Assembly (NCBI RefSeq): GCF_002150505.1
Contig: NZ_MSSV01000001.1
Location: 372,001 to 436,000 of the forward strand
Direction of reading: 5' to 3'
DNA length: 64,000 nt
Source of the DNA: Algoriphagus ratkowskyi
GTDB taxonomy: Bacteria; Bacteroidota; Bacteroidia; Cytophagales; Cyclobacteriaceae
Shown here: piece after piece, positions 1 through 64,000 of the stretch
Numbering within the stretch: position 1 is the first letter of the stretch
How the letters are laid out: each line of letters starts with the position of its first letter
The notes under the pieces: generated by a model
The model's input: only the letters and a program-made list of their open reading frames with translations
Databases searched by the model: none
What the model was told of the DNA's origin: nothing
Translations under genes and position numbers: made by a program

Positions 1-408
1 GAAAATTCCATTCAGAATGAAGGTTTTTTGAAAGCTAAACGAACTGAAATTGATGCAGCTTACTTTGCTTTTGCGCAGCCATGGAATCTGATCGATGAGG
101 ATGCTAATTTGGCCTATGAAGGCCAAAAGACCTTAGAAGGTGGCAAAACCATTGAATCAATCCGCGTAGATTATGGCCCTGAATCGGATGTGTGGTGGTT
201 TTACTTTGATCCAGTTTCTGCACAAATAGTAGCCAATGAATTACATGCAAAAGACCACAAAAGTTTAATTGAAAACCTCTCTTACGATGAGTCATCAGGT
301 TTGATATTTGCCAAAGAAAGGAAGAGTTATAGGATTGATGAATCTGGAGAAAAGTTATATCTACGTGCAGAATATCTATATTCTGACTATGAAGTAACCT
401 TTGAATAG
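1..408 (+). CDS. DUF6503-like protein, C-terminal part (5' end cut by window)
   Basis: The reading frame is open from base 1 to the TAA at 406-408, so this is the C-terminal part of a longer protein; the TTG at 28 is probably not the true start. The segment DAAYFAFAQPWNL parallels VNSVAYFAFLPFGL in the next gene, and both go on through alternating charged and hydrophobic strands, so the two look like tandem paralogues of the DUF6503 lipoprotein family found in Bacteroidota. The family has no established biochemical role. The next gene begins 48 bases downstream on the same strand, which suggests co-transcription. The family call rests mainly on the resemblance to the complete neighbour. Confidence 0.7.
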   Translation, partial: ENSIQNEGFLKAKRTEIDAAYFAFAQPWNLIDEDANLAYEGQKTLEGGKTIESIRVDYGPESDVWWFYFDPVSAQIVANELHAKDHKSLIENLSYDESSGLIFAKERKSYRIDESGEKLYLRAEYLYSDYEVTFE

Positions 409-456
409 TATCAACGTGTCCTCAAAAGAGTATTTATTCATTAAAACCAAGTATAC

Positions 457-1203
457 ATGAGATTACATCATTTATTGTTTCTAGTAGGTCTGTTTTTATT
501 TGCCTCCTGTGATTCGAGAACTGAAGCTGAGAAAATTGTCGATCGAGCAATTGCTGCTCATGGAGGTGATAAATATGAGAATTCAAAAATTGAATTTGAC
601 TTTAGAAATATCCATTATACGATCTTCAAAACTGAGAATAACTTTGAATACATTCGAGAATTTTCAGATTCAACAGGCAATGTAGTAGATATGTTAAATA
701 ACGAAGGCTTTGTGCGAACAGTAAATGGTGCTAAAATCGATACACTTTCCGAAGAATGGATTGGAAAATATTCTCGTTCGGTAAACTCAGTGGCTTATTT
801 TGCATTTTTACCTTTTGGGCTAAATGATGCTTCAGTATTCAAATCTTCCATGGGAGAAACAGAAATCAATGGCGAAAAATACGATTTGATCAGAGTTACT
901 TTTGCTGAAGAAGGTGGAGGTGACGACTTCGATGACGTGTTTTTATATTGGATAGGTAAGGAGGATTCAATGATCGATTTTATCGCTTATAGCTACCATA
1001 CGGACGGGGGTGGAGTAAGAATGCGGGAAGTGAGTATGGTAAATGAAGTCGGTGGAATTCGCTTTCAAAACTATTTAAACCTTAAGCCAGCCGATGAAAC
1101 TATGCCGGTAGAAAAGATGCAGGAGCTTTATGAAGCTGGGGAATTAAGCTTACTTTCAGAGATAAACCTAGAGAATATCAAAGTGGAATCCCTGAATAAC
1201 TAA
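457..1203 (+). CDS. DUF6503 family lipoprotein
   Basis: A 248-residue protein with a lipoprotein signal: a short basic start, a hydrophobic stretch (residues 5-17), and a lipobox FASC with the acylated cysteine near residue 18. It is followed by EKIVDRAIAAHGG, a helix seen at the start of DUF6503 and related lipoproteins. The rest is predicted mostly beta and is acidic. Asp follows the cysteine, which in E. coli would signal inner-membrane retention, but that rule is not reliable in Bacteroidota. It is the second of two paralogues and lies 6 bases before the hydrolase-OsmC gene, so it probably belongs to the same operon. Function is unknown; a role in lipid or lipoprotein handling would be a guess. 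Confidence 0.8.
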   Translation: MRLHHLLFLVGLFLFASCDSRTEAEKIVDRAIAAHGGDKYENSKIEFDFRNIHYTIFKTENNFEYIREFSDSTGNVVDMLNNEGFVRTVNGAKIDTLSEEWIGKYSRSVNSVAYFAFLPFGLNDASVFKSSMGETEINGEKYDLIRVTFAEEGGGDDFDDVFLYWIGKEDSMIDFIAYSYHTDGGGVRMREVSMVNEVGGIRFQNYLNLKPADETMPVEKMQELYEAGELSLLSEINLENIKVESLNN

Positions 1204-1209
1204 TACGAC

Positions 1210-2427
1210 ATGAATCCAAAACGACTGAAATTTAAGAATAGGGATGGGATTGAATTAGCAGGCCATTTATACTTGCCAGCAAATCAAAAACCACAATTTT
1301 ACGCGCTTTTTGCACACTGTTTTACTTGCTCAAAGAATTTCTCAGCAGTTACCCGTATCTGCAGTGCTCTTTCTCAAAATGGTATCGCAACTTTAAGCTT
1401 CGATTTCACAGGTCTTGGGATGAGCGAGGGTGAGTTTGAGGAGTCAAGCTTCAGCGGAAATATCAGCGATCTCATTGATGCCGCAGATTTCCTAGCTGCG
1501 GAATATGATACTCCGAAAATGCTGATTGGCCATTCTCTGGGTGGAGCTGCAGTATTATATGCTGCCATTGATTTGCCAGATGTCAAAGCAGTGGTGACTA
1601 TAGGTGCCCCAGCGTATCCTGGACATGTTCAAAAACTCTTTACTGAAAGTATTGAAGAAATTGAGGAAAATGGAAAAGCTAAAGTATCAATTGGTGGAAG
1701 GCCATTTACCATTAGTAAGAGTTTTGTGGATGATCTGAAGCAGAAGCCGTTGGATACATTTTTGAAAAAGCTAAGAAAATCATTATTAGTGATGCATTCT
1801 CCGCAGGATGAAATCGTGGATGTGTCCAACGCCGCTGAGATTTACAATGCGGCTCTTCATCCTAAAAGTTTTATTTCTTTAGATGGCGCTACCCATTTGG
1901 TTTCTGATGCTAAAGACAGCGAATATATTGCAGAGGTTGTCGGGAGTTGGTCTAGACGATACGTGCTTGTGGAGGAAGAGAAAAAGGAGAATGATACCCG
2001 AGGAAATCAGGTTTTTGTACGCCTTTCCGGAGAAAAATATACCACAGAAGTGATGACTCCTAATCATCATATAATTGCTGATGAACCTACTGAGGTAGGA
2101 GGGGCGGACTTGGGACCAAATCCTTATGATTTATTGATGGCATCTTTGGGAAGTTGCACAGCGATGACTTTGAAGATGTATGCGGAGCGCAAGAAGTGGC
2201 CGCTGGAGCAAGTATCAGTTTTTCTCAACCATGAAAAAGTGCACCTAGCTGACAGTGAAAATCCAGAGGATAAAGCTTCAAAAGTAAGCCAGTTTACCCG
2301 AATCATAGAGATAGAAGGTGATTTGGATAAAGAACAAAGACAACGGTTGCTTGAGATCTCCAACAGATGCCCTGTTCATAAGACACTTCAAGAGGAAATC
2401 GTCATCCAGACTATGCTAGCAAAATGA
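1210..2427 (+). CDS. Bifunctional alpha/beta hydrolase - OsmC family protein
   Basis: Two domains are fused. Residues 1-255 form an alpha/beta hydrolase with the nucleophile elbow GHSLGG (Ser109), a probable acid in SPQDEIVD and the late histidine in DGATHLVSD. Residues 260-405 form an OsmC/Ohr domain with both conserved cysteines, Cys316 in GSCTAMT and Cys387 in NRCPVHKTL, which in this family reduce organic hydroperoxides. This fusion is a known architecture in Bacteroidota. The likely job is a cytosolic hydrolase coupled to thiol peroxidase activity; the hydrolase substrate cannot be inferred. There is no signal peptide. Its stop codon overlaps the start of the next gene (ATGA), which indicates translational coupling. 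Confidence 0.92.
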   Translation: MNPKRLKFKNRDGIELAGHLYLPANQKPQFYALFAHCFTCSKNFSAVTRICSALSQNGIATLSFDFTGLGMSEGEFEESSFSGNISDLIDAADFLAAEYDTPKMLIGHSLGGAAVLYAAIDLPDVKAVVTIGAPAYPGHVQKLFTESIEEIEENGKAKVSIGGRPFTISKSFVDDLKQKPLDTFLKKLRKSLLVMHSPQDEIVDVSNAAEIYNAALHPKSFISLDGATHLVSDAKDSEYIAEVVGSWSRRYVLVEEEKKENDTRGNQVFVRLSGEKYTTEVMTPNHHIIADEPTEVGGADLGPNPYDLLMASLGSCTAMTLKMYAERKKWPLEQVSVFLNHEKVHLADSENPEDKASKVSQFTRIIEIEGDLDKEQRQRLLEISNRCPVHKTLQEEIVIQTMLAK

Positions 2428-3464
2428 AGAAGATCTGGTCAAGGAGTTATTTGCTGAGTTCAGTGCTAGTAATCCTAACATTGAGCTTGTGGGCAGTATT
2501 TCCTTTGCAACCAGATCTAGTGAAAGCAAAAGAAAAATGGAAAGGTGTATGCTGGGTAGGGAGTAGATCTCCGCTTTTAGGACAAGAATTAGAAGCCTTG
2601 AAAGCCACGGGAGCAGATGCGCTTTCTCAGACTCCTTTTGGCTGGCAAAGTGATAAGAATTCTCCTGAACTATGCTGGAACAGAGGGGATGACATGAAAT
2701 GGTGGGGAGAATCTTCTCAAGGTATTAAGGCAACGTTTGATTCTTCGGCAAGGCATGGAATCATGAATATGTTAAAGCCACATATTTGGCTACGAGGAAG
2801 CTGGCCAGGAGAAATAGAAATGAGGTCTGAAAAGGATTGGGAACTTTGGTTCGAATATTATCGAGGATTTATTCTGGACTATGCTGTGATGGCTGAAGAA
2901 CATCAGATCCCTATGCTTTGCGTTGGCACTGAACTCGAATTGACTACTAAAAGAGAGTCCGACTGGCGAAAAGTGATCGCTGCCGTTCGGGAAGTCTATT
3001 CGGGAAAAATTATTTATGCTGCAAATTTCACTGAGTTTGAGCATGTCAAGTTTTGGGATGCACTGGATTACATCGGGATACAAGCTTATTTTCCGCTTAC
3101 TACCAAAGAAAATCCTAACCTGTCAGATCTGAAATCTGGTTGGAAGAAGAATATGCCTAGAATAGAAAAGGTAGTTCGAACATATCAAAAACCAGTAATG
3201 TTCACAGAAATTGGCTATGTCAATACGGTAGATGCTGCAGTAGAGCCTTGGGTTTGGCCAAGTGAACGGAGGGAGACAAAATTATCAGAGGATATGCAAG
3301 CCCTTTGTTATGAAGCATTTTTTGAAACTGCTTGGAAGGAGTCTTGGATGGCTGGTGTTTTCTTTTGGAAATGGTATCCTGATGGGAAGCATAGAGATCC
3401 GGATTTTACTCCTCAAGGGAAAAAGGCTGAGCAGGTGATGCAGAAATATTTTTCAATGGACTGA
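2424..3464 (+). CDS. Glycoside hydrolase, GH113-like (beta-mannanase type)
   Basis: A 346-residue protein with an N-terminal hydrophobic segment (residues 8-26, signal anchor or signal peptide) followed by a TIM-barrel-like domain. The pair CVGTELE (Glu170) and MFTEIGY (Glu262) fits the acid/base and nucleophile glutamates of clan GH-A enzymes, and the spacing and surrounding motifs resemble GH113. GH113 members act on beta-1,4-mannans. The start overlaps the upstream stop, so it is probably translated with the hydrolase-OsmC gene, an odd partner for a glycosidase. No SusC/SusD pair lies nearby, so this is not a classical polysaccharide utilisation locus. The family call is good; the substrate is uncertain. 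Confidence 0.8.
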   Translation: MKKIWSRSYLLSSVLVILTLSLWAVFPLQPDLVKAKEKWKGVCWVGSRSPLLGQELEALKATGADALSQTPFGWQSDKNSPELCWNRGDDMKWWGESSQGIKATFDSSARHGIMNMLKPHIWLRGSWPGEIEMRSEKDWELWFEYYRGFILDYAVMAEEHQIPMLCVGTELELTTKRESDWRKVIAAVREVYSGKIIYAANFTEFEHVKFWDALDYIGIQAYFPLTTKENPNLSDLKSGWKKNMPRIEKVVRTYQKPVMFTEIGYVNTVDAAVEPWVWPSERRETKLSEDMQALCYEAFFETAWKESWMAGVFFWKWYPDGKHRDPDFTPQGKKAEQVMQKYFSMD

Positions 3465-3603
3465 ATTGTAAAACCAAGAATCCATACCTTAAGAGTATTA
3501 AAATCAAAATATTACATCTTCAAAACTCCACATTATAGAATATTTGTTGGTTAAGTGGAGTAATGTAATACGCTAGTTTGATTCGATACTTATTATTTAA
3601 GCT

Positions 3604-5313
3604 ATGAAAACGATTCGAATTTTTATTGCTTCTTCAAGTGAGCTGAAAGAAGATAGAGAGAAGTTTAAGCTTTTTATTGGTTTGGAAAATGACCGATTGG
3701 TAAACAAAGGAATCTACCTGAAATTAGAACAATGGGAATATTTCAAGGATTCGATTTCAAGTACACGTCTACAGGATGAATACAATGAAGCAATTAGGAA
3801 AAGTGATATGGTTATCTGCCTTTTCTACACCAAAGTAGGAAAATACACAGCAGAAGAATTTTATACTGCATACGAGATTTTCAAAGCTCAAGGTAAACCA
3901 CGCATCTGGACATATTTCAAGAATGCTGATATAAAAATGGCCTCCATAGTAAAGGAAGACATGATTTCATTATTTGCTTTGAAAGAAAAATTCGGAGAAC
4001 TCGGCCATTTCTATACTGAATATACTTCCATTGATGACCTGCTAGTTAAATATGGAAGGCAGTTAAATATGATTTTGCCTGAATATGAAACAAGTTCCGA
4101 TGCTGAGTTTGTCGGCAAATCAAAAGAAGATCACAGTAAACAACAGACAGATGAAATTGAGAATACTTTCAATGACGAGCTAACGCCCAGGTTACTTGTG
4201 GCGATAAGTAATTTTAACAAGAAAGCAGCTGGATTTTTGGAAGCCAATAGTGATTGGAAAGAAAATGAAGCGTTGGTAAAAACGGCTAAGCGAATTATTA
4301 TCAGTGAGTACGTTGGGGTCATCGGTAGTCAGATTCGCAAACTGATGTCGATTGGTGCAGAGGACTTTTCAGAAAGCAAGATGTTGAGGTACTTGGAGAA
4401 TTGTCAAATCACTGCGATAAGGGGATTGCAGCTCGTATGCTATGCATTGATTTCCACGCTTTGGGATCATCAGCTAGCTAAAAAAATCGAATTTTCCTCC
4501 TCCCAAAATGATGTGTTAATTAAGTTTTTCAGGAATGCTGCTGAGGAAGATATTCTTGGATTTACAGAATTACTCAAGCATTTATTAGAAATTTTTTCAA
4601 TCAGAAAATTGGAGTTTCTCATTTCTGAATCGTCTGAATTACTTCCAAAGCTCCAAGAGGGAAGTGGCTTTCTCTCAGCTTGCACACAGCTGAATGACTT
4701 ATCACAGTTGTTGAAATCTGCTACTTTTCAACTCAATGATTGCCTAGCCGCTGAGAGAAATGTGGCAACTGTATTAGAAAGTTTAAGTTTCTTGGCACAG
4801 TACCGGATGATTTCCATCAACGAGATAGATTATAATCAGCAGCGAAATGATGAGGAAGGTTTGTACCTGCACAACTACACTTTGCTAATAGGGGAAAGCT
4901 TGGCCAACGATGACAGCCAAAGCAATGTGCGACGTGAATCCTCACCGGTGATTTCCCATGCGGTAATTATCTTCAAGGATAACTATAGAAAAAATATAAA
5001 TCTAGATCCCTTTATCATTGACTTTAATGGCCTTAAGCTAGTAGGTGGGTCGAAGATTTGTTTTTATTCTCATGCTGATACATATGATGACCTCAATCTG
5101 AACTATCGTTTTATAGAAGATAATAGTAAGGAATTCATTAGAAAATCTACAAATCCCAAGCCGAACGATTCTAGTTTAAATGTCCTCAATTCATGGCTTT
5201 CCAAAAAGACTAACCGGATAGACATGAATTTCGACAAGGTTTATAGTTTGTTTTTCGAAGCTAAAAAAACCTTGACTGGAATTGAAGAAGAGTCCATCGA
5301 AGACATGTTTTGA
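3604..5313 (+). CDS. TIR-like (DUF4062-like) domain protein, candidate effector partner of the STAND NTPase
   Basis: Residues 1-130 resemble TIR-like / DUF4062 domains: an initial strand (IRIFIASSSELKEDRE), a LQDEYNEAIRKSDMVICLF helix-strand, then TKVGKYTAEEFYTAYEIF, where an acidic pair sits where TIR NADases carry the catalytic glutamate, and KPRIWTYF. Residues 140-570 are mainly helical and not recognised. There is no signal peptide or membrane helix. The downstream STAND ATPase gene starts 28 bases later on the same strand, so the two are likely co-expressed as effector and sensor/switch. In bacteria such TIR plus STAND pairs belong to NTP-dependent conflict systems; activity here is inferred. 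The assignment to TIR rather than another Rossmann-like fold needs structure prediction. Confidence 0.65.
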   Translation: MKTIRIFIASSSELKEDREKFKLFIGLENDRLVNKGIYLKLEQWEYFKDSISSTRLQDEYNEAIRKSDMVICLFYTKVGKYTAEEFYTAYEIFKAQGKPRIWTYFKNADIKMASIVKEDMISLFALKEKFGELGHFYTEYTSIDDLLVKYGRQLNMILPEYETSSDAEFVGKSKEDHSKQQTDEIENTFNDELTPRLLVAISNFNKKAAGFLEANSDWKENEALVKTAKRIIISEYVGVIGSQIRKLMSIGAEDFSESKMLRYLENCQITAIRGLQLVCYALISTLWDHQLAKKIEFSSSQNDVLIKFFRNAAEEDILGFTELLKHLLEIFSIRKLEFLISESSELLPKLQEGSGFLSACTQLNDLSQLLKSATFQLNDCLAAERNVATVLESLSFLAQYRMISINEIDYNQQRNDEEGLYLHNYTLLIGESLANDDSQSNVRRESSPVISHAVIIFKDNYRKNINLDPFIIDFNGLKLVGGSKICFYSHADTYDDLNLNYRFIEDNSKEFIRKSTNPKPNDSSLNVLNSWLSKKTNRIDMNFDKVYSLFFEAKKTLTGIEEESIEDMF

Positions 5314-5341
5314 TTTTCTCAATCTACAAAAGCGATAACTC

Positions 5342-7315
5342 ATGAAAAAGTACCCTTTTAAATTTCTTGACTCCTATCAAAGAGAAGATCGAGGTGTGTT
5401 TTTTGGGAGAGATGAGGAGATCAATGCCTTGTACGAAATGGTGTTTCAATCTTCGGTAGTATTGGTCTATGGCGCTTCAGGGACAGGAAAAACCAGTTTG
5501 ATAAATTGCGGACTTGCAGGTAAATTTCAGCGGCATGATTGGCTGGATTTGATGATCCGAAGAGGGAGTGATATCAACAATTCCTTAGCCACTACCCTGG
5601 AGAAAGCTGGCGGTAAGGTTGGTACGGATTACGAGGAGGAAAAGTGGGTAGGCGAATGGGATTTCGATACCGAAGGACCACAATTGACTCCGATAAGTAT
5701 AGTCATCCGAGCAGTATATCAAAAATCTTTTAGGCCTGTTTACTTGATATTCGACCAGTTTGAAGAACTTTTTATTCTTGGGTCACTTTCAGAGCAAGAG
5801 ATTTTTCTCGAATCAGTAAGAGGGATTCTTCAGTCTGGTCAGCCAGTGAAGATGATTTTTTCTATACGTGAGGAATACTTGGGCTTTTTAGTAGATTTTG
5901 AGCGGGCTATACCACAGTTGCTACGTAAAAAGCTCCGCGTAGAACCTATGAATCTTACGAAAGTGAAGCAAGTGATTATTGGTGCTGCATCAGTAGAATA
6001 TTCAAATATTTCCATCAAGCAAGGCGAGGAAGATGCGGTGGCAGAAAGTATCTTCCATAAGATCAAAGGAGATAAAAAGTCACTCACGATTCAATTGCCA
6101 TTTTTACAGGTATTTCTTGATAAGCTATATCTAAACATCACAGGAGATAAAAATAGGGAGACACCTGCTGAGTTTACTCTAGCAAAAGTGAATGAAATGG
6201 GCGATATCGGAGATGTATTAAGTGAATTTTTAGAGGAACAGGTTGCTAATATATCTCAGGAACTGCAAGAAAAATTTTCAGAGCTACAACCTGAGCTTAC
6301 TTGGAAGATGCTTTCGCCATTTGCCACTTTAGAAGGTACCAAAGAGCCAATAAGTAAGAAAGAATTATTCGATCGCTTGCCTGACCTATTCGAAGATATG
6401 ATCGATAGTGTGCTTGAGGCATTTATTAATTGTAGAATGCTTCGATATAATGAGAATACGGATACGTATGAGATTTCCCATGACTCTTTATCCAAATGCA
6501 TTGCTCAGAAAAGGAGTGTGGAAGAAACGGCTTTGCTTGAGATCAAACGACTAATCAAGAGTCAGATAAGCGTTAAAGTTGAGGCTAGAGAGTTCTTCTC
6601 TGAAAAGCAGTTGCGCTACATTGAACCTTATCTGGATAAGTTCAAACCAAGTGCGGAAGAGATTGCTTGGATTGGTGAAAGTGAAAAATTCATACAAGTA
6701 CAAAAAGAGATAACAGCAAGGGAAAAGTTAGTAGAAAGAAATAAAAAGAGAAATGAAAGAAGAAGATGGGTAGGGTTAATACTTGGTGTATTGTTGATTA
6801 GTGTTGCTTTCGTTCTTTACAAATCAATGGAGTCTAAGCGAAAAGAGATCAGTAGTCTGCAAGGAAAACTTGATGATCAATTAAAGCTTGATCGAACAAA
6901 TGAATTATTAAAGCTTGTCATGAAAGGGAGAGGGGAGCAATATGAAAATCTAAGCGATTCTGTTCTGAGCCAAATTCTATATAAGGAAAGGACATACCCA
7001 CTAGACAGTTTAATAGAAATTAAAGCATCAGTAAGCCCGTCTAATGCAGGTGGAGAAAATAAAAATTATTCACTTTGGGTAGATGTTCCTTCTTTCAGAA
7101 AAGATGAAATTAAAGAAGTTCAATATAATTTTTGTAGAGGATTTATAGATCGACTTAGAGTCTCAAAAGATGCTACTTCCTCCTTTTCCATTGGTTATCT
7201 AGGCTGGGGATTTTGTCCAACTTTGCGAATTGATGTTATTCTTGAAACAGGTGATACGATTCATAGAGATTTTTCATTCGAAAAATACTTTGTAGTAAAT
7301 CCTCCAATAAGATGA
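5342..7315 (+). CDS. STAND (nSTAND1-type) NTPase with membrane helix and C-terminal pYEATS-like domain
   Basis: The protein opens with YPFKFLDSYQREDRGVFFGR, typical of the nSTAND1 entry strand, then Walker A GASGTGKT (residues 44-51), Walker B in LIFDQFEELF (Asp138) and a sensor-like SIREEYLGFL. A winged-helix segment ends in EISHDSLSKCI. A basic stretch RNERRRW precedes one hydrophobic helix (about residues 476-494). The C-terminal part, about 555-655, reads YSLWVDVPSF, EIKEVQYNF and then GYLGWGFCPTLRIDV, which matches the strand pattern of prokaryotic YEATS domains. The order is therefore NTPase - TM - pYEATS-like. It follows a TIR-like gene by 28 bases. The proposed role is a switch in a defence or conflict system. 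The NTPase call is firm; the YEATS call is by eye. Confidence 0.8.
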   Translation: MKKYPFKFLDSYQREDRGVFFGRDEEINALYEMVFQSSVVLVYGASGTGKTSLINCGLAGKFQRHDWLDLMIRRGSDINNSLATTLEKAGGKVGTDYEEEKWVGEWDFDTEGPQLTPISIVIRAVYQKSFRPVYLIFDQFEELFILGSLSEQEIFLESVRGILQSGQPVKMIFSIREEYLGFLVDFERAIPQLLRKKLRVEPMNLTKVKQVIIGAASVEYSNISIKQGEEDAVAESIFHKIKGDKKSLTIQLPFLQVFLDKLYLNITGDKNRETPAEFTLAKVNEMGDIGDVLSEFLEEQVANISQELQEKFSELQPELTWKMLSPFATLEGTKEPISKKELFDRLPDLFEDMIDSVLEAFINCRMLRYNENTDTYEISHDSLSKCIAQKRSVEETALLEIKRLIKSQISVKVEAREFFSEKQLRYIEPYLDKFKPSAEEIAWIGESEKFIQVQKEITAREKLVERNKKRNERRRWVGLILGVLLISVAFVLYKSMESKRKEISSLQGKLDDQLKLDRTNELLKLVMKGRGEQYENLSDSVLSQILYKERTYPLDSLIEIKASVSPSNAGGENKNYSLWVDVPSFRKDEIKEVQYNFCRGFIDRLRVSKDATSSFSIGYLGWGFCPTLRIDVILETGDTIHRDFSFEKYFVVNPPIR

Positions 7316-7331
7316 GCTATGGCTTAAACTT

Positions 7332-8924
7332 TTACTGAATAATCTGAGATAATCCTGCACTTTTCAAATGATCCGATACAGTAAGGCTTCCACTCAGATC
7401 CAGTTCTGGTACTTCTCCGATGTCATTTTGATGGAAATGATAAACGAAAACAGATAGCGTTTTAATTGGAAGGTTTTTGGTTTTCAAATCAACAGGAAGC
7501 GCATCATAGCTATTTTCTAAGATTTGTCCGGCAAAACCTGCACTCATGCCCTCATTACTTATAGCAGCAGATTTTGATGCGATGATTAATGCAAACATTC
7601 GGTATTCCGATTCTATGTTGAAAAACATTGACTTGAAAGTTTCATAGAATGAAAACTTTCCTTCTCCACCCAGGTTTTTGATAAAGCGTCTTTCGATAGG
7701 GACTGCTGAGCCATCTTTATTGAACTTCTCCAACGTAGTAGTCAGGGCAAATCCATCCATAGCATAATAGTAATGGAGCTCGTTTTTAAATCCTGCACCG
7801 TTGAAGTTCGTGCTCAAAAATGAATCCACCTGGCCGAGTGTCGATAAGGAAGGTTTATAATTGGAGATGATTAGTTTCGCAGACCCAAGTGGAGCTGGAT
7901 TAGGGAAAAAATAATTTTGCATATTAGTAGGCGGTAGATTTACCATAGCCATTGGAGGCATTGCATTTGCCATTTCGTCTAATTCCTTATCACGGGGAAA
8001 CTTACTCGTGAGCTCATTGAGCAGCATTTTGCAAACTCTAGAATTTAGCTCTTCCCTGATGAATTGATCATTCTCCATTCTTACCTGTCTTATGAAATCA
8101 TCGTAGGCGTCATATAAAAAAGTTTTATTGAAATTTCGAGAAACTCGAGTTTTTTTAGAGGCTAAGTATTTTAGTTGAATATATCGTGAAATTATATCCA
8201 GTCTGGAATCTGCGATATATTCTGGTTTGATAAAATTTGAATTCTCAAAAGAAAATGGTTTGAAGTCGGGCGTATTTCTTAAAATTTCCCTGCTTAATGG
8301 CATGTCATAGATGTTAGAAAAATAGGATAAGGAATCTAAATAGAAGCTGTCAGAATTCTTTGCTGCGAGAAATACTCGTTTGAAATCAGGAAATATATCC
8401 TCATTAAATAGGGTGTTGAATTTACTTTTTAAGCTTCTTATCTCAGAATTCAATTCGTTGTTTGATTCAGAATCGAATTTAATCATCTCATAAAGCATAG
8501 ACCTTTCTTTTTGAAATGTGCCGAATTGGTCAATTTTTGCAGCATTGTAATAGGAAATACCTCTCCCTAAATTGCTTTTCAGCCTGCGTAAAAAACTTCG
8601 AGTGATTTCGCCTTGTTCGTGAAAATAGAACTTCGATTGATTTTGATAAAACAGTGCATTTGTGAAATTGTATAGAGTAGAATTTACACGGATAAAGGTC
8701 CTATCATTAATCGATTTGAGCTCGTCATTTTCGAAGGCAAGAATTTTCTTTATACGAGCCGACGGTAAGCTGTCAAAATATGTTTCTGTCAGATAAAGAT
8801 TGATATATGCTTGTGCCAATGTACTTGTGTCAGTCTTGACAGGTACAGGTATTTCTTGAGCACCCAAAGCACAGATAAAAGATAGTATCAGAAAAAAAGG
8901 CAGGCAAAATTTGAAAAGTTTCAT
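7332..8924 (-). CDS. Secreted protein of unknown function, convergent with the STAND gene
   Basis: A 530-residue protein with a clear signal peptide (hydrophobic residues 6-20, cleavage near ALGAQ). I do not recognise a family. The body is rich in Phe, Tyr, Asn and Ser, with many charged helices in the first half, a PPMAMVNLPPTN linker near the middle, and a more beta-like second half containing FALIIASKSAAIS and TLSVFVYHFHQND. Its stop lies only 16 bases from the stop of the STAND NTPase on the other strand, so the transcripts may overlap at their 3' ends. It could belong functionally to the TIR-STAND module or be an unrelated periplasmic protein. No catalytic motif was seen. Confidence 0.75.
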   Translation of the reverse strand: MKLFKFCLPFFLILSFICALGAQEIPVPVKTDTSTLAQAYINLYLTETYFDSLPSARIKKILAFENDELKSINDRTFIRVNSTLYNFTNALFYQNQSKFYFHEQGEITRSFLRRLKSNLGRGISYYNAAKIDQFGTFQKERSMLYEMIKFDSESNNELNSEIRSLKSKFNTLFNEDIFPDFKRVFLAAKNSDSFYLDSLSYFSNIYDMPLSREILRNTPDFKPFSFENSNFIKPEYIADSRLDIISRYIQLKYLASKKTRVSRNFNKTFLYDAYDDFIRQVRMENDQFIREELNSRVCKMLLNELTSKFPRDKELDEMANAMPPMAMVNLPPTNMQNYFFPNPAPLGSAKLIISNYKPSLSTLGQVDSFLSTNFNGAGFKNELHYYYAMDGFALTTTLEKFNKDGSAVPIERRFIKNLGGEGKFSFYETFKSMFFNIESEYRMFALIIASKSAAISNEGMSAGFAGQILENSYDALPVDLKTKNLPIKTLSVFVYHFHQNDIGEVPELDLSGSLTVSDHLKSAGLSQIIQ

Positions 8925-9257
8925 GGCAAAAGATTAAGTGGGACTTCAATTAAAAAGAAGTGAAATACGCTGAATATATCCCGATCATCCTTTAATGTAC
9001 AGTTTATTTTTGACTTGTCCCGTATTTTAAACCGTTTGATTGTCAGGATTATACGTGAAAATTAGTGTTGAAATAGTCACTAGTTCTATAGTTTAAAGAC
9101 TTATTGTAATGCCTAACAATATAGGATTTTGTAAGTCGGATGACTTTTTAATTAATTCTTTAATTTGATGTGCAGATTGATTGTTCTGGAGCTCACTATG
9201 TGCTGAATTCCAATTAATTATATGACCTATGTCAAATTTCAATTGGGGGTATGGTCC

Positions 9258-9265
9258 TATCTTTG
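9258..9265 (+). promoter_or_regulatory. Candidate Bacteroidota -7 element
   Basis: TATCTTTG matches the Bacteroidota -7 consensus TAnnTTTG. No good TTG lies at the expected -33 distance, so the call rests on one half only. It would start transcription near 9270, about 140 bases before the terminator at 9413-9440. Confidence 0.35.
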
Positions 9266-9269
9266 CATA

Positions 9270-9440
9270 GATGAAACCAAACAGTCCTTCATTTAAAGTT
9301 TGTTGAATAAGTGTAAGTCACCCATATTTTTTCAAATAAATTCTATTTACTGAATTGTAATCTTTATATAATTAGATAGATGATAGTAATTGAAACCAGT
9401 ATTTAGAGATAGCCGAAGGCCAAAAGCTTTCGGTTTTTTT
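9270..9440 (+). ncRNA. Candidate small RNA or attenuated leader in the gap 8925-9507
   Basis: The 583-base gap between the secreted orphan and the GH109 gene has no substantial gene. It holds a -7-like box (9258-9265) and a strong intrinsic terminator (9413-9440) in the same orientation, enclosing about 170 transcribed bases. An 11-codon frame (ATG 9271 to TGA 9306) begins almost at the predicted transcription start, so it would be leaderless and may be chance. The unit could be a stand-alone small RNA or a leader that attenuates the GH109 gene starting 68 bases past the terminator. No known RNA family was recognised. Confidence 0.25.
9413..9440 (+). terminator. Intrinsic terminator
   Basis: An 8-bp stem (CCGAAGGC with GCTTTCGG, one G-U pair) encloses the loop CAAAA and is followed at once by seven T residues. 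The orientation is plus. No protein gene lies upstream on this strand within 2 kb, so it ends either a non-coding transcript or a leader. Confidence 0.7.
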
Positions 9441-9507
9441 ATTCGAAAGGTGGCAATACTTCTTTGAATTTTTTATTAATTAGCCAAGTCATTACAATAA
9501 AGCTATT

Positions 9508-10920
9508 ATGAAAAATAACCAGAGAAGAGAGTTTCTAAAATCTACCGGATTGGTTGGTTTGGGGCTTTTTGGAGCGGGAAGTACGCTCGCCAGTGAATTT
9601 GAGTCCCTTCACTTACAAGCTAAAAAAGGGGTTAATCGAATCCAATCCTTTAATATGAGTGGTTTTGCTGCTCCCAAGATTAATACTGTTCGCATAGGAA
9701 TAGTAGGTCTTGGTATGAGAGGGCCTGGTGCTGTTGATAGACTGAGTAAAATAGAGAATGTTGAGATTAAGGCACTTTGTGACCTTATTCCAGAGCGTGT
9801 AGAAAAAGCCAAAGAGCGATTAAAAGGCACATCACATTCACCTGACGGCTATTCAGGCAATGCCTATTCCTTCAAAGAAATGATGGATCGTGATGATTTG
9901 GACTTGATTTATATCGCTACACCTTGGGAGTGGCATGTACCAATGTCTGTCTATGGAATGGAAGCGGGCAAACATGTGGCCTGTGAGGTTCCTATTGCTG
10001 TGACATTAGATGAGTGCTGGCAACTAGTAGAAACCTCCGAACGCACCAAAAAGCATTGTATGCAATTAGAGAACTGCTGCTATGATTTCTTCGAGCTGAT
10101 GACTCTGAAAATGTCTCGTGAGGGATACTTTGGCGAAGTGCTACATGTAGAAGGCGCCTATATTCACGATTTGCTCTCTTTGAATTTTAAAAAAGAAGGA
10201 GGGTATCAGGATATGTGGAGACTTAAGGAAAACTATAGAGATGGTAATCTTTATGCTACACACGGACTTGGACCGGTATGCCAAATCTTGAATATCAACC
10301 GTGGAGATCAGATGGATTATTTGACTTCGACGTCTTCCAATGATTTCTCCATGCATGCGGAAGCCATAAAGCTAGCTGAGCAGGACAATTTCTTCTCTTC
10401 TTATGCTCAGAAAAAATTCCGTGGCAACATGAATACTTCTATGATCAAGACGAAGAACGGAAAGACGATTATGATTCAGCATGATGTCTCTTCCCCACGT
10501 CCATATTCTAGACTTCATGTAATCAGTGGAACTGAAGGTTACGCTCAAAAATATCCTGAAGCAAAAGTTGCCAAAGGCCACGGCTGGTTAAAGGATGAGG
10601 AATTTAAGGATCTTGAGACGAAATATACTCCTGAGATTATTCAGAAGGTTGGCGAACTAGCCAAGAAAGTAGGAGGCCACGGAGGAATGGATTTTATGAT
10701 GGATTGGAGATTGATCGATTGCCTACGCAATGGCCTACCTCTTGATCAGGATGTATATGATGCAGCACTTTGGAGCTGTGTTTCACCCTTGAGTGAGTGG
10801 TCTGTAGCTAATAGATCTAATTCAATCGATGTACCTGATTTTACAGGCGGGAATTGGAAAACTAATGCTCCTGTGAATATTACGCTATCTGGTGGAGGAA
10901 CCACCGGTGTGAGAGTTTAA
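9508..10920 (+). CDS. Gfo/Idh/MocA family protein, GH109-type (NAD-dependent glycosidase)
   Basis: A twin-arginine start (RR at residues 6-7, then EFLKSTGLVGLGLFG) predicts Tat export. A Rossmann motif GIVGLGMRG lies at about residues 64-72, and the family marks ATPWEWHVPM and QLENCCYDFFELM are present. The full length of 470 residues fits GH109, whose members use tightly bound NAD to hydrolyse alpha-N-acetylgalactosaminides through a 3-keto intermediate. Other Gfo/Idh/MocA dehydrogenases cannot be excluded, so the substrate is uncertain. It converges on a DUF1080 gene across a shared terminator; DUF1080 enzymes also handle 3-keto sugars, which suggests related chemistry on both strands. Confidence 0.85.
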   Translation: MKNNQRREFLKSTGLVGLGLFGAGSTLASEFESLHLQAKKGVNRIQSFNMSGFAAPKINTVRIGIVGLGMRGPGAVDRLSKIENVEIKALCDLIPERVEKAKERLKGTSHSPDGYSGNAYSFKEMMDRDDLDLIYIATPWEWHVPMSVYGMEAGKHVACEVPIAVTLDECWQLVETSERTKKHCMQLENCCYDFFELMTLKMSREGYFGEVLHVEGAYIHDLLSLNFKKEGGYQDMWRLKENYRDGNLYATHGLGPVCQILNINRGDQMDYLTSTSSNDFSMHAEAIKLAEQDNFFSSYAQKKFRGNMNTSMIKTKNGKTIMIQHDVSSPRPYSRLHVISGTEGYAQKYPEAKVAKGHGWLKDEEFKDLETKYTPEIIQKVGELAKKVGGHGGMDFMMDWRLIDCLRNGLPLDQDVYDAALWSCVSPLSEWSVANRSNSIDVPDFTGGNWKTNAPVNITLSGGGTTGVRV

Positions 10921-10965
10921 CGCATTATTGCTAAATAATAAGCAACTGTCTTAATTCTGAGCGTG

Positions 10966-10979
10966 CCGATCATTATCGG
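10966..10979. repeat. Short CCGAT...ATCGG palindrome
   Basis: CCGAT and ATCGG flank CATT. Two further intergenic palindromes with the same arms occur at 24735-24752 and 31500-31517, so this looks like a degenerate member of a small extragenic palindrome family. Confidence 0.5.
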
Positions 10980-11010
10980 GGTAGCATACGGATAGTTACA
11001 GTTGGAATTA

Positions 11011-11047
11011 AAAAAGCCCGCTGATCAGAATGATTAGCGGGCTTTTT
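11011..11047. terminator. Bidirectional intrinsic terminator
   Basis: A-run, stem AGCCCGCTGATC paired with GATTAGCGGGCT (one wobble), then a T-run. It has A/T tracts on both sides and sits between the convergent GH109 and DUF1080 genes, so it can serve both transcripts. Confidence 0.9.
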
Positions 11048-11061
11048 GTTGAAAAACCTTA

Positions 11062-11925
11062 TTATTTAGAATGAGCTGGCTTAGCAGCTAGCCCTTTCTT
11101 TACTACTTGATTTAGTTTTTTCTGATCTCCCAAATATTGGGTTAGGTCAATTAATCGTACGGTTCTGAAGTCTATAGGATGACTTTCACTCTGGAGTGAA
11201 ATATACCCTCCGGTGAGCATCTGGCCATCTTCTTTCACTATTGGGTCTACAGGAGATACCGCTCCACCGCCGATTTGAGATTTAGTGTAGCTTAAAACAG
11301 TGTCTTGACCAACTAGATGATGCACGTCACCATTTCCTAAAACAATAAAATTGGCAGTCACCCACTGGTCGCCATGATAGGTTTCTGAAGTGGAATTTAC
11401 GCAGTGAGGAGTAAATAACTTTCCGTCCATCTCCACATTAGTACCAGGGGTACATAAGTTACAAGTGCTTCTTTCGTCTTTACCATTTCCGCCCAGGAAT
11501 TGAGCTTCAATAGAAATCGGAAAGTTTTGGTCTTTGAGCATAGTTTTGGGGTCCTGAGAATGCAGCATCGCACCAGAATTCCTGAAAGCCCAGCCTTCTC
11601 CACCGTTTGCTTGATCTCCTACAAACCTGTATTCTACTTGTAAAAGATAATTTGAATAAGGTGTATCGTAGAAAATATGGCCGTATTGCTGGTCAAATTG
11701 ATCATATCCATCGTACCTCACTTTCATCAATCCATCTTCTACACGGAAAGTATTGGCAAAATTATCATTCAATTCATGTGTACGGATCTTAATAGTCCAT
11801 TCATCTATGTCTTTGCCATTAAACAAAGTTTGCCATTTAGGTTTTTTGGCGTCCTCATTTGCATGTTGAAAGGCGAAACCCAAGCCAGCTAGGCAAAGGA
11901 CTCCAATTAATACAGTTTTTTTCAT
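11062..11925 (-). CDS. DUF1080 / 3-keto-disaccharide hydrolase family protein
   Basis: A 287-residue protein with a signal peptide (VLIGVLCLAGLGFAF) and the DUF1080 signatures WQTLFNGKDIDEW near the start, GGEGWAFRNSGAMLHSQ in the middle and GYISLQSESHPIDFRTVRL near the end. The fold is a concanavalin-like jelly roll. Members studied elsewhere cleave 3-keto-glycosides. Four cysteines in and around CNLCTPG may form disulfides or bind metal. It lies 5 bases downstream of the EEP gene on the minus strand and so is probably the second gene of that operon. Its terminator is shared with the GH109 gene. Confidence 0.88.
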   Translation of the reverse strand: MKKTVLIGVLCLAGLGFAFQHANEDAKKPKWQTLFNGKDIDEWTIKIRTHELNDNFANTFRVEDGLMKVRYDGYDQFDQQYGHIFYDTPYSNYLLQVEYRFVGDQANGGEGWAFRNSGAMLHSQDPKTMLKDQNFPISIEAQFLGGNGKDERSTCNLCTPGTNVEMDGKLFTPHCVNSTSETYHGDQWVTANFIVLGNGDVHHLVGQDTVLSYTKSQIGGGAVSPVDPIVKEDGQMLTGGYISLQSESHPIDFRTVRLIDLTQYLGDQKKLNQVVKKGLAAKPAHSK

Positions 11926-11930
11926 CGTTT

Positions 11931-12731
11931 TTAAGGGGTTTTTAATCGTAGGGTGACCAAAACAGGGTAATGGTCAGAAAATGGAACCTTAATTACTTTG
12001 TAATTAACAAGCTCAAAATTCTCAGAATCATACCAAACATAGTCGATTCGCTTTCCATCCTCAGAATTGAAGGTAGGGGAGTCATTATTGGCTATGAAAC
12101 CTGCATCGCTCCATTTGGAACTGATACTTTTGTATTCATGTGAAGAAGGGTCAAAATTCAAATCGCCTACCCAAATTGCTGGTCTAGATAATGAGTCGGC
12201 ATAATGAGTAAGTGCTGCTAGTTGTGCAATCCTATTTTCTGGAAATTGATGGCAAAGATGCGTAGCACCAAAGTATAGTTCTTTGCTGTTTTTCAACTCT
12301 ATTTTCGCCCAGGCAGCGGATCGAGGCTCTCCACCAGCAGGCGTAGGTAATGCTTGTGTGTGGTAGTCCAACGCTTTTTTCACTAAAACAGCTTCACCAT
12401 ATCCGCCTTCAGCATAATCCATTGCCTTAGCAAAATAACTAGTGTAGCCAGTCTTTTTTGCCAGTTCAGCAACCCAATTTATTTTGGAGCCATATATCCT
12501 TTCTAGCCTAGTGGTCATACTATCCACTTCCTGAAGTGCCACCACTTCAGGCTGAAGAAGAATAATCAAATTTGCTATTTCCTCTAGGTTTGGTTTTCCG
12601 GGTAAATCCGGCTTTTCACCATGATAAATGTTATAAGTCAAGACCTTGAACTCCGCATTGCTTACTTGTGCCACGGCATTCAAAGATAAACTGAGTAAAA
12701 AAGTAATAAGTACTAAGTATGTTTTTTCCAT
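11931..12731 (-). CDS. Endonuclease/exonuclease/phosphatase (EEP) family hydrolase, exported
   Basis: The signal peptide (MEKTYLVLITFLLSLSLNAVAQ) predicts export, so the substrate is extracytoplasmic rather than chromosomal DNA. EEP motifs are present in order: TYNIYHG, ALQEVD (metal-binding Glu), GATHLCHQ, WVGDLNFDP (catalytic Asp and Asn) and a terminal SDHYPV with the catalytic His. Secreted EEP proteins in Bacteroidota may act on phosphodiesters or phospholipids; the substrate is not known. The gene precedes DUF1080 by 5 bases, which suggests a two-gene operon. Confidence 0.9.
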   Translation of the reverse strand: MEKTYLVLITFLLSLSLNAVAQVSNAEFKVLTYNIYHGEKPDLPGKPNLEEIANLIILLQPEVVALQEVDSMTTRLERIYGSKINWVAELAKKTGYTSYFAKAMDYAEGGYGEAVLVKKALDYHTQALPTPAGGEPRSAAWAKIELKNSKELYFGATHLCHQFPENRIAQLAALTHYADSLSRPAIWVGDLNFDPSSHEYKSISSKWSDAGFIANNDSPTFNSEDGKRIDYVWYDSENFELVNYKVIKVPFSDHYPVLVTLRLKTP

Positions 12732-13014
12732 GGTTGTACAATTTCTTCTTTCTTGTTTTTATCCGTCTCTGGTAGGACAAATAGTAAATAAATAAGGGTG
12801 GAAGTTAAGGATTTTAAAGGTTCATGAGAATTAAAAAGATTTGCCAAAAGGCTGTTTTTATTTTTGTGGTTAATTAATTCTATCATAGGAATATGTAATC
12901 AACTCAGGACGTCAAAAAAAAATCTAAAGTTATTTATATGTTTTTGAAACTATTCTCTTACAAATCCTTTAGATTCATACGTGCTTCACTAATTTAGTTT
13001 AAAACCACATCTCC

Positions 13015-14649
13015 TTGAAAAAATTACTTTTGGCTCTGGGAATACTGATTCTCCTTGGATTGGGTTCAATACTCTTATTAGAACATTGGTTGGTGAATTC
13101 GCTATCTGAAAAGATTAATACCGACGAAGATCGCGCATATGATATACTTTATGAATCTATTGATGCTCATATTTTTAGAGGTAATATAGAGCTTCAGGGG
13201 ATTTCTGTTCAACCCGTCAAAGATGGAATGGCAACCACGATCACGGGCACCATGAAAACATTAAGGTTAGGTGGTATAAATATATTCGGCCTTATTTTCG
13301 GGGATATTGCTGAAGTCTCCGAATTAAGATTAGAAGATCCCAAATTCATCTTGATAAGGAATGATTCTATTTCTAAACAGCCTAAAGATTTGTCTCAAGC
13401 TTTTCAAGCTTTGTTTGGTGATTTAGTATCCAGAGGAGTAATACACAATTTTACGCTCAACAATGGATCGGGAGATTTTTATAATCTATCTGATTCCGCT
13501 AGAAAGTTTGGGAATTTCGAACAGCTTTATATATCAGCATCTAATCTAGAGACTGATTCTGCTAGAGCGAATTATGCTATTCCATTTAAGCTAGAAAGTA
13601 TAAAGACAAGTTTGAAAAATTTTCAAATCATATTAAGCGATGAGCAGACATTTACAATGGGCTCAATGAGTTATGATTCGAAGCTAGACGCGTTTGATTT
13701 TGATAACATGCAATTGAAGTACAAGGAGTCAAATCTGGTTACCGCGAGGCAGTCGAATGTTCAGAACGATTATATTGAAATTGATCTTAAAAAACTAAAA
13801 ATAGAAAGAATCAATGCGCGAAGTAGTATCTACGGTAACTGGTCTATAGTAGCTGGTCTGATTACTATCGATAGTCTAAATCTCCATGATGTAAGGAATA
13901 AAAATAAACCACGGCCTATATCTGAGCCGGTAAAACCGATGTTTGAAGGGATGGTTGAGATGATTTCTTTTCCTCTTGAAGTAGACACGATACGGGTTTT
14001 AAATTCCAAAATAACTTACTCACAGATTTCTGAGGGAAAACATGAGCCTGGAAGTCTGATTTTTGAACAGCTATCTGCTTTGGTTACACATGTGGTCTCA
14101 ATAGACTCCCTACAATCAGGTGAAATGAAAATCCATGGAAAAGCGATGCTGAATGGATTTGCCCCTATGCGAATGGATGTGACTGTGCCGTATACTTCGG
14201 ATTCTACTAAGGAGAATTTCCATCTTACGGCTAGTGTAGCTCCTTTTAAACTACCATCTCTCAATGGGATTTTGGGCGATTTGGTCTCAGTGAATATAAA
14301 TTCTGGGACTATGGAGAAGTTGGAAATCACCATGAATGCTACACGTTTTTCGTCGACTAATTTTATGAAATTCCATTATCAGGATTTAAAATTGGAACTT
14401 AGAGATGAGGAGCAAAAAAAGAAGAAGATCAAGTCTACATTGGCAAATATTCTTACATCAAGTAGTAATCTTCCAGAGGATCGGAATTATAGAACAGCTA
14501 CTTATAAAACGGAGCGAAATATCTATCGAGGCACATTCAATCTAATTTGGGAATCTTTGAGGGAAGGAATGCTGGAAATTGCGCCTAGCGAATTGATGCA
14601 GATGCTAATGAAGGAACAAGATCCCTCTGATAAAGGAAAAAGAAGATAG
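13015..14649 (+). CDS. AsmA-like / DUF748-type membrane-anchored protein
   Basis: A TTG start is chosen because it gives a proper basic start plus hydrophobic helix (MKKLLLALGILILLGLGSILLL) and no ATG or GTG fits better. The remaining 520 residues are mostly beta, with repeated patterns such as FRGNIELQGISVQP and LRLEDPKFILIRNDS, which resemble AsmA-like / DUF748 proteins. Those form elongated periplasmic structures thought to bridge lipids between membranes. The C-terminus is basic. Adjacent genes give no functional hint. Confidence 0.6.
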   Translation: MKKLLLALGILILLGLGSILLLEHWLVNSLSEKINTDEDRAYDILYESIDAHIFRGNIELQGISVQPVKDGMATTITGTMKTLRLGGINIFGLIFGDIAEVSELRLEDPKFILIRNDSISKQPKDLSQAFQALFGDLVSRGVIHNFTLNNGSGDFYNLSDSARKFGNFEQLYISASNLETDSARANYAIPFKLESIKTSLKNFQIILSDEQTFTMGSMSYDSKLDAFDFDNMQLKYKESNLVTARQSNVQNDYIEIDLKKLKIERINARSSIYGNWSIVAGLITIDSLNLHDVRNKNKPRPISEPVKPMFEGMVEMISFPLEVDTIRVLNSKITYSQISEGKHEPGSLIFEQLSALVTHVVSIDSLQSGEMKIHGKAMLNGFAPMRMDVTVPYTSDSTKENFHLTASVAPFKLPSLNGILGDLVSVNINSGTMEKLEITMNATRFSSTNFMKFHYQDLKLELRDEEQKKKKIKSTLANILTSSSNLPEDRNYRTATYKTERNIYRGTFNLIWESLREGMLEIAPSELMQMLMKEQDPSDKGKRR

Positions 14650-14838
14650 TAACAATAGCTCGCTCAACTCTCGGTTAATTTGTTGTATTAGGTAACCGCT
14701 TGCTTATCTCCAAGATGTAGATATAGTCTACCTTTTTCAAGGATATTTAGTCCTGGCAAACAGACTTAGATCTCAAGGTTAAATTCTCAAAAACATCCTG
14801 AGTTGGTGGGGAGGGCTTATCGCAGAAAAAACTAAAAT

Positions 14839-14872
14839 TAAAAAAAAGGCTCCCCAGTAATTGGAGAGCCTT
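14839..14872 (-). terminator. Intrinsic terminator of the PRC-barrel gene
   Basis: Read on the minus strand, AAGGCTC and GAGCCTT arms (with an internal mismatch before further pairing) are followed by a long T-run, 20 bases after the PRC-barrel stop codon. On the plus strand there is no T-run. Confidence 0.8.
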
Positions 14873-14891
14873 ACAAATTATGAGAGTCTGC

Positions 14892-15266
14892 TTATTCACT
14901 TAAAGCACTTTTTTTGTCATATCCGTAGTAAGAATTCACTTCATGGATAAATTCATGTTGAGGTCCTGTTGGCCAGCTATCATCGTCAAAGCCTGGAGCA
15001 TTTTCGAGCTTTTCCTTGTCGACATTTACTATAATTACATCACGTTGTTGACCGTGGAAATCAAATGCAGCCCAAGGTAGCGCTAGAAGTTTACTTCCAA
15101 GATTCAGGAAACCAGCATCGACAGCTAAAACAATGTAAGCTACCTCGCCAGTTTCAGTATCTAGCATCACATCTTTGATAGTTCCAACTGCCTCATCTTT
15201 TATTGTTTTAACGGTACATTTTGTAGCAGTGGAACTACTGATTGGTAAATTATACGCAGTATTCAT
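14892..15266 (-). CDS. PRC-barrel domain protein
   Basis: The ATG at 15264-15266 is chosen rather than the one at 15329, because the 21 residues between them show no conserved character and PRC-barrel proteins start like this one (MNTAYNLPISSSTATKCTV). The core KTIKDEAVGTIKDVMLDTETGEVAYIV... followed by KLLALPWAAFDF is a classical PRC-barrel (beta-barrel of the reaction-centre H-subunit type). The acidic tail WPTGPQHEF is seen in Bacteroidota homologues. It is a cytosolic, stress-type protein of unknown partner, transcribed alone with its own terminator. Confidence 0.85.
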   Translation of the reverse strand: MNTAYNLPISSSTATKCTVKTIKDEAVGTIKDVMLDTETGEVAYIVLAVDAGFLNLGSKLLALPWAAFDFHGQQRDVIIVNVDKEKLENAPGFDDDSWPTGPQHEFIHEVNSYYGYDKKSALSE

Positions 15267-15621
15267 GGTTAAAGGGTTTAGTTTGTACTTGTGCTTGGCG
15301 TAAGACAATACTAATGCTGTGCCATGCATGTAAGAGTGAAATATAAGGAGCTTAGGAATATTTTTTAAAAATTTTATGTGTCGTCAAAGGGCGAAATGGG
15401 CAAGCTCTTACTCTAGAAAAAGCTATTGGCCAGCACAGGCATATACTAGAAAGATTTCAAGTTGAGACGATGCTTATCACTTACGCTGACTGCAACAAAA
15501 TGTTCTCGGTTTAGTAATGAGTATTAGTTTGAGTATTAAGGTAAAAATTCGAACTTAGGTAGTTGAAGGTTTTGTCTTCTATCTCCCATCGATTCATTTT
15601 TAAAAATAGTAGTTTCGCTAA
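15267..15621. other. Intergenic region, divergent promoters expected
   Basis: The gap of about 355 bases separates the divergent PRC-barrel and PIF1 genes and must carry promoters for both. I see no convincing promoter pair, hairpin, repeat or small gene. Confidence 0.5.
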
Positions 15622-17877
15622 ATGGAAAATCAAAGTACAGACAAGCTAGAGCTGGCAGCAAAGTTTGTCAACAATACCGGAGCACCGATTTTTTTAACAG
15701 GAAAAGCAGGAACAGGTAAGACCACTTTTCTGAAAAATCTAGCATTACAGACGCACAAAAATCACGTGATAGTAGCACCGACAGGAATTGCTGCACTGAA
15801 TGCAGGCGGAGTAACGATACACTCACAATTCCTTTTTCCACTAGGTTTTTTCTTACCAGTCAACGAACCCGAGGGAAATTTCTCTGATCAATACGGCTGC
15901 TTTACTCAACATACTCTGACTCGTAAGCATCCGCTGAACGCCCTGCGAAAGAACGTGCTTAAATCCATCGAATTACTCGTGATAGATGAAGTAAGTATGC
16001 TTCGGGCTGATGTGCTAGATGCGATTGATTATAGATTGAGATCTGTTAAGAGGAATTTTACTACACCCTTTGGCGGAGTGCAAGTGTTAATGATCGGGGA
16101 TCTATTCCAACTTCCGCCTATTGTGCGTGATAATGAATGGCAGATATTGAGTCGTTTTTATCCAAGTATGCACTTCTTCGAAGCTAGAGTACTGCAGGAA
16201 TCAGGTTTGGTTTTTTTAGAACTGGACAAGATTTTTCGCCAGCAAGACGAAGAGTTTATTGAGGTGCTTAATCACCTGCGCGAGAATTCCGTGACGCCTC
16301 AGGACATTGCTTTGCTGAATAAACATTACAAGACCCAAGATGAGATCGCAGAGATTAAGGACTGCATCACAATTACAACACATAATTATAAAGCAGACCA
16401 AATTAATCGAGATCAATTGATTGCGCTGAAGGGCACTTCGAAATTTTACGAAGCTGACATTGAAAATGATTTTCCAGAAAATATTTATCCATTGCCCAAA
16501 ACCCTAGAATTGCGAGTGGGTGCTCAGGTGATGTTTATCAAAAATGACTCTTCTGGAAATCAGGATTATTTCAATGGAAAACTGGCTACAGTAGAGGAAT
16601 TGGAAGACGATAAGATCAAAGTGTTGTTGGAGGGATCCAAATTTACCTATCAGCTGAAGAAGGAAGTATGGGAAAACAAAAAGTATGTTATCAATGCTGA
16701 TACTAAAGAATTGGAAGAGGAAGTGATCGGTACTTTTAGCCAATATCCTATCAAAACAGCTTGGGCAGTGACAGTACATAAAAGCCAGGGTTTGACATTC
16801 GATCAGGCGATTATCGATGTAGGAAATGCCTTCGCTCCTGGGCAAGTATATGTGGCCTTGAGTAGGCTAAGAAGTTTGGATGGCCTAATCTTACGAACCA
16901 GAATTCAGAACCATGGGATGCAGTCCGATTCTCAGGTGCAGACTTTTGTAGAAAGTGCGCAAAAGAATTCTAAACTGGACGAGCTCCTCGGTGCATATCA
17001 GCAACGATACCTCTCACTTTTGTCTGGTGAGACATTTGATTTAACCAGTCTACTTCAGGAGATTAGTAGTTTTCAGAGAAAGAATGATAGTTCGCTGGAA
17101 TTTGAAGATCCTGAGATGCAGAAAGCAGTTGGAGAAATCGCTGGCATGATCAGAAAAGAATTGGAGACGGCAGGAAAGTTTGGTAATCAACTTCGCTTCC
17201 TTTTGCAGCAAAATGACAAGGAGAAGTTGATGGAGAGATTGGAAAAAGGATCTTCCTATTTCAAGAACTTCCTGAAGCAAGCCTTGGAGAAAATCCTTGT
17301 TCATCGTGCAGAGGTGGAGCGATTTTCCAGAACCAAAACCTATGCAAATAGCCTAGAAGAATTGGAAGTTAGTTTGCTGAGAAAATATGGAGAGATCAAT
17401 AAAGTAAGTCATTTGATTGCTGCAATCTTGGAAGGGAAAATCCCGGGTAAAATGAATGATTTGGAACAGGATAAAATCAACTTAAGACTTCGATTGGCTG
17501 AGTCGGCCAAGCAAGCAGCGGCGGACAATCCTAAATTTGCCAGTAATAAAACAGGTAGAAAAAAGGCTGGAAAATCCAGTTTGAAAAGAAAAGTGGGAGA
17601 GACCTATGAGCTCACTTTTGGTATGATCAATTCAGGCAAAAGTATTGGAGATATTGTGGTGGCGAGAGGATTGGCAGAATCAACGATCAAAAGTCATTTA
17701 GTCAAAGGAATCCAAGAAGGTCGGGTAGAATTGGAAGATTGCCTTCCTGTAGAAATTATTTCCGAAATTAATTCTCAGATTGAAAATATTAAGAATATTC
17801 AGGCACTTCGAATTCATTTTGAAGGAAAATACGATTATAACACGATCAAAATGGTGGTGGCAGGAGCAAATCAATAA
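15622..17877 (+). CDS. PIF1-family SF1 helicase with C-terminal helix-turn-helix domain
   Basis: Residues 1-430 are a PIF1/RecD-like SF1B helicase: Walker A GKAGTGKTTF (about residue 27), APTGIAALNAGG, Walker B LLVIDEVSM, IGDLFQLPP, and motifs V-VI AVTVHKSQGLTFD and GQVYVALSRL. A coiled, charged linker of about 200 residues follows. The C-terminal 100 residues read LTFGMINSGKSIGDIVVARGLAESTIKSHL, a helix-turn-helix like that at the end of RecQ-type proteins. This helicase-HTH fusion recurs in Bacteroidota. The protein is cytosolic and probably resolves structured DNA. The next gene starts 11 bases downstream. Confidence 0.9.
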   Translation: MENQSTDKLELAAKFVNNTGAPIFLTGKAGTGKTTFLKNLALQTHKNHVIVAPTGIAALNAGGVTIHSQFLFPLGFFLPVNEPEGNFSDQYGCFTQHTLTRKHPLNALRKNVLKSIELLVIDEVSMLRADVLDAIDYRLRSVKRNFTTPFGGVQVLMIGDLFQLPPIVRDNEWQILSRFYPSMHFFEARVLQESGLVFLELDKIFRQQDEEFIEVLNHLRENSVTPQDIALLNKHYKTQDEIAEIKDCITITTHNYKADQINRDQLIALKGTSKFYEADIENDFPENIYPLPKTLELRVGAQVMFIKNDSSGNQDYFNGKLATVEELEDDKIKVLLEGSKFTYQLKKEVWENKKYVINADTKELEEEVIGTFSQYPIKTAWAVTVHKSQGLTFDQAIIDVGNAFAPGQVYVALSRLRSLDGLILRTRIQNHGMQSDSQVQTFVESAQKNSKLDELLGAYQQRYLSLLSGETFDLTSLLQEISSFQRKNDSSLEFEDPEMQKAVGEIAGMIRKELETAGKFGNQLRFLLQQNDKEKLMERLEKGSSYFKNFLKQALEKILVHRAEVERFSRTKTYANSLEELEVSLLRKYGEINKVSHLIAAILEGKIPGKMNDLEQDKINLRLRLAESAKQAAADNPKFASNKTGRKKAGKSSLKRKVGETYELTFGMINSGKSIGDIVVARGLAESTIKSHLVKGIQEGRVELEDCLPVEIISEINSQIENIKNIQALRIHFEGKYDYNTIKMVVAGANQ

Positions 17878-17888
17878 TAAAATATCGG

Positions 17889-19328
17889 ATGAAAAAACTA
17901 GTGAAATCACTGATTTTTTTAGTTGCCCTAGGCTTTTGTCAGCTGTCAGAAGCCCAGCAATTAAAAGTGACCACCAATGGAAGATATTTGGAGACTGACA
18001 AAAAAGAACCATTTTTTTGGTTAGGCGATACAGCTTGGGAGTTGTTTCACAAACTGGATCGCGAGGAAGCCAGACATTATTTAAAAACTAGAGCTAGTCA
18101 GGGTTTTACGGTGATCCAGGCAGTTGTATTGGCCGAAAGAGATGGTCTAAAAACACCAAATGCTTATGGTGAACTTCCATTTCATGATTTGGATCCAACC
18201 AAGCCTAACGAAGCATATTTCACTCATGTTGATTTTATTGTAGCGGAAGCTAATAAATATGGTTTGGTGATGGGTATGTTGCCCACTTGGGGCGACAAAG
18301 TTTTCAGCGAGCATCCAGGTGCAGGACCCATTATTTTTAATGCTGTGAATGCGGAAGCTTATGGTCAATATTTAGGTAAAAGATATAGAAATGCTAACCT
18401 CGTATGGATTTTGGGCGGTGATCGCTCAGTAGCGAATGATGAGGTAGCCAAAACGTGGGAAGCCATGGCCGCCGGCTTGGACGAAAGCGGAGATGGAACT
18501 CACTTGATGACCTATCATCCAAGAGGATCTAGTTCAAGTTCGGATTCCTTTGAAAATGCAGATTGGATAGATTTTAATATGTACCAAAGCGGTCATGTGA
18601 AGAAATTCAATGAAGTATATCGTTATACCCAAAAAGACTTAGCATTAAGGCCGATCAAACCAACAATTGAAGGTGAGCCGGCCTACGAGGATATTCCACT
18701 TAAATTCTGGGATTATATGAAGTTCGAGCCGGGTGAGTTTTCGGATTTTACGGATGAAAATGGAAATATGAAGGACCTAAGTCCTTTCCAGGAGGGATTT
18801 TTTACTGGCTATGATGTAAGGGTATTGGCTTATTGGAATATGTTGGCGGGTGCGGCTGGATATACCTATGGAAACAACGCCGTTTGGCAGATGCATAAGA
18901 TTGGCGAAACATTTGTGATTCCCACCTTATCAGATTGGAGAGGAGCCTTGAAACGTCCTGGAGCTGAATCCATGAAGCATTTTAAAAAGTTTTTCCAGGA
19001 AATTGATTTCACAAAAATTGTTTCGGATCAGGAATTGATTCTCTCCGAAAATCCAGAAAATGAAAACCAAATTCGATCCGCTAGAGCAAGTGACGGCTCT
19101 TTTTTGCTTGCTTATTTGGCAAAGCCACAGGAGATTACCTTGGATTTATCAGAAATGACTGGTGAAAAGCTTTCTGGCTTTTGGTACAATCCGAGAAATG
19201 GTAAAAGTACGGCTATTCCAAAATTCAGTCCCACTTTGCCTTTAACCATTCAACCTCCAACAACTGGAGCGGAAGATGACTGGATGATTTTGATACTGGA
19301 TAAAATCGAGATAAGACGCAAAAAATAA
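17889..19328 (+). CDS. Glycoside hydrolase family 140-like (DUF4038, apiosidase type)
   Basis: A signal peptide (hydrophobic residues 6-18, cleavage after SEAQ) precedes a TIM barrel of the DUF4038 / apiosidase-like family: FFWLGDTAWELFHKL at the start, WILGGDRS (candidate catalytic Asp) and PTIEGEPAYED (candidate catalytic Glu). The last 100 residues form a small beta domain (FLLAYLAKPQEITLDLSEM, GFWYNPRNGKST) matching the putative collagen-binding domain found in this family. Characterised GH140 enzymes release apiose from rhamnogalacturonan II. It follows the helicase by 11 bases but the link is probably positional. Confidence 0.88.
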   Translation: MKKLVKSLIFLVALGFCQLSEAQQLKVTTNGRYLETDKKEPFFWLGDTAWELFHKLDREEARHYLKTRASQGFTVIQAVVLAERDGLKTPNAYGELPFHDLDPTKPNEAYFTHVDFIVAEANKYGLVMGMLPTWGDKVFSEHPGAGPIIFNAVNAEAYGQYLGKRYRNANLVWILGGDRSVANDEVAKTWEAMAAGLDESGDGTHLMTYHPRGSSSSSDSFENADWIDFNMYQSGHVKKFNEVYRYTQKDLALRPIKPTIEGEPAYEDIPLKFWDYMKFEPGEFSDFTDENGNMKDLSPFQEGFFTGYDVRVLAYWNMLAGAAGYTYGNNAVWQMHKIGETFVIPTLSDWRGALKRPGAESMKHFKKFFQEIDFTKIVSDQELILSENPENENQIRSARASDGSFLLAYLAKPQEITLDLSEMTGEKLSGFWYNPRNGKSTAIPKFSPTLPLTIQPPTTGAEDDWMILILDKIEIRRKK

Positions 19329-19350
19329 ATTTGCAATTGGAAATTAAATC

Positions 19351-19384
19351 AACCATCGCCGTTTCCATAAAGACAGCGATGGTT
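19351..19384. terminator. Inverted repeat, probable shared terminator
   Basis: A perfect 9-bp stem, AACCATCGC with GCGATGGTT, encloses 16 bases that can extend the pairing slightly. It lies between the convergent GH140 and DUF2911 genes. The flanking T-tracts are weak on both strands. Confidence 0.5.
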
Positions 19385-19390
19385 GCTTTC

Positions 19391-20236
19391 TTATTTCAAA
19401 GACTTGATAAGCCTTTCATTCAATCCCACATAATCTTGATTTCCTGCTTCCTCTGCCAAATTTATAGAAACTTTAGCTGTTTCTACAGCATCAGTTTTTT
19501 TGCCTAAAGCTGCTTCTATCTTTGCTTTTAAATGCATTGTCCAATATTTAGAATCTTTTTCTACCGATTCATTGATCCAGTTGTAGGCCAGATTCATGTC
19601 CTTTTTGTTGGTGTAATAATAACTAGCAGCAGAGTAAAGTAAACTTGGATCAGTACTGTTTCCATCAATTATTAATTCCTTGATTTGAGCCATTACCAGT
19701 GGGTCTACTTGTGTCTCTATCCTGAAGTCAACTTTGGTATTCTCCCACTCTAGCGACAAATCTGATCCTGTGTCTGTCATATTTGCAAAGCTGATTTCGA
19801 AGGTTTCATTCTTCTTTTTTAGCTTCTCTGGTGTTGTTTTGAATCGGATCACATCATCAGCTTGTTGGTAACCGATAGCTCCCCAAAGCTTAATGTTTTT
19901 TGAAAGAATCATCGTCCATTCAGATTTCCCAGGAATGGCATAAAGCGCATATTGTCCAGCAGGAATTGACTTACCGTCAATAATGACATCCGTAGAGAAT
20001 GAGAGTACCGTCGCACCATTTGCGCCAGTTCTCCAAACTTGGCCGTAAGGAACAAGTTCTCCAAAAATCTTACGATCCTTGGTGCTTGGCCTACTGTAAT
20101 CTACTGTTACATCTGTTAGACCTACTTTTTGCGCGATTTTAGCCGAAGGAGATGCCTGCGGCATTTGGATTTGCTGTGCAAAAGAGAGTAGGCTGCACAT
20201 TAAAAAGGCCAAGGTGAACGCTATTTTTTGTTTCAT
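19391..20236 (-). CDS. DUF2911 domain protein, secreted
   Basis: Signal peptide (IAFTLAFLMCSLLSFAQ) followed by the DUF2911 core: PSAKIAQKVGLTDVTVDYSRPS, LVPYGQVWRTGANGATVL and IPAGQYALYAIPG. The C-terminal third is helical with a TPR-like pair (SLLYSAASYYYTNKKDMNLAYNW, YWTMHLKAKIEAALGKKTDAVE). DUF2911 proteins are common periplasmic proteins of Bacteroidota with no known activity. The gene is transcribed alone and converges on GH140. Confidence 0.9.
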   Translation of the reverse strand: MKQKIAFTLAFLMCSLLSFAQQIQMPQASPSAKIAQKVGLTDVTVDYSRPSTKDRKIFGELVPYGQVWRTGANGATVLSFSTDVIIDGKSIPAGQYALYAIPGKSEWTMILSKNIKLWGAIGYQQADDVIRFKTTPEKLKKKNETFEISFANMTDTGSDLSLEWENTKVDFRIETQVDPLVMAQIKELIIDGNSTDPSLLYSAASYYYTNKKDMNLAYNWINESVEKDSKYWTMHLKAKIEAALGKKTDAVETAKVSINLAEEAGNQDYVGLNERLIKSLK

Positions 20237-20421
20237 AGGATATGTATCTATAATTTGGTTAGAAATTACTTAAGCGTAAAATTTGAAAGTAGGTTCTGAA
20301 AAGTTTAGCAATTTGTAGGTTTTGAGCCCGTAAGTTAAAATCGACTTTTCATTACGTAGTAATAACTAGAAGTTTTTCTGTTGTTTTTCATCTCCAATTT
20401 ATATCATCCGTATAGATCATT

Positions 20422-21342
20422 ATGAGTTTAGCAATTATTAGTCCTGGTAAAAATCCAGACGTTTGGATCAAAGAATTTAGAACCCTTGCACCGGATTTGG
20501 TCATTGAAATCTATCCACAGATCACGGAACCCGACAAAGTGGAATATGCTTTCCTTTGGCAGCATCCCGAAGGAATTCTTTCTGACTTCCCAAATCTTAA
20601 GATGATTAGCTCAATGGGGGCTGGGGTTGATCATATTTTGCGAGATAAATCCATTCCTTCACATATACCCATAGTGAGAATAGTAGATGATAAACTCACT
20701 TTTTCCATGACCAACTATGTGGTGATGGCTGTGCTGAATTACCATAGAAGATTTCCTCGCTTTCAAATGAACCAGACGAGAAAAGTTTGGGACATGAGCT
20801 ACCCTGAAATTGATGTGACAGTGGGAGTGATGGGGGTAGGAGCTCTGGGGAAAGATGTGATGGACAAACTTAATAATATGGGGTTCCCGGTAGTTGGATT
20901 TGGCTTTTCTGATAAAACTGATTTTGAATACCCGTATTACACTAAGGATAGACTCGATGAGTTTTTGAAGGAAGTGAATGTGTTGGTTTGCTTACTTCCG
21001 CTGACTCCAGATACCGAAAATATTCTTAATCTAGCATTATTTGAAAAATGTAATCCCAATACATATCTTATCAATGTAGCTCGTGGTAAGCATTTGGTAG
21101 ATGATGATTTAACAATAGCCTTGGAGCAAGGTTTGCTATCTGGCGCCATGTTAGACGTGTACAGAGAAGAGCCATTACCTAAGGATCACCCATTTTGGGA
21201 GAACTGGAAAATCACCATGACTCCACATATTGCGAGTGTCACAAATCCTGAAGCTGCAGCTCCGCAGGTGATAGAAAATATCAAGCGTTCCAGAGAAAAT
21301 AAAGAATTGGTAAATGTTGTAAACCGAACCAAAGGTTATTAA
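20422..21342 (+). CDS. D-2-hydroxyacid dehydrogenase, glyoxylate/hydroxypyruvate reductase A type
   Basis: A 306-residue protein with the D-isomer hydroxyacid dehydrogenase architecture: SSMGAGVDHIL in the substrate domain, nucleotide motif VGVMGVGALGKDV, the catalytic Arg in INVARGKHLVDDD, the Glu in REEPLPKDHPFW, and the His in TPHIASVT. The wording of these motifs and the length match GhrA-like enzymes, which reduce glyoxylate and hydroxypyruvate with NADPH. Substrate preference cannot be read from sequence. The universal stress protein gene follows 10 bases later, so the two are probably co-transcribed. Confidence 0.88.
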   Translation: MSLAIISPGKNPDVWIKEFRTLAPDLVIEIYPQITEPDKVEYAFLWQHPEGILSDFPNLKMISSMGAGVDHILRDKSIPSHIPIVRIVDDKLTFSMTNYVVMAVLNYHRRFPRFQMNQTRKVWDMSYPEIDVTVGVMGVGALGKDVMDKLNNMGFPVVGFGFSDKTDFEYPYYTKDRLDEFLKEVNVLVCLLPLTPDTENILNLALFEKCNPNTYLINVARGKHLVDDDLTIALEQGLLSGAMLDVYREEPLPKDHPFWENWKITMTPHIASVTNPEAAAPQVIENIKRSRENKELVNVVNRTKGY

Positions 21343-21352
21343 GGAGCTTACT

Positions 21353-22195
21353 ATGGCACAAACTTTTAAAATATTATGTCCCACAGATTTTTCTGAATGC
21401 TCATTGAATGCCATTGAGTATGCTAGTAGATTGGGAGAAAAGTACAAGGCGGATTTGGTTCTTTTTCATGTGCTGAACCGGGAGGATTATGTGAAATTAT
21501 CTCCTAGTGATCCGACAGGTAAACATCAAATGGATTTTGTGCTGGAAAAACTTCAAAACTTACAGGAAGCAGTACTTAAGGAAAGTTTAACAAATGGTTT
21601 GAAAAGCTGTGTTTCTGTGTTGAGGGAAGGTAGCATTGTAAAAGAAACGCTAAGCTATGCCTCTGAAATAAAAGCTGGATTAATTGTAGTTGGCACCGAA
21701 GGAGTAAATGATTTTAGAGAAAACATCATCGGTTCCAGAGCAAGCAGAATCGTTGAACAGTCTGAGCGTGATATCTTGGTAGTCCCAAGGAAAGTGTATT
21801 TTAAAGCTCCTCGCAAGCTTGTCTATGCGAGTGATTACCTGGAGGAGGACAAAATAGCAATTCAGAAAATCGTAGAAGTTGCCAAGTTTTTTGATTCTGA
21901 AATCGATGTAGTTCATGTTACTACCACTCACAAAGCGCTTGATAAATCCCTACACATGACAATGGTTGCGGAGATCGAGCCTTTTGTTAAGTACGAGAAA
22001 GTCAACTATGTGCTGAAATCTTTCCGTGACGATGTTGCATTGGGGCTGGAGAATTATCTACAAACTGCTAAGGGCGATATACTAGTTACCCTCAGTGAAA
22101 AGAAGTCTTTCTTTGATCAGATATTTTCAAAAAGCCTCTCCAAAAAAATGGCTTATTTCATCAATAAGCCGCTGTGGGTAATTAAGTCTTTTTGA
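21353..22195 (+). CDS. Universal stress protein, tandem UspA domains
   Basis: Two UspA-like halves of about 140 residues each. The first starts KILCPTDFSECSLNAIEYA and carries the ATP-binding pattern G-2x-G-9x-GS exactly, in GTEGVNDFRENIIGS, followed by ERDILVVP. The second half starts RKLVYASDYLEEDKIA and lacks a full glycine motif, so only the first is likely to bind nucleotide. It is cytosolic and lies 10 bases after the hydroxyacid dehydrogenase, which suggests stress or redox-related co-expression. Confidence 0.92.
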   Translation: MAQTFKILCPTDFSECSLNAIEYASRLGEKYKADLVLFHVLNREDYVKLSPSDPTGKHQMDFVLEKLQNLQEAVLKESLTNGLKSCVSVLREGSIVKETLSYASEIKAGLIVVGTEGVNDFRENIIGSRASRIVEQSERDILVVPRKVYFKAPRKLVYASDYLEEDKIAIQKIVEVAKFFDSEIDVVHVTTTHKALDKSLHMTMVAEIEPFVKYEKVNYVLKSFRDDVALGLENYLQTAKGDILVTLSEKKSFFDQIFSKSLSKKMAYFINKPLWVIKSF

Positions 22196-22555
22196 TTTTG
22201 TATCAAGGTGTGTTAATCCCATGGATCGCGAAGGTAGCCCAAAGGGGAAGAACGATTCTCATTACTTGATCGCTAAGGAATTAAACCAAAAATAGCACCG
22301 TATGTAGTGCGGGGTATGAATTGATGCTGATTATTAATCGACGGCGAAGCTGTCGAACTAAAAACCTTTTCAACCCCTTTAAGGCTTTTGATCTACCAGG
22401 ATTATTTCAAATCCATAATTTGCACCCATGGCTATTTATGGTTAGATCCCGATGGTTTTATTTTTTAAAAGCCCACCAATTCCGCGATGGGTACTTGAAT
22501 TTTGGGTAGAATAAGAAGTAGTAGTTTTTAACGAATACCAACGGCCCAATCCATA
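22196..22555. other. Intergenic region with degenerate inverted repeats
   Basis: The 360-base stretch separates two convergent genes. It contains the inverted repeats TCGAC...GTCGA (22338-22356) and CCATAA...TTTATGG (22413-22441). A 62-codon frame at 22321-22509 shows no protein-like character and was not annotated. No clear terminator was found. Confidence 0.45.
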
Positions 22556-23281
22556 TTATTCACTTTTCCCCCTGATCAATTTTTTCAAATAATTACCAAA
22601 TTCCTTTCTTGCCTCAGCATTGGTGAAAACAGAACCGAATGTGTTCAAGAAATGATTAAAACTCATTTCCTTTTTCTGATTTGAAAAAACAGGTTTTTCG
22701 CTTGCCTTTTTTCCTATTTCTGGGAATTCAGAATTTTCTTTTGAATTGGGAGTATTTGAAGTTGAATTTTCAGCCGGTTTATAGCCAACAAGGTCATCAG
22801 CTTTATTATAGCTCTTTTTCGATTTGGCCTGATAGCCCATTTTTTCCTCAACCATCCCTTTATTGTTGTGTGAAACAGCATCTTCAGGATCCAATTCTAT
22901 CGCTTTTTCATAGTCTTCGATCGCTCCTTTCAAATCTCCTATACGGTCTTTGAAGTACGCGCGACTACTGTAGCGATATGGGTTTTTAGGGTCTAGATTT
23001 GCGGCTCTATCGAGTTCTGTCAGCGCTTCCTCATTTCTTTTGAGTAAGTGCAAAACTACCGCTCGGTCTGACATGAAGTCGGTATTATAAGGTTCTAAAG
23101 CCGTGATCAGATCAAAATCAATCAGTGCTTCCTCTGTCCTCCCAAGTCTGGAAAGTATCCTGCCTCGATTGAGATGAAGCTGTGACTGGTTAGGATTTGA
23201 TTTCACCAGTTGGTTGAATATGGCTAAGGCCTCTTCAAATTTTCCTGATTTATAAAGTTCTATTCCTTTTTCGAAGCTCAT
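22556..23281 (-). CDS. Tetratricopeptide repeat protein
   Basis: Residues 1-150 hold four TPR units, for example MSFEKGIELYKSGKFEEAL, HLNRGRILSRLGRTEEALID and DLKGAIEDYEKAIELDPEDA. The region 160-210 is low in complexity (Ser, Asn, Lys, Glu). The C-terminal 40 residues (FNHFLNTFGSVFTNAEARKEF) form an unrecognised helical tail. It has no signal peptide and so is probably a cytosolic adaptor. The upstream region is the repeat-rich gap described below. Confidence 0.88.
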   Translation of the reverse strand: MSFEKGIELYKSGKFEEALAIFNQLVKSNPNQSQLHLNRGRILSRLGRTEEALIDFDLITALEPYNTDFMSDRAVVLHLLKRNEEALTELDRAANLDPKNPYRYSSRAYFKDRIGDLKGAIEDYEKAIELDPEDAVSHNNKGMVEEKMGYQAKSKKSYNKADDLVGYKPAENSTSNTPNSKENSEFPEIGKKASEKPVFSNQKKEMSFNHFLNTFGSVFTNAEARKEFGNYLKKLIRGKSE

Positions 23282-23298
23282 ATTCTTTTCTTTTTTTT

Positions 23299-23334
23299 AC
23301 CTCAGAGTTCGCGGAGGTTAACGCAGAGGACGCA
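23299..23334. repeat. Imperfect short-period repeat (CCTCnGnG / GCAGAGG type)
   Basis: Read on the minus strand it is a run of near-repeats: CCTCTGCG, TTAACCTCCGCG, AACTCTGAGG. Similar runs occur as extragenic elements in many Bacteroidota as I recall them. It lies at the promoter side of the TPR gene and next to the heptamer tract. Confidence 0.5.
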
Positions 23335-23401
23335 ATTTTTATATTTTATTTATCAATTGGTTGGTTGTCTGTCGAAGTCCACATAAGAAAACTTACTTCT
23401 T

Positions 23402-23520
23402 ACTACTTTTTACCTCTCACTTTTGACTTACTATTCACCTTTCACTACTTACTACTCAAAATTTTTACCTCACACCGCTTACACAACCTTCCTACTTCCA
23501 ACTCCCAACCTCCTAACTAC
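23402..23520. repeat. Degenerate heptamer tract, strongly strand-biased
   Basis: The 119 bases divide without remainder into 17 heptamers resembling ACTACTT (for example ACTACTT, CTCACTT, ACTATTC, AACTCCC). The plus strand has almost no G and the minus strand is purine-rich. It makes up most of the 347-base gap between the divergent TPR gene and holA. A short adjacent run at 23391-23401 has the same character. Confidence 0.7.
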
Positions 23521-23628
23521 ACAAAGACAAAGTTAAACGCTGAATAGTTTACCAAAGAATCTTTCTCTGGTTTTTGCCAGCTAATCGATACTGATGTTAT
23601 CTTTAAGCTCTCAAGAATTCATTGCCAA

Positions 23629-24657
23629 ATGCCTCAAAATCCACAAACGGTACTAAAAGACCTGAAAGCGAAAAAATTTGCTCCTATTTACTTTTTGGAC
23701 GGGGAGGAGCCATTCTTTATAGATGAGATTGTGAATTTCATAGAGAAAAATGCGATTGCAGAACATGAGCGTGGATTTAATCAGGTCATTTTGTATGGAA
23801 AAGACTCAAATGTTGGTTTGATTCTCAATAATGCGCGAAAATTCCCAATGATGGCTGATCGCCAAGTGGTGATCATTAAAGAAGCTCAAAGTTTAGGGGA
23901 TTTGGGGAAAGAAGACATGCAAAAATTGTTAATCAGCTATGTCAAAAATCCACTTCCAAGTACGATTCTGGTTTTTGCACACAAGTATAAAAAGCTGGAT
24001 GGAAGAAGTGCACTTTACAAAGAGTTGGACAAAAAAGCTGTTTACGTCAGGTCGGATAAGATCAAAGATTACAAATTAACGGATTGGATAGAGGGTTTTA
24101 TAAAGGAAACTGAGCACTCAATAGATAAGCGTGCAGCACAACTTTTGTCAGATTCTATTGGGAATAATCTAGAGGTTCTTTCCAATGAGATAGGAAAAAT
24201 GCTGATCAACTTTCGGGAGCCTACTAAAATCACCAACGAACACATTTCCAGGTACATCGGAATCAATAAGGATTACAATAACTTTGAATTTTTAAATGCG
24301 ATAGGTTTTAAGGATGTGATGAAAGCGAATAAGATAATTCACTTTTTCATCCAAAATCCAAAGGCAAACCCGGTGATTCCTATGTTTTCGTTGTTATTTA
24401 ACTATTTCACGAAAATAGCCCTGATTCATCAGGCAAAGAGAAATGGTGCAAATGAACAGCAACTTGCGAGCCTTTTGGGACTTCCTCCTTTTGTAGTCAA
24501 AGAATATATGGTGGCCTCCAGAAACTATAATTTGGGCAAGGTAATTGATGTGTTCGCCTACATCAAAGAGGCTGATCTTCGTTTCAAAGGAGTAGATTCC
24601 GGAAGCATGAGCGAAGCAGAAAACCTCCGCGAGCTTGTTTACAAGATTTTGCACTGA
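23629..24657 (+). CDS. holA: DNA polymerase III subunit delta
   Basis: A 342-residue protein with the HolA order: LKAKKFAPIYFLDGEEPFFIDEIVNFIE at the start (the degenerate P-loop region of clamp-loader delta), FPMMADRQVVIIKEAQ, a middle segment DKIKDYKLTDWIEGFIK, and a helical C-terminal collar domain. Length and motif order fit the family. It loads the beta clamp at the replication fork. It is transcribed divergently from the TPR gene. Confidence 0.93.
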   Translation: MPQNPQTVLKDLKAKKFAPIYFLDGEEPFFIDEIVNFIEKNAIAEHERGFNQVILYGKDSNVGLILNNARKFPMMADRQVVIIKEAQSLGDLGKEDMQKLLISYVKNPLPSTILVFAHKYKKLDGRSALYKELDKKAVYVRSDKIKDYKLTDWIEGFIKETEHSIDKRAAQLLSDSIGNNLEVLSNEIGKMLINFREPTKITNEHISRYIGINKDYNNFEFLNAIGFKDVMKANKIIHFFIQNPKANPVIPMFSLLFNYFTKIALIHQAKRNGANEQQLASLLGLPPFVVKEYMVASRNYNLGKVIDVFAYIKEADLRFKGVDSGSMSEAENLRELVYKILH

Positions 24658-24734
24658 TTACCTAAGCTCTCTATGAAATCTAGCATCACTACACGCGTGA
24701 TAGTAGGAGGGTGATTTACATCATGCGAGATCCC

Positions 24735-24752
24735 ATTCCGATATATCGGAAT
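24735..24752. repeat. 18-bp perfect palindrome with CCGAT/ATCGG arms
   Basis: ATTCCGATATATCGGAAT is its own reverse complement. It lies between holA and the TPR-barrel operon and shares its arms with 10966-10979 and 31500-31517. It may be a regulator site or an extragenic palindrome. Confidence 0.6.
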
Positions 24753-24784
24753 AGGTATGCCCAATGAAAGTCAATTAAAAACAT

Positions 24785-27700
24785 ATGAAATATTATCTTG
24801 TATTCCTTGCGAGCCTGCTCGTCTCGAGTCTTGGATTTAGTTTGAATGGGTATTCCCAGTCAAGTTTATATCAGACTAGCCCACAACAGAAGCTAGATCA
24901 CAATCTGGAGCTTTTCGACAAGAAGTTTTTTTCTGCAAGTATTTACGATAATACACGACTGCTTGAAAAACCAGTCAACTCAGGTCAAGCAAAAACAGCT
25001 GAGCTGAATCGCGCAATGGCAGCATTGCAGCTGGAAAGTCCAGACGGTGCCGGCTTGATGAAAAAGTACATTTTTGATCATGGTAATGACCCTTCAGTGA
25101 CTACTGCAGGTCTGTATTTAGGGGATCATTTTTTCTTCAAAAGGAATTTCAAAGAAGCGATTGATAGCTATAAGCTAGTTGATACGAAAAAATTGACCGT
25201 AGAAAATCAGGCAGATGTACTTTTCAAGCAGGGTTATTCTCATTTCCAACTTAACCAGTATGCTGAAGCTGCTCCTTATTTCGATCAAGGAAAAGCACTA
25301 AACCAGCAAGCTAGTTTTGATTCCTATTATTACAGCGGTTTTATCGCCATGGAAAATGGGAATAACGAAAAAGCTATTTCAGATCTTCAAACTGCCTCTC
25401 AATCTCCTGCTTACGCCAACAAAGTGCCGTATCTATTAGCGGCACTATATTACAAGCAAGGAAGCTATGACCAGTTGATCTCTTTTGCTGAGCCAAAGAT
25501 GACGACAGGTCAAAACCTCGAGAAAAAGGATCTTATTTATTTGTACTTGGCAGAAGCTTATTATGCCAAGAAGAATTTCCCAAAGGCAGCTGAAAACTAT
25601 GATGCTTTTATTAATTCACGTAAAGGTGAAGAGCTCGGAAGAAATGAGATTTACAAAGCAGGTATTTCCCAGTTTGAAATTAAAAACTACCAACGCGCTA
25701 CTGATTACCTGAAAGTATCGGCTTCTTCTTCTGACGAAATCGGACAAGCTTCTAGTTATTACCTGGCTCAATCGTACTTAAAATTAGAAAATTACCAATT
25801 TGCTTCCACTAGCTTTCAGTCGGCTGCAAAATCAGATTTCAACCCAGCAATCAAGGAGGAGTCTATTTTTAATTATGCGAAGGTAAACTTACAAAAAGGC
25901 AGCTTCCAAGATGCGATCACCGCTTTGGACGAATATATTGATTCTTATCCTTCGGGAAAATATAAGGTAGAAGCTGAGAATTTGCTTTCGGAAGCATTGG
26001 TCAATACCAACGATTACTTGCGTGCCATCGATCAGATGGATAAAATATCCAACAAGTCGCCAAGAATCCGGGAAGCTTATCAAAAAGTTGCTTTTTATCA
26101 GGCGATGGTGTATTACCGTGATCAGAAATACAATCCGGCATTGGCCTACCTTGATAAGTCTCTGCAATATCCAGTTGATAAGAGTTTAGTATTAGACGCG
26201 CATTTTTGGAAAGGAGAAATCAATTCAGCTGCAAATAATTTGCCGCAGGCGATCAAATCTTATGAGGCTGTATTAAGCAATCGTCCTTCTGGAGCTAACG
26301 GCACAGTTGCCAAATCATATTACGGACTTGGGTATGCCTACTTCAATTCCCAGCAATATCCAAAAGCCGAGGAGCAGTTTAGGAAATTTACAGAGAACAG
26401 GCAGGTCATCGCGAATAAGCAGCAATACGATGATGCGGTTTTGAGATTAGGCGATTGTTACTATGTGCAGAAGCGTTTTGGAGAAGCTGCTTCCACTTTC
26501 CAGAGAGCGATTAACGAAGGGAATTCAGGAGTAGATTATGCGTATTACAGATTGGCTGTTGTACAAAATTTCCAGTCAAGCAATCAGCAAGCTTTAAGCC
26601 AACTGGATGTGCTAATTTCCCGCTATCCGAATAGCTTGTATCTAGAAGATGCTTTGTATCAGCGTGGGCAGATTTATATGGAGGAGACGAACTACCAGGC
26701 TGCTTCTGTTTCTTTCTCTGACCTGCTAAACACCAAGCCAAATAGTCCATTTGTACCGTATGCCTTGGAAGGCAGGGCTGTTGCGAATTTCTCACTTCAG
26801 AAATATGAGCAAACCATAAAGGATTACAGTACAATTTTGAATAATCATCCCAACTCTGAAAACTCTGAAACAGCATTAAAAGGACTTCAGGAGACACTCG
26901 CCCTTCAAGGAAGATCTGGGGAGTTTTCTGATTATCTGACCAAATACAAAGGTTCAAATCCTAGTAGCGGTAGTGTTCAGTCATTGGAGTTTGAAGCTGC
27001 AAAAGGTGCATTTTTCGATAAAAATTATTCTCAGGCGGTTAGAAGTTTTGAGAATTATTTGAAAAGCTATCCTCAATCAGCTCAGCGTGCAGATGCATTG
27101 TATTTCTTAGGAGATAGCTACCTGCAAGTAGGTGAAACAGAAAGAGCATTAGCCCAATTCAAAACATTAGAAATAGAGCCGGCTTCTCCACAGCGAATTC
27201 GTGCTATGCAGAAGCTTGGAGTGATAGAGTTGGAGCGAGGAAATTTCGCCCAAGCAATTCCTTACTTAGAGACATCCGTTCAGAACGCACGAAGCAAACC
27301 AGAGGAAGCTGAAGCTGTTCAAGGTTTGATGGTTGCGAATTTTGAAACCAAAAAATATCAGCAGGCAATTGTACAAGCAGAGCGCTTAGCCACGCTGGAT
27401 GGAGTAATTCCTGAATCTTCTCCTAAGGCATTGCTGATCAAAGCAAAATCTCAAAAAGAATTGAACCAAAAACCTCAATCGGAATTGACATTGACAGCTT
27501 TGGTCGCAGATTACAAAACGGCGCAGGGAGCAGAAGGGCTTTATTTGTTGGCATTAGCGTCACAAGAGAAAGGTGATATTAACCAATCAAGCGAGTTGAT
27601 TTTTGACCAAGCGGGAGCATTCGCCAATTACGATTATTGGTATGGGAGGATATTCTTGCTTTTGGCTGATAACTATTTAAAAAGCGGGGAGGAGTTCCAG

Positions 27701-27790
27701 GCGAAAGCTACTTTGGAATCAATCGTGGTGAATGCAACCAATGCTGAAATTAAACAAATGGCACAATCCAAACTTCAAACTCTTAAGTAA
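24785..27790 (+). CDS. Large periplasmic tetratricopeptide repeat protein
   Basis: A signal peptide (MKYYLVFLASLLVSSLGFSLNGYSQ) is followed by about 950 residues of TPR and SEL1-like helical pairs, for example KEAIDSYKLVDTKKLTVENQADVLFKQGYSHF, QDAITALDEYIDSYPSGKYKVEAENLL and SQAVRSFENYLKSYPQSAQRADALYFLGDSYL. The last two motifs resemble the BamD/CpoB type of TPR that binds envelope partners. It is 2 bases upstream of an outer-membrane barrel gene and begins the operon that continues into ExbB-ExbD-TonB, so an envelope scaffold role is likely. Confidence 0.9.
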   Translation: MKYYLVFLASLLVSSLGFSLNGYSQSSLYQTSPQQKLDHNLELFDKKFFSASIYDNTRLLEKPVNSGQAKTAELNRAMAALQLESPDGAGLMKKYIFDHGNDPSVTTAGLYLGDHFFFKRNFKEAIDSYKLVDTKKLTVENQADVLFKQGYSHFQLNQYAEAAPYFDQGKALNQQASFDSYYYSGFIAMENGNNEKAISDLQTASQSPAYANKVPYLLAALYYKQGSYDQLISFAEPKMTTGQNLEKKDLIYLYLAEAYYAKKNFPKAAENYDAFINSRKGEELGRNEIYKAGISQFEIKNYQRATDYLKVSASSSDEIGQASSYYLAQSYLKLENYQFASTSFQSAAKSDFNPAIKEESIFNYAKVNLQKGSFQDAITALDEYIDSYPSGKYKVEAENLLSEALVNTNDYLRAIDQMDKISNKSPRIREAYQKVAFYQAMVYYRDQKYNPALAYLDKSLQYPVDKSLVLDAHFWKGEINSAANNLPQAIKSYEAVLSNRPSGANGTVAKSYYGLGYAYFNSQQYPKAEEQFRKFTENRQVIANKQQYDDAVLRLGDCYYVQKRFGEAASTFQRAINEGNSGVDYAYYRLAVVQNFQSSNQQALSQLDVLISRYPNSLYLEDALYQRGQIYMEETNYQAASVSFSDLLNTKPNSPFVPYALEGRAVANFSLQKYEQTIKDYSTILNNHPNSENSETALKGLQETLALQGRSGEFSDYLTKYKGSNPSSGSVQSLEFEAAKGAFFDKNYSQAVRSFENYLKSYPQSAQRADALYFLGDSYLQVGETERALAQFKTLEIEPASPQRIRAMQKLGVIELERGNFAQAIPYLETSVQNARSKPEEAEAVQGLMVANFETKKYQQAIVQAERLATLDGVIPESSPKALLIKAKSQKELNQKPQSELTLTALVADYKTAQGAEGLYLLALASQEKGDINQSSELIFDQAGAFANYDYWYGRIFLLLADNYLKSGEEFQAKATLESIVVNATNAEIKQMAQSKLQTLK

Positions 27791-27792
27791 GC

Positions 27793-29511
27793 ATGAAGAA
27801 GCTAGCGAAAACTATCCTTTTGACAGGAATAATAGGTTTGACATACGGAGGAATTTCGGCACAGACGCAGCAACGCGGAGCTGTAACTGATCAGGAATTT
27901 GTGATCCGAAAAGACCGAGTACTCACTGTACCGGTGCAGCCAAGAATGTACGAGAAACTACCTGTGCTACCTAAGCCAACCGGCTTGAATGAATATAATT
28001 ACTTGGTGAGCAGCTATCCTTTGAATTTAAAACCTTTGGATCTCAAAGCTGAACCTTCACAGAAAGTGTATACGCCAGAGCGACTAGACCTATATCCAGG
28101 CTACATACGCGCAGGTTACGGTAATTTTGCATCTCCACTATTAGAGGCGAGATACATGAAGACTGATATTGCTGACTTCAATTATTCGCTGCAATTGAAT
28201 CATCAAAGTTTTGGTAAAGGACCTGTTCTGGCTGAGGAATCAAAAGAGTCTCATACGAACTTGGGCTTTGACGGAAGCTATTTCACAGATCTATTTGAAG
28301 TATTTGGTGGACTAAGTTGGAATCAGGATAGTTATCAGTTCTATGGTGAGGATCCAAATTTCTTGACTGACGAGAATGGGTTATTTAAAGGATTTGATAG
28401 TAATGTCCTTCAAGCCATTGAAGTGAAAGCTGGTATTCGTGAGTTGGAGAAAGTTGGACCTTTCTCATACGAAGGGCAATTGAGCTTTAGAAATTTCACA
28501 GATAGTTATCTAGTGAAAGAAAACCAAGTGGGGATAGAAGCTAGCGGTACATTCAGGCCTATGGATGACTGGGCAGGTAGAATAGGATTGTCTTATTTTT
28601 CCACTAAACCACAGGACTTGAATTACTCTTTGACTCGTACATATTTTGCCATCCGCCCTACGGTTTCTTATCAATACGACGCCTTCAACTTCACAGCGGG
28701 TGTAAATATTGTTTCGGAAAATGATTCCCTAGAGAATAAGGCAAGTGATTTTCATGTATTTCCAGTGCTCAAAGCGAATTATAAGTTTGCAGAGGAATTT
28801 GGCTTTTTTGCTGAGTTTTCAGGAGATGTGCAGCGGAATACGTATTACAGTTTTGTGAATGAAAACCCCTATTTAGGACCAAGTGATCAGCTGCTCAATA
28901 CAGTTCAGAATTATAAATTTGAAGCAGGTATAGAAGGTCAGTTTAATGGGGCATTTAGCTATCGTGGTGCAGTCAACATGAGCCGCTATAACCAGATGCA
29001 CTTCTTTGTGAATAATTACAAAAACAATTTGGTAATAGCAGATTCGGCTAGATTTAGCTTGGCATATGACGACAAGACGACAGTTTTTAATATTAATGCA
29101 GAGTTAGGTTATAAGTTCTCTGACCTTTACACGCTGAATAGCAGATTGGATTTGTATCAGTATGACTTGAGTACTCAGGCAGAAGCATGGAATAAGCCAG
29201 CTTGGGAACTGAGAGTGAATAATCAAATCACTCCACTAGCTCGCTTGATCGTACAGGCGAATTTGAATTTGATGGGTGGGCTGAAAGCTAGAGGGAATGC
29301 GATGGGCGATACGGTAGGAAATCATGGACCTTATGAGGTAGTGAAATTAAAAACAATAGCTGATTTGCAACTGAAGGCCGATTATGGAATTACCGATCGA
29401 ATATCTGTTTTTGCCGTAGGCAATAATATATTCAATGCTACAAACATGCGTTGGTTGAATTATCCTGTGCGAGGAATTCAGTTTATCGGCGGGGCATCGT
29501 TTAAATTCTAA
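27793..29511 (+). CDS. Outer-membrane beta-barrel protein, TonB-receptor-like without a plug
   Basis: Signal peptide (ILLTGIIGLTYGGISAQ), then 550 residues of alternating polar and aromatic strands and a C-terminus ending in phenylalanine (FIGGASFKF), the usual BAM recognition end. The first 90 residues are proline-rich (VLPKPTGL) and lack TonB plug motifs, so it resembles the barrel part of TonB-dependent receptors only. It is coupled to the giant TPR gene (2-base gap) and precedes SPOR, ExbB, ExbD and TonB. Its ligand is unknown. Confidence 0.8.
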   Translation: MKKLAKTILLTGIIGLTYGGISAQTQQRGAVTDQEFVIRKDRVLTVPVQPRMYEKLPVLPKPTGLNEYNYLVSSYPLNLKPLDLKAEPSQKVYTPERLDLYPGYIRAGYGNFASPLLEARYMKTDIADFNYSLQLNHQSFGKGPVLAEESKESHTNLGFDGSYFTDLFEVFGGLSWNQDSYQFYGEDPNFLTDENGLFKGFDSNVLQAIEVKAGIRELEKVGPFSYEGQLSFRNFTDSYLVKENQVGIEASGTFRPMDDWAGRIGLSYFSTKPQDLNYSLTRTYFAIRPTVSYQYDAFNFTAGVNIVSENDSLENKASDFHVFPVLKANYKFAEEFGFFAEFSGDVQRNTYYSFVNENPYLGPSDQLLNTVQNYKFEAGIEGQFNGAFSYRGAVNMSRYNQMHFFVNNYKNNLVIADSARFSLAYDDKTTVFNINAELGYKFSDLYTLNSRLDLYQYDLSTQAEAWNKPAWELRVNNQITPLARLIVQANLNLMGGLKARGNAMGDTVGNHGPYEVVKLKTIADLQLKADYGITDRISVFAVGNNIFNATNMRWLNYPVRGIQFIGGASFKF

Positions 29512-29578
29512 GATTGTTTGAGGCTCGGGTTGGGGTTTAGACTCAATTCATTTAGTTTCGTAACATTCCCCACAAGCA

Positions 29579-30364
29579 ATGACTGATAAAACCACAGATA
29601 CTAAGCAATGGACTGATCCAGCTGATTTTGGACTTCCTTTTGTAAAAGTTGTTCCGCTTAATCAAGCTACAATTTCTAAGAAAGAGGAGAAAAAGGTGGA
29701 GCCAATCAATGTGGCTGAAATTAAGAAGAAGACAATTCATGCAGTAAAACCTATTTATTCAGATACAGAAGAAATAGCCAAACCCAAGCCTAAAATCGCA
29801 GCAAAAAAGTACAATAATTCATGGATATGGATTGCTGCACTATTGGCTCTAGCGGTTGTGTTGCTGATTATTTGGCAAATGAATCAATCGGTAGTTTCTG
29901 GTTTTGATCCTGAGACAGTTGTAGCTGAAACGTCAGATGCATCAGATAGTACTGATTACCCTGCTGCGGCCATTAATTCTACCCCAAGTGAAGAAACGCA
30001 AATCACTGAAAATCAATCAGCTATTTCAGATTCAGCAAGTTCTGATTCGCCAGCTCCTGGAATAGGCCAAACTGGTACAACTATTGCGTCTACGGTGTCT
30101 GGAACGTTGGTTCGAGTTACAGAAAAAGCGGATCGAGCTCAATTTTATATTATCATTGGAAGCCTCCCAAATGAAGCTATGGCTTTGGAGGAGGCGAACA
30201 AGTATATGAATAGAGCAGAGACAGTTTATCTGATATTACCATACGAAGATGTAACAAATTATCGTTTGGCAATAGGGACTTCAAGAGGCTGGACTGCCAT
30301 CAATGAAGAGCTTGCTCGTGTCAAAGATCAGTACACAGAAGATTTATGGATTTTGAAATATTAA
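29579..30364 (+). CDS. SPOR domain membrane protein
   Basis: A bitopic protein: about 80 cytoplasmic residues rich in Lys and Glu, one membrane helix (WIWIAALLALAVVLLIIW), a low-complexity Ser/Thr/Asp linker, and a C-terminal SPOR-like domain (FYIIIGSLPNEAMALEEANKYM ... NYRLAIGTSRGWTAINEELARVK). SPOR domains bind denuded peptidoglycan. It is placed right before exbB with a 1-base gap, so it is probably part of the envelope-energising operon. Confidence 0.85.
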   Translation: MTDKTTDTKQWTDPADFGLPFVKVVPLNQATISKKEEKKVEPINVAEIKKKTIHAVKPIYSDTEEIAKPKPKIAAKKYNNSWIWIAALLALAVVLLIIWQMNQSVVSGFDPETVVAETSDASDSTDYPAAAINSTPSEETQITENQSAISDSASSDSPAPGIGQTGTTIASTVSGTLVRVTEKADRAQFYIIIGSLPNEAMALEEANKYMNRAETVYLILPYEDVTNYRLAIGTSRGWTAINEELARVKDQYTEDLWILKY

Positions 30365-30365
30365 T

Positions 30366-31055
30366 ATGATTTTACTTCAAACACTCTCTACAGACTCCCT
30401 TGCTGTAGCAGATGGCCTGGCGATGGGTGCCACTAAAGACAATATTGGACTTCTTGATCTTTTGATCAAAGGCGGATACATGATGGTGCCGCTTTATCTG
30501 TTGTTCATTCTTGCTATTTTCATCTTTGTAGAGCGATTAATCACACTTAATAAAGCTTCGAAAACTTCCTCCTATCTCATGGATCAGGTGAAGGTTTTGG
30601 TTCAAAGTGGTCAGACTGAAAAAGCAAAAATTCTATGTGCAGGCGAGCATACACCTGTAGCAAATATGATAGCTAAGGGGATTGAGCGTATTGGTTCGCC
30701 CTTGAAAAATATTGAAGTAGCGATTGAGAATGTTGGTAAAATCGAGATTTATAAGTTAGAGAAGAATCTAAATTTACTAGCTACTGTTTCTGGAGCTGCA
30801 CCCATGATTGGTTTCTTAGGAACAGTTGCAGGTATGATTCAGGCGTTTATTGCTATAGCGCAAGAGGAGGGGATGGTTTCACCAAAGCTTCTTTCTGAAG
30901 GCATCTATGAAGCGATGATTACAACTGCTGCAGGTTTGGTAGTAGGTATCATTGCTTACCTAGGTTATAATTTTCTAGTATCGAAGGTGTCTAAACTTGT
31001 ACACAACATGGAATACACTTCTATAGAATTTATTGACTTGCTTCAAGATAAATAA
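30366..31055 (+). CDS. exbB: MotA/TolQ/ExbB proton channel family protein
   Basis: A 229-residue protein with the ExbB layout: an N-terminal segment, a first membrane helix (GYMMVPLYLLFILAIFIFVERL), a cytoplasmic helical part (VANMIAKGIERIGSPLKNIE), and two further helices, LNLLATVSGAAPMIGFLGTVAGMIQAF and MITTAAGLVVGIIAYLGYNFL. The GAAPMIGFLGTVAGM block is diagnostic. It forms the proton-conducting pentamer that energises TonB. It lies 1 base before exbD. Confidence 0.93.
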   Translation: MILLQTLSTDSLAVADGLAMGATKDNIGLLDLLIKGGYMMVPLYLLFILAIFIFVERLITLNKASKTSSYLMDQVKVLVQSGQTEKAKILCAGEHTPVANMIAKGIERIGSPLKNIEVAIENVGKIEIYKLEKNLNLLATVSGAAPMIGFLGTVAGMIQAFIAIAQEEGMVSPKLLSEGIYEAMITTAAGLVVGIIAYLGYNFLVSKVSKLVHNMEYTSIEFIDLLQDK

Positions 31056-31056
31056 A

Positions 31057-31446
31057 ATGGGACTTCAGTCTAAAAACAAAGTAGATCCATCATTCAGCAT
31101 GTCTTCGATGACAGATATTATATTTCTGTTATTAATCTTTTTCATGCTTACTTCTTCCTTCATCACGCCTTCTGGATTGCCAGTAAATTTGCCTTCTAGC
31201 GAAACTTCAGACATCATTATGCAGGAAGTTAGCGTTACTATCACCAAGGATCTCAAATATTCTGTAAATGATAGGATAGTTCCAAGGGAACAAATCAAGG
31301 CAGAATTAGCTTCTTTGCTTAAGGATAAGAAAGGTCAGGTCGTTTTACACATTGACAAAGATGTACCTGTAGAATACTTGGTAGAGATAGGAGGAATAGC
31401 AGCAGGGTTGGAAGCAAATGTTTCGATCGCAACAAAACCATTTTAA
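31057..31446 (+). CDS. exbD: Biopolymer transporter ExbD/TolR
   Basis: The ATG at 31057, one base after the exbB stop, is preferred over an in-frame upstream start that would overlap exbB. The single helix carries the conserved aspartate in SSMTDIIFLLLIFFMLTSSF. The periplasmic domain (VSVTITKDLKYSVNDRIV, VVLHIDKDVPVEYLVEI) fits TolR/ExbD. It works with ExbB and the TonB encoded downstream. Confidence 0.93.
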   Translation: MGLQSKNKVDPSFSMSSMTDIIFLLLIFFMLTSSFITPSGLPVNLPSSETSDIIMQEVSVTITKDLKYSVNDRIVPREQIKAELASLLKDKKGQVVLHIDKDVPVEYLVEIGGIAAGLEANVSIATKPF

Positions 31447-31499
31447 GAAATCGAGCATGATTTAAGCGTCATACTGGAAAGATCCTAATTAGAGATTCC

Positions 31500-31517
31500 T
31501 CCCGATAGCTATCGGGA
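31500..31517. repeat. 18-bp perfect palindrome TCCCGATAGCTATCGGGA
   Basis: It is its own reverse complement and lies in the 104-base gap between exbD and tonB. The arms match those at 24735-24752 and 10966-10979. It could fold as an RNA hairpin inside the operon transcript and tune tonB expression. Confidence 0.65.
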
Positions 31518-31550
31518 TGGCCATTAAAAGACAAATTATAAGCAGGTGCA

Positions 31551-32507
31551 ATGGAATACTGGAACGCAGAAAAAATAGAGAGCGAGAGCAAGAAAAAATC
31601 GTGGGTAATCACAATTATCTTCAACGTATTGCTTCTCATTGCGCTCTACTTTATCGTGGTTTGGAAACAGCCCATTCCACCTTTGCCTACTTTTGGTTTG
31701 GAGCTAAATCTTGGTTTTACTCCTACGGGTTCGGGCGATAGAAATAGCCCAAATGCTCCTTCAGAAACTATAACACCTATGGTAGAAGCAGCAGCGCCAG
31801 GAGACATAGCTGAAGCTGTGACTAAACCAGCTTCTCCACCCCCAAGTCCAAAGACAGAAACGGCAAAGCCTGCAGCGCAGCCTAAACCATCTGTGAATAA
31901 GGCCGTGACGACAAAGCCATCTCCAATCAAAGGAGAAGAGAAAGCAACAGAGCAAACCAAAAAACCTGAACCAGTAAAGAAAGAAGTGGCTAAGCCAGTC
32001 GAAACTCCTGCGAAAGCAGCGGAAAAAGAAACAGTTCAGAAGGCTCCTGAAAAGCCAAAAATTGATCAACGAGCAGTAATGGGAGCTGGTGGTACTTCAG
32101 GTACAGGTACAAAACCGGCTTCGGGTGGGGCACAGGGGTCATCTACTGAAAAAGGAGATGAAGGTGATTCGAAAGGAACAGTCGATGGCCGTGCGATCAT
32201 GGGAGTTGGCTCTGGAAAAGGGTCTAATTCTGGTGATGGCTATAGCTTAGATCTTGCAGGTTGGGACTTTGCTCAGAGGCCAAGTATTAATGATAGAGTT
32301 TCTACCAGAAATGGTAAGATCGTTTTTAAAATCACTATTGACGATGCGGGCAGAGTAGTGCAGGCAGTTCCTTTAGAATACAATGTATCTAACGACGTTC
32401 TTGCCTATTATCGTCAAGTAGTCAATCAGATATCCTTTAAGAAACAAGGTGGAGCGGCCGCAGAATTCTCTAGCGGCAAGATTACCTTTGTTATTAAGGT
32501 GGATTAA
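31551..32507 (+). CDS. tonB: TonB-like energy transducer
   Basis: An N-terminal cytoplasmic stretch and one membrane helix (WVITIIFNVLLLIALYFIVVW) are followed by a long Pro-Lys-Ala-Thr linker (residues 85-175), typical of TonB spanning the periplasm, and a Gly-rich segment. The C-terminal domain (NGKIVFKITIDDAGRVVQAVPLE ... KITFVIKVD) is of the TonB-C type. The gene follows exbB and exbD. Codon composition in the linker is biased to alanine and proline. Confidence 0.88.
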   Translation: MEYWNAEKIESESKKKSWVITIIFNVLLLIALYFIVVWKQPIPPLPTFGLELNLGFTPTGSGDRNSPNAPSETITPMVEAAAPGDIAEAVTKPASPPPSPKTETAKPAAQPKPSVNKAVTTKPSPIKGEEKATEQTKKPEPVKKEVAKPVETPAKAAEKETVQKAPEKPKIDQRAVMGAGGTSGTGTKPASGGAQGSSTEKGDEGDSKGTVDGRAIMGVGSGKGSNSGDGYSLDLAGWDFAQRPSINDRVSTRNGKIVFKITIDDAGRVVQAVPLEYNVSNDVLAYYRQVVNQISFKKQGGAAAEFSSGKITFVIKVD

Positions 32508-32510
32508 GCA

Positions 32511-33920
32511 ATGAATTACCAGGAGACACTGGATTATTTGTTTAATTCACTTCCCATGTTTCAGCGTGTGGGAGCATCTGCATTCAGAAAGGATCTGAGA
32601 AGCACAATCCTTCTTTGCGATCATCTCGATAATCCTGAAAATAAATTCAAATCAATTCATGTGGCAGGTACTAATGGGAAAGGAAGTTCCTCCCATAGTT
32701 TGGCTGCTATTTTTCAGAGTGCAGGATATAAAACTGGTCTTTACACTTCTCCACATCTCAAGTCTTTCACGGAGCGAATTAGAATCAACGGCCTAGAAAT
32801 AGAATCTGAGCTGGTGGTTCAGTTTGTGAAAGAAAACAAAAGCTTTCTAGATGAACTGAAACCTAGTTTTTTTGAGATGACGGTAGGTATGGCCTTCTGG
32901 TTTTTTGCACAGGAGAAAGTTGATATTGCCATTATAGAAGTTGGGATGGGTGGCAATTTTGACAGCACAAATATCATCACTCCGGAGCTCTCCTTGATTA
33001 CCAATATCGGATATGACCATGTACAGTTCTTGGGAGATACGCTGCCCTTGATAGCAGGGGAAAAAGCCGGAATTATCAAATCTAATATTCCTGTAGTCAT
33101 CAGCGAAACTCATGAGGAAACAAAGGATGTTTTTGTTGAAAAAGCAAAGGAGATGAGTTCTCCGATCACCTTTGCTGATCAAAACTGGATGGCTGTCAAA
33201 CTGTTTGAGGAAGACGGAAAGGCGAATTATAGGATTATACATGGAGATAGGTTGAAATGGTCTGTGGAGACAAAAACCACGGAAGAGTTAAATCGGTCTG
33301 TGGAGATAAATACAGAATCAGAGGATAGTTTAAATCAGTCTATAAAATCACAAAACACGGCGGAGAATGACAATACCTTCAATTTGACTTTTGGACTGAA
33401 TGGTAACTATCAGAAATATAACCTAGCGGGAATTCTGGAATCAGTCGCTCAGATGAGGCAAATGGGTTGGGAATTGCCTGATGTGGCGGTTCGTGAAGGT
33501 TTAAATAATGTCACAGAACTAACAGGATTGAAAGGCAGATGGCAGACGCTTTCGTCGAATCCACTAGTTATCTGCGACACAGGGCATAATGAAGCGGGAT
33601 TTCGCGAGATACTTTCCCAACTAGAAACCTACACTTTTACGAAGCTATGGCTTGTGATCGGAATGGTGCAGGATAAGGATATTTCCAAAGTGCTTGCCAT
33701 GCTTCCAAAAACTGCAAATTATATTTTTTGCGAAGCGAAACTTCCGCGAGCTTTGCCTGCTGATCAATTGGCAGAAAAGGCGAATTCAGTAGGCTTAATT
33801 GGAGAGGTTATTCCTGATATTAATGATGCTTTAGCTTTTGCTAGAAAAAATGCTTCAAAAGATGACTTGATTTTTGTGGGAGGGAGTACTTTTGTAGTTG
33901 CAGAAATCGAAGAGCTTTAG
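32511..33920 (+). CDS. folC: Folylpolyglutamate synthase / dihydrofolate synthase
   Basis: Mur-ligase-like enzyme with HVAGTNGKGSSSHSLAAI (P-loop), TGLYTSPHLKSFTERIRING, IIEVGMGGNFDSTN, the lysine-bearing LIAGEKAGIIK and a C-terminal DTGHNEAGFREIL. The length of 469 is somewhat above the usual 420-440 because of a low-complexity insertion around residues 245-290 (TKTTEELNRSVEINTESED). It adds glutamate to folates in the cytosol. It begins 3 bases after tonB and ends directly before trmB. Confidence 0.93.
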   Translation: MNYQETLDYLFNSLPMFQRVGASAFRKDLRSTILLCDHLDNPENKFKSIHVAGTNGKGSSSHSLAAIFQSAGYKTGLYTSPHLKSFTERIRINGLEIESELVVQFVKENKSFLDELKPSFFEMTVGMAFWFFAQEKVDIAIIEVGMGGNFDSTNIITPELSLITNIGYDHVQFLGDTLPLIAGEKAGIIKSNIPVVISETHEETKDVFVEKAKEMSSPITFADQNWMAVKLFEEDGKANYRIIHGDRLKWSVETKTTEELNRSVEINTESEDSLNQSIKSQNTAENDNTFNLTFGLNGNYQKYNLAGILESVAQMRQMGWELPDVAVREGLNNVTELTGLKGRWQTLSSNPLVICDTGHNEAGFREILSQLETYTFTKLWLVIGMVQDKDISKVLAMLPKTANYIFCEAKLPRALPADQLAEKANSVGLIGEVIPDINDALAFARKNASKDDLIFVGGSTFVVAEIEEL

Positions 33921-34580
33921 ATGAGTAGAAAAAAACTGGTTCGCTTTCAAGAAAACGACGAGAACCCAAATGTAATCCAGGCAGGTAAGCCACTTTTTGA
34001 CACAATTAAAGGAAACTGGAATGATGTGCAGTTCCAAAATCACAATCCTATTGTCGTAGAACTAGCTTGTGGAAGAGGTGAATTTACAGTAGGGCTAGCC
34101 CGCAATTTTCCCAATCAGAACTTCATCGGTGTTGATATTAAAGGCAGTAGAATCTGGAAAGGTAGCTCTACAGCTACCGCTGAAGGTATTCACAACGTGT
34201 CTTTCCTTAGAACTCAGATCGAGCTTTTGGAGAAGTATTTTGCTGCAGATGAGATATCAGAACTTTGGATCACTTTTCCTGATCCATTTCCTAGAGATGG
34301 AGATGAGAAGCGTAGATTGACATCTCCACGCTTTTTGGAAATGTACAAGCCGATGCTAAAGAAAGATGGCTTTTTACACTTCAAAACTGATAACACTGAT
34401 CTTTTCAATTATTCACTGGACCTTTTTCAAAGCCGAGAAGACATTGAGATAATTGGTTTTACACATGATTTCTACCAGAGCGAGTGGAAGGATGATCACT
34501 TTGGAATTCAGACACGGTACGAGAAAATGTTCTCTGACAAAGGAGAAAAGATCAAGTATCTGAAGTGTAGATTTATTTGA
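33921..34580 (+). CDS. trmB: tRNA (guanine-N7-)-methyltransferase
   Basis: SAM-binding motif IVVELACGRGEFTVGLAR, FIGVDIKGSRIWKGSS, the TrmB catalytic block WITFPDPFPRDGDEKRRLTSPRFL, and HFKTDNTDLFNYS match TrmB, which methylates G46 in tRNA. The usual PDPWPK is PDPFPR here, as in other Bacteroidota. It starts immediately after the folC stop, the last gene of the long run. Confidence 0.94.
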   Translation: MSRKKLVRFQENDENPNVIQAGKPLFDTIKGNWNDVQFQNHNPIVVELACGRGEFTVGLARNFPNQNFIGVDIKGSRIWKGSSTATAEGIHNVSFLRTQIELLEKYFAADEISELWITFPDPFPRDGDEKRRLTSPRFLEMYKPMLKKDGFLHFKTDNTDLFNYSLDLFQSREDIEIIGFTHDFYQSEWKDDHFGIQTRYEKMFSDKGEKIKYLKCRFI

Positions 34581-34781
34581 GACAAAGTAATTTCAGATAG
34601 GTTTCACGCATACGCTCGCTGATTACTAGCGCAAATTTGTGCAAGGGATTTTGCGGGTATTTTTAAATAGTAAGTTAGAAATCAGCGACTATTTGCTTTT
34701 TTCTAGCTTAATTCTGAGGGTTTTTTCGTCTAATTCATTGTAGTTTACCTTAGTCTTTTATACATCCAACATCCAATCATT

Positions 34782-35480
34782 ATGAGCAAAAAGAAACACT
34801 TGGTAGTTCTCAGTGGAGCGGGGATTTCTGCAGAGAGCGGAATCAAAACTTTTAGAGATTCGGGTGGACTTTGGGAAGGCCATGATGTGATGGAAGTGGC
34901 TTCCCCCGAGGGTTGGAGAAACAATCAAGAACTCGTTCAGGATTTTTATAACCAGAGGAGAAAGCAATTGCTTACTTGTGAGCCTAATCAGGCGCATTAT
35001 ATTTTGGCAGATCTCGAGAAGGATTTTGAAGTATCGATCATCACGCAAAACGTCGATGATCTGCACGAGCGGGCTGGTTCTTCGCATGTAATTCATCTTC
35101 ATGGGGAATTGAAAAAATCGCAGAGTACTCTTGATCCAACATTAGTTTATGACCTTGATCACTGGGAAATAAAGAAAGGCGATAAATGTGAGAAGGGAAG
35201 TCAACTACGTCCGCATATTGTATGGTTTGGTGAGCAAGTTCCAAAGATGGAGGAAGCTATGGAATTAGCCGCTTCGGCAGATCTTTTCGTGGTGATCGGG
35301 ACTTCGCTACAAGTTTATCCGGCCGCAGGTTTAGTCAGCTATGTTGCTGCTGGAAGTAAGATTTATGTGATTGACCCAATAATGCCAGAAGTTAACTTCA
35401 GGAGGAAGGTGATTACTATCTTGGAAAGTGCCACGAATGGAGTGAAGACTTTGGAGAAAATGATAAAGTCTGAAATATAA
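34782..35480 (+). CDS. cobB: Sir2-family NAD-dependent deacylase lacking the zinc cysteines
   Basis: The sirtuin core is intact: VLSGAGISAESGIKTFRDSGGLW, ITQNVDDLHERAG, LHGE with the catalytic histidine, RPHIVWFGE and VIGTSLQVYPAAGL. The zinc-ribbon segment between LHGEL and RPHIVWF keeps only one cysteine (DKCEKG) instead of the usual four, so it probably binds no zinc. It would remove acyl groups from lysines in the cytosol. Arg and Tyr residues of desuccinylase type were not clearly identified. Confidence 0.9.
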   Translation: MSKKKHLVVLSGAGISAESGIKTFRDSGGLWEGHDVMEVASPEGWRNNQELVQDFYNQRRKQLLTCEPNQAHYILADLEKDFEVSIITQNVDDLHERAGSSHVIHLHGELKKSQSTLDPTLVYDLDHWEIKKGDKCEKGSQLRPHIVWFGEQVPKMEEAMELAASADLFVVIGTSLQVYPAAGLVSYVAAGSKIYVIDPIMPEVNFRRKVITILESATNGVKTLEKMIKSEI

Positions 35481-35529
35481 TTTTTGATCAGAAAAGAAAG
35501 TCTATAAATTGAGAGATAAACCTTTATTT

Positions 35530-36468
35530 ATGGCATCTAAAAAGAATTCTTGGCCGGTATTTCAATTTGAAGAAAATAAAGATACCATTTATCTCTTGCA
35601 TCAGTGGACACAAATCGTGGGCAAAGTTCGGCTCAAAAAATCTCCCTGGCAAAATCACTCCTGGCACGTGGCCTTGTATGTGGATGCGCAGGGTTTGAGT
35701 ACAGGGAATATCCCCTATGATGGTGGTCTCTTTGACATCAGGTTTGATTTTATTAATCATGAATTGCGGATTAAAACTAGCAATGGTACTCGAGATCGCT
35801 TTGCATTGGGAGGGCAGACAGTAGCTAGCTTTTATGAACATTTGATGGAAAAGCTTAAGTTTTTAGGTATAGCTGTGAAAATTCATGAAAGCCCCAATGA
35901 AATTGCTGATCCTATTCCATTTCATAAAAACAAAAAGAGGCTGATATACCAAGCCAATGCGGCACAAAGCCTTTGGAAAACCTTAGTCCAAATTCAAAAG
36001 GTGTTTGGTGTTTTCAGAACCAAATTCACAGGCAAAAATAGCCCAATCCACTTTTTCTGGGGATCTTTTGATCTGGCTTACACACGTTTTTCTGGAAATA
36101 AAGCTCCAGCGTTTTCTGGACAAGTTCCCAATATCCCTTTATCTGTCATGCAGGAAGCCTATTCCCACGAAGCATTTAGTGTAGGATTTTGGCCAGGAAG
36201 TGAAGAATTCAAAACACCGATTTTTTATGCTTATTGTTATCCAAATTTTCCTGATTTTCAGAAGGCTAACATTTCTCCAGATAAAGCCTATTGGAGCCAA
36301 GACATGGGTGAATTTATGCTGAACTACGAAGACGTCTGCAAATCCTCCGATCCGTCAAACACACTTCTTGAATTTCTACAAAGCACCTATGAAGCCGCCG
36401 CCACAGCCGGAAATTGGAATCGTGAGGACTTAGACTGCGATTTTTCGGAGTTTGACCAAAATAAATAG
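35530..36468 (+). CDS. DUF5996 family protein
   Basis: The ATG at 35530 is chosen over the TTG at 35509. The protein (about 312 residues) has W/H-rich motifs seen in DUF5996: WHVALYVDAQGLSTGNIPY, FDIRFDFINHELRI, PIHFFWGSFDLAYTRFSG, and EAFSVGFWPGSEEF followed by FYAYCYP. The family has no assigned function. No signal peptide or membrane helix is seen. It lies 8 bases before the flavin monooxygenase gene, so they probably share a transcript. Confidence 0.82.
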   Translation: MASKKNSWPVFQFEENKDTIYLLHQWTQIVGKVRLKKSPWQNHSWHVALYVDAQGLSTGNIPYDGGLFDIRFDFINHELRIKTSNGTRDRFALGGQTVASFYEHLMEKLKFLGIAVKIHESPNEIADPIPFHKNKKRLIYQANAAQSLWKTLVQIQKVFGVFRTKFTGKNSPIHFFWGSFDLAYTRFSGNKAPAFSGQVPNIPLSVMQEAYSHEAFSVGFWPGSEEFKTPIFYAYCYPNFPDFQKANISPDKAYWSQDMGEFMLNYEDVCKSSDPSNTLLEFLQSTYEAAATAGNWNREDLDCDFSEFDQNK

Positions 36469-36476
36469 ACAACCGA

Positions 36477-37823
36477 ATGAAGCAAAGAATCGCAGTAATA
36501 GGAGTCGGGCCATCTGGAATCACAGCATTGAAAAATCTTGTGGACCAAGGGTTGGAAGTGGTTGCGTTTGATCGGAATAGTGAAGTTGGAGGCAATTGGA
36601 TTTACTCAGATGAGGAAAGTCATTCGAGTGTTTTCGAGACTACGCATATCATTTCTTCTAAAACCCTCTCTCAATACGCCGATTTTACGTTCGATGATTT
36701 CGACCCTACCGTTTCAGATTATCCTTCGCATGATGAGTTGAGGAATTATTTCCAGGCTTACGCCAACAAGTTTAATCTCTATCAATTCATTCAATTTGAC
36801 ACCCTAGTCGTTCACTGTGAACTACTCGATAAAGGCACTTGGGAAGTAACTATAGAAAAAGGAGGAGTACGAAAAGCTGAGAGATTCTCACAATTAGTGG
36901 TTTGCAATGGACATCATTGGAAACCAAGATACCCTGACTATCCGGGAGAATTTACTGGAGAGTTTATCCACTCTCACAATTTTAAGAAAGCAGCCCCATT
37001 TGCAGGAAAGAGAGTATTAGTCATCGGAGGTGGAAATTCTGCCTGCGATGTAGCGGTTGAGACGAGTCGCGTATCGGCCAAAACTGCGATTTCTTGGCGA
37101 AGAGGTTACCGGATTGTTCCTAAATTCTTTTTTGGAAAACCTACCGATGTAGTTGCTGAAGGAACTAAGTGGCTACCAATTAAAATAAGGACACTCTTCA
37201 GCCAAATCTTGCTGAGAATCATGCTTGGTGACAATAAACTTTACGGTCTTCGTCCTATCACAAATAATTTCGGCTCTCTTCACCCTACGATTAATGATGA
37301 GTTGCTGCATAAAATCCGCCATGGAAAAGTAAAGCCAAGGTTGGATATAAAGCGATTTGAGGGGAAAAAAGTTATTTTTGAAGATGGGAAGGAAGAGGAG
37401 TTTGATACCATTGTAGCTTGCACCGGCTACTGGTTGAGTCATCCGTTTTTTGATAAAAATCTGATTAATTATTCTGATGGACCAGTTCCGCTTTGGCTAA
37501 AGATGTTCCATCCCACTATTTCCAATCTCTATTTTATAGGCATGTTTCAGCCGCTGGGATGTATCTGGCCAGGAGCCGAGCTTCAGAGTAAATTGATGGC
37601 GCAGGAATTAGGTGGGAAGTGGAAAAGACCCGAAAACATAGCAGCTCTTTGTCAGAAGGAAATGGCAGACCCACATTATAAACAAATCAATACGCCTAGG
37701 CATACGATCACGGTTGATTTTCATCTTTTTGTAAAAGAACTTAAACAGCATTTACCAAAAAATTATCTGTCTAAAGTTTCTATGGCCAAAAGGCAAGAGA
37801 AGGAATTAAATCATTCGCAATGA
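36477..37823 (+). CDS. Flavin-containing monooxygenase-like NAD(P)H oxidoreductase
   Basis: FAD motif GVGPSG near residues 8-13 with FDRNSEVGGNW, the second Rossmann motif VLVIGGGNSACDVAVE, and the mid-protein FIHSHNFKKAAPF fit FMO-like or Baeyer-Villiger type enzymes; the FMO fingerprint is only partly kept. A late CTGYWLSHPF matches the ATG-like motif. The substrate is unknown. Its TGA overlaps the ATG of the next gene, so a three-gene run with a serine hydrolase and a permease follows with translational coupling. Confidence 0.85.
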   Translation: MKQRIAVIGVGPSGITALKNLVDQGLEVVAFDRNSEVGGNWIYSDEESHSSVFETTHIISSKTLSQYADFTFDDFDPTVSDYPSHDELRNYFQAYANKFNLYQFIQFDTLVVHCELLDKGTWEVTIEKGGVRKAERFSQLVVCNGHHWKPRYPDYPGEFTGEFIHSHNFKKAAPFAGKRVLVIGGGNSACDVAVETSRVSAKTAISWRRGYRIVPKFFFGKPTDVVAEGTKWLPIKIRTLFSQILLRIMLGDNKLYGLRPITNNFGSLHPTINDELLHKIRHGKVKPRLDIKRFEGKKVIFEDGKEEEFDTIVACTGYWLSHPFFDKNLINYSDGPVPLWLKMFHPTISNLYFIGMFQPLGCIWPGAELQSKLMAQELGGKWKRPENIAALCQKEMADPHYKQINTPRHTITVDFHLFVKELKQHLPKNYLSKVSMAKRQEKELNHSQ

Positions 37824-38950
37824 AAGTAAAGGCTCAAAAAATCAGACATGTACTAGTTCTGCTGATTCTGTGGGCGATAGGTTTTTTGGCTTGGGAGTGG
37901 TGGTATAGTTTTCCAAAGGTCACCCTTGCGAAGATTGCGCCTGAGGAAAATTTGCATGGAAAAATTGATTCTATACTCTACCAAGCGATTACTGACTACA
38001 GACTTCCAAGTCTTTCTTTGGCAGTGGTCCTAGATGGCAAAGTTTCCTATTTGAATGCGATTGGATATGAGGATTTGCAGACAAAAAAGCTGCTTACTAT
38101 TGATACCCCAATTCTGGTGGCTTCAGTGTCCAAAATATTTACTGCTCTAGGCGTTGCTAGCGTGTTTCAAGACAAAGGGATCACTGCGCAAGATTATGTT
38201 CGATTGCTAGATAGCGATGCTAGAGGAGATAGTACCATGCTCGACAGTCTTACTTATCACCGCCTTTTAACTCATCAATCGGGACTTCGTGATAAGAATT
38301 TTTCAGAGATGATTTTCTCTTTTTCAAAATCTCAAAGCTTGCAAGACTGGGGAGCAGATTTTTTGAAAAATGGCAATAAATTTCAAACTGGATCAGTAAC
38401 CTATTCTTATGCTGATACTAACTTCGACTTACTTGGATATTTGCTAAGTCGATCAGAAAATCTCCCCTTTGATTCGATTATCCAAACAAGTGTTTTGACC
38501 CCATCAGGAATGGTGAATTCTAGGTTTATAAACAGCTGGCCGTTGGAGGGAAATGGACTTACTGGTTATCAGCGAACCTTTCTTTGGAAAAGATTGGAAC
38601 CAAAGCGGATTAGGTTCCGAATATTTCCGTCCCCTTCCTCTGGTTTGCTCACCACCACCAAAGACATGAGTTTGGCGCTGATTCACCTTCTCAGAGGAGA
38701 AATGGGAATATATCATAAAGCTCTGGACTGGCTTTCAGCTGGAGAAACCGAGGCGCCTTTAAGTTTCCAAAAAAGGCAAATAAATGGGGCCGAATGGATC
38801 GGTCATTTTGGAGGACAGGCTGGATATTCTAGTCTTCTTTTTTATTCGAAAGAGGTAGAAATGGGAATTTTTCTGTTTGCTAATGTCAATGACGACGAGA
38901 ATTTTCGGGTTGAAATTGCTAACCAAGTCATCTCAGCTATTTCTCAATGA
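37820..38950 (+). CDS. Serine hydrolase, beta-lactamase / class C penicillin-binding fold
   Basis: A single N-terminal membrane helix (VLVLLILWAIGFLAWEWWY) anchors a periplasmic domain with the Ser-x-x-Lys motif in SVSKIF, YSYADTNFDLLG in the position of the Tyr motif, and GHFGGQAGYSS in the position of the third box. It resembles transpeptidase-like esterases rather than resistance beta-lactamases. Start and stop overlap the neighbours (ATGA at both ends), so it is coupled to the monooxygenase and permease. Confidence 0.87.
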   Translation: MKVKAQKIRHVLVLLILWAIGFLAWEWWYSFPKVTLAKIAPEENLHGKIDSILYQAITDYRLPSLSLAVVLDGKVSYLNAIGYEDLQTKKLLTIDTPILVASVSKIFTALGVASVFQDKGITAQDYVRLLDSDARGDSTMLDSLTYHRLLTHQSGLRDKNFSEMIFSFSKSQSLQDWGADFLKNGNKFQTGSVTYSYADTNFDLLGYLLSRSENLPFDSIIQTSVLTPSGMVNSRFINSWPLEGNGLTGYQRTFLWKRLEPKRIRFRIFPSPSSGLLTTTKDMSLALIHLLRGEMGIYHKALDWLSAGETEAPLSFQKRQINGAEWIGHFGGQAGYSSLLFYSKEVEMGIFLFANVNDDENFRVEIANQVISAISQ

Positions 38951-40281
38951 AGCTTTCTTTTCCACATCCCATCATCATTCTATTAGGGTTTATAATTCTA
39001 GCTGGACTCTCTACATATTTTATCCATTCAGGTTCATTTGATCGTGTTTTAGATGAGGAAACCGGGAGAGAGATTGTCGTTCCGGGTAGTTTCAGAGAAG
39101 TTGAAGATATAAATGTTGGGGCCTATGACATTTTGCTGTCCATACCTGCGGGTATCATAGATCGGGCTGATTTGGTGGTTTTGATATTGCTTCTGGGTGG
39201 CGCTTTTTACGTGATTGAAAAGACTGGTGCACTGCAAGTTGGGATTGAGTCTATGATCTATCAATTCAGAAATAAGCCTTTTTTGCTCTTTTATTTGCTG
39301 GGATTTATTTGTTCAATTTGCGGAGGAATTTTTTATATGTCTGAGGAGTTCATTGGCTTGATTCCAATTTTTATTCTTTTGGCGAAAAAAACGAATTATG
39401 ATCTACGCGCCATCCTTTCCATAGGAGTAGGTTCTGCGATGATAGGAGCCGCTTTTTCACCATTCAATCCTTTTGGGTCCTTGATTGCCATGAAAATTGC
39501 ACAAGTGGATCCGGTTGAAGAGATTACTTTTAGAATGATCTTTTTCGGATTGGCTGTCTTTATCTGGATAGCTTATCATATCAGAAATGGTAAATTAAAA
39601 TCCGAAATACTATCATCCACGGAAATCAAAAAGGTAAGTATATCTCTGAGGCATCGCCTGATCCTTTCCCTCACCACCATCGGAATTGGGCTGATGATCT
39701 GGGGAGTTGCTGTACAAGGTTGGGATTACAATCAAATGAGTGCAATGTTTTTAGTGATAGGCTTTAGCTGTGGGATGATTGGTGGTTTGGGACTAAATGA
39801 AACAGCCCGAACATTTTCCGCAGGCTTTTCAGAAATGATTTTTGCTGGGGTAATCATCGGCTTAGCCCAAGCCATTTACCTGATATTACAGCAAGGAATG
39901 GCAATAGATCCGATTATCCATACGCTTCTTCAACCGCTAGAATCTCTTCCTAGGCAAATCGCCAGCATTGGTCTATATCTTTCACAGGCAATCATCCATA
40001 TTCCTGTTCCTAGCACTTCTGGCCAGGCAGTTTTGACAATGCCGCTGGTGATACCGTTAACTGACCTTCTGGGGATGTCTCGAGAAATAGCTGTATTATC
40101 CTTTCAGTATCCCTCAACGCTGATGGATATGGTAACGCCTACCAATGGAACAATCCTAGCTATTTTGGCTGCCGCTGATATAAAATTCAACGATTGGTTT
40201 GCGTATGTTTGGAAATCTTGGCTATTAATCTTCGGCTTAGGTTTGATTGCGGTAATTATCGCCTTATTTTCGATCGCTTAA
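38947..40281 (+). CDS. YfcC/DcuC-like ion transporter superfamily permease
   Basis: About twelve hydrophobic helices in 444 residues, with SFPHPIIILLGFIILAGLSTYFI at the start, then GGIFYMSEEFIGLIPIFI and SAMIGAAFSPFNPFG, typical of YfcC-type permeases, and a C-terminal repeat with IPVPSTSGQAVLTMPLVIPL. Members move amino acids or C4-dicarboxylates; the substrate is uncertain. It is the last of the three overlapping genes; the aldo/keto reductase follows 23 bases later. Confidence 0.85.
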   Translation: MKLSFPHPIIILLGFIILAGLSTYFIHSGSFDRVLDEETGREIVVPGSFREVEDINVGAYDILLSIPAGIIDRADLVVLILLLGGAFYVIEKTGALQVGIESMIYQFRNKPFLLFYLLGFICSICGGIFYMSEEFIGLIPIFILLAKKTNYDLRAILSIGVGSAMIGAAFSPFNPFGSLIAMKIAQVDPVEEITFRMIFFGLAVFIWIAYHIRNGKLKSEILSSTEIKKVSISLRHRLILSLTTIGIGLMIWGVAVQGWDYNQMSAMFLVIGFSCGMIGGLGLNETARTFSAGFSEMIFAGVIIGLAQAIYLILQQGMAIDPIIHTLLQPLESLPRQIASIGLYLSQAIIHIPVPSTSGQAVLTMPLVIPLTDLLGMSREIAVLSFQYPSTLMDMVTPTNGTILAILAAADIKFNDWFAYVWKSWLLIFGLGLIAVIIALFSIA

Positions 40282-40304
40282 TCAACTAATCAAACCTAAA
40301 ATAA

Positions 40305-41324
40305 ATGGATATCAACGAGCATTCCCCACTTTTACCTTATCAGCCTGCGACTGACCGTTATCATCAGATGAAGTACCGTAGATGCGGAAATAGTGGTCTA
40401 GTTCTGCCAGAAATCAGTCTGGGCTTATGGCATAATTTCGGTCACAATGCGGATTTTACTTTGGGTAGATCCATTCTTCGTAGAGCGTTTGACCTCGGAA
40501 TTTGTCATTTTGATCTTGCAAATAATTATGGACCTCCATTCGGTTCTGCTGAAGAAAATTTTGGCAGAATGATGAAAAAGGACTTCTCATCTTTAAGAGA
40601 TGAATTAATTATCTCTTCCAAAGCCGGCTGGGATATGTGGCCTGGGCCTTATGGGAATTATGGATCTAAAAAATATTTGGTTGCTAGTTGTGACCAAAGT
40701 TTGAAGCGGATGGGCTTGGATTATGTGGATATTTTCTATCATCACAGACCAGATGCAGAAACTCCACTAGAGGAAACTATGGGAGCGCTTGATCTTCTCG
40801 TAAGACAAGGAAAGGCACTTTATGTGGGTATTTCTCAGTACTCTGCAGAGGATACTGCTAAAGCTTACGCAATTCTAGAGCGACTAGGTACACCACTTTT
40901 GATTCATCAACCGAGATATTCAATGATTGATCGTTGGGTGGAAAATGGCCTGATGGATGTGCTGGGAGAAAAAGGTGTTGGAAGTATTGCATTTTCACCT
41001 CTCGAGCAAGGGCTGCTTACCGATAAATATCTTAAAGGAATTCCTGCAGATTCCCGTGCTGCTAAAGATGGTAGATACTTGAAAGCTGAACAGATTTCTG
41101 ATGAAAAGATCAGCATGATTTCAAAGCTGAATGACATTGCTATCGGTAGGGGGCAGACTCTAGCGCAGATGGCAATTGCATGGTTGCTGAAAGATCAGCG
41201 AATAACTTCAGTTTTGGTAGGTGTCTCCAAACCTGAGCAACTGGATGACAATGTAGCTGCTGTAAAGAATTCTGTTTTCAATGCAGAGGAAGTCACTACT
41301 ATCAGAGGAATCCTAGGAGCTTGA
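40305..41324 (+). CDS. Aldo/keto reductase (YghZ/L-glyceraldehyde 3-phosphate reductase type)
   Basis: TIM-barrel reductase with MKYRRCGNSGLVLPEISLG, the catalytic Asp and Tyr in HFDLANNYGPPFGSAE, Lys in IISSKAGW, His in YHHRPD, and an NADPH-binding tail ITSVLVGVSKPEQLDDN. The block GPPFGSAEENFG and the segment MWPGPYGNYGSKKYL match the E. coli YghZ group (aldehyde detoxification, including methylglyoxal). The last codons overlap the MFS gene start. Confidence 0.9.
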   Translation: MDINEHSPLLPYQPATDRYHQMKYRRCGNSGLVLPEISLGLWHNFGHNADFTLGRSILRRAFDLGICHFDLANNYGPPFGSAEENFGRMMKKDFSSLRDELIISSKAGWDMWPGPYGNYGSKKYLVASCDQSLKRMGLDYVDIFYHHRPDAETPLEETMGALDLLVRQGKALYVGISQYSAEDTAKAYAILERLGTPLLIHQPRYSMIDRWVENGLMDVLGEKGVGSIAFSPLEQGLLTDKYLKGIPADSRAAKDGRYLKAEQISDEKISMISKLNDIAIGRGQTLAQMAIAWLLKDQRITSVLVGVSKPEQLDDNVAAVKNSVFNAEEVTTIRGILGA

Positions 41325-42511
41325 AGTCCCAACTAACATCTCGAAGTGCCCTGATTTTGATCGTTATTGCTCAATTTTTGGGCACTTCGTTGTGGTTTGC
41401 AGGGAATGCTGTGGTTCCTGAAATCAGCCAGCTCCTTAATAATCCAGGAATTTTGGCTACCATAACTACTGCAGTGCAATTGGGTTTTATAGTAGGGACA
41501 CTTCTTTATGCATTTTTATCAATCCCAGATCGCTTTTCACCCAGCGATGTTTTCTTTTTTAGTTCAGTTTTAGCAGCAGGATTCAATCTTCTGATAGTCG
41601 TTTTACCCATGCACTTGACCATGATTGTGGTTTGTAGATTTATGGTTGGTTTTTTTCTAGCTGGAATTTATCCTGTGGGAATGAAGATCGCATCTGACTA
41701 TTTTCAAAAAGGCTTAGGAACTGCTTTAGGGTTTTTGGTAGGTGCATTAGTTATGGGTACTGCTTTTCCTCATCTCCTGAAAGGATTGGATCTGAATTTC
41801 TCATGGAAGATCGTGCTCTGGTGTACTTCCGGTTTGGCATTAATTGGTGGAGCCATAGTAGGGTTATTTGTGCCCGATGGCCCCTTTCATAAATTCAATT
41901 TAAAATTTGATCTGAGTTTAATACCTAGACTTTCAAAGATCAAAGCATTAAAAAGTGCTGCTTCCGGCTATTTTGGGCATATGTGGGAGCTTTATACCTT
42001 TTGGGCTTTTGTCCCGGTTCTGATAGTTTTTTTCAGAGGGTCAGAGACAATGGATTCAAGTGATAGTTTACTTTCATTTATTGTCATAGCCATAGGAGGC
42101 CTTTCTTGTGCCGTAGGGGGAATTATAGCTGAACGAATAGGCAGTAAAAAAGTCGCTCATTTCGCACTAGTAGGCTCAGGGATTTGCTGTGCTTTAACAT
42201 TGTTAGTAGGTGGATTGCCAAGTTGGATTTGGGTTGGTTTGCTTCTAATCTGGGGGATACTTGTGATTGCTGATTCGCCTCAATTTTCTACGCTTGTCGC
42301 TCAAAGTGTTCCTGCTGAATACAGAGGAACGGCACTGACTCTGGTGAATTCTATGGGATTTGCCATTTCTATTGTAAGCATACAGTTAGCTCAATTTCTT
42401 TTAAAATGGCTTCAAATTGATCAGGTCTTAGCGCTTTTGTTTATTGGGCCATTGCTAGGGATTGTATTGTTTAAGGCATTTGATAAAGGGAAGACGGTAG
42501 TTAAGGTGTGA
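41321..42511 (+). CDS. MFS transporter
   Basis: A TTG start overlapping the upstream stop is chosen because it restores the first helix (ALILIVIAQFLGTSLWFAGNAVV). Some eleven to twelve hydrophobic helices follow, with an MFS-like loop (SIPDRFSPSD) between helices 2 and 3. The protein has no recognised substrate motif. Coupling to an aldo/keto reductase suggests import or export of a small carbonyl or sugar compound, which is only an inference. Confidence 0.87.
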   Translation: MKSQLTSRSALILIVIAQFLGTSLWFAGNAVVPEISQLLNNPGILATITTAVQLGFIVGTLLYAFLSIPDRFSPSDVFFFSSVLAAGFNLLIVVLPMHLTMIVVCRFMVGFFLAGIYPVGMKIASDYFQKGLGTALGFLVGALVMGTAFPHLLKGLDLNFSWKIVLWCTSGLALIGGAIVGLFVPDGPFHKFNLKFDLSLIPRLSKIKALKSAASGYFGHMWELYTFWAFVPVLIVFFRGSETMDSSDSLLSFIVIAIGGLSCAVGGIIAERIGSKKVAHFALVGSGICCALTLLVGGLPSWIWVGLLLIWGILVIADSPQFSTLVAQSVPAEYRGTALTLVNSMGFAISIVSIQLAQFLLKWLQIDQVLALLFIGPLLGIVLFKAFDKGKTVVKV

Positions 42512-42727
42512 CATAAATAAAACCTTCCATTTTTATTCTTCTTACTCAGCCTGGAAACATATTTTCCTCCTCAATCCCAGCCTTGCATGCTGGCCTTTGA
42601 TAATTTAGACTGTCAGCCTCATGCCTACTTAGAGATGAGGGTCATCATTCATATTATTCGTTAATAAGAAATTCTGTAAGTGAAAGTGCCCTAGTGAAGC
42701 TGAAGAGCTCCGTGCTCTAGGCGATTT

Positions 42728-42756
42728 AAAAAAAAAGCCAATCCATGTGGATTGGC
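42728..42756 (-). terminator. Intrinsic terminator of the DUF4097/barrel operon
   Basis: A perfect 8-bp stem, GCCAATCC with GGATTGGC, and a tetraloop ATGT are followed on the minus strand by nine T residues. It lies 22 bases past the DUF4097 stop. The 216 bases between it and the MFS gene show no recognisable feature. Confidence 0.9.
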
Positions 42757-42778
42757 CTGTTAAAATCCTTAAGGCTTA

Positions 42779-43708
42779 TTAATTTTCGATAGTGATATTT
42801 CCGGAGGAGATGGATCCTTTCACCCATTTAGAAGAATCGTTGTTGATTTCAAGGTTTTTACCTGTGTTGATTCCTCCCACTTTAACATTACCTGAAGATG
42901 CTTTCAGGGAGAAATTGTAGTCTTTTAGGTCAGAAGGAGTCTGGATTTTGAAATTACCAGAAGTACCATTGAAATTCGTGTTTCCGCTCAAACCGGCATT
43001 GGTAGCCCGGATGTTTCCTGAGGTAAATTTCATAGCACCCAAAGAACCAATATTACTCAATTTGGCATTGCCTGAGGTAATTGAGACGCTAAGTTCACCT
43101 TTCACTCGATCTGCTGTCAGAGATCCACTGGTAGATTGATAAGACACACCGCCGCCCACATTACTTATATCAACATTTCCAGAAGTGACACCAGCTTCTA
43201 CATCACCGGATACTTTATCAATAATAAGCGCTCCTGAACTCGCTTTGATATTCAAGTCTCCCGATATATTTGTCGCGGTGATTTTACCTGAAGAAACTCT
43301 TAGCGTGGTATTATCACCAACAACTTTGTCCACCGCTAAAGATCCGGATGAGTTTTTCATGTTTAAATCTATATTCATTGGTCCGCTGATTTTGATATAG
43401 CCTTTGCTGCTGGTCTTGCCCCAAGAGGAATTAGATGAACTCTGCTCATGAGAGATTTTTAGCACATCGCCTACAGTCACGAAGACGATATCCTGTTTCT
43501 CATTTGTTGATTCTAAGAAAGCTTCCACTTTTACCTCAGATCCCGAACCTCCGACAAAGGAAACGTCCAGCCAGCCGCCACTTACTTCGATAGCTTTGAT
43601 GTTAGAATAACTTTTATTGGTGTCTACCAATACTTTTTGCGCAAAGCTGACAATTGAGATCAGCATCATGGCTAATGCCAAGCTTGATTGTTTGATGAAA
43701 TTTTTCAT
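42779..43708 (-). CDS. DUF4097 beta-helix-like surface protein
   Basis: Signal peptide (LALAMMLISIVSFAQ), then a long beta region whose turns repeat a Ser/Thr-Ser-Gly motif every 20-25 residues: VSSGKITA, ASSGALII, VTSGNVDI, STSGSLTA, ITSGNAKL, FTSGNIRA, GTSGNFKI, ASSGNVKV and ISSGNITI. This is the DUF4097 (putative adhesin) pattern and predicts a right-handed beta-helix. It is the last gene of the ECF sigma operon and lies 12 bases after the first barrel gene. Whether it is surface-exposed or periplasmic is unknown. Confidence 0.87.
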   Translation of the reverse strand: MKNFIKQSSLALAMMLISIVSFAQKVLVDTNKSYSNIKAIEVSGGWLDVSFVGGSGSEVKVEAFLESTNEKQDIVFVTVGDVLKISHEQSSSNSSWGKTSSKGYIKISGPMNIDLNMKNSSGSLAVDKVVGDNTTLRVSSGKITATNISGDLNIKASSGALIIDKVSGDVEAGVTSGNVDISNVGGGVSYQSTSGSLTADRVKGELSVSITSGNAKLSNIGSLGAMKFTSGNIRATNAGLSGNTNFNGTSGNFKIQTPSDLKDYNFSLKASSGNVKVGGINTGKNLEINNDSSKWVKGSISSGNITIEN

Positions 43709-43720
43709 AGTTAGTTTTTT

Positions 43721-44521
43721 TTATCTGATAGTGACTCCAAAGCTTAATGCTTGGACTTCTGGGCCTAAGTTTTCTTGGAAGAGATTATTTAAATCGTAAT
43801 TAAAGAATAGTGTGACGTCGGCGACTCCAATTTCTGCCCGAGCTCCATAGCGCAAGTTTTCTACGTACATATTGGACTTTTCAAACTGCTTTTGCTTTTC
43901 GCCATTCACGTCGTCATACACGAATTTCCCTCGGCCACCAATCCTGAGGCCAGCATATCCGCCAAGTCCAAGTCTGAGCTTTTGATTATTGGTCAGGATA
44001 GTTGGCACTAACGTGAAGTTGAGGTAGGATGCTGAAATTTTGGATTTCGTGCCTGTGCCAGGCCCGGCAAACTCTTCCCAGACGATCCCTTCAGGAGTTT
44101 TTACGGCTATGAGACTTCTGTCTTCCAGTTTGAAATTGTACCAGTTCACCCCGATGCTGGAGTAAATTTGGAAGTTTTTTGAGACTTTGGTCTTACCTAA
44201 AACATTGATGGCATAGTACCAAGATCCCCATGGTTTCACTGTTGGCATTTGATCGGATGGAATTACTTGATTGATTCCGATTTCAGTGTCCAGTCCAGCC
44301 GTAAATCTACTTTTTTTGTGAATTTCACTGATTTCCACTTCGTCATTTTCCTGTATTTCGAGAATCCATTTACCATCATCTTGTTGTTTATAAGTCCACG
44401 AGTTCCCAAAAGCTGAGATGACTTTGCTTTTAGTGTAAATGACCGTGTCTGGTTCACCCTGAGCAAGAGCCTGGCTGATACAAAGGAAGAATAGTAATAG
44501 TGGTAGTAGGCTAGTTTTCAT
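43721..44521 (-). CDS. Outer-membrane beta-barrel protein (paralogue 1)
   Basis: Signal peptide (LLPLLLFFLCISQALAQ) and about 240 residues of amphipathic strands ending in LSFGVTIR. The sequence from WGSWYYAINVLG through ISASYLNFTLVPTIL and AGLRIGGRGKFVYDD parallels the next gene (WGSWEVGLNFMA, ISASYLTAMTLLEL, AGYRLGGQSKYVYRE), so the two barrels arose by duplication. It is in the sigma operon; the function is unknown. Confidence 0.82.
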   Translation of the reverse strand: MKTSLLPLLLFFLCISQALAQGEPDTVIYTKSKVISAFGNSWTYKQQDDGKWILEIQENDEVEISEIHKKSRFTAGLDTEIGINQVIPSDQMPTVKPWGSWYYAINVLGKTKVSKNFQIYSSIGVNWYNFKLEDRSLIAVKTPEGIVWEEFAGPGTGTKSKISASYLNFTLVPTILTNNQKLRLGLGGYAGLRIGGRGKFVYDDVNGEKQKQFEKSNMYVENLRYGARAEIGVADVTLFFNYDLNNLFQENLGPEVQALSFGVTIR

Positions 44522-44696
44522 TGTTTAAAAATTTTGAATCGAGCTTTTCATTTGTATACTTTTTCACCTAAATAAAAGAGCTAAATCAACTTACTGGACA
44601 GTAATCATTTCCATTGAAACTACTTCTGTTACCCGTCTATCCCCCAATCAAGCATGCAAATAAGTATATTGGCATTATCGCGGATAAACACAATCA

Positions 44697-45728
44697 TTAA
44701 AACACTATTCCGAAAGTGATTGGGTTAAGTTCAGGGCCTTTGCCTTCTTGAAAGAGCTCGTTTAGATCATAGGTAGTGAAGAATGTTACTCTGCCTATTC
44801 CAAGTTCTCCTCGGATACCATACCTGAAATTCTGAAGGTAAAGTCCAGTATCCTGCTTGTCTTTGCTACGATTAGATCCATCTAATTCACGGTAAACATA
44901 TTTGGATTGCCCACCAAGTCTGTATCCTGCATAAGGTCCTGCTGCAAGCCTTACTCCCTGGCGGCCATTGTCATTCATTTTGCCAAAGTCTAGCTCAAGA
45001 AGCGTCATTGCAGTAAGATAGGAAGCAGAAATTTTACTTTTAGATCCGTCCACATCTAGTCGCTGAATAAAGTCGATAGTGTCATCTCCTTTCACAGCTT
45101 GGAAGTCTCTGTTTTCAAATTTGAAGTTGTAGAACTGGAAACCTAACCCAAAATTCCAGTAGAATCCTTTCGAAATGCGTTGCGATGCCATGAAGTTTAG
45201 TCCAACTTCCCAGCTACCCCAGCCTTTTACAGCATAAGGCTTGTCTGAAGTAGGGAACTTGCCATCCTCTAAGTAATTGTTAACTCCCAAGTCGAGATTA
45301 AAATACGTTATGAATGGAGGGTCACTGTTTTTTTTCACACCTGGTTCAAAGCGAACCTTCGTATTTTCTCCAGTCTCGTCCACCAATAATCGCATATTTC
45401 CGATATAGACTTCTGTTTCGGCTCCATCCTCTGTCACTTTCACGACTTGCTTGGAAGATCCATCCTTTCTCTTGATTTCTACGATTGTGGTTTCTCCACT
45501 TTCTTCATTTTCTTCCAAATCAAGCTCGCGGATAATCTGATTGATGTTCATCAGTTTTAGCTTTTCAAAGTCTTCTTTGCTGTCTACCAGGATCACGATT
45601 CGTCCGGATTTCCCGAATTCTATCACTACACTATCGCTTGCGACTTTATGGTCTGGAGATGGCATGGAACTGGCGTATCCCAGTTGCACGATCGCCATCA
45701 TACTAAATAATAATAGGTATTTTTTCAT
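44697..45728 (-). CDS. Outer-membrane beta-barrel protein (paralogue 2)
   Basis: Signal peptide (YLLLFSMMAIVQLGYAS). Residues 30-140 are an acidic periplasmic region (KLMNINQIIRELDLEENEESGE, TTIVEIKRKDGSSKQVV) absent from paralogue 1. The C-terminal 200 residues form a barrel similar to paralogue 1 and end in PITFGIVF. The 175-base gap to paralogue 1 could hold an extra promoter, but none was recognised. Located downstream of the anti-sigma-like gene. Confidence 0.82.
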   Translation of the reverse strand: MKKYLLLFSMMAIVQLGYASSMPSPDHKVASDSVVIEFGKSGRIVILVDSKEDFEKLKLMNINQIIRELDLEENEESGETTIVEIKRKDGSSKQVVKVTEDGAETEVYIGNMRLLVDETGENTKVRFEPGVKKNSDPPFITYFNLDLGVNNYLEDGKFPTSDKPYAVKGWGSWEVGLNFMASQRISKGFYWNFGLGFQFYNFKFENRDFQAVKGDDTIDFIQRLDVDGSKSKISASYLTAMTLLELDFGKMNDNGRQGVRLAAGPYAGYRLGGQSKYVYRELDGSNRSKDKQDTGLYLQNFRYGIRGELGIGRVTFFTTYDLNELFQEGKGPELNPITFGIVF

Positions 45729-45760
45729 CTTAAATTTCGATTAATGGGAGTTTGAGAGTG

Positions 45761-46561
45761 TTAATCCTCGGACTTTGGCTTTCGTGTGGTGATACTGGCG
45801 AAGAGGTTGTTTTTTGCATCCTGCAGGTCTGCAAATCCCTGGTCCACTTTACCGAGTAATTCCTCTACTTCAGTTACTGTCTTGCCGATACCGGCTAGTA
45901 GGTTTTTTTCTTTTGTCTCTTCTTTAAGTCCACTAGAATAGATTTTAACGGTGTAAGTAGGTTCTGTTTCAAGAGGCTTATTGTCTACTGCTATAGCTTT
46001 TTCTAATTCTAAAGGAGGCAGAGCTACCTGGGTGGAAAGAGGCATCTCTATCGGGATCGTTGGAATTTGTTGTGTTACAACTTTTACTGGATCCGATTCC
46101 TCTTTTTGCTCATTTAATGCAACCAGATTTTGAGGAGTTTTGGGCTGAGCTTTTTGAGTTTTGAGAAAAGTGTCAGCAGGTTTAGCGCTCGGTTGAGTAA
46201 TAGTTGGTTTAGTTTTCAATTCCTCAGCCAACTGCTGATTTTCTTCTTCTAGTTGTGTTTTTACCGTTTCTATATGCGTACTATTTTCTGTCTGTGCTGG
46301 ATTTTCCGGGATTGTTTCAGTTTGATTATCAGAAAGGAGTGGCTTGCCAACAGGCACATCTCCTTCTCGCAACATCAAGTAGCCTATAGTGAATACGATT
46401 GTCAGTGAAGCCGCCGCCGCCCACCAAATTCCTTTGTAGGATTTAGATTTTTGCGGTAACTGAGATTCCAATCTTTCCCATGCGAGCGCGCTTGGTTTTG
46501 CTGTATGGTTTTCTAGTTTTTCTTTGAAAAACTGATCCAGATTATTTTTCTTCTTAGCCAT
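45761..46561 (-). CDS. Anti-sigma-factor-like membrane protein
   Basis: The ATG at 46561, overlapping the sigma gene end by 8 bases, is preferred over an upstream start. A short cytoplasmic N-terminus (MAKKKNNLDQFFKEKLENH ... AWERLESQLP) of about 45 residues is followed by one helix (GIWWAAAASLTIVFTIGYLML) and a low-complexity Gln/Glu/Pro/Thr periplasmic domain. It lacks a zinc motif. The position and topology suggest regulation of the adjacent ECF sigma factor. Confidence 0.75.
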   Translation of the reverse strand: MAKKKNNLDQFFKEKLENHTAKPSALAWERLESQLPQKSKSYKGIWWAAAASLTIVFTIGYLMLREGDVPVGKPLLSDNQTETIPENPAQTENSTHIETVKTQLEEENQQLAEELKTKPTITQPSAKPADTFLKTQKAQPKTPQNLVALNEQKEESDPVKVVTQQIPTIPIEMPLSTQVALPPLELEKAIAVDNKPLETEPTYTVKIYSSGLKEETKEKNLLAGIGKTVTEVEELLGKVDQGFADLQDAKNNLFASITTRKPKSED

Positions 46562-47123
46562 TATTTGTCCTTTCTTTAGGTGTTTGACTGGCAATTTTTT
46601 CTTTCAATGTGTTCCTAGCCCGATTAAGTTGGGATTTGGAGGTGCTTTCGCTGATTCCCAGAAGCTCACCAATTTCCTGGTGTGAGAAACCTTCGATTGC
46701 GAAAAGGTTGAAAACGGTTCGATACCCCACTGGGAGGCTAGCTACCATTCTCAGTAAATCTTCAGTTTCCATGTGATTGAGCTCATAATTGTGATCCTGA
46801 TACTCAGTCTCATTTTCCATGTTGATCTCCATCATGAGGTGACGGTGACTTCTCAGCGTCATGAGAGCTTGTGTGACGATGATCCGTTTCATCCAGCCTT
46901 CGAAACTTCCTTTAGACTGAAACTGAGGTAGTTTTTCGAAGATTTTCATGAAGCCTTCGATCATCACATCTTCCGCATGTTCCCGATCTTTTAGGTATCG
47001 GATGCAGATGGCCAAAAATTTTCCCGAATATTGATCATACAAGTGGCGCTGCGCCATTCTGTCTCCTTGAAGACATCCTTGTAATAATCCTGATTCGGTT
47101 GAAAAATTGACTCTGCTGAACAT
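46554..47123 (-). CDS. RNA polymerase ECF sigma factor
   Basis: Region 2 (LYDQYSGKFLAICIRYLKDREHAEDVMIEGFMKIFEKLPQF) and region 4 (LPVGYRTVFNLFAIEGFSHQEIGELLGISESTSKSQLNRAR) are complete; the protein has 189 residues, normal for ECF factors. It starts the operon followed by anti-sigma-like, two barrel and DUF4097 genes, which is a common layout for envelope stress or surface-structure control in Bacteroidota. A candidate self-controlled promoter lies just upstream. Confidence 0.95.
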   Translation of the reverse strand: MFSRVNFSTESGLLQGCLQGDRMAQRHLYDQYSGKFLAICIRYLKDREHAEDVMIEGFMKIFEKLPQFQSKGSFEGWMKRIIVTQALMTLRSHRHLMMEINMENETEYQDHNYELNHMETEDLLRMVASLPVGYRTVFNLFAIEGFSHQEIGELLGISESTSKSQLNRARNTLKEKIASQTPKERTNNG

Positions 47124-47142
47124 TTGATATAGCTTTCAATTA

Positions 47143-47173
47143 GGTAGATGCCCGTATTGAAAAAATGGTTGCG
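47143..47173 (-). promoter_or_regulatory. Candidate ECF-type promoter of the sigma operon
   Basis: On the minus strand GCAACC (plus 47167-47172) and GGCATCTACC (plus 47143-47152) are 14 bases apart, 20 bases upstream of the sigma gene. The layout resembles AAC / CGTCT-type ECF promoters, suggesting autoregulation. Confidence 0.35.
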
Positions 47174-47441
47174 TGGGTAAGTGAAAAAAAGTTAATATTT
47201 TTTGATTATTGAACTGTTTAAAGCGAGTTGTAATCGTAATTACCTTAAAATAAGGATTTTACAACTTATATAAAGATCACGTTTTTTATGACTTAATATT
47301 GTGTCGAATTTAAGGATTAATGAAATGGTTTCTTGAATATGGATATCCAGATTTATATCAGTGTACAATTTTCTTCGCTTCAGTTTTAACAAACTCTATT
47401 CTTTTTCTTTAAAAAATCCGGTGGATTGAAACAATTCATAA

Positions 47442-47821
47442 CCCTCGGCAAAGCCGGGGGCATAGAAAAACGTCAGAAGACAAAGCCCCGAAAGGGTGTT
47501 AATGTATTATGTCACGCCCTTTCAGGGCTCTAGAATAGGTAAGATCTCCTATACCCTGCACTTCGTACAGGGCTATGAATGGTTAGGCTCCTTCGGAGCT
47601 TGTCCGCCGACAGACGAGCTTGCCGAGGCCATTCGTTAAATATCATTCTAATGGCATCCTATTCACATATGAGAGTGACACTTTGAAAATTCAGGCTTAA
47701 GAAAAACAAATATGGTAAGTGATATTCTCCTTTATTCCGCTCTTTCAGAGCTTTTAGATGATTCGCTATCTTAATTACCCAGCCCTTCAGACTGGGCTAA
47801 GTTATTCTGGGCTTGCAGCCC
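47442..47821. repeat. Palindrome-rich extragenic cluster without a transposase
   Basis: The 844-base gap between the sigma gene and the lipoprotein gene has no gene. At 47442-47821 lie at least seven hairpins: CCCTCGGC..GCCGGGGG (47442-47460); a 46-base inverted repeat with GAAAGGG/CCCTTTC arms (47484-47529); CCCTG..CAGGG (47554-47572); GCTCCTTCGGAGC (47587-47599); GCTCTTTCAGAGC (47739-47751); CCCAG..CTGGG (47778-47798); GGGCTTGCAGCCC (47809-47821). Loops TTC and TGC recur. The family differs from the unit at 50034. Confidence 0.7.
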
Positions 47822-47896
47822 TTTATAGCCAATAACTAGAAATAATTTATGCCCTTTGTGAAATACTCCATGACCACAATGGTTAGGTGTTTTCAT

Positions 47897-47940
47897 AAAA
47901 AAAAATCTCCGCCTGATCAAATTTATTGTCATGCGGAGAC
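47897..47940 (-). terminator. Intrinsic terminator of the lipoprotein gene
   Basis: Minus-strand stem TCTCCGC with GCGGAGA, 20-base loop, followed by nine T residues; 28 bases past the lipoprotein stop. Confidence 0.8.
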
Positions 47941-47967
47941 CTAAAATTAGTACTCGATTTTCTCAAA

Positions 47968-48435
47968 TTAGAAAGCCGCCTTATAATTCACTATGATATC
48001 CAGCAAAGTCCACTCACCATCTTTCACAGTGACAGGCTGTATGTTCCCATCCCCATCGAATATGCTTGCGAAAAGACCGCCTTCTTCGACTGTAAGAACA
48101 GAATATCTACCAGGACTAAGGCTGACTGTATATTGCCCGTTTTCGTCAGATTGAATCTCGGTTATTGGTTTGGCAGCGACAGATTTGAAAAGACCATTTT
48201 CTAAATTCACATCAGAGATTTTCATCAATGGATAGATGCGTACAGTTCTTATCACGGGTTCGCCTACCGTTGCTTTCTTGCTCTTCTTTCCTTCCTGAAC
48301 TATCATAGGCATCTGATTGCCTTCGAGCCATGTGACTTGACCGACCACGCCTTGGCCTTCTGGCTGATATGGAGCGCATTGAAAAAGGATTAATGCAAAA
48401 GATGATGCGAATAGGAGTTTGACTAGTTTGTTCAT
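47968..48435 (-). CDS. Carboxypeptidase-regulatory-like domain lipoprotein
   Basis: A 155-residue protein with a lipobox (LFQC, Cys20) and a small beta domain. The segment SDENGQYTVSLSPGRYSVLTVEEGG matches the carboxypeptidase regulatory-like beta-sandwich found at the start of many Bacteroidota surface proteins. Located after the metallo-beta-lactamase gene on the same strand with a 47-base gap. No enzymatic motif is present. Confidence 0.8.
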   Translation of the reverse strand: MNKLVKLLFASSFALILFQCAPYQPEGQGVVGQVTWLEGNQMPMIVQEGKKSKKATVGEPVIRTVRIYPLMKISDVNLENGLFKSVAAKPITEIQSDENGQYTVSLSPGRYSVLTVEEGGLFASIFDGDGNIQPVTVKDGEWTLLDIIVNYKAAF

Positions 48436-48482
48436 GAATAGATAGTTTAATGATAATTTGAGCAGGGTAATAGGCTAGCTCA

Positions 48483-49883
48483 TCAGATTCCTTCAAACAG
48501 AATAAATGATTCCAAATAATTCGGGATGACGGCATTCCAGCCTAATTCATCCTTAAGCTTTTGCGCTAGCACTCCAGCACTTTTTTCTTCGCCATGGATG
48601 ATAAAAGCAAGCTTTGGCTTCACATTAAATCCTTCTGCCCATTCTATCAATTCATTTTGATCTGCGTGTGCTGAAAGACCTTGTACACTGTAAATTTTGG
48701 CTTTTACATCTACCTGTTGACCATAGATATTCACCATTGGTTCACCATTAACTAGCCTTCTTCCTCGAGTTCCTTCGGCTTGATATCCTACAAAAACAAC
48801 CCCATTCCTTTCATTTGGTAAATGGTGAAATAGATGATGTAGCACACGCCCACCTGTAGCCATACCGCTGGCAGAGATGATGATGGCCTTACCTTTAAGA
48901 TCATTTAATGTTCGGGATTGCTCCTGCTTACGAAAGTAATGAAGCTGAGAATGCTGAAAGGGATGCTGATCGGTATCGTCCAATACTGCGATAAGCTGGT
49001 GATCTTGGTGGAATTCCTTGTATAATTTAGACACGTTGATTGCCATAGGGGAATCCAGATAAATTGGCACATTTGGAATTTTTCCTTTTTTCACCAATTG
49101 ATATAAATAGTACATAACGAGCTGTGTACGGCCCACTGCAAAAGCTGGGATGATCACTAGACCATCTCTGTCAAATACGTCATTAATGGCTTTGGCGAGT
49201 TCTTCTTCAGGTTTTATGGTATTGGCAACACGATCTCCATAGGTGGATTCGATCCACACGACATCAGCCTCAGGGATTAAGGTGGGAGGGAATAGAAGAG
49301 GATCATGGTATCTACCCAAATCACCTGAGAATACTAATTTCTTACTTTGGGAATCTCCCTTGATTACGATCTTTGCGATAGCTGCTCCTAAAATATGCCC
49401 TGCATAGTAATAGGTGACTTCTACAGCAGGGTGAATGAAAAATGGTTTTTTGAAATCCTGAGAAACTAAAAGCGGGAATACAGCTTCAGCATCTTCGACA
49501 GTATAAAGTGGTTCAGGATTTTCATGTTTGGAGTAGCCTTTCTTTTTGGCGTATTCAGCTTCTTCCTCTTGAAGCTTTCCTGAGTCCAGAAGTAAGATTT
49601 TCGTTAGTTCGGCAGTCACCGCAGTACAATAGATGGGTCCTTTAAAGCCATCTTTGACAAGTTTTGGCAGATAACCGATATGATCCATGTGTGCGTGGGT
49701 GAGCACAATTGCTTCCATTTCGGTAGGAGGCATTGGGAATTTGTCCCAGTTTCTTCGGCGTAGTTCTTTTCTGCCTTGAAAGAGACCGCAATCTACCAGG
49801 AATTCAAAATCCCCCAGATCTAATAAATATCGTGATCCAGTGACTGTGCCCGCACCACCTAAAAACTTTACCGTAACATCCAT
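48483..49883 (-). CDS. MBL-fold beta-CASP ribonuclease-type metallohydrolase
   Basis: Metallo-beta-lactamase motif THAHMDHIGYLP, then AGHILGAAIAK, SGDLGRYHDPLL, a beta-CASP domain with ISASGMATGGRVLHHL, and the RNA-specificity end GLSAHADQNELIEWA plus IHGEEKSA. The length (466) and motif order match the RNA-processing beta-CASP family. It probably cleaves RNA in the cytosol. The gene precedes the lipoprotein on the minus strand. Confidence 0.93.
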   Translation of the reverse strand: MDVTVKFLGGAGTVTGSRYLLDLGDFEFLVDCGLFQGRKELRRRNWDKFPMPPTEMEAIVLTHAHMDHIGYLPKLVKDGFKGPIYCTAVTAELTKILLLDSGKLQEEEAEYAKKKGYSKHENPEPLYTVEDAEAVFPLLVSQDFKKPFFIHPAVEVTYYYAGHILGAAIAKIVIKGDSQSKKLVFSGDLGRYHDPLLFPPTLIPEADVVWIESTYGDRVANTIKPEEELAKAINDVFDRDGLVIIPAFAVGRTQLVMYYLYQLVKKGKIPNVPIYLDSPMAINVSKLYKEFHQDHQLIAVLDDTDQHPFQHSQLHYFRKQEQSRTLNDLKGKAIIISASGMATGGRVLHHLFHHLPNERNGVVFVGYQAEGTRGRRLVNGEPMVNIYGQQVDVKAKIYSVQGLSAHADQNELIEWAEGFNVKPKLAFIIHGEEKSAGVLAQKLKDELGWNAVIPNYLESFILFEGI

Positions 49884-50033
49884 ATTCTTTTTGGTTTAAA
49901 TCAAAAGATACAAAAGGTTCATCGATTGAGGTTTTTCAAGGCAGATTGAAATGAATGATTTTTATCATGGTATGATCAAAATGCCTGATTGATAAGTGAA
50001 TGGGTTGAGTCAAATGTATGATTATGAATCATT

Positions 50034-50322
50034 GATCGTGCCGTTGGCACTCTATAAATATGAAAAAACTATCAAACCCAGAATTGCATTCTGGGCTTTT
50101 ATTGGCCTTGCCGTTGGCAAGGGTGCTCCTATATATAATAGATCAATAATTTAAAGTGGTAGCATAATAAATCCAAAACAACCGAAATCGCATGATAACA
50201 TTGTCTTACAGGGAATGCTTTTTTGCCAAGTTCAAAACCCATATCAGCCCCGAATACAGCGCAGCGAAATTCGGGGTTTTAGATCCACAAGTTTGATTTA
50301 CCAGAGTGCCAAGGGCACGATC
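50034..50322. repeat. Compound palindromic unit 1 (289 bp)
   Basis: Six hairpins in mirror order: A GATC-GTGCC-GTT-GGCAC (50034-50050), B CCCAGAAT..ATTCTGGG (50077-50095), C CCTTGCC-GTT-GGCAAGG (50106-50122), D TTTTGCC..CAAAA, degenerate (50221-50237), E CCCCGAAT..ATTCGGGG (50248-50276) and F GTGCC-AAG-GGCAC-GATC (50306-50322). A and F are inverted copies of each other with GATC at both outer ends; C and D also mirror each other. Confidence 0.85.
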
Positions 50323-50435
50323 CTCCTTCATATCAATTCGATCTCTATAAAAGCAAAGTTTTTCAGCAAAACAGAACAAAGTTTTCGGGCAGAGGTAAAT
50401 TGAAGATTGGTTAAGATTCCGCAAACGTGATTTTT
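50323..50435. repeat. Spacer repeat, copy 1
   Basis: 113 bases, nearly identical to 51441-51553. It contains TCATATCAATTCGATC and a segment rich in A between units. Together with a unit it makes a 402-base period. Confidence 0.8.
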
Positions 50436-50651
50436 GATCGTGCCGTTGGCAAGGGTACTCCTATATAATAGATCAATAATTTAAAGTGGTAGCATAATAA
50501 ATCATATACAATCCGAAATCACATGATAACATAGGCTTACATGGAATGCTTTTTTGCCAAGGGCAAAACCCATATCAGCCCCGAATACAGCGCAGCGAAA
50601 TTCGGGGTTTTAGATGCAAGTTTGATTTACCAGAGTGCCAAGGGCACGATC
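50436..50651. repeat. Compound palindromic unit 2, internally deleted (216 bp)
   Basis: It starts with GATCGTGCCGTTGGCAAGGG, a fusion of the left half of hairpin A and the right half of hairpin C, so A, B and C collapsed to one. The loss agrees with recombination between the shared TGCCGTTGGCA of A and C. The rest (intact D, E and F) matches unit 1. Confidence 0.8.
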
Positions 50652-50673
50652 AATAATATATTACCAATCTAAT

Positions 50674-51120
50674 TCAGTCCCATACATATTTTGTGTCGTA
50701 ATCAATTCCATACTCTTCCAAAAACTTGATGTATTCTTCTTGAAATGACATATGCTGATGATGTATTTCCTGATTTTGAATATACTTTTTGACAATTTCT
50801 AATTTTGATTGACTGACTGAAAATGCACCATATCCTTTTTGCCAATGGAATTCTTTTGGTCCAATTTCAGTCATTTTATTAGAACTCGGAATTTTAACCT
50901 TCTGAATCATATCTGCAATTGTCAAGGTCCGAGGGAGTGTACACAACCAATGGAGGTGATCAGGATTTATATAAATTTCTTCTGTGTAAATGCCAAGATT
51001 GAAAGCTACCGAAACTAGGTAGGCTTCAAGGGTTGGTTTGTTCTTCGGGGATACAAATGGTGTTCTATCCTTTGTAGAAAAAATAACATGTAAATATACT
51101 TTTGCGAGGGACTGTGGCAT
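50674..51120 (-). CDS. tnpA: IS200-like / REP-associated tyrosine transposase (RAYT)
   Basis: A 148-residue HUH-type transposase: start HVIFSTKDRTPF, the HUH pair His55 and His57 in NPDHLHWL, and the catalytic tyrosine Tyr113 in VKKYIQNQEIHHQHMSF, preceded by FHWQKGYGAFSVS, which marks the RAYT/IS200-like subgroup. It lies between compound palindromic units 2 and 3, with 22 and 31 bases of unique flank. RAYTs process palindromes of this general kind elsewhere; here the partnership is inferred from position. Confidence 0.92.
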   Translation of the reverse strand: MPQSLAKVYLHVIFSTKDRTPFVSPKNKPTLEAYLVSVAFNLGIYTEEIYINPDHLHWLCTLPRTLTIADMIQKVKIPSSNKMTEIGPKEFHWQKGYGAFSVSQSKLEIVKKYIQNQEIHHQHMSFQEEYIKFLEEYGIDYDTKYVWD

Positions 51121-51151
51121 GATCGTAAATATTATGGTTTAAAAAAACATG

Positions 51152-51440
51152 GATCGTGCCGTTGGCACTCTATAAATATAAGAAAACCGATTAAACCCAG
51201 AATTGCATTCTGGGCTTTTATTGGCCTTGCCGTTGGCAAGGGTTCGAATATTATTTATCTCGCTATTAAAAATTGGTGGTTTAAAAAAAACCAATAAAAA
51301 CAGGAATTGTATGAAAATAAGGATGTCGTTCGACGACCTTTTGCCAAGGGCAAAACCCATATTAGCCCCGAATACAGCGCAGCGAAATTCGGGGTTTTAG
51401 ATGCACAAGTTTGATTTACCAGAGTGCCAAGGGCACGATC
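51152..51440. repeat. Compound palindromic unit 3 with replaced core (289 bp)
   Basis: Outer hairpins A, B, C, D, E and F are as in unit 1, but the core between C and D is unrelated to that of units 1, 2 and 4. The total length is nonetheless again 289 bases. D is intact (TTTTGCCAAGGGCAAAA). Confidence 0.85.
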
Positions 51441-51553
51441 CCTTCATATCAATTCGATCTTTATAAAAGGAAAGTTTTTCAGCAAAACAGAACAAAGTTT
51501 TCCGGCAGAGGTAAATTGAAGATTGGTCAAGATTCCGCAAATGTTAAAATATG
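51441..51553. repeat. Spacer repeat, copy 2
   Basis: Same length as copy 1 (113 bases) and nearly the same sequence, between units 3 and 4. This gives the same 402-base period on both sides of the transposase. Confidence 0.8.
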
Positions 51554-51840
51554 GATCGTGCCGTTGGCACTCTATAAATATAAGAAAACCGAACAAACCC
51601 AGAATTGCATTCTGGGCTTTTATAGGCCTTGCCGTTAGTAAGAATGCTCCTATTTATAATAGATCAATAATTTAAAATGGTAGGAAAATAGTTTTAATAC
51701 TTTCCGAAATTTCTTGATGACATGGCCTTACATAGAATGCTCTTTTGCCAAGGGCAAAACCAATTAGCCCCGAATACAGCGCAGCGAAATTCGGGGTTTT
51801 GGATGTAAGTTTGATTTACCAAAGTGCCAAGGGCACGATC
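51554..51840. repeat. Compound palindromic unit 4 (287 bp)
   Basis: Order as in unit 1; hairpin C is degenerate (TTGCCGTTAGTAAG), while D, E and F are intact. The core resembles that of units 1 and 2. The unit ends in GTGCCAAGGGCACGATC at 51824-51840. Confidence 0.8.
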
Positions 51841-51906
51841 CATACTGCAAGAGTATTCCCCCAAGTATTATATAAAAGTAGTTTCACCACGGAGTCATAC
51901 TAGTGA

Positions 51907-51940
51907 GAAAAAAATAGAGGCAACCTTTCGGATGCCTCTT
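51907..51940 (-). terminator. Intrinsic terminator of the PspC gene
   Basis: Minus-strand stem AGAGGCA with TGCCTCT (further CC/GG pairing inside) and a T-run; 13 bases past the PspC stop. Confidence 0.8.
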
Positions 51941-51952
51941 AAACTGGTTTAC

Positions 51953-53941
51953 TTAATTAAGTCCGGCAGCATTATTTGGATTACGCTTCGGCTCGTTAAA
52001 TTTTGCCCTACTGATACTGTCCAGTTGCTCGCGATTGTAATCTCCTGTGTCTGGTTTTTCCACTTCAAAATTCACTCCCTCTGTATCATCATCGGGTTCT
52101 ACTTCCTCTTTGCAGGTCAGACAAACCAAGCCCTGCTGATTGAATGCCCAAACTGTGTTTTCAGATACATCACTTGTGCTGAATCCATTTCTATAGATGG
52201 TATTTCTCAGAATTTCAAGTAGTGATCGTTCCATGATAAACGGTTTTTCATATGGGATCTCTAAGAATAAATTCAGTCTTTGGTCTCGGAATGTACTTAT
52301 ATTGGAGATGTCATAGCCTTCGTCAAAGGTGATGATAGAGTCCAAAACAGTATAGTTATAGCCTATCATTTTGGCATTGTTCATCGCTTCTGCTTTAGTT
52401 TTTCCTCTGGAGAAAAAATCCTCACGAAGCATGACCACAGTATCTGATGTACCTTCAATCTTCAGATTTACGGTATTGAAACTTGATTCTTCGCTGATTG
52501 GATTCATTCTCAGGATCATGATTCCATCGGTAATAGGAAGGGGATACTCCATTTTATGCCAGTTTTCCTCCTTGAACTGCGCAACAATCAAAGGAATTTG
52601 GAAAGCACAGATTCCCACACACAGCAACCACAGGCCTAGTGCTACAAATCCAAATCTTGATCCTATCAGGTTCTTTTGCATCAAGACACTCAAGCCTAAA
52701 AGGATGATGATGATACCTGGGATTATTAATAAGAAAGATGCCCCGATTACTAGCCAGATAGGAATAAGGTTGGAGAACAATTCTACCGGAAAGTTATCCA
52801 TCAGCACTCTATAATCGTCGTTGGTGAAAACTCCCATATACAAGGCCAAACTAACCAGAGGAGCAATGGTCAATCCCAATCCAAGGAAGAAAACAAACAA
52901 GCCGAAGATCACTCGAATCACATTTAGAAATAATATTCCGAGTGGACCTAAAGCACTTCCTATTGCCTCGATCACCTGTCCAATCACTCGAAACGGAGTT
53001 AACAGAATCTGTCTGGTCTTTGACTCAGGCGCTTTCGGCATAGGGTTGATGTTCTCTTTCAACGTAGAGTCTATATTATCCAAAGTGATTTCTCCACCTT
53101 TCATCCGGATACGTTCCGTAATAGAACTGGCCACAGGGGTAATGATCCAAAGTATCAGGTAAATAAGCAATCCCGATCCGCCAGCTAACATCAATAGAAC
53201 TAGAGCCAAACGGGTATAGATTACTTCTACACCAAAGTAGGCCGCCAATCCACTGGCCACACCGCCTAATACCTTGTCATCTGGGTTTCTGAAAAGTTTT
53301 TTGATGTTTTTGTCCTCTTCCAATTCATAAGAAACAGGGAGGATAACCCATAGAACGATGTAAGCTATCGCAGCAAAGAAGCCAAAACCAAGGTGAAGCC
53401 TAAAGTTATCAAAAGGCCAAAAATCTAAGAATGCATAGTTCAATCTCAGATTGCCACTGAAAAGCAAAAGAATTGCTATCAATCTAGTCCAAAGTGGATC
53501 GATCTTGAAATAATGTGCAATACCAGCACATACACCGCCCAGGATTTTTCGGTTTTCAAGACGCTCCAATTTCTTGTAGCCCTTCTGAGTAGCATCGGGT
53601 GGGGTTACATATTTGTAGAAATCCTGATCATTAGAAACATTCTCATCGGCTGGATCAAACTCAGATTTCTCATCCTCTACAGAAGCAAAATCCGCGATAG
53701 TGCCCATTTTCTCAATGAGCTTGTCCACGTTTTCTGCTGAAATCACTTGCTTATTGTTTTTCAGATAGCTTAGAAAAATCTCCGCAATACGATTTTCAAT
53801 ATCAGACAGGATCTCATGATTGTCTTTATAGGAAGAAAAGTGTTTGTTGATCCCATCTAGATATTTGCGAAGCGTATCGTAGCCGTCTTCTTCGATGTGG
53901 AAAAGGATTCCACTGATGTTTATACTTATCGTCTTTTTCAT
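51953..53941 (-). CDS. Two-PspC-domain membrane protein
   Basis: A 662-residue multi-pass protein. Residues 1-110 are a cytoplasmic helical domain (KYLDGINKHFSSYKDNHEILSDIENRIAEIF). Two PspC domains follow, each opening with a phrase of the same kind: KILGGVCAGIAHYFKIDP (about 130) and KVLGGVASGLAAYFGVEV (about 220). More helices (LFVFFLGLGLTIAPLVSL, VIGASFLLIIPGIIIILLGL) and a soluble C-terminal domain with a CLTCKEEVEPD tail complete it. The gene is 52 bases downstream of a PadR regulator, the usual pairing in Bacteroidota. Confidence 0.9.
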   Translation of the reverse strand: MKKTISINISGILFHIEEDGYDTLRKYLDGINKHFSSYKDNHEILSDIENRIAEIFLSYLKNNKQVISAENVDKLIEKMGTIADFASVEDEKSEFDPADENVSNDQDFYKYVTPPDATQKGYKKLERLENRKILGGVCAGIAHYFKIDPLWTRLIAILLLFSGNLRLNYAFLDFWPFDNFRLHLGFGFFAAIAYIVLWVILPVSYELEEDKNIKKLFRNPDDKVLGGVASGLAAYFGVEVIYTRLALVLLMLAGGSGLLIYLILWIITPVASSITERIRMKGGEITLDNIDSTLKENINPMPKAPESKTRQILLTPFRVIGQVIEAIGSALGPLGILFLNVIRVIFGLFVFFLGLGLTIAPLVSLALYMGVFTNDDYRVLMDNFPVELFSNLIPIWLVIGASFLLIIPGIIIILLGLSVLMQKNLIGSRFGFVALGLWLLCVGICAFQIPLIVAQFKEENWHKMEYPLPITDGIMILRMNPISEESSFNTVNLKIEGTSDTVVMLREDFFSRGKTKAEAMNNAKMIGYNYTVLDSIITFDEGYDISNISTFRDQRLNLFLEIPYEKPFIMERSLLEILRNTIYRNGFSTSDVSENTVWAFNQQGLVCLTCKEEVEPDDDTEGVNFEVEKPDTGDYNREQLDSISRAKFNEPKRNPNNAAGLN

Positions 53942-53993
53942 GTGTTTATAATTTTCTCTCCGTGCACTGCCAATAGCAAACTCGATTTCATGA

Positions 53994-54323
53994 TCAATTC
54001 TTTGAGGTGATAAGAAGTGTGGAATTGACTAATGAATCCCAAGTAGTAGAAAGCGTGCTTAGAAAGGTTTTACCTTCTTCCGTGATGGAATAGTATTTTC
54101 TCGGTGGTCCCGATTCAGACTCTACCCAGCGATATTCGACTAGCAAGGCAGACTTCAGGCGGTTGACAAGAGGGTACAAAGTGCCTTCCACTACGATCAT
54201 TTGAGCTTGTGTGAGTTCTTCGATCAGGTCTGAAGTGTAAATCTCGCCTCGAGAGATTATATGCAACACGCAAAACTCCAAGAGTCCTTTGCGCATTTGA
54301 ATCTGTGTGTTGGCGACATTCAT
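53994..54323 (-). CDS. PadR family transcriptional regulator
   Basis: 109 residues, winged helix: LLEFCVLHIISRGEIYTSDLIEEL, IVVEGTLYPLVNRLKSALLVEYRW, SGPPRKYYSITEEGKTFL. It has no long C-terminal helix domain, so it is of the short PadR subclass. It precedes the PspC gene and probably controls it. Confidence 0.94.
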   Translation of the reverse strand: MNVANTQIQMRKGLLEFCVLHIISRGEIYTSDLIEELTQAQMIVVEGTLYPLVNRLKSALLVEYRWVESESGPPRKYYSITEEGKTFLSTLSTTWDSLVNSTLLITSKN

Positions 54324-54681
54324 TTAGTAGGTGATTAGGTGTTCATGTTTCAGGGAATTCTTATCCCTTTCACTTCTAGGTAAAGAAAAACTATACCAAT
54401 CTTTTCCCAGCTACCTTGTATAACCTATTTCCTTGTGATAAACAGGTAGTAGGTATACTAATATAACCCGAAAATCGCCCTTATTTAGCTCCTAATGATG
54501 ATCTGAGAATTTGTAAAGAGAAGTGAAATACTTGTTCTCGAAAAAATAGGGGAGATTCAAGTTTGATATTATATTGAAATTATGAACATGTATATGTACG
54601 ATAGTGGACAGGTTCAGGAATGATTTTCAGGTTTTTTAGTTCATTTTATATTAGGATTGATAAAATGGCTTATTTTGGAGG
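54324..54681. other. Divergent promoter region, PadR / porV2
   Basis: AT-rich region of 358 bases without a convincing gene. It must promote PadR-PspC leftwards and porV2-porU2 rightwards. I found no clear -33/-7 pair and no repeat of the two families seen to the left. Confidence 0.45.
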
Positions 54682-55815
54682 GTGAAATATAGAATTAGGG
54701 GACAATATTTTTTCTGGATATTACTACTGTCATGTTGGACTGGCCATGCTCAGCTGTTTTCTCAAGATTTAGCTCCCAAGTATTCCAATGAATTCTTGAG
54801 CATAGGAGTAGGAGCTAGGGCTTTGGGAATGGGTGGCGCGCAGGTGTCTGCGGTCCGTGATGTGACTGCAGCCTATTGGAATCCAGCCGCGTTGATGGGC
54901 GTGCAGCATAAGTACGAATTTAGCCTGATGCACTCTGAGTATTTCGCTGGAGTAGCGCAATACGATTACCTGAGTTTTACTACACCGATTAAAGACCAAA
55001 GCCAAGTGGCAGTTTCGCTAATTCGCTTTGGAGTAGATGATATTCCTGATACGAGATTTCTCTACGATGCCAATGGCGCGTTGAATTATAATAACATTCA
55101 GTTCTTCAATGCGGCTGATTATGCCCTTCTATTAAGCTATGCACGAGATCTTTCTGATAAATTCAAAGTGGGCATGAATGTCAAAATCATTCATAGAAAC
55201 GTCGGAAAGTTTGCGCAGGCCTGGGGTTTCGGATTGGATGTGGGCGGGATTTATGTGAAGGATAAACTGACACTAGGGCTGATGGTTCGTGATATCACGA
55301 CTACGTTCAACGCCTGGTCACACAATGCCGAGCTTGTACGCGAGATCTATTCGAAAACTGATAATGAGATTCCAGTGAATTCCATAGAACTGACCTTGCC
55401 TCGTGCGATTTCCAGTGTTACCTATGATTTTCAAATCGGAAAGCAGTTTAGCTTGCTGACCACGCTGGATTTGGAGATGACGTTTGATGGGCAGAGAAAT
55501 ACGGTGATTAGCACTCCATTAGTAAGTATTGACCCTAGATTTGGATTGGAAGCTGGTTTTCAGAATATCGCTTTTCTCCGTGCTGGTATCGGGAACTTCC
55601 AGTACATCAAAGATTTTCAAGGAAATGAAACGTTGAATATGCAGCCTAGTATGGGGATAGGAGTTTTCGTAAGCGAGCGTTTTCAGATCGATTATGCACT
55701 CTCCGATATCGGGAATGTATCCGAAACTCCCTACTCACATGTATTTAGTATTAAGGTGAGTTTAGAGAAATTGGATTCGGATTTCAGAAAATTCAAAAGC
55801 TGGAAAGACAAATGA
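54682..55815 (+). CDS. porV2: PorV-family outer-membrane protein (PorV2 type)
   Basis: A GTG start is chosen because a GGAGG Shine-Dalgarno-like sequence overlaps it and the signal peptide (FFWILLLSCWTGHAQ) then follows; no ATG fits. The mature N-terminus SNEFLSIGVGARALGMGGAQVSAV and the motif TAAYWNPAALMG are typical of PorV/PorQ proteins of the type IX secretion system. The rest forms a 14-stranded-like barrel. Its stop overlaps the porU2 start. PorV proteins hand cargo to the sortase at the outer membrane. Confidence 0.88.
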   Translation: MKYRIRGQYFFWILLLSCWTGHAQLFSQDLAPKYSNEFLSIGVGARALGMGGAQVSAVRDVTAAYWNPAALMGVQHKYEFSLMHSEYFAGVAQYDYLSFTTPIKDQSQVAVSLIRFGVDDIPDTRFLYDANGALNYNNIQFFNAADYALLLSYARDLSDKFKVGMNVKIIHRNVGKFAQAWGFGLDVGGIYVKDKLTLGLMVRDITTTFNAWSHNAELVREIYSKTDNEIPVNSIELTLPRAISSVTYDFQIGKQFSLLTTLDLEMTFDGQRNTVISTPLVSIDPRFGLEAGFQNIAFLRAGIGNFQYIKDFQGNETLNMQPSMGIGVFVSERFQIDYALSDIGNVSETPYSHVFSIKVSLEKLDSDFRKFKSWKDK

Positions 55816-58800
55816 TAAAAAGACTACTCCTTATTTTTCTAGCATTTATCATGCTCTCCGGACTGGTTCAGGCACAACAGCCAGTTTGGTACAACTATGA
55901 CCAAACCTACTATAAAATTCCTACTGCTACAGATGGGATTCACCGAATTTCAGCAACTACACTAAGCAGCTCAGGCATCAATCTGAATAGCTTGGATCCA
56001 AGAAATATCCGTCTTTACCACAGGGGAAAAGAAGTTGCAATTCATATTTCCGGAGAGAATGACGGCAGGTTTGATTCGGGTGATTTTATTGATTTCTATG
56101 GAATGAGGAATGACGCCACCTTGGACAAATTGCTTTATACAGATTTTGACCAGCTTCCAAATCCATATTTCAATACCACGTCTGACACCACAGCTTTTTT
56201 CCTAACAGTCACTACTGGACAGAATGGAAAAAGAATGAATGTCAGAACTGCTCCAGAGCTCACTTTACCACAAGCTGCCAGCTATTCTTCTGAGTCCTTA
56301 ATAGCATTAGGAGAGCAATATTCTTTGGGCGTGGGCTATGCTTTTGAATTTAGATTATCCAAGTTTGACCAGGGGCAAGGCTGGATGTCAGCAGTGATCA
56401 CCAAAGGAAATACCCGACAACTTGTTTTCAAAGATTTAGGTGCCATGGCAAATTCTGGTGCGGCAAAATTGGAGATTGGGCTGGTGGGTAGATCTTATAA
56501 TGCGCATAGTACCCGGATTTTAGCCGGACCTACTGCTGCAAACCAACGCTTAATCACTACAGTTGCCAGCAAACAATTTGAATACCCACAGCTTACGTTA
56601 GATCTAATTGCAAGTGATTTCAATGCTGACGGAAGTATTGTAATCGGTGTGAATGCTGCTGGAGCAGAAGCTGCTGATAATGTATCAGTAGCCTTTGCCA
56701 AGATTACTTTTCAAAACAGCGTGAGTAAAGGAGATTTTACTTCGGAGCTTTTTATTTCCCCTGCGGGAAATCAGCGAATTCTAATGCCACAGGTTGCTGG
56801 AAATTATTCGGCGATTGAAATTTCTGATCCAGGAAATCCTCAGAAAGTATTGCTTACCAAAAACGGTCAAGAACTTTCGTTTCGATCCGCAGTGGCAGGC
56901 GACTCCAGTAAAGTATGGGTGCAAAATGAAACGAGTATCCTTGTGGCAAAAACTATGGAGCGAGTGAAATTCAGAAATTACCTTGCTCAGCCTGCCAACT
57001 ATATCTTGGTGGGACATCAGGCGCTGGAGCAACCTACCACTCAATTTACCAATCCGCTAAAAGCATATGCTGAACATAGAGCTTCGCCTGCCGGTGGAGG
57101 CTTCGATACGCTGACTGTAAAAATGGCCGATTTGTACAATCAGTTTTCCTATGGAGAATATACTCCAACAGCTATCTATGAGTTTCTGAGAGCATATTAC
57201 CCTATTCATAAACCAACACACATGCTGCTTGCTGGAAGATCTTTGGCGATGTATTCTACCTCCCAAGTGTCTGGCGTGACCCATTTTTACAGAAATAATC
57301 CTGCTGCTTTTAGCTTTAGAGATTTGATTCCAGCTGGAGGATATCCATTCTCAGATAATATTTATACGCTGGACCTTGATCCTTCCAAACCGCTGGTTCC
57401 TGCCTTGGCAATAGGAAGAATACCTGCAAGAAATGCACAGCAGCTAGCTGATTATCTAGATAAAGCGATAGAAAAAGATGCTGTGGGAATCTCAGAATCC
57501 TGGCAAAAAGAATTGGTGCATTTGAGTGGAGGTGAATCAGAATTCGAATTGGAAAGGTATTTCAACTTTATGAATGGTTTCAAGACCATCGCTGAAGGAC
57601 CATATCTTGGAGGCAAGGTGACCACTTACCGTAAGCGATCAAACTCGACAATAGAAGTGATTGATATCACGGGCGATCTGAATGAGGGCAGATCAATGCT
57701 TACATTTTTTGGACATGGAGCGCCTACTGTCATTGACATAGAAATTGGATTTGCGTCCGACCCAACCTTGAATTATCAGAATAAGGGCAAGTATCCCGTA
57801 ATGCTTTTCAATGGTTGTGACTATGGAGCTGCTTTTGGGAATAGCTATACGCAGGGAGAAGACTGGGTGATCACGGCAGATAAAGGAGCTGTGTCCGTGA
57901 TAGCAAATTCCTCAATTGGCGTTGATGTTTATTTGAGAAGGTATTCTGATATGTTTTACAGAAAGGCTTTCTCGGATAGCAGCTTGATTTATCGCACGCT
58001 TGGAGAAGTGAAGCAAGAAGCTGAAGAAGCATTTATTAGTGAGTATGGCACGACTCCGATCAACTATTCCCACATGGAGCAGATGATCAATTATGGTGAT
58101 CCTGGGCTTAGGATTTTTCCTGCGGACAAAGCTGATTATGCCATCAAAATTGAAGAGGTTTCTGTCGAGAGCTTTGATGAAATTCCAGTTTCGGTGCTTT
58201 CAGATAGTTTGAAATTGAGTTTTGTCCTGCGGAATATTGGTCGTGTGGATACAGATTCCATTGAATATAAAGTCACTCGAAGGTTACCTGATGGTTCAAC
58301 GGAATTCTATGATCCTGTGAAGATTCCCTACATCGCCAGAATTGATTCACTCTTTTTTACCATCCCAAATACAGGCCTTAATTCCGCGGGGGAGAACTCC
58401 TTTACTATAGAAGTTAATTCTGCCAGAGATGTGGAGGAAATGACTTTTGCGAACAATTCAATATCCTACATCAAGTTTATTCCGCTTAGTGGTACGCTGA
58501 ATCTATATCCATTGGATTATGGGATTGTAAATGGGACGGAAGCAAAACTCATAGCTCAGGTGCCGGGTAAAACTACAGAAGATCGTACGGTTATCATTCA
58601 GGTGGATACGGCAGCGACCTTCAATTCCGCGTACCGCAAAGAAGTTCGTGTCACCACGCGAGGTTTGGCAGAGATGCCTTTGTCACTGACTGCATTTTCG
58701 GATAGTATCACATTCTATTGGAGGTCAAAATTCCAAGAAGCTAAGCCGGGCGAGACGGATACTTGGACAAACTCCAGTTTTTCCTACATTCCATCAGGCC

Positions 58801-60833
58801 CTAATGGCTGGACACAAAGAACTTCCTATCAGTTGGGCGAGGATCAGTTGACAAATCTAGAGATCAAGGAGTCTGATAGAACCTGGAAATACACTGAAAT
58901 CCAAGAAAAAATTGAAGTGTTCACTGTCGGTGCAGCTGTGGATACTTTATCGTTCAGAAATACACAGTTCTATTTGGATCAGATCCCTCAGATCATTGAT
59001 AATGTAAACAACGCCAACAGCCGTCTGTGTCCAAATGGCTCGCTGGGATTAGTGGCTTTTGAGCAAAAAAGTCTAGTGCCATATTTGGCGATTCCTGTTC
59101 CGGGTTTTGATATACTAGATGGACGCGCTTGCGGTAGACTTCCGCAAATGATCCAAAGTATACAAAATGCCTGGATTACTACGCCGGGTCAGACGATGCT
59201 GGTGGACTATGTGAACAAAGTGAAAACAGGTGATTACGTCATAATTTTCTCTGTGGGAAATGTCACTTTCGAAGCTTTTCCTGATATCGCTATCGAGAAA
59301 CTGAAGGAATTTGGAGCCAGTGAAGCTACGCTGAGAGCATTGAAATCGGGTGACCCTTACATTCTTTACGGGCGAAAAGGGATGCGTCCAGGAGAGGCGA
59401 TCGAGATTGTTGGAGATAAGACCATGGCAGTTCCGGCAAATCAGCAGACGCTTTCCTTCGATACCGAGCTTTCGGGTTACCTGACTTCGGGGATGATCTT
59501 GACTCCGAGAGTGGGGCCAGCATCGAATTGGGAGCGTTTCTTTCAACATGTCAATTCCAGAAATTGGATCAATGAGGAGGAGAAAACCTACTTTGATATC
59601 ATAGGAGTGAAGGAAAATGGCGAGGAAGATCTGCTGGTCGAAAATACCTTCAATAGTGAAATGGATTTGTCATTTATTAGCACGGACACTTATCCTTACC
59701 TGAAACTGCGCTACAGCATGAATGATACTGAGTCAACCGCTCCAGCTCAGTTGGACAAGTGGCAGGTGAATTATACCGGCGTGCCTGAGGGAGTTTTGAT
59801 CTTGAAATCTGCCAAGGATCAGGTCAATCTTCGAGAAGGAGAAGCAGGGCTTTTAGAACTGCAGTTCAAGAATATTTCCAAGTACAACTTTCTGGATTCT
59901 ATTCAGGTGGATTGGAAAATAACTAATCTGACAAGCAAGAAAGTAGAGAATTTCTCTAAAAAATTCCCTGCGCTGAAAGCTGGAGAGGCATTTGACTTTA
60001 CGATAGAGTTTAATTCCATTGGGAATACCGGTGAGAATAGCTTAGAGATTTTTGCAAATCCTAGAATACAGCGGGAGCAGACTTTCCGAAATAATCAGGT
60101 GGATATGGGTTCGTACTTCTTAGTGGAGGGAGATAATTCTACGGCACTGCTGGATGTGAACTTCGACGGAATTTACATCATGGATGGAGATATCGTCTCG
60201 CCAAATGTGCTGATCACAGCTTTGCTGAAAAATAACCAGACACTACTTTATAAGAAGGACACCGTCGGGCTGGAGCTGTTTCTCAAGCAAAACTGTGAAT
60301 CCTGTGACTTCAAGCGGGTGAATTTTTCCAATCCCAACTTGACTTGGACACCAGCTTCGGAAGATGAGGATTTCAAGGTTTCTCTTCTTGCAGGCCCGCT
60401 GGAAGATGGGATTTACACACTTCGAGTAGCCAATGAGGATTCTACCGAACCTTATGAGATTACCTTCGAAGTGATCAACGAATCTCAAATCACTAATTTT
60501 TACCCATATCCGAATCCATTCAGTACGAGTGTGCGCTTTGTCTTTACGGTCACGGGAATGGAAGTGCCCGATGAAATCAAGATTCAGATCATGACTGTGA
60601 CCGGGAAAGTCGTGCGGGAAATTTTGCAGAACGAACTTGGCCCAATCCGAATAGGAAATAACCTGACCGAGTACGCATGGGATGGCAAGGATGAGTTTGG
60701 CGACCAACTCGCCAACGGAGTCTATATCTACCGCGTCCTAGTCCGCAAAAACGGCCAATTTATGGAGCATAGACCAACTGCTGGCGACAAGGCATTTAAG
60801 AAAGGGTATGGGAAGATGTATTTGTTGAGGTAA
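55812..60833 (+). CDS. porU2: C25-family cysteine peptidase, PorU-like sortase (PorU2 type)
   Basis: 1673 residues, with signal peptide LLLIFLAFIMLSGLVQA. The gingipain-like (C25) domain covers about residues 440-780, with the catalytic dyad His635 in FFGHGAP and Cys669 in FNGCDYG. The N-terminal domain (YYKIPTATDGIHRISATTL) resembles PorU2, the longer sortase type. Several beta-sandwich domains follow, and the C-terminal end (YPYPNPFSTSVRF, then WDGKDEFGDQLANGVYIYRV) has the style of a T9SS C-terminal domain. Coupled to porV2 by an ATGA overlap. Classical PorU is shorter (about 1100-1300). Confidence 0.9.
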   Translation: MIKRLLLIFLAFIMLSGLVQAQQPVWYNYDQTYYKIPTATDGIHRISATTLSSSGINLNSLDPRNIRLYHRGKEVAIHISGENDGRFDSGDFIDFYGMRNDATLDKLLYTDFDQLPNPYFNTTSDTTAFFLTVTTGQNGKRMNVRTAPELTLPQAASYSSESLIALGEQYSLGVGYAFEFRLSKFDQGQGWMSAVITKGNTRQLVFKDLGAMANSGAAKLEIGLVGRSYNAHSTRILAGPTAANQRLITTVASKQFEYPQLTLDLIASDFNADGSIVIGVNAAGAEAADNVSVAFAKITFQNSVSKGDFTSELFISPAGNQRILMPQVAGNYSAIEISDPGNPQKVLLTKNGQELSFRSAVAGDSSKVWVQNETSILVAKTMERVKFRNYLAQPANYILVGHQALEQPTTQFTNPLKAYAEHRASPAGGGFDTLTVKMADLYNQFSYGEYTPTAIYEFLRAYYPIHKPTHMLLAGRSLAMYSTSQVSGVTHFYRNNPAAFSFRDLIPAGGYPFSDNIYTLDLDPSKPLVPALAIGRIPARNAQQLADYLDKAIEKDAVGISESWQKELVHLSGGESEFELERYFNFMNGFKTIAEGPYLGGKVTTYRKRSNSTIEVIDITGDLNEGRSMLTFFGHGAPTVIDIEIGFASDPTLNYQNKGKYPVMLFNGCDYGAAFGNSYTQGEDWVITADKGAVSVIANSSIGVDVYLRRYSDMFYRKAFSDSSLIYRTLGEVKQEAEEAFISEYGTTPINYSHMEQMINYGDPGLRIFPADKADYAIKIEEVSVESFDEIPVSVLSDSLKLSFVLRNIGRVDTDSIEYKVTRRLPDGSTEFYDPVKIPYIARIDSLFFTIPNTGLNSAGENSFTIEVNSARDVEEMTFANNSISYIKFIPLSGTLNLYPLDYGIVNGTEAKLIAQVPGKTTEDRTVIIQVDTAATFNSAYRKEVRVTTRGLAEMPLSLTAFSDSITFYWRSKFQEAKPGETDTWTNSSFSYIPSGPNGWTQRTSYQLGEDQLTNLEIKESDRTWKYTEIQEKIEVFTVGAAVDTLSFRNTQFYLDQIPQIIDNVNNANSRLCPNGSLGLVAFEQKSLVPYLAIPVPGFDILDGRACGRLPQMIQSIQNAWITTPGQTMLVDYVNKVKTGDYVIIFSVGNVTFEAFPDIAIEKLKEFGASEATLRALKSGDPYILYGRKGMRPGEAIEIVGDKTMAVPANQQTLSFDTELSGYLTSGMILTPRVGPASNWERFFQHVNSRNWINEEEKTYFDIIGVKENGEEDLLVENTFNSEMDLSFISTDTYPYLKLRYSMNDTESTAPAQLDKWQVNYTGVPEGVLILKSAKDQVNLREGEAGLLELQFKNISKYNFLDSIQVDWKITNLTSKKVENFSKKFPALKAGEAFDFTIEFNSIGNTGENSLEIFANPRIQREQTFRNNQVDMGSYFLVEGDNSTALLDVNFDGIYIMDGDIVSPNVLITALLKNNQTLLYKKDTVGLELFLKQNCESCDFKRVNFSNPNLTWTPASEDEDFKVSLLAGPLEDGIYTLRVANEDSTEPYEITFEVINESQITNFYPYPNPFSTSVRFVFTVTGMEVPDEIKIQIMTVTGKVVREILQNELGPIRIGNNLTEYAWDGKDEFGDQLANGVYIYRVLVRKNGQFMEHRPTAGDKAFKKGYGKMYLLR

Positions 60834-60835
60834 TT

Positions 60836-60873
60836 GTCGTCATTGCGAAGGACGAAGGAGGGAAGCAATCTCG
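60836..60873. repeat. GTCATTGCGA..GAAGCAATCTCG extragenic palindrome
   Basis: ATTGC at 60842-60846 pairs with GCAAT at 60864-60868. The element starts just past the porU2 stop and resembles widely scattered extragenic repeats of Bacteroidota as I recall them. It marks the boundary between core genes and the AT-rich accessory end. Confidence 0.5.
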
Positions 60874-60980
60874 TTTGAGATTAATTAAGAAGAGTAACAA
60901 ACGTGGATCTACTTGACTGATTTGGGCGAGTAGAGTGAAGAAAGGTTAGTCAATGAATAAGTTAGCATTTATCTTAAAAA

Positions 60981-61700
60981 ATGGAAAGAGCAGAAGTAGA
61001 ATCTAATATTTTAGGAGGTTATCCTAAGTATTTAGAAAAGATAAATTATCTTATAGAATTATGTGTCTCGAAAGCGACAGATATTTCAATTATAAATCCA
61101 GATTGGATAAGTAATAATGATGCTCGTTTTGCCATTTATGGTAAATACGTTTCTACATTAAATGCCACTAAGATTTTATTATACAATACTTTGAGTTTTG
61201 TAAACCAAGATGATTGGGTTAAAAAATATAATGATGAGTTTGCAATAGGAGGACGAATTGATGATTTTGTATACTTAAAGGAGTTGGATACTCAACTACG
61301 ATTTGCCAATTATATGAGTTTTGTTTCAGAGTTTGAATCTTCCCTTTTAATTATTATAAGATTCCTAAAAGATGAAAATAAAAAATGTGCTGAAAATTAT
61401 ACTAGCTTTATTACTGATAATTTGAAAATTATAACTTATGTCGATTTTTTAAGATTGGTAAGACATCTAAGGAATTCTATCCATAATAATGGAATCCATA
61501 TGCCAACTGAGTCCAAATATAATAGTGATCCTATAAAATTTAAAGGGATGGATTTTAATTTTCAAAAAGGTGAACGAATTGACTTAAAATGGATAGATTG
61601 TTTTGTGATTTATGAAGAGTTAATCGGGCTAACGGAGATAATTTTTAATGAGGACATGATATCAAGGTATGAGTTGATTACAGATATAGTCTTGGAATAA
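60981..61700 (+). CDS. Unknown helical protein with a HEPN-like signature
   Basis: 239 residues, predicted all-helical, no signal peptide. The segment RLVRHLRNSIHNNG carries R164-N165-S166-I167-H168, which resembles the Arg-Asn...His motif of HEPN ribonuclease or nucleotidyl-transfer partner domains, though the canonical spacing has one to two more residues before the histidine. The gene is AT-rich like its neighbours. If it is HEPN, it would be a candidate RNase in a conflict system. The family is uncertain. Confidence 0.6.
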   Translation: MERAEVESNILGGYPKYLEKINYLIELCVSKATDISIINPDWISNNDARFAIYGKYVSTLNATKILLYNTLSFVNQDDWVKKYNDEFAIGGRIDDFVYLKELDTQLRFANYMSFVSEFESSLLIIIRFLKDENKKCAENYTSFITDNLKIITYVDFLRLVRHLRNSIHNNGIHMPTESKYNSDPIKFKGMDFNFQKGERIDLKWIDCFVIYEELIGLTEIIFNEDMISRYELITDIVLE

Positions 61701-61857
61701 TAAAAAACAAATTAGGGTTTTATCGGTATGCAAGTTTTAAAGCTCGCTTCAATTTCCGTGTAACTTGATAGGAGTGAATCACGAAATCGGCAACTATTCT
61801 TATACTAATCGTTGTGGATAATGATTTGTTAATATTTAGAATTAACTAAAATATAAA

Positions 61858-62448
61858 ATGGCAAGGAATAACATATTAAAGGGCGGTTATATTCAATTCT
61901 TGACGTCAAATTCAGAATTGAATGTTGACAAAATAAAAACATATAAAGTTTTAAAAGTTGAGTCTTTTAAACGGCGTATGGGTGAAGTTATTGATTTTGT
62001 TATCTTTAAAGATGATTTTGGTAGAGGGTGTAGGGTAAAAGTAGATGAAAATATAGTGAGTTGTGTGGATGTTAAATCCGATAGAAAAAAGAAACTGAGC
62101 GTTTATTGTGATGAATCTCAAATATTAATCTCTCTCCAAGAATATTCATATCGAAGGGATGACCGTAGAAAGGAGATACACAAACTTTTAAAAAAATTAT
62201 GGGATATTGGTGAGTCCTCAAAAAGTGTTGAATTCAAAAATGTTGTTGATAAATTGAATGCAGATAATTATAACGAAGAAATTTCTAAAAAGGCATTGAA
62301 GGATTTAGAAGATATTATTGATAGAAACGCACCAGGTTTCGAAACAAAAAATAATGATTATTTAGAGTCAGATGTTGACGATACAAACTATGAAAAAACA
62401 ATTATGAACGCCTTTAAAAATGGGGAGCAGGATAGATTAGGATATTAA
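61858..62448 (+). CDS. Orphan accessory protein
   Basis: 196 residues, soluble. The first half looks beta-rich (YIQFLTSNSELNVDKIKTYKVLKVE, VIDFVIFKDDFGRGCRVKVDENIV) and the second is helical and charged (KEIHKLLKKLWDIG, ISKKALKDLEDIID). I recognise no family. It precedes repeat copy R1 at 62482. Confidence 0.6.
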   Translation: MARNNILKGGYIQFLTSNSELNVDKIKTYKVLKVESFKRRMGEVIDFVIFKDDFGRGCRVKVDENIVSCVDVKSDRKKKLSVYCDESQILISLQEYSYRRDDRRKEIHKLLKKLWDIGESSKSVEFKNVVDKLNADNYNEEISKKALKDLEDIIDRNAPGFETKNNDYLESDVDDTNYEKTIMNAFKNGEQDRLGY

Positions 62449-62481
62449 ATTGAATTGAATTGAAAAATGGATTAAATCTCT

Positions 62482-62543
62482 CCCCCAATGAGCGTAGTGT
62501 AGGCATGACTGTCGCAAAGTCTAATTTGTGATCACTTCTATCA
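62482..62543. repeat. Cassette repeat R1 (diverged)
   Basis: Shares GCGTAGT.TAGGCAT and CTTCTATCA with R2 and R3, but the GGTGTA/TACACC hairpin is degraded here. It lies 33 bases after the orphan gene stop. Confidence 0.65.
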
Positions 62544-62611
62544 AATTTAATTGGTATTACTTAGCAATCGTGAAACAGTTTAAATATACATATAAATAAA
62601 AATTTACGAAA

Positions 62612-62881
62612 ATGAAAATTGACGAATACTTTAAAGCATGTAATGGTCATTTCATAGCTATTGACCAAAACCAAGAGAAAATTCTTATTCTAGACATAAA
62701 TCAAGTTGTTGTAAAAGAACTTTATCCTAGCGCTTCTGTACAGAATCTAGATCTCACCTTTGAATCAATTTTCAAAGACTATACAAATGTCAACGGACTC
62801 ACTTCTCAACTCAGTGTAATGACATCTGGTCATGATGGTAAAGACTGGTTATTTCTATCACCACATGTCTTAAGTCTTTAA
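62612..62881 (+). CDS. Small orphan protein
   Basis: 89 residues, no signal peptide or known motif; mixed strand and helix (YFKACNGHFIAIDQNQEKILILDIN). It is AT-rich and ends directly at repeat R2. Its size and setting would suit an immunity protein or another accessory factor, but nothing in the sequence proves it. Confidence 0.55.
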   Translation: MKIDEYFKACNGHFIAIDQNQEKILILDINQVVVKELYPSASVQNLDLTFESIFKDYTNVNGLTSQLSVMTSGHDGKDWLFLSPHVLSL

Positions 62882-62883
62882 AG

Positions 62884-62944
62884 CAGAAACGTAGTCTAGG
62901 CATTGTGGTTGTTAGGTGTAATTTGTATCTACACCTTTCTATCA
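62884..62944. repeat. Cassette repeat R2
   Basis: Begins 3 bases after the stop of the 89-residue gene: ACGTAGTCTAGGCATTG, then hairpin arms GGTGTA (62915-62920) and TACACC (62930-62935), then TTTCTATCA. Confidence 0.75.
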
Positions 62945-62989
62945 TTTAGAATTTGTGATTCGATTTTATTCGTGTGAGTTTTTGTATTG

Positions 62990-63253
62990 ATGAAACTTCT
63001 AAAGACTCCCCAGAAAGACTATTATCATGGCCACAGTAGCTTAGCTCTTCAAAGTTCTAATATTAAGAAAATGAAATCGTACAGACGAAGAAAAATTCAT
63101 ATTTTAAACTTTAACCATAGAACAATTTGTGGTTTAAAAGCCGATAATAAGGATATCGTTATTGAATATGATTTTAAGATCTTGTCATTTGCAGAAACAT
63201 GCAGAAAATGCAAACAAATATTTATTAAGAATCCTGGAAAATTTGATTACTAG
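62990..63253 (+). CDS. Small protein with a Cys-rich, zinc-ribbon-like motif
   Basis: 87 residues from the ATG at 62990. FNHRTICGLKADN and AETCRKCKQIF give a His/Cys plus CxxC arrangement found in small zinc-binding proteins. A basic patch (SYRRRKIHI) precedes it, so nucleic-acid binding is possible. It lies after R2 in the gene-repeat series, though no repeat copy directly follows it. Confidence 0.6.
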   Translation: MKLLKTPQKDYYHGHSSLALQSSNIKKMKSYRRRKIHILNFNHRTICGLKADNKDIVIEYDFKILSFAETCRKCKQIFIKNPGKFDY

Positions 63254-63457
63254 TTCCTTTCTGAGCACATATTGATGTCGACCTCGTTTGGGTATATATT
63301 GAGTGTTAGTTGAGAATAAGTAGTTCGTAATTCAATACAAATAAATTTACAGTTCATAATAAGTTTTTTCAAAGAAGCTACATCAAGAAAGTATAAGAAT
63401 GATAGATACAATAAAAAGGAATAGAAATAAACTACTTTCAATAAACAATTTAAACTA

Positions 63458-63631
63458 ATGGAAAATTATTCTCATAAACCAGAAAGATTGTTTTACGGCG
63501 AGGCAGACCCTGTTGCTTGCTCTATTTTAGGATTGACATTAAACTTTTCGCTACATAGTGAAATAGAAGACGGACTAAATGAATTCTTCGAGTGTGACTT
63601 CCATTCATTTGAAAAAGTTATCCCCCTCTGA
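63458..63631 (+). CDS. 57-residue orphan ending inside repeat R3
   Basis: An ATG to TGA frame: it starts MENYSHKPERLFYGEADPVA, continues through CSILGLTLNFSLHSE, and its stop codon lies inside R3. The protein-like composition (with Cys, Phe and Glu) and the position before the repeat support a real gene, but it may be a gene cut short by the repeat. The 204 bases before it hold no other gene that I can support. Confidence 0.45.
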   Translation: MENYSHKPERLFYGEADPVACSILGLTLNFSLHSEIEDGLNEFFECDFHSFEKVIPL

Positions 63632-63686
63632 GCGTAGTCTAGGCGACGAGGTGTCTAGGTGTAGATTGTATCTACACCTTCCTATC
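63622..63686. repeat. Cassette repeat R3
   Basis: CCCCCTCTGAGCGTAGTCTAGGCG, then a perfect 8-bp inverted repeat GGTGTAGA / TCTACACC (63658-63665, 63671-63678) with loop TTGTA, then TTCCTATC. The stop codon of the 57-residue gene lies inside it. Confidence 0.75.
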
Positions 63687-63743
63687 CTTATCAATTTGCA
63701 ATTGATTCCCTTAATATTCTCCTTATCAATTTGAAATTGATTC
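63687..63743. repeat. Two direct copies of a 22-bp self-complementary repeat
   Basis: CTTATCAATTTG-C/A-AATTGATTC occurs at 63687-63708 and 63722-63743, 35 bases apart. The arms ATCAATT and AATTGAT are complementary, so each copy can form a hairpin. Confidence 0.7.
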
Positions 63744-63809
63744 ATAAGTTGAAATTGTATTAAGAATAGAATTCCCCATGGAACTACTAATAAAAACTGA
63801 TACTGTAAG

Positions 63810-64000
63810 ATGAACTATATAATTTGTAACTGTCTTGTGAGACTATTTAGCTGGAGCGCTGTAACCCCCATTGTTGCAATTGTTGTTTCAATTATAGCTT
63901 TGTTTGTAAATAGATCAATTGCTCAAAGAAATACGCGTCTGACAATTCAGCAAGCTCTTTTCAAAACCGTGACTGAAAAAGTAAAGGATTGCAATGCTTT
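63810..64000 (+). CDS. Membrane protein, N-terminal part (cut by window end)
   Basis: Frame open from the ATG at 63810 to the end of the window (at least 63 residues). One clear membrane helix (VTPIVAIVVSIIALFV, about residues 18-33) is followed by a polar segment RSIAQRNTRLTIQQALFK, in the style of small membrane-anchored accessory proteins. The family was not recognised. Confidence 0.55.
   Translation, partial: MNYIICNCLVRLFSWSAVTPIVAIVVSIIALFVNRSIAQRNTRLTIQQALFKTVTEKVKDCNA

Follow-up and report, generated by a model that had tools for sequence, protein, structure and literature searches.

A subclass-1.2 Y1 HUH transposase gene flanked by inverted three-hairpin modules in Algoriphagus: a probable REPtron-like system

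Introduction

The ends of IS200/IS605 elements are subterminal hairpins that lie on the same strand. Of tnpA-REP genes it has been stated that evidence of mobility is lacking (PMC8266576), and the published TIRYTs, which have helix-turn-helix tails and GGGGWSAS repeats, were placed for the most part in subclass 2.1 (PMC3733652). For subclass 1.2 of TnpA-Y1, Quentin et al. 2018 give the REP entry as 'no' and describe members as generally without terminal secondary structure (PMC6006769). Our literature searches, which covered open-licence papers, turned up no account of repeats belonging to this subclass, and an unseen report is possible.

Here we analyse a 64,000-nucleotide stretch of the Algoriphagus ratkowskyi genome (the window; its coordinates are used below unless a contig is named), in which a gene of subclass-1.2 type lies among large, hairpin-rich repeat units.

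Results

The transposase gene

The tnpA gene (50674..51120, minus strand) encodes a 148-aa Y1 HUH transposase of subclass-1.2 type with the motifs DHLH, WQ and YIQNQEIHH. The protein matches Pfam Y1_Tnp (E 7.4e-21) and scores 58.3 bits against NCBIfam IS200, just above the cut-off of 55, and 30.9 bits against REP_Tyr_transpos, far below the cut-off of 80. Its AF2 model (pLDDT 92.9), whose C-terminal part has only short helices (residues 126-136 and 143-146), has ISDra2 and IS608 TnpA as its best PDB folds, with E. coli TnpA-REP (4er8) weaker. A phmmer search of PDB with the single protein found nothing; a 49-sequence TnpA profile matches IS608 and ISDra2 TnpA there at about 1e-15, and its H55, H57, Y113, Q117 and H121 columns are invariant.

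Among the traits of subclass 1.2 found in the protein are its length, DHLH with L instead of I/V, FHWQ and a conserved C-terminal stretch, and its Y motif, Y---Q--HH, recurs in every one of the nine full-length Y1 genes that the genome has. By motif, length and profile, the predicted protein is a member of TnpA-Y1 subclass 1.2, in class 1. The earlier note had called it a RAYT, a label that has to be given up: identity as a classical RAYT, or class 2 TnpA-REP, is ruled out by Y---Q in place of Y---NP and by the low REP_Tyr_transpos score, and the foot beside its repeats is TAYN-GATC, not the GT[AG]G of RAYTs. A plasmid search returned only three records spanning most of TnpA, the best from Persicobacter (41% identical) and Bernardetia (37%), and an Rfam search of the locus gave just sub-threshold chance matches.

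Four compound units around the gene

Four related units flank tnpA, all on the plus strand: U1 (50034..50322, 289 bp), U2 (50436..50651, 216 bp), U3 (51152..51440, 289 bp) and U4 (51554..51840, 287 bp), with the gene situated between U2 and U3. Within each pair the start-to-start distance is 402 nt and the spacer 113 nt (50323..50435 and 51441..51553), exactly as the earlier note had laid them out. The two spacers are ~95% identical over 104 nt, so the local four-copy layout is probably in part a block duplication.

The outer hairpins have a 5-bp GTGCC/GGCAC stem with a 3-nt loop and adjoin the GATC that stands at both outer ends of each unit. That the outer ends, GATC-GTGCC-NNN-GGCAC, are inverted copies of each other holds everywhere except at the altered left end of U2. 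Inside them follow hairpin B (stem CCCAGAAT/ATTCTGGG), hairpin C (CCTTGCC/GGCAAGG), a variable middle, hairpin D (TTTTGCC/GGCAAAA) and hairpin E (CCCCGAAT/ATTCGGGG). The six hairpins once ascribed to every unit are all perfect in U3 only (A 51156-51168, B 51196-51214, C 51225-51241, D 51339-51355, E 51366-51394, F 51424-51436). U1 (A 50038-50050, B 50077-50095, C 50106-50122, E 50248-50276, F 50306-50318) has a broken D at 50221-50237 (TTTTGCCAAGTTCAAAA), and U4 (A 51558-51570, B 51598-51616, D 51743-51759, E 51768-51796, F 51824-51836) a degraded C at 51627-51642 (CCTTGCCGTTAGTAAG). U2 is a deleted version whose left end is an A/C fusion (50440-50454), most simply the product of a deletion between GCCGTTGGCA repeats, followed by D (50552-50568), E (50579-50607) and F (50635-50647). 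The description of a unit as a palindrome of palindromes needs the same trimming: B corresponds to E, and C to D, in where they lie and in type, yet their stem sequences are not the same, and B and E have loops of unequal length as well. The mirror symmetry is architectural, not literal.

As single-stranded DNA, U3 folds at -60.7 kcal/mol against -31.5 in shuffles (z = -7.6; none of 200 shuffles was as good), which answers favourably the folding check that had been proposed. Its halves, both annotated with covariance model R1, each fold into three separate hairpins: alpha, with GATC and hairpins A, B and C (51152..51241, plus strand; z = -4.8), and beta, with GATC and hairpins F', E' and D' (51339..51440, minus strand; z = -3.7).

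A three-hairpin module with covarying stems and a conserved foot

The natural sub-unit is this half-unit of about 90-100 nt. Each unit consists of two such modules in inverted orientation, its left and right halves both fitting the plan of a GATC followed by three hairpins, and the half-unit is also present singly at other sites in the genome. An alignment of 42 distinct copies from the genus gives the order GATC, hairpin 1, CTCT, linker, hairpin 2, ~10 nt, hairpin 3. The sequences used for covariation were preselected for pairing, which inflates the 99.2% of paired cells in the named structure. Compensatory change is seen in 11 of 20 pairs, and 89 cells are changed on both sides of a stem, compared with 23.3 in shuffles (0/500 reach the observed value); sliding the stem partners abolishes the signal. 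One-sided (G-T) changes are few, about 5, which is what a need for pairing in DNA, or on both strands, would lead one to expect. The tetranucleotide in front of GATC, which played no part in copy selection, reads TAYN: T in 50/62 copies, A in 60/62, C or T in 59/62, then any base.

Distribution in the genome and the genus

The genome of the window (G000; 4.98 Mb, 53 contigs) holds nine divergent full-length Y1 paralogues, and the one closest to the window gene, 78% identical, sits within its own unit array of the same architecture (C1:276580-280067). Searches of the genome contigs with model R1 gave 67 modules, which are spread over more than ten loci and concentrated at tnpA loci; none of the 43 modules checked lies in an ORF of at least 150 aa. 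Inverted pairs of REP-like palindromes are thus dispersed in intergenic DNA, as in REPINs and BIMEs. Complete units with GATC outward also stand isolated, with no tnpA (for example C22:64794-65088, L076), and at C50:35943-36239 the order is inside-out, module-spacer-module.

The seven genomes of the genus that carry a tnpA at 60% identity or higher all have modules, as do 9 of the 29 others (Fisher p = 0.0014, a value that ignores kinship), and orphan modules are present in genomes lacking a close tnpA. In three genomes (G010, G033, G025) the same unit architecture, with compensated stems such as GCCCC/GGGGC, lies near 61-66% identical tnpA orthologues. Model R1 found no modules outside the genus in 58 genomes. 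The search of this genome and its relatives, which the earlier note had recommended, therefore revealed a dispersed unit family tied to the transposase lineage; the units are neither devoid of the transposase in all relatives nor unique to the window locus.

Elsewhere in the same genome, other subclass-1.2 tnpA genes (L034, L035/L037, L038, L031/L032) are flanked by different hairpin repeat families of their own. Beside the L034 gene lie ~250-nt direct repeats with CCAGCCATttcaATGGCTGG, and hairpins CGATGGG/CCCATCG and AGCCCT/AGGGCT adjoin tnpA both at L035 and at L116, in a distant Bacteroidales MAG. In a ~356-nt tandem array at C6:110200-111450 (L078), the half-unit is fused to sequence of another kind, which bears a CTCGGGGT/ACCCCGAG hairpin.

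Filled and empty sites

Comparisons of conserved gene neighbourhoods show gain or loss of units at defined intergenic sites, which of the two being something that a filled/empty comparison by itself does not polarise. (The gene names used here, PadR, PspC, PorV, MBL-fold and methionine gamma-lyase, were read from translations, not taken from database results.) The interval from PadR to PorV is 358 bp long and free of units in G000; in a second species, G017, it measures about 1.6 kb and contains unit-unit-tnpA-unit. No such unit-tnpA block lies at this site in G021, G019 or G009, so that the G017 block occupies a position that is empty in its relatives. At the site flanked by PspC and the MBL-fold gene the picture is the opposite, with the full window cluster in G000 and one unit in G017. 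Behind the methionine-gamma-lyase gene on C8, G000 carries two units and G017 a single one, and seven other species show none over the stretch shown, and a half-unit before lepA on C17 is found only in G000. Exact target junctions were not obtained from these comparisons.

Units within a MITE-like element

In G021, a dispersed MITE-like element of ~750 bp (contig C1, loci L223-L235) holds a complete six-hairpin unit; it has the terminal inverted repeat GGATCAGTC[C/T]TAAAAGTTGGGG, with 8-bp target duplications in several copies. Most of the aligned dispersed unit copies examined in this genome lie inside it, and with the 8-bp duplications this indicates that dispersal there is probably the work of another transposase. 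We had considered the G021 copies as clean proof of mobility and dropped them when alignment revealed the enclosing element and its duplications; they warn against attributing all dispersal to TnpA. At L224 and L226 a second MITE-like insert is nested within hairpin F.

Flanks of subclass-1.2 genes in other phyla

Proteins of subclass-1.2 type also occur beyond Bacteroidetes and Cyanobacteria, in Verrucomicrobia, Planctomycetes, Acidobacteria, Armatimonadetes, Chloroflexi and others (many of them from MAGs; L088-L165).

The kilobases upstream and downstream of the gene match each other at >50 bits at 39 of 67 subclass-1.2 loci in many phyla (23 inverted, 16 direct) and in 0 of 45 control windows elsewhere in the same loci. 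Upstream and downstream flanks of 250 nt match each other at >45 bits around 48 of 73 subclass-1.2 tnpA genes, compared with 1 of 146 other genes, and hairpin density at the flanks, which was also compared against shuffles, is 7.8 per kb compared with 1.6 in other intergenic DNA, about fivefold. In Verrucomicrobia, Planctomycetes and others there is one inverted end of ~60-150 nt on each side of tnpA. In several of them the end is, by eye, once more a series of three hairpins, the middle one C-rich and preceded by a TAG-like linker; outside Algoriphagus this three-hairpin claim is visual, and flank repeats and hairpin enrichment are measured. With modules at the window gene and matching flanks at most of the relatives, the subclass probably does not lack a REP-like partner as published. 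As that absence is an observed trait and not a definition, it calls for revision, not for exclusion of these proteins from subclass 1.2.

Discussion

We favour, at a probability of roughly 70%, a REPtron-like single-strand mobile system in which a subclass-1.2 Y1 HUH transposase is flanked by cognate ends made of three-hairpin modules. Cleavage and mobility are what we infer from the fold and catalytic motifs, the architecture of the ends, stem covariation, the conserved foot, dispersal, intergenic siting, filled and empty sites, and the hairpin-rich flanks seen across phyla. The cognate end would be the ~90-100-nt module, TAYN-GATC plus three hairpins, and two inverted ends would make up the 289-bp unit. 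When the region becomes single-stranded, as on the lagging strand, TnpA may bind the hairpin ends and nick at or beside the TAYN-GATC foot, using Tyr113 and an HUH metal site (His55/His57). It could then excise or copy the segment between two ends, either a gene-less unit or unit-tnpA-unit, which would be re-joined at another intergenic site, and recombination between copies could build local tandem arrays. As the ends are inverted copies, unlike the same-strand ends of IS200/IS605, such a system would have to follow another strand logic or make use of each strand. This point weighs against the reading, as do the orphan modules in genomes lacking a close tnpA and the MITE-borne copies of G021.

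The alternative that comes nearest takes the mobile entity to be tnpA with a single three-hairpin module at either end, that is, a true insertion sequence with terminal inverted repeats, and the 289-bp unit to be the junction of neighbouring or decayed copies. The single inverted end on either side of tnpA in other phyla, the inside-out arrangement on C50 and the G017 block at a site empty in relatives all point this way; we nevertheless think it unlikely, if well worth keeping in mind, as isolated GATC-outward units such as L076 mean that the unit order itself has been dispersed, and the genome has just two close tnpA copies, unlike high-copy IS200. A passive repeat duplicated in tandem around an unrelated IS200-like gene would account for the equal 402-bp periods and the near-identical spacers (50323-50435 and 51441-51553). 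Local duplication does explain much of the window array and is the likely source of local copy number; as a full explanation, to which we give very little credence, it is contradicted by the many modules at other loci, by the paralogous tnpA that lies in the middle of an array of its own, and by orthologues in other species that have this architecture beside them.

Two further readings leave TnpA a minor part or none. The units might instead serve as transcription terminators between genes or act at the RNA level, in the manner of exapted REPs, and their association with tnpA would then be secondary; REP sequences have been given roles of this type (PMC8266576), hairpins B and E look like bidirectional terminators (a GC stem, then a short T run) and every checked copy is intergenic. 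We regard this as improbable, given very few one-sided changes of the G-U type against 89 double-sided ones, a conserved foot that lies outside the stems and placement on both sides of one gene family across phyla. Spread of the modules by DDE-type MITEs, with TnpA irrelevant to movement, fits most of the aligned G021 copies, and we rate its chances equally low: no such terminal repeats border the units inspected in G000 and G017, and modules are concentrated at tnpA loci.

The REPtron-like reading matters beyond this locus. It offers a likely DNA partner for a transposase subclass listed as having none, in many phyla rather than two, and the large, covarying multi-hairpin ends, together with filled and empty sites, bring the spread of REP-like elements within reach of tests in a second lineage, which stands near true insertion sequences. 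It is tempting, though on balance we lean slightly against it, to see subclass-1.2 Y1 transposases as a whole as single-strand mobile systems whose inverted three-hairpin ends are conserved in many phyla and whose strand logic would be unlike that of IS200/IS605 and REP, with a cleavable foot on both strands and a transposase gene that moves with its units.

Each of the described systems shares part of this design. Like TIRYTs and TIRtrons (PMC3733652), the locus has a Y1 gene between inverted repeats able to form dispersed families; GGGGWSAS terminal repeats are absent at the unit ends. With the subclass 1.1 transposases of IS200/IS605 (IS608, ISDra2) it shares the fold, the HUH and Y motifs and hairpin ends, but the protein has an extra HH and a C-terminal segment, the ends are inverted three-hairpin modules, the gene lacks near-identical multicopy spread and gene-less units predominate. 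REPtrons and REPIN-BIMEs with their class 2 TnpA-REP (subclass 2.2 in E. coli, for example) likewise have a Y1 HUH gene that is single and of low copy number, palindromes on its flanks with a conserved foot of four nucleotides, inverted palindrome pairs and dispersed intergenic copies. Here, however, the protein is of class 1 (Y---Q--HH, not Y---NP), the foot is TAYN-GATC, not GTAG, the gene-plus-units block is found at different positions in related species, and modules of three hairpins and ~90-100 nt, paired over ~289 nt, exceed the scale of classical REPs and REPINs, as the earlier note had observed. TnpA-Y1 subclass 1.2 as published (PMC6006769) has the same Y---Q--HH and WQ motifs, 148 aa, occurrence in Bacteroidetes, low copy number and divergent paralogues, to which our analysis adds modules flanking the gene, hairpin-rich repeated flanks at many members and a wider range of phyla.
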